64,000 nt of DNA, taken from contig JAMYWO010000075.1 in assembly GCA_024220525.1 (NCBI GenBank), positions 22,738 to 86,737 of the forward strand, in the 5' to 3' direction. Below are positions 1 to 64,000 of this stretch, in pieces (the first letter of the stretch is position 1; every line of letters starts with the position of its first letter). The notes beneath the pieces are model-generated. The model was not told the origin of the DNA. It worked only from the letters and a program-made list of their open reading frames with translations, and searched no databases. The stretch comes from Cochliopodium minus. Its lineage: Eukaryota; Discosea; Himatismenida; Cochliopodiidae. Both the position numbers and the translations under genes were made by a program.

Positions 1-1078
1 GGTGACCTCTCCCAAAAGTTATCATCCTCTTACTCTCTAATTCAAATATTAAATTGAATTAAATTATAAAAATATATTTTACTCAAAAGAATGATTGAAT
101 GATTTATCCCACAACATATATCTTGTATTTCCTCATTATTTATTAATAAAATAGGTTCCAAAGAAAAAGTGACGTCTTGAAGCTTTCCAAGTTGCCCTTA
201 TATAAATTAACAAATAAATTTACAAAAAATATTTAATATTAATTACCGTAATAATTGTTCCCCATTGCAAATACTTCTTTGTTAACTTTCAATAAAAAGT
301 TTTAAAAATTTCTTTTATTGAACAAATTTATTTATTTTTACTTTTGAGAAACAAACAATGATTTCTTCCACACGAAATATTCTCAATAACATGTTTAAAT
401 GGAATTAAAAGAGGGATGTTGGTTTCTATTCCCATAGATTTTCCTGTTATCAATATTTCTCCATTCTCTTTCATAAAAAGTTAATTCTCTATTTTATTTT
501 TTTATTTTTTTATTTTATATTCACCTTTCACCAGTAACGAATACTCAAGAGAAGCATAGACTTCTTTCACCTTGTTACAAACTTTAACAAAAATATTTTG
601 ATTTTGATAGTTTCCTAATCCTAATTGCCCTAAAATATTAAAATTGAATTTTGTTAAAAAAAAAATTTAATCATCCATTTTTACCATCTTGATTGAATCC
701 TATCCAATTTTATATAATTTTTTTATACTTGAAACAAATTTTTATTACCAACTCCATACAGATCTCCATTATCTATCAATGTTGATTATTTATGAAAATT
801 AATTTAAATTTGTTCAATCTTACTCTCTAGCAAAAATGAATGCGATGATCCCAATATTATGCTCTTTATATTATTATTATTCCCAAATTTCATAGGAAGA
901 TTACTATCTATTGTGTTTCCTATTCCACATTGTCCATAATCATTCAATCCAAATGAAAATAAATCTCCATTCTCTTATTGATATCTATTATGAGGAAAAT
1001 AAATTGAGGAAATAAAAAATCTTTACCACATTGAATGATATTGTGCTTTGAAAAAGAAGAGAATGATTTCAACCTCAT
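1..1078 (-). CDS. RCC1-repeat protein, C terminus runs off the window
   Basis: Reading the reverse strand and removing short GT-AG introns gives successive RCC1-type blades: NGDLFSFGLNDYGQCGIGN (about 990-930), NGDLYGVG, GQLGLGNYQNQN, NGEILITGKSMGIE with CGRNHCLFL, then GQLGKL with CCGINHSIIL, and last MITFGRG at the window edge. The start is taken as the ATG at 1078-1076 (MRLKSFSSFSKHNIIQC), one intron before the first blade. RCC1 propellers act as guanine-exchange or scaffold modules. The part seen has no second domain, so the substrate cannot be said. The gene is head to head with the next one, only 43 bp apart. The family call is firm; exact exon ends are approximate. Confidence 0.8.
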
Positions 1079-1121
1079 TTTTTTTTATTTTAAAAATAGA
1101 AAAAAAAATAAAAAATAAGAA

Positions 1122-2054
1122 ATGAATTTATTTTTTCATTTTTTCATATTTTTGATAATATTGAGATCAGCAAATAATCAAAAGATAGAATACTACGCGA
1201 AATTAGATCCAAATGGAATGGATGAAGGAAATTTTCAAAAGAACATTTCAGAGTAAATTTAATTGCTTTTGTTCGTAAAAAAAACCTAAAGAAAAAAAAT
1301 AATTTATTAGATCACCCACATGGAGAACATTGTATTATACATTGGACCAAATATCAAGATTCTCTTTGGAGAATAAAAATGATATAGCAGTTGTGGAAAT
1401 TAACGATGGAAATTATTATTTGAATCAAACATTCATTATATCCAATAGCAACTTTAAATTGATTCATTCAAATCAATTGAATGAATATGCGATTATACAA
1501 GGAACAGGATATAATTCGCTGTTGATAAACAATTCATCCTTTCAATTTTATGGATTGCAATTTATAAAGATAAATAGCAACATCTCACCGATATCATTGA
1601 CATCAATATACAACACAACAATAGAGAATTGTTCCTTCATAAGAAATCTATGCAATAATACTTTCAACAACGAGGAATTTAACTCTGGAGCATTATCAAT
1701 TTCAAAATCTGAAAACATCACATTGATCAACACGTTCTTTAATGAAAACATTCAATTTAATAATCAAGAACAAGACTTTTTATTAAAATCACCCCAAATT
1801 GGTTCCAGTGCACTTCTTGTTCAATACTCTTCGAATATTAGTATAATTGGATGTTCATTTCTTCTCAATAGTAACATAAACATAAACTCCAACATAAACA
1901 ATACATATTTCAACAACACTCAAATAAGTTCTCCTATTCTAATTTTAAATTCAAAAAACATTCTTTTTCAAAACTCTTCCCTGTCTAACAATACCAATAA
2001 CAATAATTTTACTCAAAGCAATTTTAATAATAGCATCAATTCATTCAATAATCA

Positions 2055-2086
<32 letters not shown>

Positions 2087-5000
2087 AGAAATTTTATATA
2101 TTATTTTATTTTTACCAAAGGGTTGTTTTCTTTTCTTCAACTCGACTAACATCAAAGTGGACTCATGTAATATAAGTTCCAATATGAATAACAACTACAA
2201 TAACTTTATTGGTTCCCAATTATTTATTGACTTTGTTCTTTGCAATAATCAAACTTCAAACACTTTCTACTTTTATCTATCAAGTTTTATTTCTATTGAA
2301 AACTCTCTCATTAACTTCAATAAAGGATATAACATTTGGTAATTTTGCTAATTATTTTTAATTTTATTTTTTAATTTTGTATTCCAATAGGTTTAGTTTA
2401 ATGAATAATGATAATGATATTTTCAATTCACAATATTGTTCCCTTTTGTCTTTAAAATATTCTAATGATCTTACAATGAATAGTAATTTTATTTAAAAAA
2501 ATTTTTAAATTTATTTAAATTGATATTTTTATTATAGACAATAATATTTCGAGCAATCTGATTATGAATGAACTTCAAAACACAAATACAAATAACAATG
2601 ATGTAAATAATTTCCAATACCTTTCCATGATCAGTTTAATTTATTTTGAGAACTTTTTCTCTTCTGACATGAATTCTATCAATAACTCCAACACTAACTA
2701 TAATAATAATAAAAACTTTTTTTACAAAAATAATAATAACAATAATTATCAGTACATAGCCCTTTTTTACACATCACGCACTAACAATATAAATTTAAAA
2801 AATTCAACTTTTTTTAACAATCTCAATAATAATACTTTTGCTTTTGAAGCTATAAACACATATGTTAACAACAACCAAACAAATGTTATTATCTATCAAA
2901 ATTTAACCACAAATTCTACTTCAAAATTTATATTTTTAAGTAATAATACCAATAACAATATCTTCAGTTTTATATCTGGGTCTGATAATTTTCTTTACAA
3001 CAATCAAATTGGGATGGGAGGATACTATATATGTTACAACAAAAATTTCTCCATAATCGATGTCTATTTTTCTCATAATCAACAAAATAACAATATTCAA
3101 ACACTCGTTAACAACTCATACTTTTTCAACAATAACTCTATTCTCGTCAACTCTATTTACTATAAAGAATACTATGATGAAATAATGATCAATAATTGTA
3201 CTTTTGAAAACATCACAACAAAAAAAGTTGATGGATTTATTTATCTCTCCAACTCCAAAGAAAACCCTCCCTTATCCATTGTGAATAGTACATTCAAAGG
3301 AAATGATCCAAATACTAATTGTACAATTGCAAAATCAATTAATCAGATTAACATGAAAATAATTGGATGTTCATTTCAATCTAATTCTGATATTCATTTG
3401 CATGGAAATGTATTGGTTGAAAATTCAATATTTTTTAACAACCATGGATTAATATTCCTAAACTCTTCAATGATATATGTGAATGAATGTAAATTTGTGC
3501 GCAATAAGGGAAATTACAACAAAGAAGCAACTCTTTCCATAAATTCTCTTTACTCTTCTCTTGAAAATATAACTATCAAAAACTCTTTTTTTCAACTAAA
3601 CTCTGCATACAAAGGAGGTGCCATTTCTCTATCTCTTCATAAAAATCAAAATCAACCACAAGTTTCAATTGATAATTGTACTTTTGATTCCAATTTAGCC
3701 CAAAATGTTGGAGGATCAATCTTATTAAAGGTAATTGATAAAATTCAATTCTCTTTTATTAATCTTTTTATATTCTTAGATACCCATGTTTAATGAATAC
3801 CATAGTTTTCTTTCAATTTCAAACTGTATGTTTTCCCAATCTAAATCTACTTTTGATGGGGCAGCCATTCACATCAAAAATTTGGAAAGAAATCAAACTA
3901 ATTTCAAATTTCTTTCGTTTAACATTAGCTCCAATACTTTTTTGTACTCCAGTTCTGAATATGGGTCAGGAGTAATATTTTGGGATCCTCATGCCAACAT
4001 ACCTTTGAGATTTAATAATCAACTTCAACTACAAAATCAAAACAGTTTTATAGACAACACCCCCATCAAACCTATCTCCACACCTCCCTACTTCCTTTTT
4101 TCTAAAAGCTCAACAAGAGTTGTTTTTAATCCCCAATATTTCAATTTATATTTTACTTCATTGGATTATTATAGGAATACAATTCAGTACCTCCACAAAG
4201 ATTTAAAAGGAAGACCCACCTTAAAATTGGAGCCCATTTTTCCTGACAACACTTCACTTTTCATTAACCCAACTATCAACTTATTGGAGTTTTCGGAAGG
4301 TGGAACTTGCAATTATACAAACTTGAAACAAGTAGGAGAAAGAGGGTCTGTTTACACAATAAATGCAACTTTAATTCATCCAGAGAGTGGAGTGGGTAAA
4401 AAAAAAAAATTTTTTTTTAATTTATCATAATTTTTTATTAAATTTAAAAAAGGAGAAGGAATTGATGTACAAGAAAACATAACTTTGATTGTTGGAGACT
4501 GTTTTTTTGGTTTCAGGGATAATGATGAATTTTGTTCTTATTGTTCAGATGGATTTGAATATTCATTAGACGGAAGGAGTTGTAATTATTGTCCCAATGA
4601 ACAACTTTGTGTAAATTCAACAGATCTATATTATCAATACAAAATAAATGGGTAAATAATCCGTCATCTTTAAATTTATTAAAAAAAAATTCAAAATTAT
4701 AAAGAGGATTTTGGCTCTACCCTGATGTCATAAATCCCTCCTCCCTCCTATCTTGTGGAAATTCAAAATGTGGATCTTTTAATTGTAAATATCAAATTGC
4801 GGAAAACACTACAGACATTTTCTCTTTGTGTGTTCCGAACAATGATTCTGATACTATGATCTGTTATGTCGAAGGAAATAACAATTATGGTTGTGGTAAT
4901 AATTTTAAAATTTGTTTAGATTTTATTTATTTTTTTAAAAAAAGGGTTTTGTCCCTTTGAAAAGGAAAGTTTTCTTTGTTCCAAATGTAAGAAAGGTTAT

Positions 5001-6497
5001 TTCCGAGATGAACTCAATAATTGTAGACTTTGCAAAATTTCAACAACATTATTTGTGATAACTTCAATAGTAATTATTTTGATTGTAATTGGGATTATTA
5101 TTGGAAACATACCCAGTAAAAAATTTTTTAAAAACTAATTTTTTAAAATTAATTTATTTTTTTTTTTGAAAAGTTTTGATTGTAATTTTGATTCTTTCTT
5201 GCATTGTTTTGTTTATGAGTGGAGTTATGAGTCAATTCTTCATTGTTATTTTTCTTATTTTAGGAGCTTTTGTTGCACTTTTAAAGGTATTAAAAATTGA
5301 TTTATTTTTTGAAATTTTTGTAAATTATAAAAAAAAAAAGTACAAAAAGGGAAAGGGTTCTAATGAAGATAAAAGCAGGTTCTTAAAACTCATCTCCAAT
5401 AAAAGAGGTTTCATAAAGAATTTGATTTTTTATTTACAGACAATCGCTTTTTTATTTTCAAATGTGCAATGGCCTGAATCACTATTCGTAAAACTAAACG
5501 GAATTTTAAATGTAGTGAATATGCATATATTTGGAATAGAATGTTTTGTTCAAAACTTGGGTACAAAAAAAAATCTTTTTCTTTAAAGATCTTTTTAAAT
5601 TTTGTTTTTAGAATACATCGATTTCGCTGTTTTCATGTTCAAAATGTTCTTCCCTCTTCTCCTTATTATTTTATTAATTATTTTGATTGCACTACAAAAT
5701 TTGATCTTGAGAAAATGCTACAAAAAAGAACAAGAGGGACTGGAATATGAAAAGCAAAGTGACATCTACAAAGAAATAATCTTATTAGTTCTCTATATTT
5801 CTTTTTTCGATGTATCGATTTCCATTTTCTCAATCTTCGACTGCAGAGAACAAACAACTATTGAAAAATTCTCCATAAAATACGTTTCTACAATGCCATG
5901 GTTGATTTGTAATGGAAATACAAAGTACATGTTGATCTTTTACTTTTCTTTTTTCTTTTTTTTTTCCTATTTAATTGTCTATCCCTTCTTGTTTCTTTAC
6001 TTTCTTCAAAAAAAGCACGATAAAAGATATATGGAAGTAAAAAAAAAAAAATATTTTAAAAATCTGCATTTAATAACTTTTAAAAAAAACAATTTTAGTT
6101 TTACACAAAAACCTACAGGCTCAGTTATTGGGAATTCTTTTGGATCTTTAGGAGAGGTCTTATCGCATCACTCCCACAGATTAAATACCTCTCTTCGAAC
6201 GGAGTACAATATATTGTAGTGATTTTCATTCTAATTTGTTACATGATCGTCCATTTCTATTACGAACCTTTCAAAGAAAAAATTGAAAATTTTGTTGAGC
6301 TGATTTGTTCTTTGTGGATCTTTTCTGTTTGTGTTTTTTTGCTTTTTGATTCTTCTTTGAGCATTTCTTTCAGTATATTTGTTTTGTGCTTCAGTTTTCT
6401 TTTCCCTCTTGTTTTATCGGTGATCTTGTTAATTTCTTTTGGTGCAAACATTTATCAAAACTTTGAAAAATATAGAGCAAAGAGTGTTTTGAATTAA
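1122..6497 (+). CDS. Large surface protein: beta-helix ectodomain, Cys-rich stalk, multi-pass membrane C terminus
   Basis: The start is the ATG at 1122, followed by a clear signal peptide (MNLFFHFFIFLIILRSANNQ). About a dozen short introns join a product of roughly 1,570 residues. The ectodomain (to about 4,400) is Asn-rich and built of repeated strands such as NSTFKGN, NCTFDSNLA and GCSFQSNS, the pattern of right-handed parallel beta-helix (polymorphic-outer-membrane-protein-like) repeats. A cysteine-rich part follows (CSYCSDGFEYSLDGRSCNYC; CSKCKKGYF). From about 5,030 there are at least seven hydrophobic segments, with a conserved-looking block YRLSYWEFFWIFRRG between them. Families with this order occur in several amoebae as putative adhesion or receptor proteins of unknown ligand. 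A poly-A run at 2064-2087 lies just inside an intron. An intron at about 5287-5340 is optional in frame. Confidence 0.8.
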
Positions 6498-6554
6498 AAA
6501 TTATTTCCAAATTAAAAAAATAAAAAAAAGGAATCAAAAAAAAAATCAAATAAA

Positions 6555-7360
6555 ATGTCTTGGACGTAAAATTAATTAATTAATTATTCATATTTCAAAA
6601 GATAAATTCCATCATCTCCATTAGAATCACAATTAATGAAGGTATAAAATAAAAAATATTATTTTTTGTCATTTCTTTATAATATTTCATAATAACAATC
6701 ATTTTTTCATCATAATTCCTATTGTTTCCCATCAAACATTTTATTATTTATATCAATCTTTTAATACAGTATTCAATCATAGAGGAGGAGCAGGTATCAC
6801 TGGTACATTCACTCAACAAATCAGCCCAGAAAAAACTGTTGGAGAATTTTTGGCTGCATTAAGAAATAACGTAAAATAAATTTAATGTTTAACAATCATT
6901 AGACATGTCCAAATGTTACAACTTTGTTAGCGGATAAATTATTTTTACTAACAAAAATTTAACTGTTGTAATATTTTTGGACATCCCTAAACAATCATTT
7001 CACCCAAAATATTTTGAATAGAACAACAATAATCAAAGACATCACGTATCTATTAATTTATATAGACCATTCGAACCAAATCAAATTGGATCAAGAGATA
7101 GGTAAAAAAAAAAAAAAAATATTGAAACTATAAATTTGTTTTATCCCATACAAATAGAAACAATGGAAATATCATCTCTGAAAATGTAAGAGAAAATTTT
7201 TATTTTTAATTTTTATTTATATTTTTTATTTTATCTTTTGATTTGGAAGAACAATGGACCAAATTGTACTTGGAATGTTGACACTTTGAATGAAAACACT
7301 CTCATCAAAGACTCTGGACTTAAAGATGGAGCAGTCTTGGCAATGAGAGCTATGATGTAA
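6555..7360 (+). CDS. Small ubiquitin-fold-like protein, 115 aa
   Basis: Five exons join in frame to a 115-residue protein starting MSWTITINEVFNHRGG and ending LKDGAVLAMRAMM. The acceptor after the first exon is taken at about 6623, because the nearer AG would give an immediate stop. The hydrophobic pattern TVGEFLAAL early and DSGLKDGAVLAM at the end resembles the start and end of a ubiquitin-like beta-grasp fold, but there is no C-terminal Gly-Gly, so conjugation is unlikely. That fold assignment is inference. Intron 2 (6871-7021) is 151 bp because it holds the 90-bp element described separately; without the element and one target copy it would be 52 bp. Its function is unknown to me. Confidence 0.65.
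6900..6989 (+). mobile_element. 90-bp inverted-repeat element (MITE-like), copy 1
   Basis: The element starts TAGACATGTCCAAATGTTAC and ends with TTTTTGGACATCCCTA. The two ends are imperfect inverted repeats of about 24 bp (TAGACATGTCCAAA versus TAGGGATGTCCAAA, then TTACAAC on both arms). It is bounded by a 9-bp direct repeat AACAATCAT at 6891-6899 and 6990-6998. A second copy with 86 of 90 bases the same lies at 27994. It is too short to encode anything and sits wholly inside an intron. A 9-bp duplication is typical of Mutator-like elements, while the terminal bases look hAT-like, so the superfamily is open. Confidence 0.88.
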
Positions 7361-7577
7361 ACTATTAATTTCAAAATCCATTTCTCATTTCTTTTTTTTT
7401 TTAAAAAAGGTGTGACTAAACAAAATCTTTTCTTTGATCAAATTAAATTTTTTGAATTCTGATTAAAACATTTTCTTCCACTACTTCAAAATCAATCATT
7501 TTGTTATAGTGGGACAATTCAATGTTAATAATTTTTTTAAAAATTTTTAATTTCCATTCATATTTCTCAAATGTTTC

Positions 7578-10500
7578 TTAATTTTTGTCATTTTGGGTTG
7601 GTTCCACTTCCTATTAATAAAAAAAAGTTTAATAAAAAAGATATAAAAAGTATAAGAATAGAAATCATACCCTTACGATAAGTTTGTCACCAACACCCGT
7701 ATCGAACCATTTGTCAATATTAAAGAACCAGGTATCACTTGTTCTCAAACTTGTGACGGAGACAGACTTGCAATACCAATTAGGGTCTGTTAAACCAACT
7801 CTCTTGTTATCATGACCAATTCTTATCTTTGTGATTTCACCCAAATCAGGAAATTCTACAGTGAAACGATCAGTTTTTGCTCTTTCAAAGTTGTTTTCTT
7901 CATTGTCCAAAATGGTCTTCTCTGTGTTGTTTCTTGTACCGAATATAGTGATGAAGACATTAGCATTGGTACTTGCTCCAAACACATCTCCAGTGATAAC
8001 TTCAACAAGATATTTAGAAACGTTGGAAACCTTTTCACCATCCTTAGCAGGGAAGATATCTCTCACAAGTTTCTTTTCTCCCTTATCGGTAGCAAGCCAT
8101 TGTTGGCAAGAAAAGGTAGTTTCGATACCAGTGGTTTCATTTCTAATTACGACCTTGTCCAAGAACCAATCGGATGAAAGACCTCTGTTATCGTGACCAA
8201 TGTTAATCTTGGTGAGCTTCCCGAGATCAACAGCCATGTGTTCAAACTCTTCTACAGTACCTCTTTCCAAATGACTGTTGTTCAATTTGAATTGTCCAGT
8301 ATCTCCCTTCTCTCCAAATAAAGTCATGAAGACATTAGCTCTAGTACCTGCACTGTTACAATCTCCGGTGGAAATAATTACAGTATACATTGTTTCAGGC
8401 AAGTATGAAACACCATCTTGATCTTTTGCAGGCAATTCTACTTGAATTCTCTTATCACCTTCACTCTTGTCCAACCAACGACCAGCCAAGAAATACCAGC
8501 TCTTTCCGGTTGTCTCATTTTGGATTTGGACTTTATCAAGGAACCACCCTGCACGGAAACCTTTGTCATCGTGTCCAATTCTCATTTTGGTCAAGTTTCC
8601 TAAATCAGCAGCCTCAACACCAAATACATCAGTCTTTCCTTGTTCGAATGTATCCTTTCCTTCTAATTTTCTGATTCCAGTATCTCCCTTGTCACCGTAA
8701 ATGACAATAGAAACGTTTGCGTTTGTTCCTTTTTAATAAAAAAATTTTAAAATTGAAAAATTTGATTTTGAAAAGTATGTTTTTTTACCTGCTCCCTTTT
8801 TGTCTCCAGTTGTAACCAATACTTTGTAGCTTGTCAAAGGTGGAAGAACAGTAGCATCTTCCATTGAAGCAATCAATTCTCTCTCGATCAAACCATCTCC
8901 TTCATCAGTAGCCAACCACTTACCACACAAGAAAAAGTAGTTTTGGCCAGTCTTCAAGTTGGTAACCAAAACTTTATCAAGAAGCCATCCAGGTCCAAAA
9001 CCCTTGTTATCATGCCCAATTCTGATCTTTTTGATGGTACCAATATCGATAGAATCAACACCAAATTGACTAGTAACACCTCTTTCGTAAGAATCTTTTC
9101 CTCCATCCAATTTTTGAACACCAGTCTTCCCAAGATCTCCATAAATTTCGATGTAGACGTTTGCATCAGTACCAGCTCCACGTCTGTCTCCAGTAATGGT
9201 GGTGACTTTGTATGTGATAAGAGGAACCAATGCTTCTCCATCTTTGTTCTTTGCTTCCAATTCAATCTCAATCTTTTTGTCGCCTTCTTTAGAATCCAAC
9301 CAACGTCCAGCTGTGAAATACCATTCTTTTCCAGTAGTGCTTGATCTGATGGAAATTCTGTCCAAAAACCATCCTGGTCCAAATCCACTGTTATCATGTC
9401 CTACTCTTATTTTCTTGAGATCACCAAGATCAATTGCGGCAATGGTAAATTCATCAATGATGTTTCTTTCAAATTGTCCATCCAAAATTCTTGCTCCGGT
9501 ATCTCCAGATTCTCCATAAATCGTCAAGCTTACTTTTGCATTTGTACCTGCTCCCCTTACATCAGCAGTCGATACTTTGACTTGATAATTTACTTCTGGC
9601 AAGCAGCTCTTTCCGTCTTCAGTTTGTGTTGCGAGTTCAATTAAAAGATTTTCTTTTTCTAACCATTTTCCGCACAAAAAGTAATTGTTGGTGTTGTTGC
9701 TCATATCTGTTACAATCACTTTATCCAAGAACCATGCAGCTCCAACTCCTTTGTTGTCATGTCCCACTTGAATCTTTATAATTTTTCCGAGATCAACCGA
9801 GTCGAATCCAAATGTATCAGTCTTTCCTCTTTCAAAGTTGTTTTCACTGTTATCAAGATTTCTTCTTCCACTGTTTCCATTTTCTCCATGAACATCAATG
9901 AATACATTAGCGTCAGTTCCTGCACCTCTTCTATCTCCAGTAACAACGACAATTTGATAAGTTTTAAGAGGAAGTAACGGTTTTCCTTCTTGATCTGATG
10001 CAGAAAATTCTCTTGTGAGGTTATTCTTGTCAATCCATAATTCCCCAACAATTGGGAAGAATACTACTTTTTGGATTGATTCATCAAGAATTTCTACTTT
10101 TTCAGGCAACCATGCTGCTCCTATTCCTTTGTTATCGTGGCGCAATCTAATCTTGGTTAAGTTTCCAAGGCAAACACATTGGGTAGAAAACACATCAACT
10201 TTATTTCTTTCAAAGTTATTTTGAGCATTGTCCAATTTGATTTCTGCACTTTCTCCTTGATCTCCTGTAATTACAAGGAATACATTAGCATCTGTACCTG
10301 CTCCAGGTCTATCTGCAGTTTTGATGGTGATTTTGTAGTCAATGAGTGGTTGGTAAGTCTTTGCATCTTGTAAAGTCGCTTTGATTTCCCTTTTGATAAG
10401 TTTATCATCTTCGTTGTCAGCCAACCAACGACCACACAAGAAGAACCATTGTTGTCCTCTTCCATTCTTGATTGTAACTTTATCCAAGAACCATCCTGCA

Positions 10501-13500
10501 CCAATTCCCTTGTTATCATGTCCAATTTCCAAACGGGTCAAATCTCCAAGATCAACACATTCAACAGAAAACACATCAGTTTGGCCTCTTTCAAATCCTC
10601 CTCTAGTTGTTTCCAATTTACGTTTTCCTGAATCTCCGTTTTCACCATAAACAATGATAGAAATATTTGCGTTGGTTCCTTTTTCAAAAAGTTTTTAAAA
10701 ATTAAAATTATTAGAGTAAAAAAAAAAAAGTTATTACCTGCTCCAAATCTGTCTCCAGTAGTAACAGAAACAGTATAGTTTTGATATGGAGCAACGCTGA
10801 ATCCAGAAGGATCTGTTGCAATGAGTTCTCTTGAAATCAATCCATCTTCTTCATCTCTTGCAAGCCAATGTCCACAACCAAAGAAGATTTTGTTGTTCTT
10901 ATCATCTTCAATAGTTACTGATTCCAAGAACCATGCAGCTCCAAGACCACTATCATCGTGTTCGATTCTTATCTTTTTGATTTCCCCAAGTTCTACTGCC
11001 TCTACTCCAAATACATCCTCTTTCTTTCTTTCAAAGTTGTTTCCAGGTCCGTCCAAAGTACGTTTACCAGTATCCCCTTTTTCTCCGTAAATAGTAATGG
11101 AGACGTTTGCATCAGTTCCAGCTCCCCATCTGTCACCAGTTTTAACGATTACTTTGTACTTAACGAGAGGAACTGTGCATACTCCATCCTCGTTAGATGC
11201 AGGAATTTCTCTTTCAATTTGTCTGTCATCTTCGTCAGTAGCCAACCATTTTCCGCACAAGAAGTAGTAATCTTTTTGATCTTTTTCGTTGTGAATGATG
11301 ATCTTGTCCAAGAACCATCCAGGACCAATTCCACTGTTATCATGACGAATTCTGATTTTTGTTGGAGTTCCAACATCAACACAAACGAGTCCAAACAAAT
11401 CTTCTTTGTTTCTTTCAAAATTGTTGAGTTTGTTGTCCAATACTTTTTCTCCACTCTTTCCTTTATCTCCATACAATTCGATGAATACATTTGCGTCTGT
11501 ACCTGCTCCTCTTCTATCACCTGTTTTCACTCTAACTTTGTATGTAACTTCTGGTAAGTAGGTAATTGCATCTTCTGGTGCTGGAACTCCTTCAACAACA
11601 ATCTTTGCGTCTTCTTCATTCAAGTCTAACCATCTTCCGAACAAGAAGAAGTATGTTTGTCCTGTTCCTGCTTGTAAAACAACTTTGTCCAAGAACCATC
11701 CTGCTGCAATTCCTTTGTTGTCATGTCCAATTCTCAATTTTGTTATTTTTCCAAGATCCAACATCTCAAAGTTAAAGTGAGAAACGCTTCCTCTTTCGAA
11801 TGATCCTGATCTTGCGTCCAAACGACGATCTCCACTGTCTCCACTTTCTCCGTAAATTGTTACACTAACGTTTGCACTTGTTCCTGCTCCTCTTCTGTCT
11901 CCAGTAAATACAGAAACTTTATAGTCTACCCAAGGCAATGAAGTCATCTTGTCTTCTAAGGATGCACCCAATTCTCTTACAGTTTGGAAGTCATCTTCAT
12001 TGGTATCCAACCAACGTTGGCAAACAAAGTACCATGGTGCGTCTTCTTTATCTCCAGTCATTGGTGTGATGATTACTTTCTCAAGGAACCAACCAGCTCC
12101 AGCTCCTTTAGAGTGATGTCCAATACGAATTTTCTTCAATTCCCCAAGATCATACAAGCTAAGTTCAAATTCATCAGTTTGTGCTCTTTCAAAGTTATTT
12201 CCTTTTGAATCCAATGAAGTCTCTCTTGTTGCTCCATTAGCTCCGGTTATTACAATGAATACATTAGCATCAGTTCCTATTTTTAACAAGAAAGTGTATT
12301 AGAATTTAAAAAACATTAATTACGATTTGAAAGAGATAATATCAAAGATATTCAATTTGAATTAATTGATGAATAATTTACCTGCTCCTGGAACATCTCC
12401 TGTGATTGTTTTAATTTTGTATTGTTTGGTTGGGATTGGAATTTCTTTATCTTCCAAAGAACATCCCAATTCTCTTTCGATCAATCCATCATCTTCTTTA
12501 GTATCTAACCATTTATTGCAAACAAAGTAATTAAAGATGTTTCTCTTTACATCTTTCACAATGATCTTGTCCAAGAACCATCCAGCTGCAAGACCCTTGT
12601 TATCATGTCTAATTCTAGCTTTCTTTAATTCTCCCAAATCAACAATTTCAAATCCAAATATATCCTTCTTTCCTCTTTCAAAATTGTTTTGACTATTATC
12701 AAGTTTTCTTTCTCCAGAATCTCCATTGGCACCGTACAAAGTGAGAAAGACGTTTGCATCAGTACCTGCTCCTCTTCTATCACCAGTGAATACTTGAACT
12801 TCATAGTAGACCAAAGGCAAAGATGCTTGACCATCTTTGTCTGCTACTTCAATAACTTTTTCCAAGCCGTGATCAGTATCGATCCATTGTCCAGACAAAA
12901 AGAAGAAATCAAGAGCAAGATCCTCTGCTTTAACAACAACTTTGTCCAAGAACCATGCTGATCCGATACCTTTTCCATCGTGTCCAATGAGGATTCTTTT
13001 TAATTTTCCTAAAGATACCCCAAAGTATTCAAAGACATCCTTTTTATTTCTTTCAAAGTTGTTCTGGTTGTTATCAAGGCTTATCAAACCAGTGTCTCCA
13101 TGTTCTCCAACCAACTTGATAAATACATTTGCGTCAGTACCTGCCCCTCTTCTATCTCCAGTGTAAACAGTGATTTGGTATCTAGTTTCAGGAGCATAAG
13201 TCTTTCCATCTTGGTTTGTTGATGCAATTTCTCTTTCAATTTTTTCATCTTCTTCATTATCTGCCAACCAACGTCCACACAAAAAGAAGTAAGTTTTTTG
13301 TTCTTTTTCGTCTTTGGCAATAACTTTGTCCAAGAACCATCCCGCTCCAACTCCTTTGTTATCATGTCCTATTCTGATCTTGGTAACATTTCCGAGATGT
13401 CCACATTCAATACTGTAATCAAATTGGGTTCCTCTCTCGAAAGATCCATGCTTTGCATCAATCTTGAATACATCGGAATTTCCTTTTTCACCATACAATT

Positions 13501-16500
13501 GAAGATGAATTTGAGCATTTGTTCCTGCAAATCTTCTGTCACCAGTAAAGATGGACAGATTGTAAGTTGTTAAAGGTGGGCAACCATTAATATCTTTTTC
13601 TGCTGCATCTATTTCTCTGATCAAAAGACCATCATCCTCATTCAAGTCAAACCAACGTCCAGATGGGAAAAACCATTCTTTTGCTCCATTTTCGCAATAA
13701 ACAACAACTTTGTCTAACATCCATCCTGCTCCAATTCCTTTATTGTCATGTCCGATTCTGATCTTCTTCAAATTACCCAAATCAACCATTTGGAATCCAA
13801 AGATATCAAGTTGACCTCTTTCAAAGTTATTCAAAGAGTTATCAAGTTTAAGATCATCTGATTCTCCTTTGTCTCCAAACAAGTGGATGAAAACATTTGC
13901 ATCAGTACCTGCTCCTCTTCTGTTTGCAGTGTAAACAGAGATTTTATATCTTGTCAATGGTGCGTATGTTTCTCCATTCTGGTTGGTAGCTGGAATTTCT
14001 CTTACGATTTGTTTATCTCCTGATGATTTGTCCAACCATTTTCCGCACAAAAAGAATGTTTGTGCTTTTGTCACTGTATTAGTAATAATGACTTTGTCCA
14101 AAAACCAAGCAGCTCCAATACCACTATCATCATGACCAATTCTAATCTTTTGGAGACTTCCAAGTTCTACTGCTTCTACTCCAAACTCATCAGTTTGATT
14201 TCTCTCAAAGTTATTTCCAGGACCATCCAAAACACGTTTACCAGTGTCTCCCTTATCTCCGTAGATGGTAATAGATACATTTGCATCAGTTCCTGCTCCT
14301 CTTCTGTCTCCAGTCAAGACTTCAACCTTGTATGTGATCAAAGGAAGTGTGCATACTCCATTTTCGTTTGATGCAGGTATTTCTCTTACGATTTGGTTGT
14401 CATCATCATGTGTTGAAAACCATTTTCCACAGAGGAAGAAATAAGTCTTGTTGTCTCTTTCCGAAAATATTTCCACTTTATCAAGAAACCATGCAGCTCC
14501 TAATCCTTTGTTATCATGACCAATCACTATTTTGTTCAATTCTCCAAGATAGTCACATTCTATTCCGAATACATCAGCTTTGTTTCTTTCAAAGTTATTT
14601 TGAGAGTTGTCAAGGAAAGTTAAGTTGCTCTTTCCATTTTGACCATATAGAGTGATGAATACGTTTGCATCAGTTCCAGCACCTCTTCTATCTCCAGTTC
14701 TTACTGTAATTTGGTAACTTGCAATATTCAAAACCTTAAAGTCCTCTCCAACAGGTGCCAATTCTCTTCTAATCAAACCATCTCCTTCATCTTTTGCAAG
14801 CCAGTTGTTGCATCCAAAAGTCCAAGATTTGCCTTCACCACTGAGAATGACAACTTTATTTAAGAACCATCCCGCACCAACCCCCTTGTTGTCATGCCCA
14901 ATTTCGATTCTCTTCAAACTTCCGAGATCAACAGATTGAAACTCAAACTTATCAGTTCTACCTCTTTCAAAGTTGTTTCTACTGTTCTCCAATTGAATTG
15001 TACCACTGTCTCCATGTTCACCATAAGCGATCAAGTGGACATTTGCATCAGTTCCAGCACCCCTTCTGTCTCCAGTGTAAACAGTAATATGATAGGTGAT
15101 TAATGGAGCTGCTCTCTTATTTTCTTGGTGAACTGGAATTTCTCTGACCAATTTACCATCATCTTCATTGGTTGCAAACCATCTTCCACATGGGAAAAAG
15201 AATTTTTCATCAGTCTTTCCATTGGTTATTACAACTGTATCTAAGAACCATCCAGGTCCAAAACCACTATTATCATGACCAATTCTGATTTTTTGTATAG
15301 CACCAAGATCAACAGTTTCAACACCTTTAATTAATGTGTAAATAATATTTAAATTGATTATCTTTTTTTACCAAATACATCAGTATGATTTCTTTCAAAG
15401 TCATTTGCACTGCTATCTAATGGACGGTTTCCAGTGTCTCCCTTTTCACCGTAAATGCAGATGTTAACATTAGCATCGGTACCAGCTCCTCTTCTATCTC
15501 CAGTGAATACTTCAATTTTGTATGTTACCATCTTGTCATAACTTGCTCTATCAGATCCTTCTGCAGGAATTTCTCTTACAATTTGTCTGTCATCTTCATC
15601 AGTTGCCAACCAACGTCCACAAATAAAGAAGTATTCTCCTCCGGTAGTCTCATTTCTTACAACTACTTTGTCCAAGAACCACCCTGGACCAAACCCACTG
15701 TTATCATGACGGATACGGATGTATTCGAGAGTTCCAAGAGAGATGCAAGAAATACCAAACACGTCTATTTGTGCTCTCTCAAAGTTGTTTGCAGAAGTAT
15801 CAAGAATTTTTTCACCACTGTTAGCGAGGTTTCCTTCAGAGTCTTTTCCATACAAAGTGATGAATACATTTGCATCAGTACCTAATGAAATTAAATTGAT
15901 TAGTTTTGATGATTAATGAAAATGATTTGATCAAGATTAGGTTATATGTTTGAAATTAAATAGATTTGAATTTACCTGCTCCTCTTCTATCTCCAGTATG
16001 TACTTTTACAGTATATTGATTCATAGGCAAATAAGCAACTCCATCAGTTTCTTTTGGAAAGAGTTCTCTTTGGAGATGTCCATCTTCCTCATCAGTTGCC
16101 AACCACTTTCCACACAAAAAGTATTTGATTTCCCCAGTAGCCATGTTGGTCATGATGATTTTATCAAGGAACCATCCTGGTGCAAATCCAGTATTATCAT
16201 GACTAACTTGAAGTTTCTTGATGACACCAAGATCAATTGCTTCGATACCTGCTTCCACTGTTTGATTTCTTTCAAATTTTGCAGAATCAATCAATGTGCT
16301 TGCAGATCTTCCATCCTCAGAATGTAAAGTACAAGTGACCTTTGCGTTTGTACCTGCACCAGGTCTATCTCCAGTAAAGATCTTCAATTTGTATACAACC
16401 ACTTTTGGAATGACAATTTCACCTTCATGAGGGGTCAACTCTTTTCTGATTCCAGATTCGGTATCCAACCAACTTGCTGCAACAAAGTTCCACTTTTCAT

Positions 16501-19500
16501 CTCTGTAGTTCAAAATTTGAACCCAACCGAGATACCAATTAGGGCTGAAACCAGAGTTATCATGTCCAATCGAAATTTTTTGTAATAAACCGATATCTTC
16601 AGAAGTTCTTACAGTGAATTCATCTTTTCTGTTTCTTCTAAAGTTACGAGGATCATTATCGAGGATGATCTCTTGTGAAACTCCCTCATCTCCGTGTAAA
16701 ACAATGGATACTGCAGCATCACAACCAGCTCCTCTAAGATCACCTGTTTGAACAACGATTCTCCAAGTGCAAATTCTGAGTTTTCTTTCTTCTTCTTCTT
16801 TCTTCTTCAATAACTCTTCATTTTCCAATTTGCTGTTTTCCAATCGTTCGTTCAAATTCTTGTTGTGTTCTTCCAACACTCTGGAGTTTTCTTTTGCTTC
16901 TTTCAAATGAGATTCGTAGTCTTGCATTCCTCTGTGAAGACGTTTTATTTCCTCTGCTGCTTTTTCTCTGTCTTCTTTGCTTCTGTTCAAATCAGAAGTA
17001 AATGAAGATAATTTCTGTTCATATAGAAGACTGGTTTTCTCGAGATGTTTGTTAAGTTTTTCCAATTTCTTTTCCAAATCAATGATGGTTTTCTTGTTCT
17101 TTTCATTTTCTTGAGAAATTCTTTGGAGTTCTTCGGTATTTGCTCCGCCAGAAAGTGCTTCTTTTTTGAGTTTATAGATCAAGTGATTTTCATCAATACC
17201 CCAAATGTTATGTTTAGAAGATGCAATGTAGCTCAATTTACCATTAATTGCTTGCCATGCACTCTCATCATTGTTCCATCTTGATACTTTTCCTGTTTTA
17301 GAAAGAACCCAAGCATTGTCTCCGTCTTCAACAGTTATCAAACTGATTTGTCCTGGAGGTTGTGCTCTTTGTTTCCAATCTCCATCAGTCCAACTATAAA
17401 CAGAGTTTCCTGTAAGAGTGAGACCCCAAATTGTTCCATCAGGAGATGCATCAATTGTTTTCATGTAAGGTGGTGGCTTCAATGAAAATTGTACTCCATT
17501 CCATTGAAAGACTCTTCCAGATGTATCAACACCCCAAACAACATCTTTGCTTGCACAAGTGATTTGTTTAAATTTGATCTCTTCTTCACCATCATGTTTA
17601 ACCCATTCATCTCCTTTCAATTGGTAAGCTCTGCCACTCTTGCTTACTCCCCAAATGCTCCCATCGTTACCTACACTCACATCAACCAAAGATCCTTGAA
17701 CTTGAACCCAAGGGAGTTTTCCTTCAGTGGTTGGAACATAATGATAGATCTTTCCAGAAGCAATACCATAGATGTAATCTTGATTTCCTACACTGATGCT
17801 GCTCAATTTACCTGGAATCAAATCCCAAAAAGACATATCAGTATTTGGTTCATCTGAATTTGTTAAACTTTCGAAATCTTCAACATTATGTGGTCTATCA
17901 GTGACATGCAAGTTTCCATTCACATCAATTCCTACGATATGATCATTGCTGTAAACAGAAATGGATACAAATTTGTGAGGATTCTCAACTTCAATCCATT
18001 CTTTCTTTTTTGAATCAAAATTTACCAATTTATCATCTTGAGATAAAGCCCATACTGAATCGTTTGTTCCCAATGCGATATATTTGAGAGGAGAAGAGAA
18101 TGGTTGTTCGATCCACTTGGTATTGATCAAAGAAAGAGCAGTTCCTTTCTCATCAATCGCCCAGAATTGATTATCCCTACCCACTGCTGCAGTTATAAGA
18201 ACAGGAGATGCAGGAAGGTAATCCCAAGCACTACCAGTCCAACGCAAAGCTTTTCCTTCAACATTGATTACAACCGCATAAGATCCTCCGTTAGAAATGT
18301 GTTTGAATATACCAGATTTTTGTTGCCACAACTTTCTTGCAGATAACCATTGAAATACACCTCCCTTCTTATCGAGAGCCCAAACAAAATCTTTAGATGC
18401 AGCGATCACTCTGAAATCTTTTCCATTTTGTTGGATAGGGTTGTCCAATTTCTTATCAGCACTGCTCGTAGTGTATGGAACTCCTTCAGGAGAAAGAGAC
18501 CATATTTGGCAACTTGTTGCAAGAGATACGCTCGACCATTTGTTACTATCAGAGATCCATCCGAAATTGGTAACCTCATGTTTCTCTTCTACAGGTTGTT
18601 CCTCGATACTGTAGACATATACTTCTCCTTTTGTATCGATACCCCAATAATGAGAATTAGAATGTACAGAGATGTATTTCAAGTTATAATGATTATCTAT
18701 CTTTTGGAAAGTCTTCTCTGAGCAATTCCATTTGTAAAGGATATTTTCATCATTCTCTACAGAGATACCAAAAATATTGTTTGATCTTCCACAAGAAATC
18801 TGATTCAATTTGGGTGCATCAGAGATCAATTTGAAGAAATTATTCTCCCAATGATAAACCAATCCAGCACCATTCACAGCCCATACATCACCATCTGATC
18901 CAACAGAGATATCAGAGAAAGCTCCGCTCATTTTGTCCCAATTTCCACCATTCCAACAGAAAGTATATCCTTCCTTTGAGATACCCCAAACATTTGCACC
19001 TCCAACGGATAATTTCTTCAAATTACCATTTCTTCTGATCCATGAATCAGTAGATCTATAATAGACTTTACCATCTACATCAATAGCCCATACTTCACCA
19101 CCACTGCAACTCACGCTGACCATTCTGCTATCAGTGATTTCCCAACTGTTTTGTTTTTCATCATAATAGATCACTTCATCGTTCTCTGTGATTGCCCATG
19201 CATGATTTCTTCCTGCAACATCCAAATTCTTGATTTTGAATTGTTTTGGAGTGAGATTATTCCATCCAGGCAAATAGAGAACATCATGAAAGACAAATAC
19301 ATTTCCTGATGCATCGAGCCCAACAAGATAATCATCAGATGTACTAATACTCACAATATTATGAGGATTTGGTTTCTCTTCGAATGTTGCCTCATTTCTC
19401 TTGAACAATTTGCCTGATTCATCGATCGCCCATACAAATGATTTGCTTACCATCGAAATTTCTTTGAAGGATCCTTCAATCGATACCCAACTATCATTCT

Positions 19501-19999
19501 CAAAACTTTTTATTGCTCCTTCATTTGTAATTGCCCATACACTTCCATCATCTCCAACAGTTAAAGATTTGAAATTTGATCCTGGTTGTTTCACCCATTT
19601 TTCATCAATGAATTTATATGGTGTGCCATTATTTAATACCCATGTAGTCTCTCCTACTTCAACAAAACTTGCCTTTCCTGGGAGTTTTTCCCATTTATCA
19701 TTTCTCCATGCATATAATATATCTTTTGGTGTCACTCCAAATATTCCAGCTTTACCTGTTGCTATTCTTTTTAATTGTCCTGGAATTTCTGTCCATCTCA
19801 CACCATTCCATCTTGAAATTTTTCCATCTCCATCTATTGCCCATATATCATTGGCATTTATCACGGAGATCTAAATTGTAAAGCAGAAATTTATAAATGA
19901 GTGAATATAAAAAAAAAAATATTTATTTTAAAATTTGAAGTTTATTCAAAGGAAGATTACTTGTGTAAAGGAATTTCCAACTAATTGACTCCAAGACAT
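7578..19999 (-). CDS. Giant tectonin-coiled coil-PLAT array protein, about 3,968 aa
   Basis: Eight exons (19999-19961, 19870-15976, 15881-15372, 15324-12382, 12276-10738, 10678-8789, 8728-7671, 7610-7578) sum to 11,907 nt, exactly in frame. The start is MSWSQLVGNSFTQ; there is no signal peptide, so the protein is probably cytosolic. Residues about 14-920 hold some 24 tectonin cores (VWAID.DGKV with W at repeat ends), enough for four six-bladed propellers. Residues 920-1030 are a charged coiled coil. The rest is 23 PLAT/LH2 domains, each with TGDRRGAGTDANV, FERG, GHDNKGxGxGWFLDKV and FFLCGKWL. The last repeat ends at once in a short tail (EVEPTQNDKN). Tectonin domains bind lipids or glycans, and PLAT domains bind membranes or lipid-enzyme partners, so a membrane or phagosome scaffold is a reasonable inference. 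Four introns share one site inside the repeats. Confidence 0.92.
7671..16770 (-). repeat. PLAT/LH2 domain array, 23 units
   Basis: Repeat units of about 125 residues, each encoded by about 375-400 bp, run from CTWRIVVQTGDLRGAG to the gene end. I count 23 by the GHDN/GWFLDK core. Most cores read GHDNKG or GHDNSG; variants include HHSKGAG (repeat 12), EHDDSG (15) and the end repeat GHDNKRVGLTDPNW, which lacks the usual GWFL. The first repeat is also divergent (NWYLGWV). The units are diverged at the DNA level, so this is an old array rather than a recent satellite. Confidence 0.92.
17150..19870 (-). repeat. Tectonin repeat array, about 24 units
   Basis: Within the giant gene, a motif of about 37 residues recurs with hydrophobic-W-G/A-I/V-D/S followed by G.(V/L) and a closing W (for example NVWGISKEGY, SIWGVSKSGRAY, VVWGVDTSGRVFQW, TIWGLTLTGNSVYSW). 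I count 24 cores from DIWAIDGDG to NIWGIDENH. A few cores are degenerate (YAVVINVEG, YLVGLDASG). Six-bladed tectonin propellers are known, so 24 would fit four propellers. The count is by eye. Confidence 0.85.
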
Positions 20000-20464
20000 T
20001 TTTAATTTTTGTTCTAGAGAAAAAGAAAAAAATTTTAAGTTTTAGCTTTTTTTTTATTTATTTGAATATAAATTATTTTTTTTAACTTTTTCACTTCCAT
20101 TCGAAATTGACAAAAAAATTATTCTTGATGAATACACAAATTAACACTATCTCCAAATAAATATCAATGGAATTATAAAAAATTTATTTGATTGGAGGAT
20201 AATTATTTTTTTTTTAAGATTTAGATGGGATTTATGATTAACAATTGTGAATTAAAGAATACAATTGTGAAAACAATATTAACCTAAAATGATCTCCAAT
20301 ATTTTTTCATTCAATTTTTATTGTAGCACAATTTTTTTTAAATAATAAAATCAGATTCAATTGAAATCAATTTGATTATTTATTATTGTTTTCTTGCTTC
20401 ATAGTTGAATTTCTCAATTTAAATTAATAAAAAAATATTGAAAGATACATATCCATTAATAAAA
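20000..20464. other. Divergent spacer between the tectonin-PLAT and RhoGEF genes
   Basis: These 465 bp separate two head-to-head genes. I see only A/T runs and one small inverted repeat near 20351-20380 (AATCAGATT and AATCAATTTGATT). No coding exon is evident on either strand. It should hold both promoters. Confidence 0.6.
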
Positions 20465-23400
20465 ATGGAAGAAACAGTTGGAGATAATTTCTCTAAGAAA
20501 ATAATAGAGAAATTAAACATAAAGATATTGGGTTTGAAGAACGATTTATCACAAGAAAAAGAAAGGTAAATATAATATTTTTGAATTTGCCATTTATTTT
20601 GAATATAATTTAATTATCCTTAAAGATACAACACAAATACCAAAATATTGAATAATGAAGTTGATCAACTGAGAAATGAGCTAAAGAGATTAACGAAAGA
20701 AAATAGTCTGTTAATAAGGGAGAATCAGACATTGAAGGAACAAAATGTGAAATTGCAAAAGAATCAAAATCATTTGAAAATCGAAAGGAAGATTTATAAC
20801 GAAGATGAGGCAATAATAATGATACAAAGTCTAATAAGGTGAGGAGAATATATATTTCAAAATTACTCTTTTAAATTCGTATTATATAAAAGAACATTCT
20901 TGAATAAATCGAGATATAAATTAATAAAGAAGAGAAGGAATGTCGCAAGAGAATTCCAAACAACGGAAAAAACATATATCTATTACATTAACACAACAGT
21001 GGTCTTATATTACAATGATTTGAAGAAAATTGAAAATTCAAAGTTAGGTGTAGCGCCACATGAGGTAAAATAATTATTATCTTGATTAATTTAATTAAAA
21101 TCCCAAATTTAGATCAATATGATTTTCGGAAATATAGAAATTCTAGATAGTAAGTTTTTTTATTTAAAAATATTTATCTTTATTTATCTTTAACTAAAGT
21201 ACTCCATAAGCCTATGTGGAAGAATTTAGAAAAGAGAATCAAAGATTGGAGCAGTTTCTCAAATATAGCAGACTTGATCTATGATTTTTTGAGCGATCAA
21301 GAAGTGATCAGTGCGTATACAGAATACATCAACAGAGTATTAATTATTTTCTCTTTTTTTTAAAAATTTTTTGTTCATTTTTAATTAGTATGATGACTCC
21401 ATTGCTCTCCATGAAAAACTTTTGCTTTCAAACAAAAATTGGTAAGAAATTAATTCTAAATTAATTTATACAGTTTATTTAATTGTTGATACCAGGGCGA
21501 ATTATATTGATGAAAAACAAGAGAATGAACTAAGTCATGGTTTAAGAATCGAATCTTATTTAGTGGCTCCTGTTCAGCGTATACCAGTAAGTTCTTTTCA
21601 AAAAAATTCTTATGATTAAACATTCATTATTTAATGAAAGAGGTATGTATTGCTTCTTCAAGAACTCTTGAAAGTTACTCCTCCTTCTCATACTGACTAT
21701 GTAAATGTAAAGAAAGCACTCGAAAAGGCAAAAACGGTTGCAGAAAAAGTAAATTCTTCTAAAGCTGTTTCCAACCACTTCAAAGAACTCCAAAAAATTA
21801 ACGCAAATATTGAATTCACAAAACTTTCAGATGAAGAGGAAGAAGAACAAGTTCTCACATTAATTTCAAACGAGAGGAGATTTATTACACAAGTTGATTG
21901 CAAAGTAATTTTCATTTTTTTATTTTATTTTTTTATACTGAAAATTTTATTCATTTTAATTAAAATTAGGTTGATGGGGTTGATAGAATGGTTTATATTT
22001 TCAACGATTCTCTAGTTTGCCTGTCATACCCCGTTTCAAAATTTACTTCAACAAAATCTGCAAGAAGAAACTCACTGAGAGGAAAGGTGGGAATGGGAAA
22101 ATATATATTTTTATGGAAAGCGGAGTTAGCTAACTCGTACTTGAGAACAAGCGAAGTGGACAACAGTTCTATTTTCACCATTGTGGAAAACAAGAGAATT
22201 AATATTTATCCTTTTTCGAAGAAAAAAACTTTCACCGTCCAAATTGACAAGAACAACAAAGAAAATAATGTTGATTGGTGGTTTCAAACTTGGAATGAAT
22301 TAACTAGACAGCTCAAAATTGAATTCAACGGCTTGGTTTTTTTATATAAAAATATTAAATAATGCTTTTTCTTTATGCTTTTTTTTTTTAATAGTTCAGA
22401 TCTGTTGATATTGCTTCCCATTTCATAGCAAATCTTTTGAATGTAATAATTTTTATTTTAGAAATTTTTTTTTCTCATTTTTATTTCAAAGGATAATGAT
22501 TGGAAAATCCTAAAAACAGTGAGTACCAGTATCAAAATATCTAGCGGAGATTACGTAATGTGCCCTGAAAAGAAAGTTAATGCAGATTCTTCCTTTTTTC
22601 TGATAGAAAGTGGATCATTTTGTGTAGAAAGGAACATAGGAAACGTCACATACATCATCAACTCTCAACTTAGCAATTCTCAATTCTTTGGGGAGTTTAA
22701 ATATTTGAACGATGAATGTTTTGAATCTGTTAGGGCTACAAGTGATTCATATGTTCATTGTTTTCAAAAAGATAAACTCAACAAACTTTTGAAATCTGAT
22801 CCTAATTTGGGTAAAGTTTATTTTTTTTTTTTGAAAATATTTAATTTCTTATTATTTCAATAGCAAATAGATGGTTCTTGTTATTATGTACAATAATCTC
22901 AAAAAGATTTAAATCTGCATCAAAAATCACGCAAAGGGCAATGACTAGACAAGAAGAAAAGCCAGAAACACCCATGAGCCGTCTGAGCATAAACATATCA
23001 AAGACACCAGAGCTGGATACCAAATACACCAGTTTGAGCACTCGAAAATCAACTCCAATGAAAAGAAAGACAAGGGATAAATCACAAGGAAAAGACTTTA
23101 AAATGTGCGAGATATTCAATATTCCTTTCAATGTTATTGTCAAAGAGTGTGAATGTATCTACAAAAAGACAACTTCTTCAAAGGTAAGAGGGAACATTTA
23201 TTTGTTTAGACAGTATCTTTGCTTTTACTCCAAAATTCTCGGAAGAAAAACAATCATTGTGATCCCTTTTGTGACAGTGGATAGCATGCCAGTAGCTAAC
23301 AAAAGTTCTTTCATGGTTGTTCTAAAAAGCCAAGTGAACCATATGTTCGAGCTTGTTGGTTCTGATGAAACCGAGAACATTCAACTTTTCAAGAGTTACT

Positions 23401-23885
23401 TTGAAAGAACGACTTCCAATAAAGAAACATTAGGAAGACAAAGTAATTTGATGTTCGGCCAAGATGAAAAAACTTTCGACTTGAAAGAAAGCGACTGGGA
23501 AATTGTCTTTAGCTGTGCCAAAGTGATGGTTTTCAAAACAGATGAGATCATCATCAAAAAAGGAGATTATTATCAACGTCTTTACTTCATTTTGAGAGGA
23601 TCTTGTAGAGTGGAAGACTTTGATGAACAATCAGATAAAGCCAAATTGTTAAGCACGATGACCAAAGATGATGTTTTTGGAGATCTCTCTTTTCTCTTTG
23701 GTGGCTCTGCTGTTGCTAATGTCACTGCTTCTGAAGATTTGGAGCTTTATTGTTGGGAGAAGAAATCTCTTGAGCAGATTTTTGTCAAGCATCCTCATTT
23801 GAGCCCAAAGTTCTACCAAGACATGTCTATTCGTATCAGTCAAAGATGGATGAAATTTTTGGATCAAACATTGAAAAATTTATAA
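20465..23885 (+). CDS. RhoGEF with IQ motif, DH-PH and CNB-GRAM-CNB tail
   Basis: About ten introns join a protein of roughly 900 residues from the ATG at 20465. Order: N-terminal coiled coil; an IQ-like helix (AIIMIQSLIR...KKRRNVAREF); a DH domain beginning EFQTTEKTYIYYINT and carrying the signature PVQRIPRYVLLLQELLK (about 21,560-21,670); a PH domain (about 21,840-22,340); a cyclic-nucleotide-binding fold (22,490-22,870); a GRAM domain (FNIPFNVIVKECECIYKK...RGNIYLFRQYLCFYS, 23,110-23,400); and a second CNB domain (23,480-23,850, with FGDLSFLFGGSAVANVTA). It should activate a Rho/Rac GTPase. The CNB-GRAM-CNB order is known from the dictyostelid cGMP-binding proteins GbpC and GbpD, which carry RasGEF rather than RhoGEF domains. 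Whether either CNB binds cAMP or cGMP is open. The second keeps FGDLSFL and an alanine where the phosphate-binding arginine is usual. Confidence 0.88.
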
Positions 23886-24313
23886 AAACAAAAAAATAAA
23901 ACTTTATTTTTTAAAATCCATCAAAAACCATTGAAAATGAATAAAAATTCTACTCTTTTCTTAACTGATTTCAATATTCTCTTGTTAAGATTAATCCTAA
24001 AGATGTTGTCCTTCATGAATTGGCCACCATATGCCCTTTTGGATATAATGAAAAATCAAATGTGCATCCATTTATTGGAAGATTTCTGAACAAATCATAA
24101 ATCTTCATTTTTTCTTAGATTGATCAAAAGGTAAATTCTGACTCATATTCGTTTCTGACTTGGGTTTATTTAATCGACTTTGACCTTCTATTCGACTTTT
24201 TCTTTAACAACTTTCTTTTTTCTGTTTTTTTTCTTTCTTGTTGATATGTTTTGCCAACTTGATTATTCAAAAACATCAACATCGTCAGAAAAAAAAACAT
24301 CTCATCCTCATAT
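23886..24313. other. Convergent spacer, no supported gene
   Basis: These 428 bp lie between the 3' ends of the RhoGEF (+) and ankyrin (-) genes. A less A/T-biased patch at 24010-24095 is open for about 30 codons on both strands (+: MLSFMNWPPYALLDIMKN; -: MKIYDLFRNLPINGCTFDF), but neither joins to anything. It could be an exon relic. Otherwise I see only T-rich sequence. Confidence 0.5.
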
Positions 24314-25371
24314 TTAATTTTTTGAAATGGTTTTTATTATTTCAAATAGAAGATATTTTGGAATTCTCAAATTCTTTCCAAGAAATAACTTGTTGAAAAT
24401 CAATAGTGTTTCTATTACCCTTTTGAAACCAGATAAAAAGAGAAAGTGTCTTTCTTGATTCCAGACTGTTCCTTCATTCTCATATTCCTCTAGTAATAGA
24501 ACTACTTCTTTTCTGAATTTACAATCAGACTTGATTCTTTTCATACTACTACTATTCATTTTTGAAGATAAAAATGTTATTATTATATAAATAGGAGCAT
24601 GAATGCAAGCTAAACAAAATGGGGAATCCATTAATGTAGAAACTTTACAAGAATCAGCACCCCTTTCTAAAAGATATCTAATTATTTTTTCTTTGTGATC
24701 GTCTCTAGACAACAAATGAAGAAGAGTAGTTCCATCTTCTTCACAGGCATTCAAATTTACCTTGTTCTCTGAAATGCATTTCCATAAAACATTCATATAC
24801 TTTTTTCTAAACAAGCATATTATGAGGGGCTGATTATCTAAAATTGCATTTACGTCATGGCCATGATCCAAAAACATTTTGATAGTATCCTCGTTGATTT
24901 TATTTTTGCCTAGAATATGAGAAATGATATTTCCATTAAACTTGAACTCAATATTGCAATTAGTTTTCTTTTCTAGGCATAATTTTATCAAATTTAGGTA
25001 TATTTGTTTAGCAGTACAATTATAATAAAAAGGGGTCTTCTCGGAATCTTTTTCATCCACAAAATTTGTTTCTACTCCAAACTCAAATAATACTGAAAAT
25101 TCATTAGTCATATATATTATTTAATTTGTGATTGCATACCATTCAAGATTTGTGAAGAAATGATTTTTTTAGCAAAACTGAAGGATACATATTTTAATAT
25201 GGAAGATCCTTTTGAATTTTTGATGTTGCTTTCAACTTTTGATTCCAACAATTTTTTGAGTTCAAAAGTGTTATTTTCCCTGCAATATTTGGGTAATTTA
25301 TGAAAAGTATCTAATTTGGGGCTATCTTGAAAGATTGGACCACTTTCTTCTGTATTGAGTGAAGAATTCAT
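24314..25371 (-). CDS. Ankyrin-repeat protein, about 335 aa
   Basis: Two exons are joined by a 47-bp intron (about 25083-25129), giving ...SSQILNVLFEFGVETNFVDEK. Ankyrin-like units include EDGTTLLHLLSRDDHKEKIIR followed by YLLERGADSCK, and a unit around FLDHGHDVNAI. The last 50 residues (KNLRIPKYLLFEIIKTI) look like the short helical box that closes many amoeba ankyrin proteins, similar in feel to a SOCS or F-box helix; that is inference. The start MNSSLNTEESG is the first ATG in frame. No enzymatic domain is seen, so it is probably an adaptor. Confidence 0.78.
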
Positions 25372-25595
25372 ATCGAAACCAAAAATGAAATAAAGAAAAA
25401 ATAAATCATAATTTTTAATTTCATAACTAATTTCAAAATCTCTTGTTTGGATAAATCCTGAATTTTTCTCTAAACAAGATAAATCTGAATTATTTTCAAT
25501 AATTAATTCAAAACTCTTTTTTTTTCTTGAACAAATAATGTTTTAAATAACAATATGTAAACCTCTTATAGAAAACTAATTTTTATAAACTGAAA

Positions 25596-28500
25596 TCATT
25601 TATTCATTGTTTTTGAATCCATCTCATTTCCTATTGCTTCGAGAATTTTGTTCTGATCTCTTCTTTTTTTCCAAAGTAAGAAGTAAATAATAAGGATTAC
25701 TAAAATCGAAATTCCAAAAGCTCCAAGAACAAGTCTTTACAAAAATAAATGAAATAAATCAAAAATAACTTATTTATTTTAATTACCCTAATATCAATCC
25801 TCCAGAAAATCCTTTTTAAAAACAATTGATTAATTTCTAAAAAAAAAAATTGATCAAAATAAACTACCACATTTTGAATTAACAGAGGAAGAAAAAGTAA
25901 CTGAAAGTGTTCCTTGTTTATTATTAATGGTTGGAGTGATTTTATCACATTTATTGTTTTTGTAAGTTGGTTTTACAACAAATTGATTAGACTGTATGTT
26001 TACTTCCTTCTCAATATTTCTTTTACTATTACAAGACAAGCTGTCATTATAATAAACTAAAACAATTGTCCTAGTTCCGCTTTTAGGTCTTTCAAAAAAA
26101 ACTAAATTAATTTCTCCATTAAGTTTTAAACATCCAGTAATATTGAGTGCTCCTTTGTTAATTTTTTTTTTAATGAATAATAAATACTTTATTAATTTTT
26201 TTTTTTTTACCTATGTTATCTTCATTTGTGAAGCTATTAACAACTATTTCCAGAGAAGAACCTGATTGTTGATCAAAATTTCCAAAGATAGTAATTGAAG
26301 CTTGATACAATGTAAGAACAGAGCCTTGAGAACTAATGACATTGGATTGTATAACTTGATTTGTTTGATTGAGATTTATTTTTTCTAAAATAACTAGACT
26401 AGTATTCTGATTGGTGGGAATGAAAGAGTAACCCCATTTATTGTTTTTGACCAAACAAGAAATATTGTATTGACTTTCATCAACATTAAATCCTTTTATT
26501 TTTAAAAAGTTAACTTCTTTTTTCTTTTTTCTTTTTTTTTTTAAAAAAAAATTTTGGTGATATTTTACCTTGAGTACCGCAATTTTCACAAAAAGGAACG
26601 TTGTATAAACAAGAAGAAGGAGAAGTGGTCGAAATAGTAATCGAAGGAGTTGTAGAAGGGAGGATTGTCGTTGGAGAAACAGTAGAGGCAAATGGTGTTG
26701 TTGGTAACGATGTTGTTGGCAGAGAATCTGTTGGTATTTGTGTCGTGAAATAAGTTGAAGAAGGAGGTGTTGTTGGAAGGATAGTTTGACAACAAGAGCA
26801 ACCTCCAAAATAATAAGGGTTTTCTAAATAAATAACCAAATTAAAATAAAAATAATTAATTTGAATCAAAAATAAAAAAAATTCTTTTTATTTAAATTAA
26901 ATAAATAAATTAAAAAACTTTTTTACGTATTATTAATTTGTCTCCTGCCCAAATATTATTATTGAAATTATTGATAATGGTAAGGTAAAGATCCTCACAA
27001 CTTTTTCCATAGGAAGCATTAGTCGCCTTAGATGGAGGCCCATTAAAAGAAGAGTAATTGCTCGTCACATTATTAAAAAATACATTTTCAAATTTTATAT
27101 ATCCGTTAGTTATTGAACCCACTGTCGAACCAGTAACATCGTCAGTGATAAAATAATTGACAGAATATGTATCTCTAATGGTCAAGTTGGAAGTCCCTTT
27201 TTTTTCCAAAATTATTTTAAATTGTTTTTAAATTTTTCTTTTTTAAGTTTAATTTTCAATATTTTTTAAATTTTCTTTTTTAATTTTTCATTTTTACCAT
27301 AATAATCTCCGATAATTCCCCCTACCTGACAGAAACCACTCAAATTTGCTTTTGAATAAGAATTTTCAATTAAATGGTTTTCATCGGTATTTCTAATTAA
27401 AAAAGAAATTAGTAAATTAATTAAAATTATTGAATTAAATTAAAAATTAAAAATAAAAAAAATACTAAAAATAATAAAAATAAAAAAATAAAAAAAAATA
27501 AAAAAAAATCGTTACGGATTATATTTTCCTACTATTCCCCCTATTCTAGCTTCTTGCCCAATTATAGAAATAGATGATTCAACATACACTTGAATTAATT
27601 TTATGCTATCAGCATAACCAACAATTCCTCCAATGTTACACTTTCCTTTTATTACCCCATTAGTCATCCCACTTTTTGAAATGATTCCTGAGTTGACATT
27701 CGTTCTTCCAACAATACCGCCTAAATAAAATTTTAAATATTAAAATTAAAAAAAAAATAGTTTTAATTGAAAAATAATTGAAATTTAAAATTGTAAAAAA
27801 TTTTTATTTTATTTAGTATCAAACTTTACCAACTTCTGAACTTCCTGACAAAACTGTTAAATCTGGGCGTGAAGGAAATCCAATGAAGTGACAATTTGTT
27901 ACATTAACGTAATTTCCCGCTGATCTAATTTAAAATGAAGTTAAAAAATGAATGAATTTATTTAAATTAATAATAAATTTATAATTTTATAATTAGACAT
28001 GTCCAAATGTTACAACTTTGTTAGCGGATATAATATTTTTACTAACAAAATTTAAACTGTTGTAATATTTTTGGACATCCCTATTTTATAATTTATAAAT
28101 TTTTATTAAATTACCCTATAAATCCACCCACTTGATTCGAGAAAGGTGCTTCAATTATTGTATTTTGGATTGTAGAATTATTGATAGTACAACCAATGCA
28201 ATTTCCTATCAATCCTCCCACATTGTTTCCTGCAGTGACATTAATTACATTTGATATCGATTGATCTGATGTTTTCACCATTATCCCATCTATTGAACAA
28301 TTTCTGCAACTAACGAACAATATGGCAGAGGATCCATCGGATGTCACATTTATGTTGTTAATAATTAAATTCTTTACTATTGCATTTGTTCCATTCATGA
28401 ATAATGCACCCCCCAATTCCCTTGTAATTCTCAAATCATTTATATTAAACCCTTGGCCATCAAACGTCCCTTTTTAAATATATGCTCAAAATTTTCAATT

Positions 28501-28978
28501 ATTTATTTAATGGAAAGGAAGAAAATGTGAATAAAATTGAAATTCATTTGATAATCTATTTAAAGGAATGCATATAATTTTGATACCATTTCATTATCAA
28601 AATATTTATATATAGTATTATTTAAAAAAATAAATATTCAAAGTGATTCTTTTTGATCTTTAAATCTATTATATCATCAACAATAGATTAAGAAGATCCA
28701 AATTTTATTGAAAATTAATAATTAAGAAAAGAAATTTCATTTTAAACGATGAAATATTTTATATTTGTAAACAAATTACCATTGAAATTCAGATATGGAT
28801 CAATTCCAGCTATTGAGTTTGAACAATCTATTGAATTGTTGAGTAAAAAATTTCCAGGAGTATTTGATTGGAAATAATTCCTGAGGTTATCGCATGAATA
28901 GATTGTATTTTCATGGGAATCAGAAATAATCAGAAAAAAGAAAAATATTTTAAAAGGAATTGACAATAGAATTCTCAT
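25596..28978 (-). CDS. Type-I membrane protein with GLUG-type repeats and mucin-like stalk
   Basis: The gene starts MRILLSIPFKIFFFFLIISDS, a signal peptide. After a 310-bp intron (28470-28779) comes GTFDGQGFNINDLRI, then repeated GG(L/F/I)(I/V)G units (NVGGLIGNCIGC, QVGGFIG, IGGIVGYADS, RIGGIVGKYNP), the GLUG pattern found in bacterial and protist surface proteins. Next follows a Thr/Ser/Pro stalk (about 26,590-26,790, TTPPSSTYFTTQIPTDSLPT), a cysteine pair region (CLYNVPFCENC), a further beta-rich domain, one membrane helix (GGLILGLVLGAFGISILVIL) and a short basic tail (LLWKKRRDQNK) ending MDSKTMNK. About ten introns; total near 800 residues. The likely role is cell-surface adhesion or recognition. 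One intron contains the second copy of the 90-bp element. Confidence 0.8.
27994..28083 (+). mobile_element. 90-bp inverted-repeat element (MITE-like), copy 2
   Basis: Same length and orientation as the copy at 6900, with only four differences, all A/T exchanges in the centre. It is flanked by a different 9-bp direct repeat, TTTTATAAT, at 27985-27993 and 28084-28092, which shows an independent insertion. It lies in the intron 27925-28114 of the GLUG-type gene, antisense to that gene. Removing it plus one target copy leaves a 91-bp intron. Confidence 0.88.
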
Positions 28979-29114
28979 TTTTTTTTCTTCTTCAGAATTT
29001 TAAACCTAAAATCTATTTTTGTGAACAATTTTTAACTGACATATAATTCAATCAAAAAAAAAAATGTTCCCGAAAAAGATTTAATTTCTCTTAAAAAAAA
29101 ATATATATAAAAAA

Positions 29115-30984
29115 ATGGAAGAGAACAATGATTTGAATATCTTTGACAATTTTAGAAATAATGGAACTGATAGAAAGTTTTGGAAAGAAGATAAACCTCT
29201 ATCCATCAAATATGACAAAACTCTCAATGAGAAGGAAGAGATGTTCGAGGAATATCTGAAGACCTATTCCAAAGACAAGATACCCATCCCCAAACAATTG
29301 GAAAATGAATTGGAATGGATAGAATGGGATGAAAAGAAACAAGATAGGGTAAATCCAATAAAAGGGCTAATATATTTCAAACAATAGAAGATTACATAAA
29401 CTGATTATGAGAGTAAATATCTAATATCTCAAGATTTATAGCATTCACTTCTTTGTATAAATTATAAAAAAAACATATTAGGTGATAATCAATAAATTAT
29501 TCTCAAATTATTGACATCAATTCATTATCAAAAATAGAATTATAATCATTCATGTCAATAAGCAATATAAAAAAAATTAAAAATAAAAAATATAAAAAAA
29601 AATTTAATTTCGTTGTAAAGGATTACATAGACGAGATTTTCGAACTGGCTCGGACGGAAAGTGTGGGATATTTCGGGATAGAGGACAAAGAGTTTTTCTT
29701 GTGGACAATAACAACCAACAGACCCAAATCCTTTCCAAACAGAGAAAATTGGGTAAAAAAAATATATGATTCAAATAAAAAATTTAACTAAAAAAAAATT
29801 AAAAGTAAAAAATTTTTAATTGATAAAAATATCTTTTGAAATTAAAAAAATTTTATCAATAATTTTAAAATTACTACAAAAAAGGTAGCTTTGAAAAGTA
29901 AGAAAGCCCAAAAGATGATAGGATTTGTTTGTTGTAGAACTACCACCATCAAACTTCCAGAAGATAGTGAAGATATCCCCGCAGCAGAAGCGAGAGCACT
30001 CTTCGTACATCCAAATTGGAGGAAGTTTGGAATAGCCGCCTTGTTAGTTGCGGAAATAGACAGGAACATTCGTAGATACCGAATTGGTAACTATGGAATT
30101 TTTACTGTCTCTTTCCCCATAATGATTCCTGTCACAAAAGCAAAGTATTACAAAAGAGGTATTTTATTATTTACAAAAAAATGATTCTTTTAAAAACTTT
30201 ATTAGTTTTTTTAATTTAATTTATTTTAAATAAAAGTTTTTTCACTATTTTTCTCCTTTAATTTTTTTTTTTAGCACTGAATTTGCCCAGGTTGTTAGAA
30301 CATAATTTATGGCAAATTTCTTCATCCTCAACCATTACAAGGGAACTCTACAAATTCTCTTTCTTAAAAGAGAAACAATATCTAAATAACAACAATGATA
30401 ACAAAATAGACAATAAAATAATTGAAAATAAAGGAAATAAAAGCAATGATGAATCCAAATTTTTCGTAGAATTAAAAAATTATAATTTTAGAAAAATGGA
30501 AAAAGGAGATGTGAAAATAGTGATGAAACTTTTGAACGAATCTCAAAGAAAGTTCGAGATGTATCACTTTTTTGATGATTTGGAGTTTTCTTACTATTTT
30601 TTAAATGGAGAGCATGATTACATGCATTCTTTTGTTGTTGAAAATAAAGACAAAAAAATAGTCGGTTTCACAAGTTATTATTTTCTTAGCGGGAACTTTC
30701 AAAATGTTAGAGATAAAAAATATAACAAAATTAATGCTGCTTGGAACTTTTATAACTTTGTTTGTGATGACTTTTCTTATGACAAACTCATTTATTTTAG
30801 TTTGTTGGATGCCAAGAAGATAGGTGCGGATATTTACATGATGTTGGACATTGGGGAAAGTCACAAAGCTTTGCTTTCTCCCCATCTTCATTTCGAGCCT
30901 TCAGATGAACAACTAAATTACTTTGTTTATAATTGGAGATGTAAAAAGATTGGCAACAATGATATTTCCATTAATTTTTTGTGA
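29115..30984 (+). CDS. NMT: Glycylpeptide N-tetradecanoyltransferase (N-myristoyltransferase)
   Basis: The product of about 430-450 residues follows NMT order: FWKEDKP near the N terminus (family FWxTQP), IPKQLENELEWIEWD, then YIDEIFELARTE...EFFLWTI (family NYVEDD...FLxWAL), MIGFVCCR, ALFVHPNWRKFGIAALLVAEI (the acyl-CoA-binding strand-helix), YYKRALNLPRLLE, TITRELYKFSFLKEKQ, and a C-terminal half ending VYNWRCKKIG. It transfers myristate from myristoyl-CoA to N-terminal glycines in the cytosol. Exon 1 ends at about 29350. The region 29351-29630 is hard to splice; the best reading is a 21-nt exon (IYSIHFF, about 29439-29459) before the exon at 29631. Other joins are clear (29755/29885 and 30160/30275). 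It is divergent from known NMTs, with an Asn/Lys-rich insert near 30,390-30,460. It starts 136 bp from the divergent GLUG-type gene. Confidence 0.82.
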
Positions 30985-31055
30985 AAAAAAATAAAAAATG
31001 AAAAACTTTTTTTTATTTAAAAATAATTTAATAAATTATATACATTTTTTTGTTA

Positions 31056-34000
31056 TTATTTGTTATAAGTTTTTTTGTCTTTGTTCATTTTCCTTTTCAT
31101 TGCATTCATTCTGGATTCAAGTTTTGCTTTTTTGTGAGAAGTGGAATAGTCCAACTCAATGAAAGAAGAGATTTTGATTCTTTTCTCAGAACAAGTGACC
31201 AACAAACATTCATCAGAAACCATTTTGGTGATTCCATTTGAATGAAAAGTGTGGGAGACTGATTTGTTTTGTCTAATAGGATCTGGATCATCCCAAGTTT
31301 TCCAACAATAAACATGACTAGTACTTCCTGAAGTCATAAGTCTGTTATTGTATAAATCTAAAACAAAAAAAATGTCAATTTTTTATTCTCATTTCATTTA
31401 ATTGTAATTTGTTTACCAACTGTTGTTACACTCCCTTTCTTTTGGTTTAAAGTAGCAACAGGAGAAACTGAAAATTTTCCTTCTTCAAATTTTCTAATGT
31501 CCAAAACATTGATGTATCCTTCATTACTTCCAACAACAAGATTGTTTCCTTCAACTAATAAAATTATGGGATAATTTAAAAAAATTGAAAAAAAAAAATG
31601 GTTTACCTGCTATTGAACGAATGATAGAGTTATAATTTAATTTATGAGCAAATCCTCTATTATGTACTGGTTTTCTTCTATCCCAGAGTTTAACTGAAAA
31701 TTTTTTAATTTTTAATTGTAATGTGGTTGTATTTAATAAATAAAAAATAGAGTACCAGTTTTATCCCAACTTCCACTAAAGAACATGTTTTCATCTTTGG
31801 AACCATTATACCCTTTGTAAAAAATAAAAATTAATTGTTTTCATTACAAAAATTATTTACCATTCCAAAAACACACACAAGAAACGGAATCAGAGTGAGC
31901 GCTCTCTATTTTTTCTTCAACACTAAAAGTTTGGAAATTAGTGATTGATATTGCATTATCGTGAGAACTTGTGACACATTTTGTATCTCCCATAATTATT
32001 CTTGTTGGCTGAATGAAAAAAATTTTTAAAACAAAATAATCAATAAAAATTTTAATAATAAATTAAAAATTTGAAATATAAAGTAAAAAAATTTTAAAAA
32101 TAAATTAAAAGTTGGTGATAAAAAGTATAAAAAATTTTTTACTTCAAAATTATGGATTTTGGAGAATTTGTGGATCAATTTTCCAGTGGAGAAGTTCCAT
32201 ATTTTCATGAACAAATCACAAGAGCCAGATATAATGAACCTTTCATCACTGGCAGTTGTAGTGATTGGACCTAAATAATTAAAAAAAAAATAAAAAAAAA
32301 TACATTCTAAAAGTTTAATTTCTATTATTAATTTGACAAATTTAAAAAATTTTTTAATAAAAAACTGAACAAATTAATTTTTTTTGTTTGTTTATTTTTA
32401 CCATCATGAGCAGTATTGATCATATAGTTTTCTACGGTTCCCTTTCCGTTTCCGACAATTTCTACATTATAAATTTGAGAACCACAAGAGTAGACCAAGT
32501 TGCTTTTGGGATGGGAGTAAACCAAATTGATGTCTGCTATTGTTTCTGCTTTCTTTTCTCTTTTCACCAGTTCCAATCTTGATTTCTGGTAGTTTCTTCT
32601 TGCTATGTAACCATATTTCGCACCATACTTTTTCTTGATTTAAAATATATAAATTAAAAAAATAAAAATAAAAATAAAAAAAAAAAAAATAAAAATAAAA
32701 AATAAAAAAATAAATAAATAAATATAAAAATATAAAAACAAAATAAAAAATAAAAATCAAAAATAAAAATCAAAATGTAAAAATAAAAATAAATAAATAA
32801 ATAATAAAAATGTACAAAATATAAAATAAAATTATAAAAATAAATATAAATGAAAATTTTTACATGTCTTCTGTGTAGATGTTGTAACCAAACTTGGACT
32901 TGAAAAAATTGTTCCAGAAAAAATCGTTTTGTTGATAGATTCGGAGAAGGGATGGCAAGTGTTCATGAAATGCATCACATCCAACTCTTCTTCCAAATTA
33001 CAAGCGACTCTATTATGAATAAGTTTCCTTCAAAAAAAAAAATTAGTAAAAAATAAATAAATATTAAACAATAAACATAAATAATATAATTAAAAAATAA
33101 AAATGAACAATAAACATAATAATTTTTAACAATAAAAAAATTCACAAATTTATTTACCCCAATCTGTAAAAATCACTGTTTTGTTGTTCTCTTTCTTATT
33201 TCTCGAGCTACTCTTTCTTCCTTTTCTAAAAAAATGTAATTAAAAATTTACTCGACAAAGAAATTTGGAAAAAGAAAGATACCCCTGTCAAAGAAATTCA
33301 AGGAAAAATCTTTTATTGTCTACCACTTCGTAATGAAAACCAAAATTTCCACATCCTTTTTTGGAAAAATAAATTAAAAATAAATAAATAAGTCAAAAGA
33401 AAAATTAAAAATAAAATCAAAAATTAAAATTTTAAATTTTTTTATACCACAAACGCAGTAATCGTTTCCAAAGTTGGCGGATATTGATGTGTTTTTGTAC
33501 TTTAAAGATACAGTAGGATAAAGAATCATGTTGGCTGGAATATCTGTGAAAGCAACTCCCAATTCTTCTCCATTTTTCGTGTATGACATTTTTCCTGAAA
33601 AATAATAAAAAATCAAATAAAAATAAAATATAAAAAATAAAAATCAAAAAGAAATGAAAAACTTACCTTCTTTTCTATTAACCCATACACCCACAAAATC
33701 TTTCTTTTTTAATTTTTCACCATATTTTTTCCATTGTGAATTGTTTCCAACTGAACCTGTGTAGCTGTGTTAATTGTTCAAAAAAGTTAAAAAATGTTGT
33801 TTTAGCGGATATTTTTTTCACGTCAACAAAAAAAAAACAAGTTTTTACCTGTCCATTGCCCATGACTTTGGTGTTCCTCCTAATTCGAAATATTGATCTT
33901 TTTGCATGAAATTCTGTTTCAAATCTTGTTCTGAACAAACTCCAATCAAAATTCCTCCTTAAAAAAAAAAGCAAAATATAAAATTAAATCAATATTTTGT

Positions 34001-34327
34001 TTGGGGGAAAAGAATTCACCTGTCTTTTGGACATATATTTCGAAATATTGTTGATAATCATTTTCTGTATAGTTTGGCAAAATGAAAGGAATCGCAAATG
34101 CCGATCCTATAGTGTTTTCTGAATAAATTTGATATCAAAATTTGTAATGATAGCTGAAAAGAATGATATCCAATTAATTTGATTTACCTGTTTGTTTTCT
34201 AACAAATTTTTTATTTTCATTGATTTTTTAAAATTTAACGCTAAAATTTTTAATAAGATATTTACATTGTTTTTCCCAAATCCATTATCTCAATGAATGA
34301 GGATGATATTAATTGTGGATCAAACAT
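31056..34327 (-). CDS. SPRY / F-box-like / WD40 protein
   Basis: Start MFDPQLISSSFIEIMD at 34327. A SPRY domain follows across four exons: NTIGSAFAIPFILPNYTEND, GGILIGVCSE, KSWAMDS, KDFVGVWVNRKEG, KMSYTKNGEELGVAFTDIP, LYPTVSLKYKN, ISANFG. The middle (33,340-32,870) has LPSLLRIYQQNDFFWNNFF, which resembles the end of an F-box. The rest is WD40: NLVYSHPKSNLVYSCGSQIY, RFIISGSCDLFMKIWNFST, VTSSHDNAISI, FFSGSWDKTVKLWDRR, LVVGSNEGYINVLDIR, MTSGSTSHVYCWKTWDD, ending in a basic tail. This order suggests a substrate adaptor of a cullin-RING ligase. I could not make all central exons agree: a TGA sits in the best frame near 33297, and the F-box-to-WD40 join is off by one. That is either an unusual splice, a sequence error or real damage. 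Confidence 0.7.
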
Positions 34328-34379
34328 TTTATTTTTATTTTTTTTTAAATTATTATGAAAAAGAAATTTTCTTTTAAAC

Positions 34380-34430
34380 AATGATTAGAGATATCTTTTT
34401 ATCTAAAGAGATATCTCTAACTAAATCATT
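34380..34430. repeat. Imperfect hairpin in divergent promoter region
   Basis: AATGATTAGAGATATCTTTT pairs with AAAGAGATATCTC followed by an offset AAATCATT. It lies 50 bp upstream of the SPRY/WD40 gene start, in the 427-bp spacer shared with ATP23. AGATATCT is itself palindromic. It could be a cis-regulatory or structured element, or a decayed inverted-repeat transposon. No other copy was noticed. Confidence 0.6.
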
Positions 34431-34656
34431 TTTTTAAATTAGAATAAATGAAGAATAAATAAATTTTTAAAAAAAAAACAATATTTCAGTTTATAACAAA
34501 ACATTTGAGTTTTCATGTTAAAGATTTTAGAAATTGAAAGTGTTTGAGGATTACTTATTAAATGGATTTGAAACAATCTAAACATCATAAATCTTCAAGA
34601 CGAATAAAATTCAAAAATCTTTCAGGATTGGAAAAGTTTTAAACTTTGTTTCTTTC

Positions 34657-34710
34657 TTTTGACCAAAACAACAGACTTTTTAATTTTTCAGATTGTTCTT
34701 TTGGTCAAAA
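34657..34710. repeat. Hairpin with 17-bp arms upstream of ATP23-like gene
   Basis: Arms TTTTGACCAAAACAACA (34657-34673) and TGTTCTTTTGGTCAAAA (34694-34710) pair with one mismatch around a 20-nt loop. The right arm ends 44 bp before the ATG at 34755. In this A/T-rich DNA the GACC/GGTC core makes chance pairing less likely. Possible binding site for a dimeric regulator, or a 5'-UTR structure. Confidence 0.65.
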
Positions 34711-34754
34711 TCATATCAAATGAATTTTTAAACTTTAAATAAAAAAAAAAAAAA

Positions 34755-35686
34755 ATGGCAGAAATGCAAGATTTTGATCACATTCCTGGTGCATCATATT
34801 TAAATAGACCAATGTTCAAATCAGAATTCATATGCCAACAAAAAATCAGAAAATTGCAAAAAGATCAACTTTTCTCCTATTTCGATGGAAAGATCAAAGA
34901 GAAAGAGTATCATCATTCCATTCCATCAATTCATAATTTAGTCACATTAATATAAATTTTAGAAACTATAAAATAATATCTTTATTATGGATGATATTGT
35001 TATTATAGAAAATCCAATCTTATATTCAATTCATTTTTATTGTTTATTAACAAAATATATAATTTTTTTCTTCCAATCAAGAAAGACTATCAATTATACT
35101 TGCTCTGATACATTCAACGATTCATTGGCATCTTTTAATCTAGATACGAATGAAATAATAATAAACTGGAGATCTGTGAAGAACGAAATAGAATTGTATA
35201 TCAATCTCAAACATGAATTGATACATGCTTATGATGTAAGGAAAAAATAATCAATAATTTTAAATTCATTGGTTTAATGTACTCATAATTAAATGATATC
35301 ATTATAATCTCAATTCAAAACATATCCATTCATTATATTAAAGCATCTTGTCAATCAAATAAATATATTTTTTTTTTTTTGTTAAGTATATCATCGATGA
35401 ATTGCCTATCAAGACAGATATTGGAGAAGCATCATGTTCAGAGATCAGAGCATCAAAATATTCACATTGTTCATCATTAGAAGGAGAGAAAAAATCAGAA
35501 TGTGTCAAGAAAATGTCAAAGCAATCCATCATGATGTCCTGGGACATTGATGACACGAATGCAAGTAATCTAATCAATCAATGTTTCGATAGATGTTACA
35601 GTAAATCTGATCCCTTTGTACTTCTCAAGCAAAAAATGGAACAAGGAGGTGATTCAATCAATATTGTCAATGATGATCATAAATGA
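34755..35686 (+). CDS. ATP23: ATP23-like mitochondrial inner-membrane metalloprotease
   Basis: The decisive motif is HELIHAYD (35,212-35,235), the HExxH zinc site of the ATP23 family. After one intron (about 35236-35385) come SCSEIRASKYSHC (family ACSEIRAxxxSGxC), then CVKKMSKQSIMMS and the closing INQCFDRCYSKSDPF (family CFxDxxPF). Upstream, NPILYSIHF and INYTCSDTFNDSLASFNLDT match the NP.V and C..C.....GGFD regions loosely; the GG is lost. Length is about 230 residues. ATP23 matures subunit 6 of ATP synthase and helps assemble it in the intermembrane space. Exon 1 starts MAEMQDFDHIPGASY; its 3' join (34,935-34,990) is uncertain. Confidence 0.85.
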
Positions 35687-36257
35687 ATTGCCACATTATC
35701 TATTTTTGTTCAAATCTCTATAAATAATATTTATAATCTCGCCTCTTTTTTTTAAATGTATTGCAATTGATTATATCATTCTTCAACTTATTACATCTAT
35801 CCATTGGATAATCAAATTAGTTATCCATTTATCATCTCATTTTCAATATGATATTATTTAGCTTAATTTTTGTTTAAATCTTCCATAAATAGAAATTGAA
35901 ACTATTCACAATATTCTTTATAAATTCTAATTCCATTCTTGATTTGATCCATTTTTATCTTTCTTCTCAATCTTTTTTTTTTAATTTCTCTTTTTTCAAA
36001 TATAAAAATAAATAAAAAAAAATTTCTATATCAAATCAAAAGAAACAAAGGTAAAGAAATAATCCCTATTTTACTTCAAAAATTCAAATTTATTCCTCTA
36101 TATTTAAATAAATACTCAAATAATTTAATAATCAATTTAAAATATTGGATAAATTATTTTATACAGCATATCCTACAAATATAAATTCCCTATATATTTA
36201 AAATTTAAGACATATTTGTGATATTAATTTTTCTTTTTTAATCGTGTTTATATAGGA
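35687..36257. other. Spacer without supported gene
   Basis: These 571 bp between ATP23 and the next small gene are almost wholly A/T-rich. I see stop codons in every frame, no tRNA-like fold and no repeat shared with other spacers. It should hold the ATP23 polyadenylation region and the promoter or first intron of the next gene. Confidence 0.6.
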
Positions 36258-36566
36258 ATGTCTATTGTTATTGAAATTGGAGATAAAGAAGTTAGCGTAA
36301 ACAATAATGTTGATGAAGGATTGAGAGGAAAGATTTCTGATTCCTTGGTGAGTGCTTGGGATACCAATGTATTGATCCCATGGTCCCAAAATGAAAAGGA
36401 AAAACATTGGGTTGTCAAAGTAAAGGATCTCGTATGTGGTATCAACACCAAAAGAAGAATCCATACCTTGGCAGTAATCACAGATGTAATCAGCAATGAA
36501 GGATATACCTTGATTTCCTCATTCTCCAGATCTGATGGAAGTCACACATTGATCTTTAGAAAATAA
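36258..36566 (+). CDS. Orphan small protein, 102 aa
   Basis: A single uninterrupted reading frame starts MSIVIEIGDKEVSVNNNVDE and ends SDGSHTLIFRK. Codon use is clearly coding, with less A/T than the flanks and none of the poly-A interruptions. Alternating hydrophobic strands (HWVVKVKDLV, IHTLAVITDVI, YTLISSFSR, HTLIFRK) suggest a small beta-sandwich or beta-alpha fold. No signal peptide or membrane helix. I do not recognise a family. A splice acceptor-like TATAG lies two bases before the ATG, so a 5' UTR intron is possible. Confidence 0.7.
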   Translation: MSIVIEIGDKEVSVNNNVDEGLRGKISDSLVSAWDTNVLIPWSQNEKEKHWVVKVKDLVCGINTKRRIHTLAVITDVISNEGYTLISSFSRSDGSHTLIFRK

Positions 36567-36807
36567 ATCAAATTTGAAGAAAAAAAAATAAATATCCCTT
36601 TCAAGGGAGAAAAAATTAAATATATTTTTAAAAATTAGACAAAAATAAAAGTGATTTTGCTTGAATAAAAGATCTTTATTTTGAGACAAAAATGATTTTC
36701 CTTAAAGAAGAGATACTTTTGAATAATTAAAAATAAATTGTTTTTTTTAATTTTTTATTTTTTGAATAAAATAATATATTAAAGACATCCAACAAAAAAA
36801 GGAGAAT

Positions 36808-39800
36808 CTAGTTGTTGTTCTTTCCAAATCCCCATCCACTTTTTTTCTTGGTAGGAGTGGTCTCACCCTCCATATTCTTCAAACGAATCTCAACCAACTT
36901 GTCATTGACACTCTCAAAATCCTTCTGAAGGTTTTTAAACTCCTCATCTTTCTTATTAACTTGTTGCTTGAGTAATCTGATTTGTTCAATGAGATCTTGT
37001 TTGTCACTCTCAATACCAACAGATTTCATCTTTGATTCAATGAGTTGTTGTTCCATATCGTTAAACTTGTTGACGAGACTGTTTTGATCAACATGAGACA
37101 ATCTAACTTGTCCACGGGCCAAATGGTTAGATTGTTGGGATGTATCCTTGATGGAAGAATCAAATTGAACGAATTCACATTCTCCGAGTGAGAAAGTCCA
37201 GTGTAAATTTAAAAAGTCAATAGCGTCACTAACTTTGTCCACATTTTCTTTTGCTTTCTGTTCCAAAAAGATTTAATTAATTTTAATCGGGTATTTTAAT
37301 TCTGTAGTTTTTGAATAAATTTTATTTTTTAAAAGAATTTTTTTAACCTCTTGGACATCTTCTTGAGTAGAGAAAGATTTCATCACTTCCATTGCATAAT
37401 CTTTAACATCACTCATCATTGAAGCATTGAGATCCATATCTTTTTTGGCCTTAGAAACAATTCTCATATTGCTTAACCCTAAAAATTATTTTAAAATAAT
37501 TTTTAAAAAAAAAAAGATTAAAAAATAATTAACAAATATAAAAATAATTAACAAATATAAAAAAATGAAAATATAAAAAAATAAAAAAGAATATTTTTAC
37601 CAAGTTTAATATTAGAATCATTATTAACCTTTTCTTTTATAACAGGTTTTCTTGTAAAGATAAAACGGAGAGCACTGTTCCCCTCAAAATCTTCAAAGAT
37701 AGGATGAGAATCCTTTCTGAGAGGAGCTAATTGGAGTTGTGTTGGAAGCTTAGGATGATCCAAACCAGTTGCTTCAACTAAAATTAATGATTTTTTATTA
37801 ATTATTTTTTAAATTATTTTTTTTTTGAATTATTTTTTCTAAATTTTTTTTTACTTGATTTCAAGTCGAGGAGGAAACTTTGAGATTCCAAGTGATTCTC
37901 CATCACGATTTTGAACCCAGTGAACTCCAAAAGAGAAGACAAAGGCTCTCCATTTTCGTCCTTGTCATCTGTCCAGTTGAGTGGTAACTAAAAAAAAAAA
38001 ATTAAATTAAAAAAATTAAATTAAAAAATTAAAAAATTAAATTAAAAAATTAAATTAATTTGTTTAAATGAATAACATTTATTAATTTCATTTTTTTTTA
38101 TTTTTTTATTTTTAAAAATTAACCTTAGCAGATCCTTTATCAATTTTGATGAAGGAAGCAGTGTTGAAAGCTTTCAAAGACATGCTGACCAATTCAGAGT
38201 ATTCCTCATTACGAAGGTTGCTGGCGATTTTGGAGATGGTCTCGCTCTTCTTTTCAATTTCATGTGCAGTCTCTTTCAAGACGCTCTTCAAGTTTTCCTC
38301 AATTTTCTCTACGTTGGTAGGTCCTAAATATAAATATAAAAATTAAAATAAGATAAAAAAATGAATAATAAAAATAAATGAAATAATTAAATGACAATGA
38401 AAATATTCATTCATTGAAATGATTAAAAAAGCAGAATAATTTATCAAAAAAAATCACTAAAAAATATTTTGAATAATAATTTTTTTACTCAAAAGAATAG
38501 TTTCTTGTTTCAACCATTCGGTATTTCTGTTGAGAGCATACTTGATGTAGTTCAACTCCTTTTGAGCGAGGGAGAGATTAAACTGGGTGGTGTTGATGAC
38601 TACCTCAACATAAGGGATGGTGGATGCGATCAAGGATCTTCCGTAGATGGAGAAGGTAGTTGGCTCGATGATCATCTTGGTCAAAGTCTTCTTTTCTGCT
38701 TTTTCGAATAATAAACAATGTACTCCTCCAATGGAAACCTAACCAAAAAAATGTTTGAAAAAAAAGTTTTAAAAAAATATCAAAAAAAAAGTCGTAACTA
38801 TGAATTTATTTTAGATGAAAAATGATCGATAAAGGATCGATAAATGATAATTTTAATCTTATTGATCAATAATATAATATCTTATCTTATGTTGAGTTTA
38901 AAAAATTGATCCAAATTAAAATGGTTCATATTAAATTCTCACAATATAGTCAAAACTTTTTATTTTAGATTTTTTAAAACTTTTTTTTGTAACTTTATTT
39001 TTAAACTTTTTTTTTAAATTTTATTTTACCTCAAAATTTCTTGATGGGAGAGAAGTGTTTTTGATTTGGTCTTTGAACTTACTGTCAGGCAACAAGTTGA
39101 TACCAGAGGGCAAGTGAGGAGTAGCTTTCCAGCCAGGCTTGTTTTGCACAGTGATGCTGGAGATGGTAAAGCACAAAGAATTGTTTTGATAAAGTTCTGA
39201 TTCAAAATCAGTTGGAACAGAAATGGATGTGTCATTAATCTAAGAAAGATTAAATTTTAAATTAAAAATAATTAATAGAATAAGAAAATTGAAAATATTA
39301 AATAATAGTTGAGTAAAACGAAAACATTTAAAAAGTAAAAAATATTTTTTTTTTACTTCAATGTTGACAGTGGATGAATCATAAAGTTTCGCAAAACTAA
39401 AATTCTCCAATTCTTCGATAGCTTTGAGAGTGGACTCAGTTTTGAGGTTAGGAGTAGGAATAGGCTCCTCAGAGTCGGAAATCTCACTCAAGTTGACATA
39501 ATGCAAGAATCTGTGCCAAACAGGTCTGTCCAAATTGAATTGCAACTTGTTGGTGTTGACCAAAAGATCGACTTGTTTCCCTGAATTGAGGTCAGGCCAA
39601 TAAGATCTTAATTCCAAGACAAAAAGAGCATTCCCTCTTTCTTTATTGGTGAGTTCATCGTGGAAAACCAATTTTTGATGTTGGGGATCTTTTCTGGTGT
39701 CCAGAGGGAACTCGGAAACTTCAAAGGAGTTGAGACTGATTCTGGTGAATGCTTTGAATGCTCCTATGAGTTGGTTAGGGAATTTTTCTTCCTTTTGGAG

Positions 39801-41426
39801 GATTTTGGAGCGGGGGGAGGTGAAGAAAGAGAATCCCTTACCTCCAAACAAAAGGCTCTTGTTTTCTGATTCCAAAAACTTGACGGATAAGTCTCCAACG
39901 TGGATACCATAAATCATTCTTTGAGAAAATGAAAGATTAAAAAGGGTATTTCAAAAATGAAAATTTAAATGAAATTAAATCTTTTTTAAAAAAAATGTTT
40001 CTTTACTGATCTTCGGGTTCTTTCTTTTCTTTTTCTTTTTCCTTTTCTTTTTCTTCCTCTCCTTCTCTTTTTGGCATAGGTCTATCGAAACACTTTCTGT
40101 AATACTTGATGGTGTCGAAGAAGGTGGTCAAGGTGGTTTTGTTCCAAGCCAAGTGGATGTCCTTGAAGAAGATGTCCATGTTTGTTTTGATAAGACTTCC
40201 TGTAGTGTTATTCATAATAGCTTCTACTTTTACTTCAGTAGGCATTCTAAAAAAAAGAAAATTGAAATAATTTGTTTTGATCATTGTTGATTTTATTATA
40301 ATAAAGTTCTTCAAGTAAAAAATGAATTATTTGAAAGGAAAAATTAAACTGATTAAAATAATTTGCTTCTTTTCTTCTTTTTTTTTTTTTTTACCCATCC
40401 AAAATAACTACTTTGGTTTCCCCTCTTTGAATGTACACTGTCACACTACCAATCTTTCCAAGTTTGTACATTGTTTCAGTGTTGTTTGGAAGATCCACTT
40501 TCCTTGCTGAAAGACAATCCTCAATGATCTTGAGATAAATAATGATAATATTAAATAAAGATTTATTTTCTTTTCATTTTCGGTGAAAAAGGTAAAAAAT
40601 TTTTTACCTCCCAATTTGAATTGGTTGTGTCTGCTTGGATATCTTTGATTTCAACCACGGTAAGAGGAGCATCGATTCCCTTGGTTTTGATTTCCATTCT
40701 CAATTTCTTGATATTGTAGCTCATATTCTTGACAATATCCCCACCTGATTTTCCTTCTTCATTCCCACCAGTTTTCTTTTTACCAGATCTTTAAAATTTT
40801 TTGAAGATAATTTAGGGTATATTTTTCTTTTTTGGAAATATATTTTTACAACAAATCACTCAATACATTTGGCATTGGTGGAATTTCATCTGGTTCTTCA
40901 AGATTCAACAAGATCTCTTCTATCTCCAATTTGATTGCATGTTTTTTCAATTTTGTCACTTTAGGAAGCTTATATATTTTTGAAAAAGAATTTATTAAAG
41001 ATAGTATATGGGTCAATTAGGTTAAATTTTCCATCAATCTATTATAAATTTTGTTTTTCTTACTTTTAATTCCAATTTCTTACAAAATGCTTTTGTGATC
41101 AAAAAATTTGTTGGAATAAACAATAATTCTTGAATGACAGGCTCATTTAATTCTGCATATCAAATATAATGAAGATTTTTTAATTATTTTTAAATCCAAA
41201 TAAGTTAATTTTGTTTATTTCTTTACCCAAATCTGATAATTGCCCTTTTCCTTGCAATGTTTGTATTTTCAATTGATCTTTTTGAAAATCTACACGACAA
41301 AAACAAAAAAAAAATTTTATTTATTACTTCATAAAGAAGAAGGGAAAAGATAAATATGGTGAATAAATTACCCTTAATGAATGTTTCAAAGTATTTTCTT
41401 AATACCCCAGTTACAATAGTTTCCAT
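36808..41426 (-). CDS. Chorein-domain bridge-like lipid transfer protein (BLTP3/UHRF1BP1-like)
   Basis: The start METIVTGVLRKYFETFIK matches the chorein N-terminal helix of VPS13/BLTP proteins and continues QLKIQTLQGKGQLSDLELN, the usual first strands. About twelve introns; roughly 1,150 residues. Repeating-beta-groove features follow (TVYIQRGETKVVILDG, MIYGIHVGDLSVKFLES, WPDLNSGKQVDLLVNTNKL). A Lys/Glu linker lies at about 40,010-40,070. The C terminus is a coiled coil (ESDKQDLIEQIRLLKQQVNK) ending SGWGFGKNNN. Chorein start, modest length and C-terminal coiled coil fit the BLTP3 (UHRF1BP1/SHIP164) class better than VPS13. Such proteins move bulk lipid at organelle contacts. An in-frame ATG 27 bp upstream (41453) is an alternative start. 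One intron (about 38740-39029) carries a dispersed repeat. Confidence 0.8.
38815..38945 (+). repeat. Dispersed repeat family 2, copy A
   Basis: The core GAAAAATGATCGATAAAGGA, then TTATTGATCAATAATATA, GTTGAGTTTAAAAAATTGATCC and CATATTAAATTC recur in the same order at 43834-43970. This copy lacks the central ATACAAATGATAATATG block. It lies inside an intron of the chorein gene. Boundaries are approximate. Confidence 0.75.
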
Positions 41427-41982
41427 TTGTGATTTATATAATTTCTTTTGCAAAAAAAAAAAAATGCAAGTTATTTAAAAATGAATTATGAATTAAGATG
41501 AATGTTGATATGTGTAGGTTGATTGGAAGAAAAATAATTACGGTATTAAAAAATTTGAATTTTTTTTTTTTATATTTTGAAAACAAAATCAAAAATCTAA
41601 AAATATCGAAGAGATATTCAAATCATATTCCCATTAAACACCTTCAGATTAGAATTTATGTGAAATAAAATTCACCTTTATAATAAAAAATATTAAAGAA
41701 AAATGGAAAGCAATCTCAAAAGAGGATAACAACTTCCTCAAATATCCTCAAAAATAAAAGTTGAAAGTTGTAATCATAAAAATTAAGTAAATTGAATTGT
41801 AGATTTGTAATCATTTTTGTGAACTTTCAAAAAAAATTAGTATTCTTGAATCTAGGTGCTTGATTACCTTAAATGTTGCTTTAATAAACTATTGAAATCT
41901 TTTAATTCAAAAATTAGTTTCCTTTCCATTTTTTTTTTTATCAATATAAATAATAAAATAAACAAGGAAAAAAATAATTTAA
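41427..41982. other. Spacer between kinase gene end and chorein gene start
   Basis: 556 bp on the promoter side of the chorein gene and downstream of the TKL kinase gene. No exon, repeat or RNA gene is visible. Short A/T runs only. Confidence 0.55.
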
Positions 41983-44900
41983 TCATAAATCGTCGATATC
42001 ATCCAACAAATTTTCCATCTCCACAATGATGGTTTTAAAATCAGGTCTCAATTTTGGATCATCTCTCCAACAATCATTCATCAATTTCAAAATATCTTCA
42101 GAAATATCCATGTCAGAGGGAATTTCAGGTCTGCCTCCATTATGAACCACCCTAGCAAGAATTTGAGCAGTAGTTAATTCCTCAAAGGGTTCGATTCCTA
42201 AAAAAAAATAAATAAATTTGAACAATAAAATAAATTAAAAAACTTTTAAATTAAACAATCAAACAAATTAACTTTTTAAAATTTTTTTACCAGTCACTAA
42301 TTCATAAAAACATACAGCAAAAGAATATACATCAACTTTTTCAGAATAATGTTCCCCTCTAAATACTTCTGGAGCAGTCCAGCATACAGTACCACACATG
42401 GTTCTAGTTTTAGACAAATTGTCTTCTGTGATGGTAGATAGCCCAAAATCTGTCACTTTTATTTTATAATCTATTGTTACAAGCAACTAAAAAAAAAAAA
42501 AAAATTAAGAAAAAATCGATTATGTTTAATAAAAGAATAATATATAAAATAAAATAAAGTGAAAAATTATTACATTAGGGCTTTTAAGATCTCTTTTAAA
42601 TTTTTTTTTTAAAAAAGTTTTAAAATTAAAAAAATAATTTTTTTTTGATTGGTAAACCTGTGTATGATTGGGCGGGTTAAAGAATGGAGATAGTGCATTC
42701 CTGAGGCGATGTCTTTACTCATAGAAAGCCTGGTTTTCCAATCCAATTTTTTTTTCTGTTTTTGTTTGTGAAGCATGTCGAAGAGATTTCCCAATTCTAC
42801 AAATTCTGTTATTATAAACAATTCTCTATTTCTAAAACATGCTCCTATCAACATCACTATATTTGGATGGTGGAGTTTCTTTTGTAAAAAAAAAAGAATA
42901 TAAAAAAAAAAATTTATAAGAAAGTGAAAAAAACAAAATAAAATATAACAAAATAAAAGTTTTAAATTTTTTTTTTACTTTCATAATATCCAATTCTTTC
43001 AAAATAGGAGTTTTTTCTTCGTTTGTTATTTCTTTGAATATTTTTTTGATGGCGACAGTGGAACCCTTCCAGTTTCCCCTGAACACCTCCCCCGCACCTC
43101 CAATTCCTATCCTCTTTGAAAATTTCAAATCGTCAAAATTGACTTTCCATTCGAGAGATATAGTTAACTCGTCATTAATTAAATCGGTACCATAATCTTC
43201 TTCTTCGAGAATTATGTGGTTATGCATTAATCCTTAAGGAAAAAAAAATTATGAAGAAAAATTTTTTTTGATTTAATTTGAAAATAATCTTTGAAAAATG
43301 CAAAAAAAAATTATAAATAAATATTTTTTTTAACCGATATTTTGTAAAATAAATAACTGTTTATTTATAATTTTGTTTTTGTAAAGTGATTTTTATAATT
43401 AATAATGGAAATTTTTTTTACCTATTGGTTTGATGGATTGGGTATCAATTTTTTCATTTATGTTGATATGATCACTTTGAATCAACTGAAGACTAACTTC
43501 AGGAACACCAAAGATGCGGTGTTCCCTGCAATAAATAGAATCTTGTTTGACGGTTCGGTAGAGGATGGGAGGGAAGATGATCCAATACAACAAAGTAGAT
43601 AACCCATATATACAGAACCCTGCGTCTATTTTAAAGTAGAGGAGTAAACATGCTAACAAATCTATGAATCCTATAATTGCCCCAAACAACAAGTACCATC
43701 TTATCGCTGGTCTCGCTTGATTAAGAAAATTGTGATGTTTAAAAATTTGAAAGGTATAAAAATGATCACCAAAAAAAAATTTAAATTAAATTAAATTAAA
43801 AAAATATTTAAAGTTACTAATGAAAATTTGTTCGTGAAAATGATCGATAAAGGATCAATATTAAACATATACAAATGATAATATGATGATTTGGATCTCT
43901 TTGATCAATAATATAGTATCTTAAGTTGAGTTAAAATTGATCCAAATAATGGCGCATATTAAATTCTTTTATAATAATTTACAATGCGAATTTTGAGTGG
44001 AAAATTTATAAATTGGACATTTTAGAACTTTTTTTTTTTAAAAAAAATTTTTGTTTACGTGCATAACTTTTACAAAAAGGAAGAACACTTATTAACAGCA
44101 AAATTGTCCAAAAAAGACTAGTAATTCCGAAATAAATCATCCAGTAGAGCTGGGAGGAATGGATACAAGAGATATAATTGACGGGAATTCCTTTGATAGC
44201 CAAAATTATTTCAGCTAACATTGGGAAGAGGTTCACAGTGATGGACATTATTAAAGCGATGATGATAGATCTACCTTTTACATCCGACATGAACATGATA
44301 ATCACCACAAAGATGATCGAGGTAGATAAGAAAAGATGAATGAAGAGATCCAAGATGACATTTATTATTAAAGCCCTGAAGAGATAATTGTTAAAAATTT
44401 AATTGAATTTTGATTATTATAACAAAATAATTTTATAATAAATGCTTTTTGGCTTTCAAAATGATGAGGAATATGAAATTTAAGGAAAAATTTGAAATCT
44501 TTATTGAACACATCTTGAAATATTCATATATCTTAATTCTTTTAACATCTTTATTATGAGGAATAAATAATATATTCGAATGAAGCATTCATCTCTCCAT
44601 AAAAATTGAATTAACTATTTTTGAGTGTTTATAGAATTTCTTTTATATTTCTGTTATATTTTCTTGTTTTTTACCTGAATAAGAAGATCACGATGAAAAA
44701 TATGGTTACTAATTGCATGAAAGTGGAATAGAATGGGAGAACACGAGTTGTCTTCTTTCCGCTCAAAGCACCACGATAATCACGGTTCAATTTATAAAGA
44801 ATGAAAAAGAAATAGATCCTGATAGATAGATAGAAGAAATTATTGAAAAAAAAAGAATTTATAATAATGTTGCAATCATTTATTATTGTCATAATGTAAT

Positions 44901-45275
44901 TGGGATAGAATTATATTTCATTTCAATTATAAAATTTGGAATGATGGTTGTTATAATGATACCATTTGAAGATAATAGATTTATAGTTGAAAAATTTGGG
45001 TTATAATCCTTTCCAAAATGATACAATATTAATATTTCGTTATATTGTCGATATCTTTGGAGTATCAGAATCTTTCTATTTGAATAGAAAATCCACTTAC
45101 AATGGTGCTATTGATCCAAAGAAATAAAAGATGGGAACATCAAAATTTTTGAAGGAGAAAGGATATGATGTAAATTTTTGACATCTCCCAGCGTCTTTAT
45201 TTTCAGCAACACATCCACTATATGATGCGTTGGTATATATGAATGGTCTAACAATTCCTAAGTAGGCCCTTTTTA
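41983..45275 (-). CDS. Seven-pass membrane TKL protein kinase (receptor-kinase-like)
   Basis: The upstream part encodes at least six or seven membrane helices (IAPLIYFFFILY; FMQLVTIFFIVIFLF; HLFLSTSIIFVVIIMFM; RSIIIALIMSITVNLFPM; LYWMIYFGITSLFWTILLL; WYLLFGAIIGFIDLLACLLL; GLSTLLYWIIFPPILY), preceded by an ectodomain piece with two cysteines (SGCVAENKDAGRCQKF). The cytosolic part is a complete TKL kinase: RIGIGGAGEVFRGNWKG, VAIKK, HRDLKSPN, DFGLS, CGTVCWTAPEVFRG, WRDDPKLRPDF. All catalytic residues are present. HRDLKSPN is formed over a 19-nt exon. The arrangement resembles protist 7TM-TKL receptors; the ligand is unknown. The 5' end is unresolved: I cannot find a confident start upstream of 45275. 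A 300-bp intron (about 43735-44040) holds copy B of the dispersed repeat. Confidence 0.82.
43834..43970 (+). repeat. Dispersed repeat family 2, copy B
   Basis: This is the fullest copy: GTGAAAATGATCGATAAAGG, ACATATACAAATGATAATAT, GATGATTTGGATCTCTTTGA, TCAATAATATAGTATCTTAA, then AAATTGATCCAAATAATGG and CATATTAAATTCTTTT. It contains an internal inverted pair ATTTGGATC/GATCCAAAT. It lies inside an intron of the 7TM-TKL gene. Confidence 0.8.
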
Positions 45276-45701
45276 TAAAAAGAGATAAGTATGAAAGATC
45301 AAATTTGAATTAAATAGGTTATGATGTTTGATATATCTTTATAGAACGTACATTTCACCTAATACAATTTTTTTAAATATTTTCAGAAAGGAAATTTTTC
45401 ATTTTTAATTGAATAGTATCTGGATTCATTCAATTGTCAAAGATGAGATATTCTCAATCCAACATGAGGAACTTTTAAATAATAATTCTCTGATAAATAT
45501 TGAAAGAAAAATTGAAAGATCAAATTTATACCATTTTCATTTTGATTGATTGGTTTAAAGAACCTATCAGAATGTTATTATCGATGCTGAATCTTTTAGA
45601 ATATATTTGTTGGAATAAACTTAAATCTGAATAAAAAAAAAATAGAAGGAATATTTGATTTTATTTTTTACCATAGTGTTCATTCCATACAAGATTCAAA
45701 A
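45276..45701. other. Spacer with the unresolved 5' end of the kinase gene
   Basis: 426 bp between the divergent kinase and TPR genes. On the minus strand there are candidate small exons (for example an ATG at about 45541 followed by GT), but none gives a convincing leader peptide. First exons of the kinase gene are probably here. Confidence 0.45.
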
Positions 45702-47039
45702 ATGAAAGAAGAGGATATAATAGATATGATAGATAAAGCAAAAAAGAACTTGGTATTAAAAGAAGATGAAGATGATGAAGATAAGGAGAAAGAGGAAAGA
45801 GATGAGGAAGTTGAAAATTTGATGTGTGATGCACAGGATGCCTATTTTGAGCAGAGATATGGAGATGCGATAAGGATATCAGAGCAAGTGATCAAATTGA
45901 AGCCAAAGGAATCCTCTTCATATGAATTATTGATAAATTGCCTTTTATATAAAGAAGATTATAAGGGTGTATTAGGTAAAATGATTGTGAAAGAATAAAA
46001 AAAAAGCAATACTGTTTTTCAAATTATTTTTATTTATTTTTTTATTTTAAAATCATTTATTCATTAATCGTTTCGTTAAAAAGAAATCTGTATTAATTCA
46101 AATAACAAAAATAGATTACAGACTTTTTTTTTTACAAATTAATTTTGTTGTTATTAAAGGTTTTAAAAACACTAATTTCTTTTAAACATTTTTTTTTGAA
46201 ACAAAAAATTTTTTCAAGAAGAATATTTTTGATTTTCAAAAGAATTAAAACACTTTTTTTAACAATAAATATTTTTTATTTTTTTAAATAAAAAAGAAAT
46301 ATTGAAGAAATGGAAGAGTTTTTGTGGAGAATCGACTAATTATCTTTATTACATGTTGAGAGTGACATACATGTTGGAGGACATAGATCAGTTGGAAGAA
46401 TTGTTGGGAAAGTTTCGTTTTTTATTGAACAAGACAAAGGAAAAGACTATTTGGCTCAGGGGTATTGTGATGGGGGTTTCTTTTTTGGCAGATTTAGATT
46501 GTGGTGTTGATGAAGAAACAAACTCTATTGCTTTGAATGATGGTTTGTTTTTTTTTCTCTAATTATTTATTCATTTTTAGATAATTAGTTTTTTTTTTTA
46601 AATAATTTATTCAATAATTTTCTTTTTACAAATTTATTAAATATCAAATTAAACAGAAACAGTAGAGAATTATCCAATATTAAGAGCTTGGATAGAATTG
46701 AATGCAGGAGATATTAAAAAAGGACTGGGAATATTGAAGAAACTCGCTTCTGATGAGAATAGTGAAGATTGTGAATTGGCTGCTTCTTTGTTGGATCTTT
46801 TCTTCAATGAAAACAAAGACTTGGAATCAGACAAAGACATTGAAGAATACAAAAAGTTTTCACAAGAATGTGTCATAAAATATGAGGAGTCTATTCATAT
46901 TGAATGTAACTCTCGTTTGAGAAACTCTTTGACAGAGGAAGGTTTTCTTTCTTTGTGCAGACTCAATACTGTTCCTTTGCATCATTTCCACAAAAAAAGA
47001 ATTTACAAAGTCATTAACGAAAGAAATGAAAAAAAATAA
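45702..47039 (+). CDS. TPR-repeat protein, about 290 aa
   Basis: Three exons (45702-45975, about 46292-46541, 46655-47039). The start MKEEDIIDMIDKAKKNL is followed by an acidic run, then TPR-like helices: CDAQDAYFEQRYGDAIRISE, LKPKESSSYELLINCLLYKE, YLYYMLRVTYMLEDIDQLEE, PILRAWIELNAGDIKKGLG. The protein ends INERNEKK. The pattern fits a helical-repeat scaffold; the acidic N terminus and SRP72- or anaphase-type TPR look are only weak hints. The first intron is long for this window (about 316 bp) and made of A/T runs. Confidence 0.75.
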
Positions 47040-47168
47040 ATTATTCACAAAAAAAAAAACAAAACAATTTTTTTAAAAAGTAAAATGTTTTAATAAAATC
47101 AAAAGAAATTTTTTTTTTTGAGAAAAGAAAAATATTTAAAATAAAATATAATTTAATATGGTTCAAAT

Positions 47169-48850
47169 TTAATTGTCCTCCTCGCTAGAGTAGGTTTGAT
47201 TTTCTCCAGTAAAGGACTCTGGTTCTCTCTGACCCTTCTCCCACTGTCCCTTCCAAATACACTTGCCTACTTTGTCATAAAGAACACCAAAACCCTCTCT
47301 CTGTCCATTGCAAACACTACCCTCATATTTCAATCCATTCTTGTAATAAAATACACCTTTGAAAAAAAAATTGAAAATTAAAAACATTTAAAAACAAAAA
47401 ATAAAAAAAAATAAAAAAAAAATAAGAAATTTTAATTTGATACCTTTTCCATTTTTTTCGTCATTTTGATATTCACCTTCGTACTTATCTCCGTTTGCAT
47501 GAATAACTTTGGCGAAACCATGTCTTTTGTCGTTTTCCCAATTACCAGAGTATTCCTCCCCATTGTTCCATTTCTCTATGCCAAAACCGTGTCTCTTCCC
47601 ATTCAACAGTTCTCCTACATACTTATCTCCATTATTGAAATATAGAGTTCCTTTCCCTTCTTTTCTTCCCTTTTAAAAATTTAAAAAAAATTATTAATAA
47701 AAAATTTTAAAAAAATAATTAATAAAAAATTAAATTAATAATTAAAAAACTTTAAAATCGATTTATTCAATTTTTTTTTTACTTGTTTGTAGTCTCCTTG
47801 GTAAAATGCACCGTCTGACCACTTGTACAGCCCATGTCCATCTTTTTTGCCAGATTTCCAAGTTCCAGAATATTCATCTTCATTCAAAAATGTGAGTTTC
47901 CCTGAACCAAAAAAAAAAGAAATAATTAAAAAATTTGTAAAATAAAATCAAAAAAATTTAAAATAATAGAAAAAAAATTTAAAAAATATTTATTTTTAAA
48001 AAATATGGATTTACCTTCACCTTCTTTTCTTCCAGCAACAAAATTTCCTTCATATCTAGCACCATTAGAGTACCTAACGAAACCTTTGCCATGTTTTTTG
48101 TCTTCGAGCCATTCGCCCTCATAAATGTCGTTGGAGACGTATGTCATTCTTCCCCACCCGTTTCTCATGTTGTTTTTGAACTGGCCTTCATATTTGTTGT
48201 CCACTTCCCAGAATGCTGTTCCGAATCCTTCTTTGTGATCAATTTCTTTGAATATTTTCTAAAAAAAAAAAAATGTGAATATAACAAAAACAAAAACAAA
48301 AATAAAAATGAATCAAAAAATTAATCTAAAATAAAAAAATAAATTGATTAAAAAAAAAATAAAAATAAATCTAAAAAAATAAAAAAAGTAAATTAATAAC
48401 TTTTAAAATGATTAATTACAAAATAAATCCATTTAAACTTATTTAAATCAAATAACGTAAATAAAAAAAAAATTATTTTATTTTATTTTAATTTAAAAAA
48501 ACAAAAATAAAAAGAAATAAAAAAGATTTCATAAAAAAGCAAAAAAAATTAATAATAATCAAAAAATCAAAAAAAAAAAAAAAAATTTACATAAGTACAG
48601 CTTTTGATGAGTTTCCAATGAGATTCTTTGTTACACAACTGAATCAATTCTCTGTGAGAAATAGATTTGCTCAAGAAACGGCACCAAATAACTTCGTTTT
48701 CGGAGATTTTTTTCCAAGTTTTGGAGAGGGAGGCCAACTTGCATATGTTTTTCACATCCAAATATGAAATTATTATCATCACTATCCTCGTTGAACATTC
48801 GTATCCAAATATGTTGGTTTCTTCTCCAATACTTTTTAGTTGTCAAAAAT
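47169..48850 (-). CDS. F-box and MORN-repeat protein
   Basis: The N-terminal exon (about 48,840-48,590) holds an F-box: RIVMIIISYLDVKNICKLAS, LSKTWKKISENEVIWCRFLS. MORN repeats follow over four exons: KYEGQFKNNMRNGWGRM, YEGEWLEDKKHGKGFV, YEGNFVAGRKEGEG, YSGTWKSGKKDGHGLY, YVGELLNGKRHGFGIEKW, YEGEYQNDEKNGKGI and YEGSVCNGQREGFGVLYDK. The end is a short acidic tail (TYSSEEDN). MORN arrays often bind membranes or act as rulers; the F-box would link to SCF ubiquitin ligase. The start codon is not resolved: upstream of the F-box the frame reaches a stop at about 48849, so a first exon lies further upstream or initiation is internal. Confidence 0.78.
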
Positions 48851-49181
48851 AAGTCAAAAAAAAAAAAGAAATTATAAAAAATTGGGAATTGAAATTTAAA
48901 AAAAAAAGAAAAAATTAAATAAGAAAATTTAAAAAGAAAAAAAAAATTTAAATGGAATAAAATGAAAAAGAAATTTAATTTTTTTAAAAATCAACCTCAT
49001 GTTTTAAAAAAATTTTAAATAATTATTATATTAAGAAAATTAAAATGAGAAGAAAAAATATTTAAAATGAAAACAAAATAAAAAAAAAGAAATTTAAATA
49101 TTTTTTTAAATCAACTCAATAATAAAAATTACGAAAATAAAAAATAAAAAATAAAAAATATATATATTTTTTTTATGTTTA

Positions 49182-50865
49182 CTATCTATTCGAAATATGA
49201 GTCATTTCAGGCAAGGTGATATCAGTGGAATACTCCTTCTTAAGAGGACACTCCTCAATAGTGATTTGCCTCTGCTTCTCCAAATTTCCGAAATTCCAAA
49301 GCTGCTTAAAAATGTTTCCCTCTTTAGTATACAAATAACCAATCTTGTGTTTGCTGTTATTAAAAAAAAATCCGTCAAACTTCTCTCCGTTTTTGAGTAT
49401 TAATATTCCTTTCCCGTTCTTTTTGTTTTCTTTGTATTCTCCTTGGTAGCTGATTCCGTTCGCCCATTTAAATGTCCCGAATCCTGATTTTTTGTCGTTT
49501 TCAAATGATCCTAGAAATTATTTTAATGGAGGGAGTTTTTTAAAAAAATTAAAAAATTCGGTTTTTGTTCAATAATTGGCTGACATTAAAAAGAATTTTT
49601 CATGAATAAAAACTTTTTCAAAATTTCGAATGTTAATTATCCAATTTAATTTTAATCAATTCAGTATATTTTTAAAATTTTAAAATTCAAAATAAAACTT
49701 TTTTTATAAAAAATAATAACAAAGAAAAATCAAAAAAAAATTTTACCAATATAGACATTCCCATTTGCGAGTTGTAAAGTACCGCTAGCTCTTAACCCAT
49801 TTTGGTAGATCCCCTTGAAAATATCGCCATTAATGTAATAATAAATACCATAACCATCCTTGATACCCTGTGAGAAGCTTCCTCGATACCTCTCCCCAGT
49901 GGCATAGTCATAAATGCCATACCTTTTTTTTAAAAAAATATGTTTTATTTTAAAAAATGTTTTTTATTTTTTTTTTTATTTTTTTTTCTTTTTTATTTTT
50001 GAATTTACCCTGTTCTTTTGTCGTTTAAAAATTGCCCTTCATACTTTTCTCCGTCTGTCCAGAAAAATGTTCCTCTTCCTGTTCTTTTGTCTTTGACGAA
50101 TGTTCCTTCATATTTGTTTCCACTGGCCCAACAGAAAGTTCCCCATCCTTTTATTGAATCAAAAAATAATTTGAGTTTGTGAAGATTTAATTGGTTTTAA
50201 AAAATTAAAAATGAAATCCAAATGAAATTTGATTTGATGATAATTTTAATATCCTCCATTTTTAATCAAATATAATTAATCTTTTTCTCAATTGATAAGA
50301 TTTATCTGCTTGTTAGTCCACTTTGATAAATCTATATAAAGTGGATTTTTTTTTTTTTAAATATATTCTTTGTTGATTTGTTTATATCTTATTCAAAGAT
50401 TCATATGAAATATACTTTGTTATTCAATGAATATTATTTCACAATAAAATTGTCTCTTTGAGATCAAGAGGCGAGATATGAAATGATTTATTCTTGATAA
50501 TGCAGAAATGAGAATATATGATCTATTATACAAAGTTATCCTCCAATAATTTTGTTGACAAATTAATTTTTTTTTTTTTTTTTTTATTTGTTACCATGTC
50601 TATAATCATCTTCAAAATCACCCTCATAAAATTCACCACGAGTCCAATACAATATTCCAAATCCATGTCTCTTGCTATTCACAAAATCACCCTCATATTT
50701 ATTACCATTAGGATAGATATAAGTCCCCTTTCCATGCATCTCCCCTTCATAAAAATCACCATCATATTTTCCATTGTTCTTGAATGTCAATACCCCTTTG
50801 CCATGTGGAAGATCATTTTTAGCTTCGCCAAAATATAATCCATCGAGAAGATCTAATTTTCTCAT
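49182..50865 (-). CDS. MORN-repeat protein, about 330 aa
   Basis: Start MRKLDLLDGLYFGEAKNDLP at 50865. Roughly twelve MORN units follow (YDGDFYEGEMHGKGTYIY, YEGDFVNSKRHGFGILYW, YEGTFVKDKRTGRGTFFW, YRGSFSQGIKDGYGIYYY, YQGEYKENKKNGKGILIL), then a non-repeat tail ending EMTHISNR. Intron 1 (about 50150-50594, 445 bp) is the longest I see in the window; it joins HG to WGTFCW in frame and contains a hairpin TCCACTTT/AAAGTGGA (50317-50345). It is the tandem neighbour of the F-box-MORN gene on the same strand and probably a distant paralogue lacking the F-box. Confidence 0.82.
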
Positions 50866-51151
50866 CTTTTTTGTTTCCTATATATTGTATTGATGGTTTT
50901 CTTTGAATAAATATTAATGGAGATTATACACTCTTTTTATTTTTTTTTTTAAATATTTTTTCTATTATTAAATACTGACCATTTATTTTAAGTGAAATAT
51001 TTTTGGATTTGATTTAAATGTGGTTGGAGTATAATGAGTAGAATCAAGTAATTTGAAAAATATTGTTGATTTTCAAAAATAAATTCAAAAAAAAAAATCA
51101 GATCTCATTTATTTGATAGTCTCTTTGACTATTTTTCCATAAATTTTGAAG

Positions 51152-53282
51152 ATGAAAGAATACAGAGATTATAATTTCTCTTCAACTGAATATACAAGCA
51201 GCAATTCATTGATGGATGTCAACAGCATCGATTATGAAAAAAATAAAGTGCATTATCAAAGAGCAGGCATCATGATATCGGGAGCATTTTTCTTCATATT
51301 TTTAAGTTTATTGTAAAAATCAAAATCCCCATTCAAAATTCCTCTCAAAGAAAAATAAAATATAAAAAAATAATTAATTATAGCACATGCCAAAATCTAG
51401 AAACAAGTAAAATAAAAAAAAAATGATTTTAACACATAATATTGTTTTTATTCTCAGGTCTGATACCTGATCAAAAACTAGCGTTCTTCGCTTTGATGTT
51501 TTCATACATAAGTATTGCAGTTAGGTAAAAAAGCAAAAAGTTTCTCTTCAAAAAAAAAAAACCTCCCTAATTTAATTGTTTCTCATATAAAAGTACTCTT
51601 TTCATTTCACCTTTACTATCAGGATTAATAGAAACTAAAGTAAAATAATTTTGAAAATTTAAAAATTAATTAAAAAAAATTTTTAAAAAAAAAATTAACA
51701 AAAAAATTTTTATTTATTTTTTAAAAGTTGACAATGATATTGGCGTCATTGGGATATGCAGCTTTCATTTTCATAAATCTAATTCCTAGATATGAAACAT
51801 TGATCCCATTATCTTGTTTACTGGGGTTTTCTGCTTCCTTATTATGGTCTGCAGAAGGTAAAATAAAAAAATATAAATAAAATAAAACTATTAAATATTT
51901 TTATATTTAATAATTAAATAGATATAAAATATATTAAAACGTTAAAAGAAAACATTAAAAATTTCAATTTAAGGAACTTATTTAACAAGTTGTGCTTTGT
52001 ATCATGCTAAATACAACAATTTGGATGGAAAAGCGACGATCACAAGTTTCACTGGAAATTTTTTTCTATTTTTGACACTGTCTGTCTCTGTCGGAAATCT
52101 GAGTAAAATAAAAATCTAAAAATAAAAAAAAATAAAAAAAAAATAATTATACTTTAATTATTTTAAAAAATTAAAGTCGCAAGTTTAACACTGATCTACT
52201 TTAAAACAAATGGAGCCAAAATTTTGTATATATTTCTGGGAAGTGTATCTCTTTTGGGAACATTATTTTTGATTCTCCTTCCGAAAATAGATCTCAAAAT
52301 TTTGAACAAAAAGAAAACGAGCAACTTTGAGAAATTTCAATCTTCTTTCAAGCTTCTCACCAATCCCAAAATGCTACTTTTGTGTATTCCTATCATGTTC
52401 ATTGGTTTGGAAAATGGATTTATTTATGGTTCTTATACTGGTAACATTGTCTCTACTGTTCTTACGTAAAAAATTTTTTAATTTTATTTTTTTTTTTTAT
52501 TAAAAAATTTCTATTTTTAGTGCAAAATATACTGGGTAGAAAAAAAAATATTTTTTTTATAAAAATATTATCATTCATAAAATATTTAAAAGATTTGTTA
52601 TGATACCTTTTGGAGTTTCAGATGCTATCTTCTGTTATATTTTTGGGAGGTTGGCTCCTAAAATAGGTAGATATCTTTTTTCCCAAAATTTTTTTTTAAC
52701 AATAAATTTTTTTATTTTTAGGATCGAGAGGAGTCATTTTTATTTCTGCCACAATGTTTCTTTCTTTCATTATTTTTTATTTGACATTGGTGGCGAAATA
52801 CGGGCTGGATTGGATTAAAGATTATTCTTTCATTTTCTATATTTCTTCTGCTGTTTGGGGTACAAAAGAATCAAAATTTTTTTAAAAATTCTTATTTTTC
52901 AAATCATAGGTATTGGTGATTCTGGTTTTATTACAATATGTAATAGGTGATTGATAAATTTTTTTTATTTTTATTTTATTTTTATTTTATTTCTTCCAAA
53001 GTTTAACATCAACCTTCTTTCCTGATCAAACTGAAACTGCTTTTTCATTGTACCAACTCAATTTGGCCATTGGATATACCATTTCTTTTTTGACTGTAAT
53101 TTTATTACTTTACAATTATTTTTTTTTTATTTTTTTTTTATTTTTAGGGCCCTTATTTGATCCTTCAACACAAATTTTACATTATTTTTGGTTTTTTATT
53201 TCTTTCTATAATTTCAGTAATGTTTTTAGACAGATATGTTTCCAAAATAGATTCTGAAAAACAAAAATTAATAAACAATTAA
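51152..53282 (+). CDS. UNC-93-like major facilitator transporter, about 455 aa
   Basis: The start MKEYRDYNFSSTEYTSSNSS is a short cytosolic leader. About ten introns then join 11-12 hydrophobic helices: AGIMISGAFFFIFLSLL, AFFALMFSYISIAVSTLF, MILASLGYAAFIFINLIP, LSCLLGFSASLLWSAEGTYL, YFKTNGAKILYIFLGSVSLL, MLLLCIPIMFIGLENGFIYG, VMIPFGVSDAIFCYIFGRLA, and so on. The motif GFSASLLWSAEGTYLT is the hallmark of the UNC-93/ET-like branch (family GxxxxxLWxGQGxYLT). Members regulate potassium channels or receptor trafficking, or carry solutes; the substrate here is unknown. It ends with a short basic tail. Confidence 0.85.
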
Positions 53283-53443
53283 TAAATAATTATCCAACAA
53301 CAAAATTATAAATTTCTTTTTTTAGGACAAAAATAAATTTGTATCAAACAACTTCTTTTGACCTTCGTCAATCACAAAAATGATAAATTTTTTAATTTTT
53401 AAAAATTTAAAATGAAAATCTTTTTTTTTAAATAAATAAAAAT

Positions 53444-53516
53444 GGGATTTTAGCTCACATGGTAGAGCATCCGCTTTGCATGCGGAGGGTAATGGGATCG
53501 ATACCCATAAGTTCCT
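53444..53516 (+). tRNA. tRNA-Ala (anticodon TGC), possibly damaged
   Basis: A full cloverleaf can be drawn: acceptor GGGATTT/AAGTTCC, D arm GCTC/GAGC, anticodon arm TCCGC-TTTGCAT-GCGGA, T arm ATGGG-ATCGATA-CCCAT. The acceptor has the G3:U70 pair that identifies alanine tRNAs, which supports the call. Oddities: T-loop position 54 is A rather than T, the discriminator position is T rather than A, no run of Ts follows to end Pol III transcription, and an N lies two bases downstream (53518). No intron. Confidence 0.85.
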
Positions 53517-53593
53517 TNTAGAATCAAACAAACAGAAGAAAATAGATCAACAAAAAAATGATCAAATTAAACAAAACGAAAAAATAAAAACAA

Positions 53594-54867
53594 ATGAAAA
53601 ATTTGAGTGAAAATATTTTTAATTATATTTATAGAAATGACCTGAAATCATTGAAGAATATCTTTGAATCAAGCGAATTCGATAATATAGATTATACTTC
53701 TTTATATGACCACAATAGTTGTATGGATCCTTTATATTTGGCATGCAACAGGGGAAATGTAGAAATGGTGAATTTCATGTTGGAATTTGGCTTGCAGATA
53801 TTGGGTTCCCAAATCATAATTTTATTGGACAAATAATAGTTAATTTTTCTTAAGAAAAGGATGAAAATTCCAATTCAACAATTTTTTCGGTATTCAAGAA
53901 TATGATATTGAATAATAGCGAAAAGAAGAGAATGGAAAAAGGTGATAATAAAAAAAAAAAATTCAAATTCAAAATTAATCCAAAATTAGAAAGAAAAACG
54001 TCAGGGTCTCACAAAGAAAAAAAAACAAATGTATCAAAGAACCTGCCTTCCCAAGTCAAAATACAGATTTTGGAAGTTTTGATGAAATACAACAAGAATA
54101 TAAATTTTAATTTAAAGGACGAAAAAAACTTGGTGCCTCTTTATTTTGTTCAAAGTAACGAAGAACTTACATTTTTACTAGAGCACAAAGCCAACCCCAA
54201 CGCTACTTTTAAGATGCACGCCGACAATACGTTAGTTCATGTAAAAAATACATCAAATTTTCTTAGAAATTTTTAAAAAATTTTTTTGTGATAACAGTTT
54301 TTTGCTCGTGAGGGAAATTTGGATGGATTAAAAATCTTGAAAATTTTTGGCGCCAATTTAAAATTGAAGAACCTCAACGAAGAATCCGCGTTGTTTTACG
54401 CTTTTTCCGGTGAAAATGTTGAATGTGCTGTATTTCTAGTAGAAAATGGTTGTAACCCTTTCGATAAGAACTTGCAAGATGTAAGATGAAAAAAAATAAA
54501 CTTGCGGAAATTAATTATTTTTAAATTTTCTATCCAGGTGTGTCCCTTGCAAATCAAACGCAACAAAAATGTTTACAAGACTCCTTCTGGTATCAGATCT
54601 CCCATGATTGCCAAGAAGGACAACAAATGTTACTTACATTTTATCAAACTCCAAGAAACTTTTTCCATTCAAAACATCATTTTCTATCCTCCTCAGTTTA
54701 GAGAGTATTGCTTTTATACCATGTTGTGCATTAAAACTAAATTCTCCAAGAAATATTCACCGCCTAAATATGTTATTGCTCTCATCTTTTCTTTTTTGTA
54801 TGTAGTGGAAGAAGATCTTTCACCAATTGGTTATTGCAGATGTATCGAAAGAAATTCAATATTTTAA
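53594..54867 (+). pseudogene. Ankyrin-repeat gene with frameshift and in-frame stop
   Basis: It starts MKNLSENIFNYIYRNDLKS. Ankyrin units include YLACNRGNVEMVNFMLEFG, then (after a shift of frame at about 53795) ADIGFPNHNF; FFAREGNLDGLKILKIFGAN; YAFSGENVECAVFLVENGCN. Past the shift, the frame meets a TAA at 53851-53853 and then reads on in the same frame into a Lys-rich stretch (SGSHKEKKTNVSKNLPSQ) and further repeats. Two introns (about 54241-54297 and 54481-54538) are normal. Two lesions within 60 bp suggest a pseudogene or poor consensus sequence; the nearby N at 53518 makes the second possible. The last third (FYPPQFREYCFYTMLCIKT) is a non-ankyrin domain I do not recognise. Confidence 0.65.
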
Positions 54868-54954
54868 GATATTAAAATTAATAATTTTAAATTTCCCTTC
54901 GATATGATTTTTGATATAAGTTGAATTGTGATTTATTTCGAATCAAGAGGAAAA

Positions 54955-55229
54955 CAAATTGAAAAATCTTTTACCTTTCCCAACATACCCTCTAGTTTTA
55001 CCTTTCACTTCAATCAAAGTTGGAAGGTTTTTCTTTGCTCATCAGAAAATCCATTAAAATCATGAAAGAAAATTTTCAAACCAGAAAATTTCAATCTTTA
55101 AACTGTCATACAAAAAAGGATTCTTTCATAGAATTCACTTGTGCTCTCAATAGTGAAAATCATACCTTCTTTCTAATATTTCTCATTGAAAACTACTGTA
55201 AAGATTATACTTACATTTATTATTATTGA
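54955..55229 (+). pseudogene. Broken copy of the C-terminal domain of the neighbouring zinc-cluster gene
   Basis: Three short pieces in three frames match the intact gene downstream. KSFTFPNIP (54964) matches YNFTFPNIP; LVLPFTSIKVGRFFFAHQK (about 54991, shifted frame) matches VFIPFTALRASSMFCAASFQK; and KFQSLNCHTKKDSFIEFTCA with LNSENHTFF (third frame, to about 55190) matches RYFNLHTVLQHKTGLYVSVEMTCALFSENGKPS in part. The zinc cluster and the central Asn-rich part are absent. The order is kept, so this is a decayed partial duplicate rather than chance. Confidence 0.7.
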
Positions 55230-55561
55230 AAAAAAAACTGTTTATTGTTTAGTGTAGATTAAAATTTTTGCTTATTTACTTAGTTGAAAAGAAATTTCAG
55301 ATCAAAGGTAACAACTCAAAATTTATTTTCGATTCAAATAAAAATATATATTTATATCGTGGAAGATAAAAACCTCCAAAAACTCCTCTCATAAAAAATT
55401 CAAAATACAAATATTCTTATTAGTTTCAGATAACCTCAAATTTTTGAAATACTTGACAAATTGGAAAAACGGGTAAAATAAATTCTTTTAGGTGAATTCA
55501 ATGCGGGCACTTTTTAATAACTAATTTGGAAAAAAATTAAAAAAAAAATTTGAAAGAGAAA

Positions 55562-57384
55562 ATGGATAAAGAAAAATTGGATACTCCAAATAAATCACAG
55601 AAGAGAAAATTGGTGACAGACAAGGTCAAAAAAGCTTGTTTTAATTGCAAGAAATCACATCGAAAATGTGATAATCATAGACCCTGTGAAAACTGCAAAA
55701 AGAATAATTTGAGATGTTATGATACAAGGAAAAAATTGCCTCATGAGCTCTCTCAATTCAAAAATAATATCAACAATCCAAATTTGAAAAATAATCTTCA
55801 AATCCATCCTAATAACAATCTCAATCTCACCATTCAAAATAATTCAAATGGAAATCCATCAATCCCACAGATGATCAAGTATCCATCCAATAATTTTCCT
55901 CCAAACACAAATAAAAATTATCCTCCAAGCAAATACGTTCCAAAAAAGCAAATGATAAAGAACATTCCTCCTTCAACTAAAAATTTGACACCTCCTATCA
56001 AATTCCCTACCAAAATAAATTCCGATTTCAACATTTATCCATTCAATCCTTCACAATACCATTCACTATATCATATCAATCAGATGGGGAACAACAATAC
56101 AAATTCAAATGTAAAAAATCAAGATAATATAACGATAATAAATAAAAACATTAATATCCATGTTCATCCGATCATTTCAAATTCCAATCCCAATAAATCT
56201 TCCCAATCATTAGGCTTTGTTAATTCTATCATCGATTTGAAAGAGAATAATCACAAAACAAAGCCTCTAGATGAAGAAATTAACCTCAATCAAGATTTCT
56301 TTGACAACAATCTCAATATCGATCCATTCGAGATATTGGCCAATATGGATGATAATATCGAGATTCCTTTCTTGTTGAACGATTGTGATACCTCCATCAT
56401 CTCGCAATATGATTCTAATTTAGAAAACAATAACACAAATCTATCTGCATCGCCTTCTCCACATCGAGAGAGATCTTCATCACCAGTGAGGTTCAAAGTG
56501 AAAGATATGATCATCAAACCCATCGATGAGAATGAATTCATGAACAACATGATGGAGAATGTGGAGATGAAAGGGTTTCTCAATGACCACGATAATCAAT
56601 ATAATCTCAAAGATGAATTTAACAGTGATATTAACAATCTTCAAATGGATTTCAATATTTGCAATAATAATAATATTAATACAAATATATTTGACACTTT
56701 CTCTGAAAATAATAATGTTGATATATTCCAAGATGATGATTTCTTTTCCAATCCTAAAAAACCAAAGATCGTTCCACAGAATATAGAGTACAACTTTACT
56801 TTTCCAAACATTCCACCAGTTTTTATTCCTTTCACAGCATTACGAGCCTCTTCAATGTTTTGTGCCGCCTCTTTCCAAAAAGGTAAAAAAAACTTATTAT
56901 TTTTCTTTCTTAAAACTTTTCTTTCAAAATGAAATCAATTAAACAATTTTTCATTTAGGATTGTCTGATGATGAGTATCATCCAAAAAATTTTTTCATAG
57001 AAGATATTTCTCCTGGCATGGCTCTTTCCATGGGTTATACTCCCGAAAAATTGATTAAAAAAAAGACTCCAATAGCAATAGATTATACACCACAACAACT
57101 CAAAAGTTACTCAAAGGTTACAAAAAAAATTTTACCAAGAAAATTTAAAATTTAAATTTTTTAAAAAGACAATGTGCGAACTTAGCCAAGAGAAAACAAG
57201 ATATTTCAATCTTCATACAGTTTTGCAACATAAAACGGGATTGTATGTATCTGTAGAGATGACTTGTGCTCTGTTTAGCGAAAACGGAAAACCTTCTTTG
57301 ATGTTTACATTTGTAAAGGGATCAAGAATTTTGGAATCAGTATCTCCTGAAAGATTGAATCCTACTTTCGAGATTATTGAATGA
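55562..57384 (+). CDS. Zn2Cys6 zinc-cluster transcription factor with C-terminal PAS-like domain
   Basis: The ATG at 55562 gives MDKEKLDTPNKSQKRKLV, then the zinc cluster ACFNCKKSHRKCDNHRPC with ENCKKNNLRC: spacing CX2CX6CX5CX2CX6C, the binuclear-cluster rule. A long Asn/Pro-rich middle follows (to about 56,780), with a Ser/Pro patch SPSPHRERSSSPVRF that looks phosphorylatable. The C terminus over three exons (introns about 56883-56958 and 57118-57171) reads FFIEDISPGMALSMGYTPEK and TGLYVSVEMTCALFSENGKP, which fits a PAS fold. Among fungi the Rds2/Ert1 group has a zinc cluster plus PAS, and dictyostelids have related proteins, so a nuclear regulator is likely. About 565 residues. Confidence 0.85.
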
Positions 57385-57454
57385 ATTATTTATTTATATT
57401 TTTATTTTTGAAAAACAATAAAAATGTTGTATAATAATCGATTTTAAATTGAAT

Positions 57455-60184
57455 TTATAAGATGGTGCATCCCTTCTTCTCTTCAGGAATCAACTGATTA
57501 TCGATGATCTTTGAAGATCTTTCGTTTTGTTTAGGTTCTACCTTTGGTTGTTCTTTTGGTTTCTCTTGTTGTTCAACGCGTTCTTTTTCTAATTTCTCTC
57601 TTTCAAGAAGTTCTTTCTCATGATTTTCCTTTTCTTGTTTTTCTTTCTCAAGAAGTTCTTCCTCCTGTTTTTCTTGATGTTCTTTTTCAATACGTTGTTT
57701 CTCCTGTTTTTCCTTTTCTTGTTTTTCCTTCTCAAGTTCTTTCTCCTGTTTTTCCTTTTCTTGTTTTTCCTTTTCAAGACGTTCCTTTTCTTGCTTTTCC
57801 TTCTCAAGACGTTCTTTCTCTTGTTTTTCTTGGTTTTCCTTTTCTTGTTTTTCTTTCTCAAGACGTTCTTTTTCTTGTTTTTCTTGATGTTCCTTTTCAA
57901 GACGTTGCTTCTCCTGTTTTTCTTTTTCAATACGTTGTTTCTCCTGTTTTTCCTTTTCTTGTTTTTCTTTCTCAAGACTTTCTTTTTCTTGGTTTTCCTT
58001 CTCAAGACGTTCCTTTTCTTGGTTTTCCTTTTCAAGACGTTCTTTCTCCTGTTTTTCTTGGTGTTCTTTTTCAATTCGTTGTTTCTCCTGTTTTTCCTTT
58101 TCTTGTTTTTCTTTTTCAAGACGTTCTTTTTCTTGGTTTTCCTTTTCAAGACGTTCTTTCTCTTGTTTTTCTTGGTTTTCCTTTTCTTGTTTCTCTTTTT
58201 CAAGGCGTTGTTTTTCTTGGTGTTCCTTTTCAAGACGTTCTTTCTCCTGTTTTTCCTTTTCTTGTTTCTCCTTTTCTTGTTTTTCGTGTACCTCTTTTTC
58301 GGTCGACCATCCTTCAAAGTGGGTTCTAAAGTAAGAAGGTTCGGAATCTATCGTAAAAAACAATTGATTAAAGTATCCAAAAAATAATTTTAACTCGTTA
58401 CAGAAAAAAAAAATTAAAGAAAAATAAAATAATGAAATAAAATTAACAAAAAGTAATTTTATACCTTGTTCCATGAATGTAATTGCAGAGTAAGTTAGTC
58501 TCTCAGATGAAAAGGTAGAGTCGTCCATGATGTGGCTCTTTGCGATTTCGTTTGCTTTGCTTGTAGTTTCCTTTCTCTCTTCTTCATTACTGTTTTTGCC
58601 CAACCAAATGAACAGTTCGTCGTAGCCTAAAAAATGAATAAAAATTATTTAAAAAAAAAAAAAACAAAAAAAATTATTAAATTCTCGAAGCCAAATTTTA
58701 AATAAATAAAAAATAAAAATTAATAAAATAAAATAAAAATAAAAAAAAATAAACAATAAATTCATACAAAATTAAAATTCAAATTTACAATCTAACAACA
58801 TAACATCATCAGAATCTAAATCGTTTTTGCTGAAATTAGGTATTTCGTCAACTGAGAACTCTCCCAATTTCTCTTTGTTGTGGTCGTTACTGTACTTGAA
58901 GAGCTTGGGTGTTCTCTTTGGAGGCTCTTCGATGGATTCGGGTTGCTTGTTGCTGTAGATCCTGTCGGATTGATCTTTAGATCCCAAAGATCTCCAAAAA
59001 AGATCCTTTTTTTAAAAAAAAAAAAACATTTAAAATAATCAATTTAAATGAATATAATTTTCTAGTAATTTTTTAATTTCATTTCAATATTACGGGTTCT
59101 CTTGATTCTTCGAACATTTTTGGTGGAACATCAAATCTAAAATTATAAAAATGAATAAGGTGAAATTCAATGAAAAAATAAATAAAAAAATATTTTTTTT
59201 ACGCAATTTTGATGCTAAGTTCTTTCGCCATGTTTCTTTCTTCTTCGTTTGAGTATTCTTTTCAAAAATAAAAAAATAAAAAAATATAATTTGGGACAAT
59301 GCTTTTTACTTCCAAACCAAATGTAGACTATTTTATAAAAAATTGTTAAAAAATAAAATAAAAAATTCAAAAAAAAAAACTAAAAAAATAATACCAGGTC
59401 TTAAGTTTCCGGTGAAACAGAAGCAATCTCCAGAATCCAAAGATGCTATTTCAGGTTTAACTTCAATGCATCTTATTTCACCTGGTTTGGTGGCTCTGAT
59501 TCTGAACAAACTTTGCTTTTCTTTTCTTTGTTTTGGCTCGATTCTTTTTCCTTTGAAGATGATGATACCTGGTAGGGTTGAAGGGAAAATAATAATTAAA
59601 TTTTGATGAAAACAAATGATTAAGATGAATTAGAGTCCTAATAATCAAGAAATATAAAATAATAAATAAATCCTGATAAATAAAACTATTTTAAAATGTA
59701 TTCATATCAATTCAAAAGTATATCACTTAATTATTGTAAATAATTTCGATATATTTCACAATTATAATTGATTATTTTAATAATTATTATGCTTACCCAA
59801 TCCAAACGTTCTAATGAAGTGAAATGGTTCTCTAGCTTCAGAGATTATTGATTTGGAATCTAATGAAAAAGAATTTATATAAAATTATATTGTCCTGTTA
59901 GTCTGAATTTATATACTGTGAGTATTGTGGGAGATTTGTTGGATATATTTCTCTGATGCTTCTTTATCTTCTTTAGATGATTCAGATCCTATCCAAAAAT
60001 AAGTGATATTCAGATTTTCTTCTTTATTCGTTATCACATAACAATTTCCTGAGAAAAAGATTCCTCTTTCATCTATATATGAAATTAATTGAATTTGGAA
60101 TCGATAGAAAATCTAGATATTTGGCTTACCTTTATCTATATCTATTATATCATTTGTAGAGATTAATTTCACTTCCAAAGACAT
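57455..60184 (-). CDS. Three-domain gelsolin/severin-like protein with EKQ-repeat tail and CaaX box
   Basis: Start MSLEVKLISTNDIIDIDKDE at 60184; about nine introns; near 615 residues. Three gelsolin-type domains follow: G1 (IFFSGNCYVIT, TYFWIGSESSKED, EAREPFHFIRTFGLG), G2 (IRCIEVKPEIASLDSGDCFC, VYIWFG, SNEEERNMAKELS, REPDLFWRSLGSK) and G3 (KLFKYSNDHNKEKLGEFSVD, DLDSDDVMLLDC, YDELFIWLGKNSNEEERKE, DSEPSYFRTHFEGW). Three domains is the severin/fragmin layout of actin-severing proteins. Then about 250 residues of Glu-Lys-Gln repeats, surely a long single helix or coiled coil. The last residues are KKGCTIL: CTIL is a CaaX box whose final Leu predicts geranylgeranylation. Membrane-anchored actin severing or capping is the natural inference. 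One intron is about 215 bp (about 59577-59795). Confidence 0.85.
57540..58290 (-). repeat. Glu-Lys-Gln coding minisatellite
   Basis: This 750-bp tract is made of a few short units (KEKQEK, QEKERLEKE, NQEKERLEKE, HQEKQ) in changing order. It is open on both strands and in other frames because of the purine-strand bias, which produces false reading frames there. Length is likely to vary between strains. It encodes the tail between the third gelsolin domain and the CaaX box. Confidence 0.85.
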
Positions 60185-60340
60185 TTAATTTTTTTTTATT
60201 TATAATAAAGTTTAATTAATTTTTTTGAATTCAAATATTAGATGAGATTAGATATTGTTTTTTTTTTTTTTTAATGTTTAATAAATTTTAAAATAATATA
60301 ATAAATTTGAAGCCAAAATTTTTTGTTTGTTTTGGATGAG

Positions 60341-63300
60341 TTAATAATCATGAACTTGTGAATACATGTTCAAATCATCCTCTTTTTCTTTCATATAGAG
60401 GTGGGGGAAGAGACCTGTTGGAACATTTAAAGGATCTTTCAAATCAAAAATGTTATTAGTTTCTTCATAATCTTTGATGCAAAAGAACTTTCCAAGAAAT
60501 TTGTTTTTTTTGAAATACTCAAATATTGGAACAAGTTCTTCCTGTGAATTGAGATAAAGAGAACGGGAGGGATTTGGAAAGGTATCCACAACAATAGAGA
60601 TAGGGAAATCATTTCCAACAATTTTGAAAGAATGGATGAGAGGAAGCTTCAAGATGTAAAGTTTCTTGAAAATGCAAAAGCTGGCGACAGACTCCATTGA
60701 AATTCCTTCATTTCCTCTCAAGATCAAGTTTTTCAAAGATTCAAAAGAGACAATCACTTTTGAGATTTCATCCACTTTTTCGCTAATAAAGTTGTTGTGG
60801 GAAACATTCAAAGAAACGAGATCGTTGATTTGTTTGAGAATACAAAAAAGAAAGTCAGAAGAAGAATCGGAATACTTGATTTCCAAAGTGTTCAAAGTGA
60901 TCAAATTTTTGAGATCAAGATCAACAACAGAAGGAAAGATGCATCGATTGAATCTCAATTTCTTGACAAAACTAGAGTTTAAAAGGAGACTCAGCTTTGT
61001 GAGAGATGATTCATCGGAGAAATTAATGTTTGAGAAATTGAGAGTGGACATTTGGGGATTGTGTTCATACTCCAAAAAAGATTGTTGATCTTCGATGTTT
61101 ACGAAAGAATTTTCTTCAGGAACGATTATTTCCAAGTCTTTTATAACATGAGGAAAATAATTTTCTCTTAAACTCGATAGTTCAAGGTCTTCCCCGATCG
61201 CTCGAGAAATTTCAGATTGGTAACGACAAATGTCATCTTTATTTGTCAGGAATTTAGGATTTAGAATTGGATTTTCGGTGTTATCTTCTTCTTCATCGAC
61301 ATTATCTTCTTCATCTTCTTCTTCATCTCCGTCAAAATCATCCATATATTCGATTTCCAACGGATCGAGAACATCAGAAAGGTGATCAGGACGGCTTTCT
61401 AATGCAGGATATTCACACGCAATCAAGTGATTAAAAGAGATGTTCTTGTATTTTTTGTTGGGTTTGATCTGTTTTTTGAGATCGATTTTTTCTGATTCGC
61501 TAAAATGAGCAGAAGCAATAGAATCCAATTTATTTTCAAGAACATCACCTTTTCAGATATCATTTAATTAATTTAATTCTAATATCGATTTTTTTTTATC
61601 CGAATAATTTTACCTTGATGATTCTCCTCCGATACGTCTCCACTGTCATCAAAAAACAAAACTGGTATTGGTATATCATCAACAAGTTCATTGGTGATCT
61701 TCTCAGGCACTACTTCATCATCATCATACTCATCGTCCTCCTCACTTTCACCCATTTCATAACTCTCGTCCTTGTCAAAGTTGTTATAGTAGAGAGCCTT
61801 GTTATGCTGGTGGAGGGTCCTCAAAACATTCTCCAAGTTGACTTCTTCTTCACCGGTTTTTCTATTTTTGATCAGGTCGGGAATCACCTTTCTCAAGAAA
61901 TTTTTGAGTTCTTCTTCAACCTTGGCGCATGTTTCTGGATAAGCTGTTTTGACACCTATCACACAATCAAAGAAATTTGAAAAAAAAACTTCTTTATTAT
62001 ATCATTGAATTAAAATTAATATTTGAATCCAAATGATGAGATTTAAATTTTGAAACCAAATGATGAGATTAAAATCAAATTTTTGGAACAAATGAAAAGA
62101 TTATCCAATTTTAATGATTGAGATACTTTGAATATTATTTAAAAGAATCTAATAAAAATTTACATGCTCTCCTCAATATTTTGTGGATACTATTGTGCAA
62201 GTCGCACTCCTGTTCATTTTGAGTTATAGAAAAACTGTCAAAGATGGTCTCCATGTATTTCGTTTCATAGTGGCTCACTTGTCCCTTGTATTCGTCAAGG
62301 TTGATTCCTTTTTCCATGAATTTGTTGATGATGCTCCTCATTTGGAATTTTGATAGCTTATTGAAAGCACATGAACAAGACAATATCTAAAAATGAATAA
62401 CAAAAAATTTGAATCAAAATTGTTTCACATGAAAGTAAGTCAAAATTATTAGAATAATTAAAAAAAAATTGTATTTTTTTTTTTGATCAAATTGAAAAAT
62501 TTTTGATTAAAAATATCAGGAATGTAATAAAATTAATTTTCTCAATGAAACGGAATAGGAACATACTATATGGAAGAAATTTGTATATAAATATATATAA
62601 TTGAATATATGAACATTTTATTTTCTTCCAAACAAATAATGACAAAATAATCATTCTCCTGGTATTATATCTTCCCAATAACAAATATTTTGTCATTTTC
62701 AAAATAATCTATTATTTATCTCAAATTATTTCTTGAAAATTAATTTTTTTCAAATAAAAAAAAGAATAACTAAAGCAAAATTAACAAGTAAACTTTAAAG
62801 AAAATATTTACATATTCTCCAGAATTGAATCTCTCAAAAGCATATTCAAGTTGATGTGCTATTCTTTGGAAGATTGGATCAGCAAACTCGAAAGAAGCAT
62901 TTTCATTTCTCATGACGAGAGAATCAACCCAATCTCTGCACCACAATTCAGTGTTGTGACCCAAGTAAGTGGTATGGAAGATAACCATTGTGGCATTGAA
63001 TAATTTGGAGTTATTTTTGAAATGAAACAACAAGAAAGAGATGAAGGAATCAATGTTTGTGATGGAGTCTTCTTTTTGGAAGAAGGATACGTACTTTTGT
63101 TTTGAAATTTCTTTTCTGTTGCTGCTGTTGTTGTAATATTCCATGTATTGATCTAATCCCATACTTTTCAGATTTTTTTCGTAGATCTCCCAATCTATCA
63201 GATCCTTGTCTATTCCATTCACTGTATCGCAATAGCATTCTGAATCAACTATCTGTTGTGGATACATTGTCAAATTGCTCATTATCTCGAATTTATCATG

Positions 63301-63830
63301 CTTGTAGCTCCTGTTGTAATCGAATAACAATTCTTTCTTCCAATCTATCTTTGGATCATACATCCAATTATCTATAAAATCGTCTTCATCCACATCTTTA
63401 TAATTTTGGGATGTTACTTGGAGTGGAACATTACTTTCATCTTCATCTTCATCATAATCATCATTATTATAATCATAATATTCGCCCCCATGATACTATC
63501 ATTTGTTTGGTGATATAAATTAATTTTTAGGATAGTATAATAAGAATTTACTTGCTTCAATATCTTGTATGTTTCAAATCCATTTGCAATTTGATGTTTA
63601 TAATAATTGAACCAGAATAAATTATTCTTCAATGCACTGTTAATATGTTTGCATACCAGATTCAGATCGATCAATGTGCCTATATCATTGATATAGGAGA
63701 AAATATAACAGAGAAGTGATTTGGGCAATTTATTAGGGAAGTAATTGTCATCATTTTGTTGGCTCTCTTTGATATGCTTTGATATTTGTTGTATATTATC
63801 ATTATCTCCCGAAATTTTTCTCTTATTCAT
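60341..63830 (-). CDS. F-box and leucine-rich-repeat protein, about 925 aa
   Basis: Five exons join cleanly (about 63830-63553, 63495-62813, 62389-62165, 61957-61613, 61554-60341). The N terminus has an F-box: LPKSLLCYIFSYINDIGTLI, DLNLVCKHINSALKNN, LFWFNYYKHQ. A middle helical part includes TELWCRDWVDSLVMRNENAS and is cut by two acidic linkers (DDDEVVPEK; EEDEEDNVDEEEDN). The C-terminal exon holds LRR-like strands: MSTLNFSNINFSD, VKKLRFNRCIF, LNTLEIKYSDSSSDF, LVSLNVSHNNF, LKNLILRGNEGIS, LYILKLPLI. This is the FBXL layout of SCF substrate receptors, but with a long, unfamiliar middle region. The Glu/Asp linkers are typical nuclear or chaperone-contact tracts; substrate unknown. Confidence 0.82.
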
Positions 63831-63893
63831 TTTGAATATATTTTTATATTTTTTTTATTTTTTTTGATTAATATAAAGAGAAAAAATATTTTC

Positions 63894-64000
63894 AAAGAAT
63901 TTAATTTTTTCATTAAAGCAAAACAACAAAAGATACTATATAATTGATCAATGAGATCCAAATAATCATATTATCATTTGTATATGTTGATTAATATTGA
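63894..64000 (-). repeat. Dispersed repeat family 2, copy C (cut by window end)
   Basis: Read on the minus strand it gives CAACATATACAAATGATAAT, ATGATTATTTGGATCTCATT, GATCAATTATATAGTATCTT, nearly identical to the centre of copy B, then diverges and regains TTAAATTCTTTG. It lies 64 bp upstream of the F-box-LRR start codon, in the likely promoter, and continues past the window. Confidence 0.78.

Follow-up and report, generated by a model that had tools for sequence, protein, structure and literature searches.

The gene described here lies on the minus strand of the window (the whole 64,000-nucleotide stretch of DNA that was analysed), in the genome of an AT-rich, probably single-celled eukaryote, and its predicted product combines a tectonin arm, a coiled coil and a long array of PLAT domains (Table 1). 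When rebuilt from the sequence, its eight exons total 11,907 nt and encode 3,968 residues with a single terminal stop, which bears out the exact closure of the frame claimed in the preliminary description. The gene contains no N bases. All seven introns are of the GT-AG type, with lengths of 47–105 nt and a GC content of 12–19%, against 33–39% across the nine blocks of coding sequence compared, all of which have a GC3 of 0.22–0.35. Introns 2 to 6 cross the PLAT units P3, P4, P12, P16 and P21; each of these units aligns over its full length with the other units and shows no gap at the junction, and the splice sites of these introns are therefore strongly supported. All five introns are in phase 1, and introns 2, 4, 5 and 6 (15882-15975, 12277-12381, 10679-10737 and 8729-8788) occupy the same site, after the GAG of GAGT, in four different PLAT units, as though the units had been copied together with their introns. 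Elsewhere in the window, two plus-strand frames were noted, one with GRAM and cyclic-nucleotide-binding domains (22845-23885) and one with Asn-rich tracts and a match to a fungal-type Zn2Cys6 cluster (55541-56932).

Table 1. Features of the tectonin–PLAT gene, in positions of the window.
Feature	Position	Strand	Remarks
Whole gene	7578..19999	-	frame closes, GT-AG introns, one stop
Exon 1	19961..19999	-	MSWSQLVGNSFTQ; 13 residues
Exon 2	15976..19870	-	3,895 nt open; most of the four propellers, coil, PLAT 1-2, start of PLAT 3
Exon 3	15881-15372	-	
Exon 4	15324-12382	-	
Exon 5	12276-10738	-	
Exon 6	10678-8789	-	
Exon 7	8728-7671	-	
Exon 8	7610-7578	-	10 residues
Propeller 1	19274..19999	-	6 tectonin repeats; contains intron 1
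Propeller 2	18590..19264	-	6 tectonin repeats
Propeller 3	17885..18574	-	6 tectonin repeats
Propeller 4	17135..17842	-	6 tectonin repeats; folded as model
Coiled coil	16778..17122	-	residues 930-1044; 115 residues
Array of 23 PLAT domains	7581..16768	-	residues 1048-3968; 6 introns
PLAT 6-7	13952..14719	-	pair folded as model

The N-terminal arm matches the Tectonin family PF19193 on exon 2 with an E-value of 4.7e-89 in a Pfam scan. A tectonin repeat profile identifies 24 units of at least 15 bits in the protein, in agreement with the roughly 24 tectonin cores counted earlier, and finds no unit in either the PLAT part or the coil; 300 shuffled sequences gave no unit, the best score being 6.1 bits. 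A profile trained on one half of the arm and applied to the other recovered 11 of 12 units (7.3–28.4 bits) together with a piece of 0.2 bits, and in the reverse direction 12 of 12 (8.4–27.5 bits). The propeller family Hyd_WA also scores above its cut-off on exon 2 and was not counted as a further domain. The model of propeller 4 has a six-bladed propeller fold, and its first strand (residues 6–12) precedes the first repeat. By analogy with this strand, exon 1 could supply the one that closes propeller 1, which was excluded from the folded propeller alignment and is part of no model. Structures were compared with VIA-align 2; among the matches listed, those nearest to the propeller model are lectins, namely Tectonin 2 and fish-egg lectin. 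When compared with the PDB by sequence, the arm (17135-19870, minus strand) gave a weak match to Toxoplasma TLAP2 (E 5.1e-5) in which no single stretch is significant.

The remainder of the protein is dominated by the PLAT array. The PF01477 (PLAT/LH2) profile finds 24 pieces, each above the curated cut-off and covering most of the domain; 22 of these are single domains and two are halves split by intron 3, giving the 23 domains first proposed. A unit profile matches 23 of 23 units, having been built from those same units. The model of PLAT 6–7 shows a C2-like beta-sandwich, and the best PDB match of the PLAT sequence is polycystin-1. DUF7755 lies at or above its cut-off on exons 4–7, inside PLAT stretches, and was not counted as a further domain, nor were FPP, PAS, ATS3, Exonuc_VII_S and CW_7, which score below their cut-offs in the Pfam scan. 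The units are 28–64% identical among themselves (mean 46%). A calcium-loop-like pattern is kept in 13 or 14 of the 23; because it is lacking in nine (P1, P2, P9, P13, P16 and P19–P22), a portion of the array may serve only as spacer.

The segment between the two arms contains no proline and a single glycine, and its hydrophobicity repeats every 3.5 residues with a power of 107, compared with a shuffle mean of 9.4 and reached in none of 2000 shuffles. The coiled coil that the preliminary description placed here is thus upheld, and dimerisation is plausible. No stretch of 19 residues in the protein has a mean Kyte-Doolittle hydropathy above 1.25, and the N-terminus, judged by eye, is not signal-like; on these two grounds the protein is probably cytosolic, as had been suggested.

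Profile searches of the protein's own genome (44.65 Mb in 598 contigs; match counts are lower bounds) found at least 58 PLAT pieces on three contigs (C75, C9 and C331) and at least 12 Tectonin pieces on five (C75, C293, C451, C595 and C142). Among the matches found, C75, which carries the window gene, is the only contig with both; these searches gave no Tectonin match on C331 or C9 and no PLAT match on C293. A short SSU pattern found nothing in this genome. The PLAT-only arrays of C331 and C9 share with the window gene 7 paired units of the 15 placed, and differ from it in having no Tectonin match and in seeming, by eye, to start with a methionine directly in the first PLAT. On C331 a same-strand reading frame ends about 80 bases before the start of the PLAT-only gene, which would leave no room for a tectonin arm if that frame is a gene. 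At 224–230 kb on C9 (L021, L022) lies a PLAT array that has decayed and contains stop codons; its pieces have their best matches in P5 to P15, mostly at about 50–80% identity.

A tree of the 15 paralog units resolves the seven one-to-one pairs with support of 0.95–1.0: P7, P8, P10, P11 and P12 are each partnered by a unit of the decayed C9 copy, and P17 and P18 by C331 units, leaving eight without a supported one-to-one partner. Because of these pairs, a long array seems to predate the split of the paralogs. The dN/dS ratio for eight PLAT domain pairs is 0.14–0.49 (stops in the C9 piece were skipped in the P7 and P14 pairs, and P5, P6, P9, P13, P15 and P16 were left out), values that suggest purifying selection on one or both members of every pair. 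The possibility that the array as a whole expanded recently and locally was also considered, and was rejected on the unit identities and the one-to-one partners of 7 of the 15 paralog units.

The tectonin arm likewise has a relative. On C293 three tectonin stretches are collinear with propellers 1–2 at 30–39% identity; this gene differs from the window gene in that an ankyrin match follows and the contig carries no PLAT match, so that this genome would contain a further tectonin fusion. Its Tectonin and ankyrin matches share one frame on the minus strand, with a tectonin exon upstream (L025 3003-4541, 5333-5626). Since relatives of each arm occur separately in the same genome, the window gene seems to have arisen by the joining of two modules that both survive on their own; alternatively, the relatives may have lost one arm.

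The occurrence of PLAT-only arrays and other tectonin genes apart in this genome also favours reading the locus as two genes, with separate tectonin and PLAT transcripts. However, the last propeller, the coil, PLAT 1–2 and part of PLAT 3 lie within a single exon that stays open over 3,895 nt, and separate genes were for this reason rejected as the likeliest reading. The nearest methionine upstream of PLAT 1 is residue 995, within the coil and 53 residues before the domain, whereas the PLAT-only relative seems, by eye, to start with a methionine in its first PLAT strand. In addition, inspection by eye showed an ATG in divergent orientation on the opposite strand, some 470 bases upstream of where the gene starts. 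We consider two genes very improbable; propellers, coil and PLAT array almost certainly belong to a single protein.

Viral contigs searched with PLAT and tectonin queries yielded no relatives, and the same was true of bacterial and archaeal genomes searched with one PLAT exon. With the PLAT alignment as query, the bacterial and archaeal genomes gave one Saprospiraceae contig, on which four tandem plus-strand frames (L029 1625-5172) each show, by eye, a signal-like start and two PLAT-like repeats. Searches of the open-access literature for tectonin with PLAT domain, LOXHD1 or domain architecture found no such fusion described. The preliminary description knew of no protein with this architecture, and our check of open-access papers agrees with it as far as it went; all of the parts are of known kinds, and the combination may be new.

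Consideration of what is known of the two domain families gives some insight into the possible function of the protein. In lipoxygenases the PLAT domain helps the enzyme to bind membranes, frequently together with calcium; in the sections consulted, one review holds that regulation by calcium seems not to be shared by all PLAT domains, and another that what calcium does in membrane binding has yet to be clarified (PMC10889196, PMC7436259). Two human tectonin repeats have yielded LPS-binding peptides, according to the cited extract (PMC2707011). Membrane or glycan binding by the window protein is plausible; the calcium-loop-like pattern occurs in 14 of the 23 PLATs, and lectins are the structures closest to the propeller among the matches listed. 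We propose, with a probability of about 50%, that the protein works in the cytosol as a multivalent, coil-linked scaffold or tether for membranes, with its propellers serving a second ligand. Four six-bladed propellers at the N-terminus, the 115-residue coil and the 23 C-terminal PLATs would form the layout of this tether, and dimerisation through the coil would bring together about eight propellers and 46 PLAT domains per molecule. The PLAT arm would lie along a phospholipid membrane, assisted by calcium in those 13 or 14 domains where the loop pattern is kept, while the propellers would hold a glycan or a protein; the membrane surface might thereby be crosslinked or scaffolded. A more specific version is that the protein represents a new class of cytosolic tether that connects a membrane to a glycan (or to a surface), in which a LOXHD1-like array is fused to a tectonin arm and the dimer presents about 46 PLATs, many of them calcium-tuned, with about eight lectin propellers facing a second surface; this version we regard as unlikely.

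A different possibility is a LOXHD1-like scaffold for proteins alone, in which array and propellers bind proteins, and lipid and sugar are irrelevant. Propellers are common protein binders, and the nine PLATs without the calcium-loop pattern are consistent with such a role. LOXHD1 itself co-precipitates with TMC1, CIB2, LHFPL5 and PCDH15, as the cited part of the preprint reports (PMC10802736). However, the loop pattern persists in 13–14 of the 23 units despite their mean identity of 46%, and the propellers find their nearest structures among lectins, so that we judge a protein scaffold possible but rather unlikely.

The lectin-like folds, Tectonin 2 and fish-egg lectin being the closest, would also suit a sensor of damaged phagosomes or cytosolic bacteria, functioning like TECPR1 or galectin-8, in which the propellers read exposed glycans and the PLAT arm holds the membrane. 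ATG8 family matches on two contigs of the same genome are in keeping with this. However, the Pfam scan of exons 2–7, at E up to 0.1, lists no DysF or PH family for the window protein. A search of its own genome with the Pex24p profile, taken here to represent DysF, returned a single match that fell short of the cut-off. TECPR1, a tectonin protein, does sense damaged membranes, but in the cited account it recognizes sphingomyelin via DysF, not via its propellers (PMC10476172). A damage sensor is thus quite improbable, and we retain the multivalent membrane scaffold or tether as our working model.

Comparison with known systems places the protein among, but apart from, several families. Tectonin 2 of Laccaria bicolor (5fsb, 5fsc; entries that contain O-methylated or alkylated sugars) is a single propeller of about 227 residues without coil or PLAT, and fish-egg lectin (4ruq, 4rus), which is secreted, likewise has one propeller where the window protein has four. 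TECPR2 carries WD40 repeats beside its tectonin repeats; for the window protein no WD40 family was listed at E up to 0.1 in the scan of exons 2–7. TECPR1 shares tectonin repeats with the window protein and is cytosolic, as the window protein probably is; it also carries a DysF domain, a PH domain and a region that interacts with ATG5, according to the part of the paper cited (PMC10476172); orthology to TECPR1 was rejected on the scan of exons 2–7, which lists neither family. By description, LOXHD1 of hair-cell stereocilia is similar in its long head-to-tail PLAT array. This protein, which is made of 15 PLAT repeats, is the best-known case of a long PLAT array; the window protein has 23, with four propellers and a coil besides, tectonin and coil taking up residues 1–1047 of 3,968. 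Maintaining the coupling of a mechanosensitive channel subunit to the tip link requires LOXHD1, according to the sections cited (PMC8051682; preprint PMC10802736). The fusion gene, the PLAT-only arrays and the other tectonin genes of this one genome form a natural set in which a PLAT array alone can be compared with one aimed by another module. The style of the genome suggests a protist; if this is right, the window gene is a case of a very long PLAT array that lies outside the animals.
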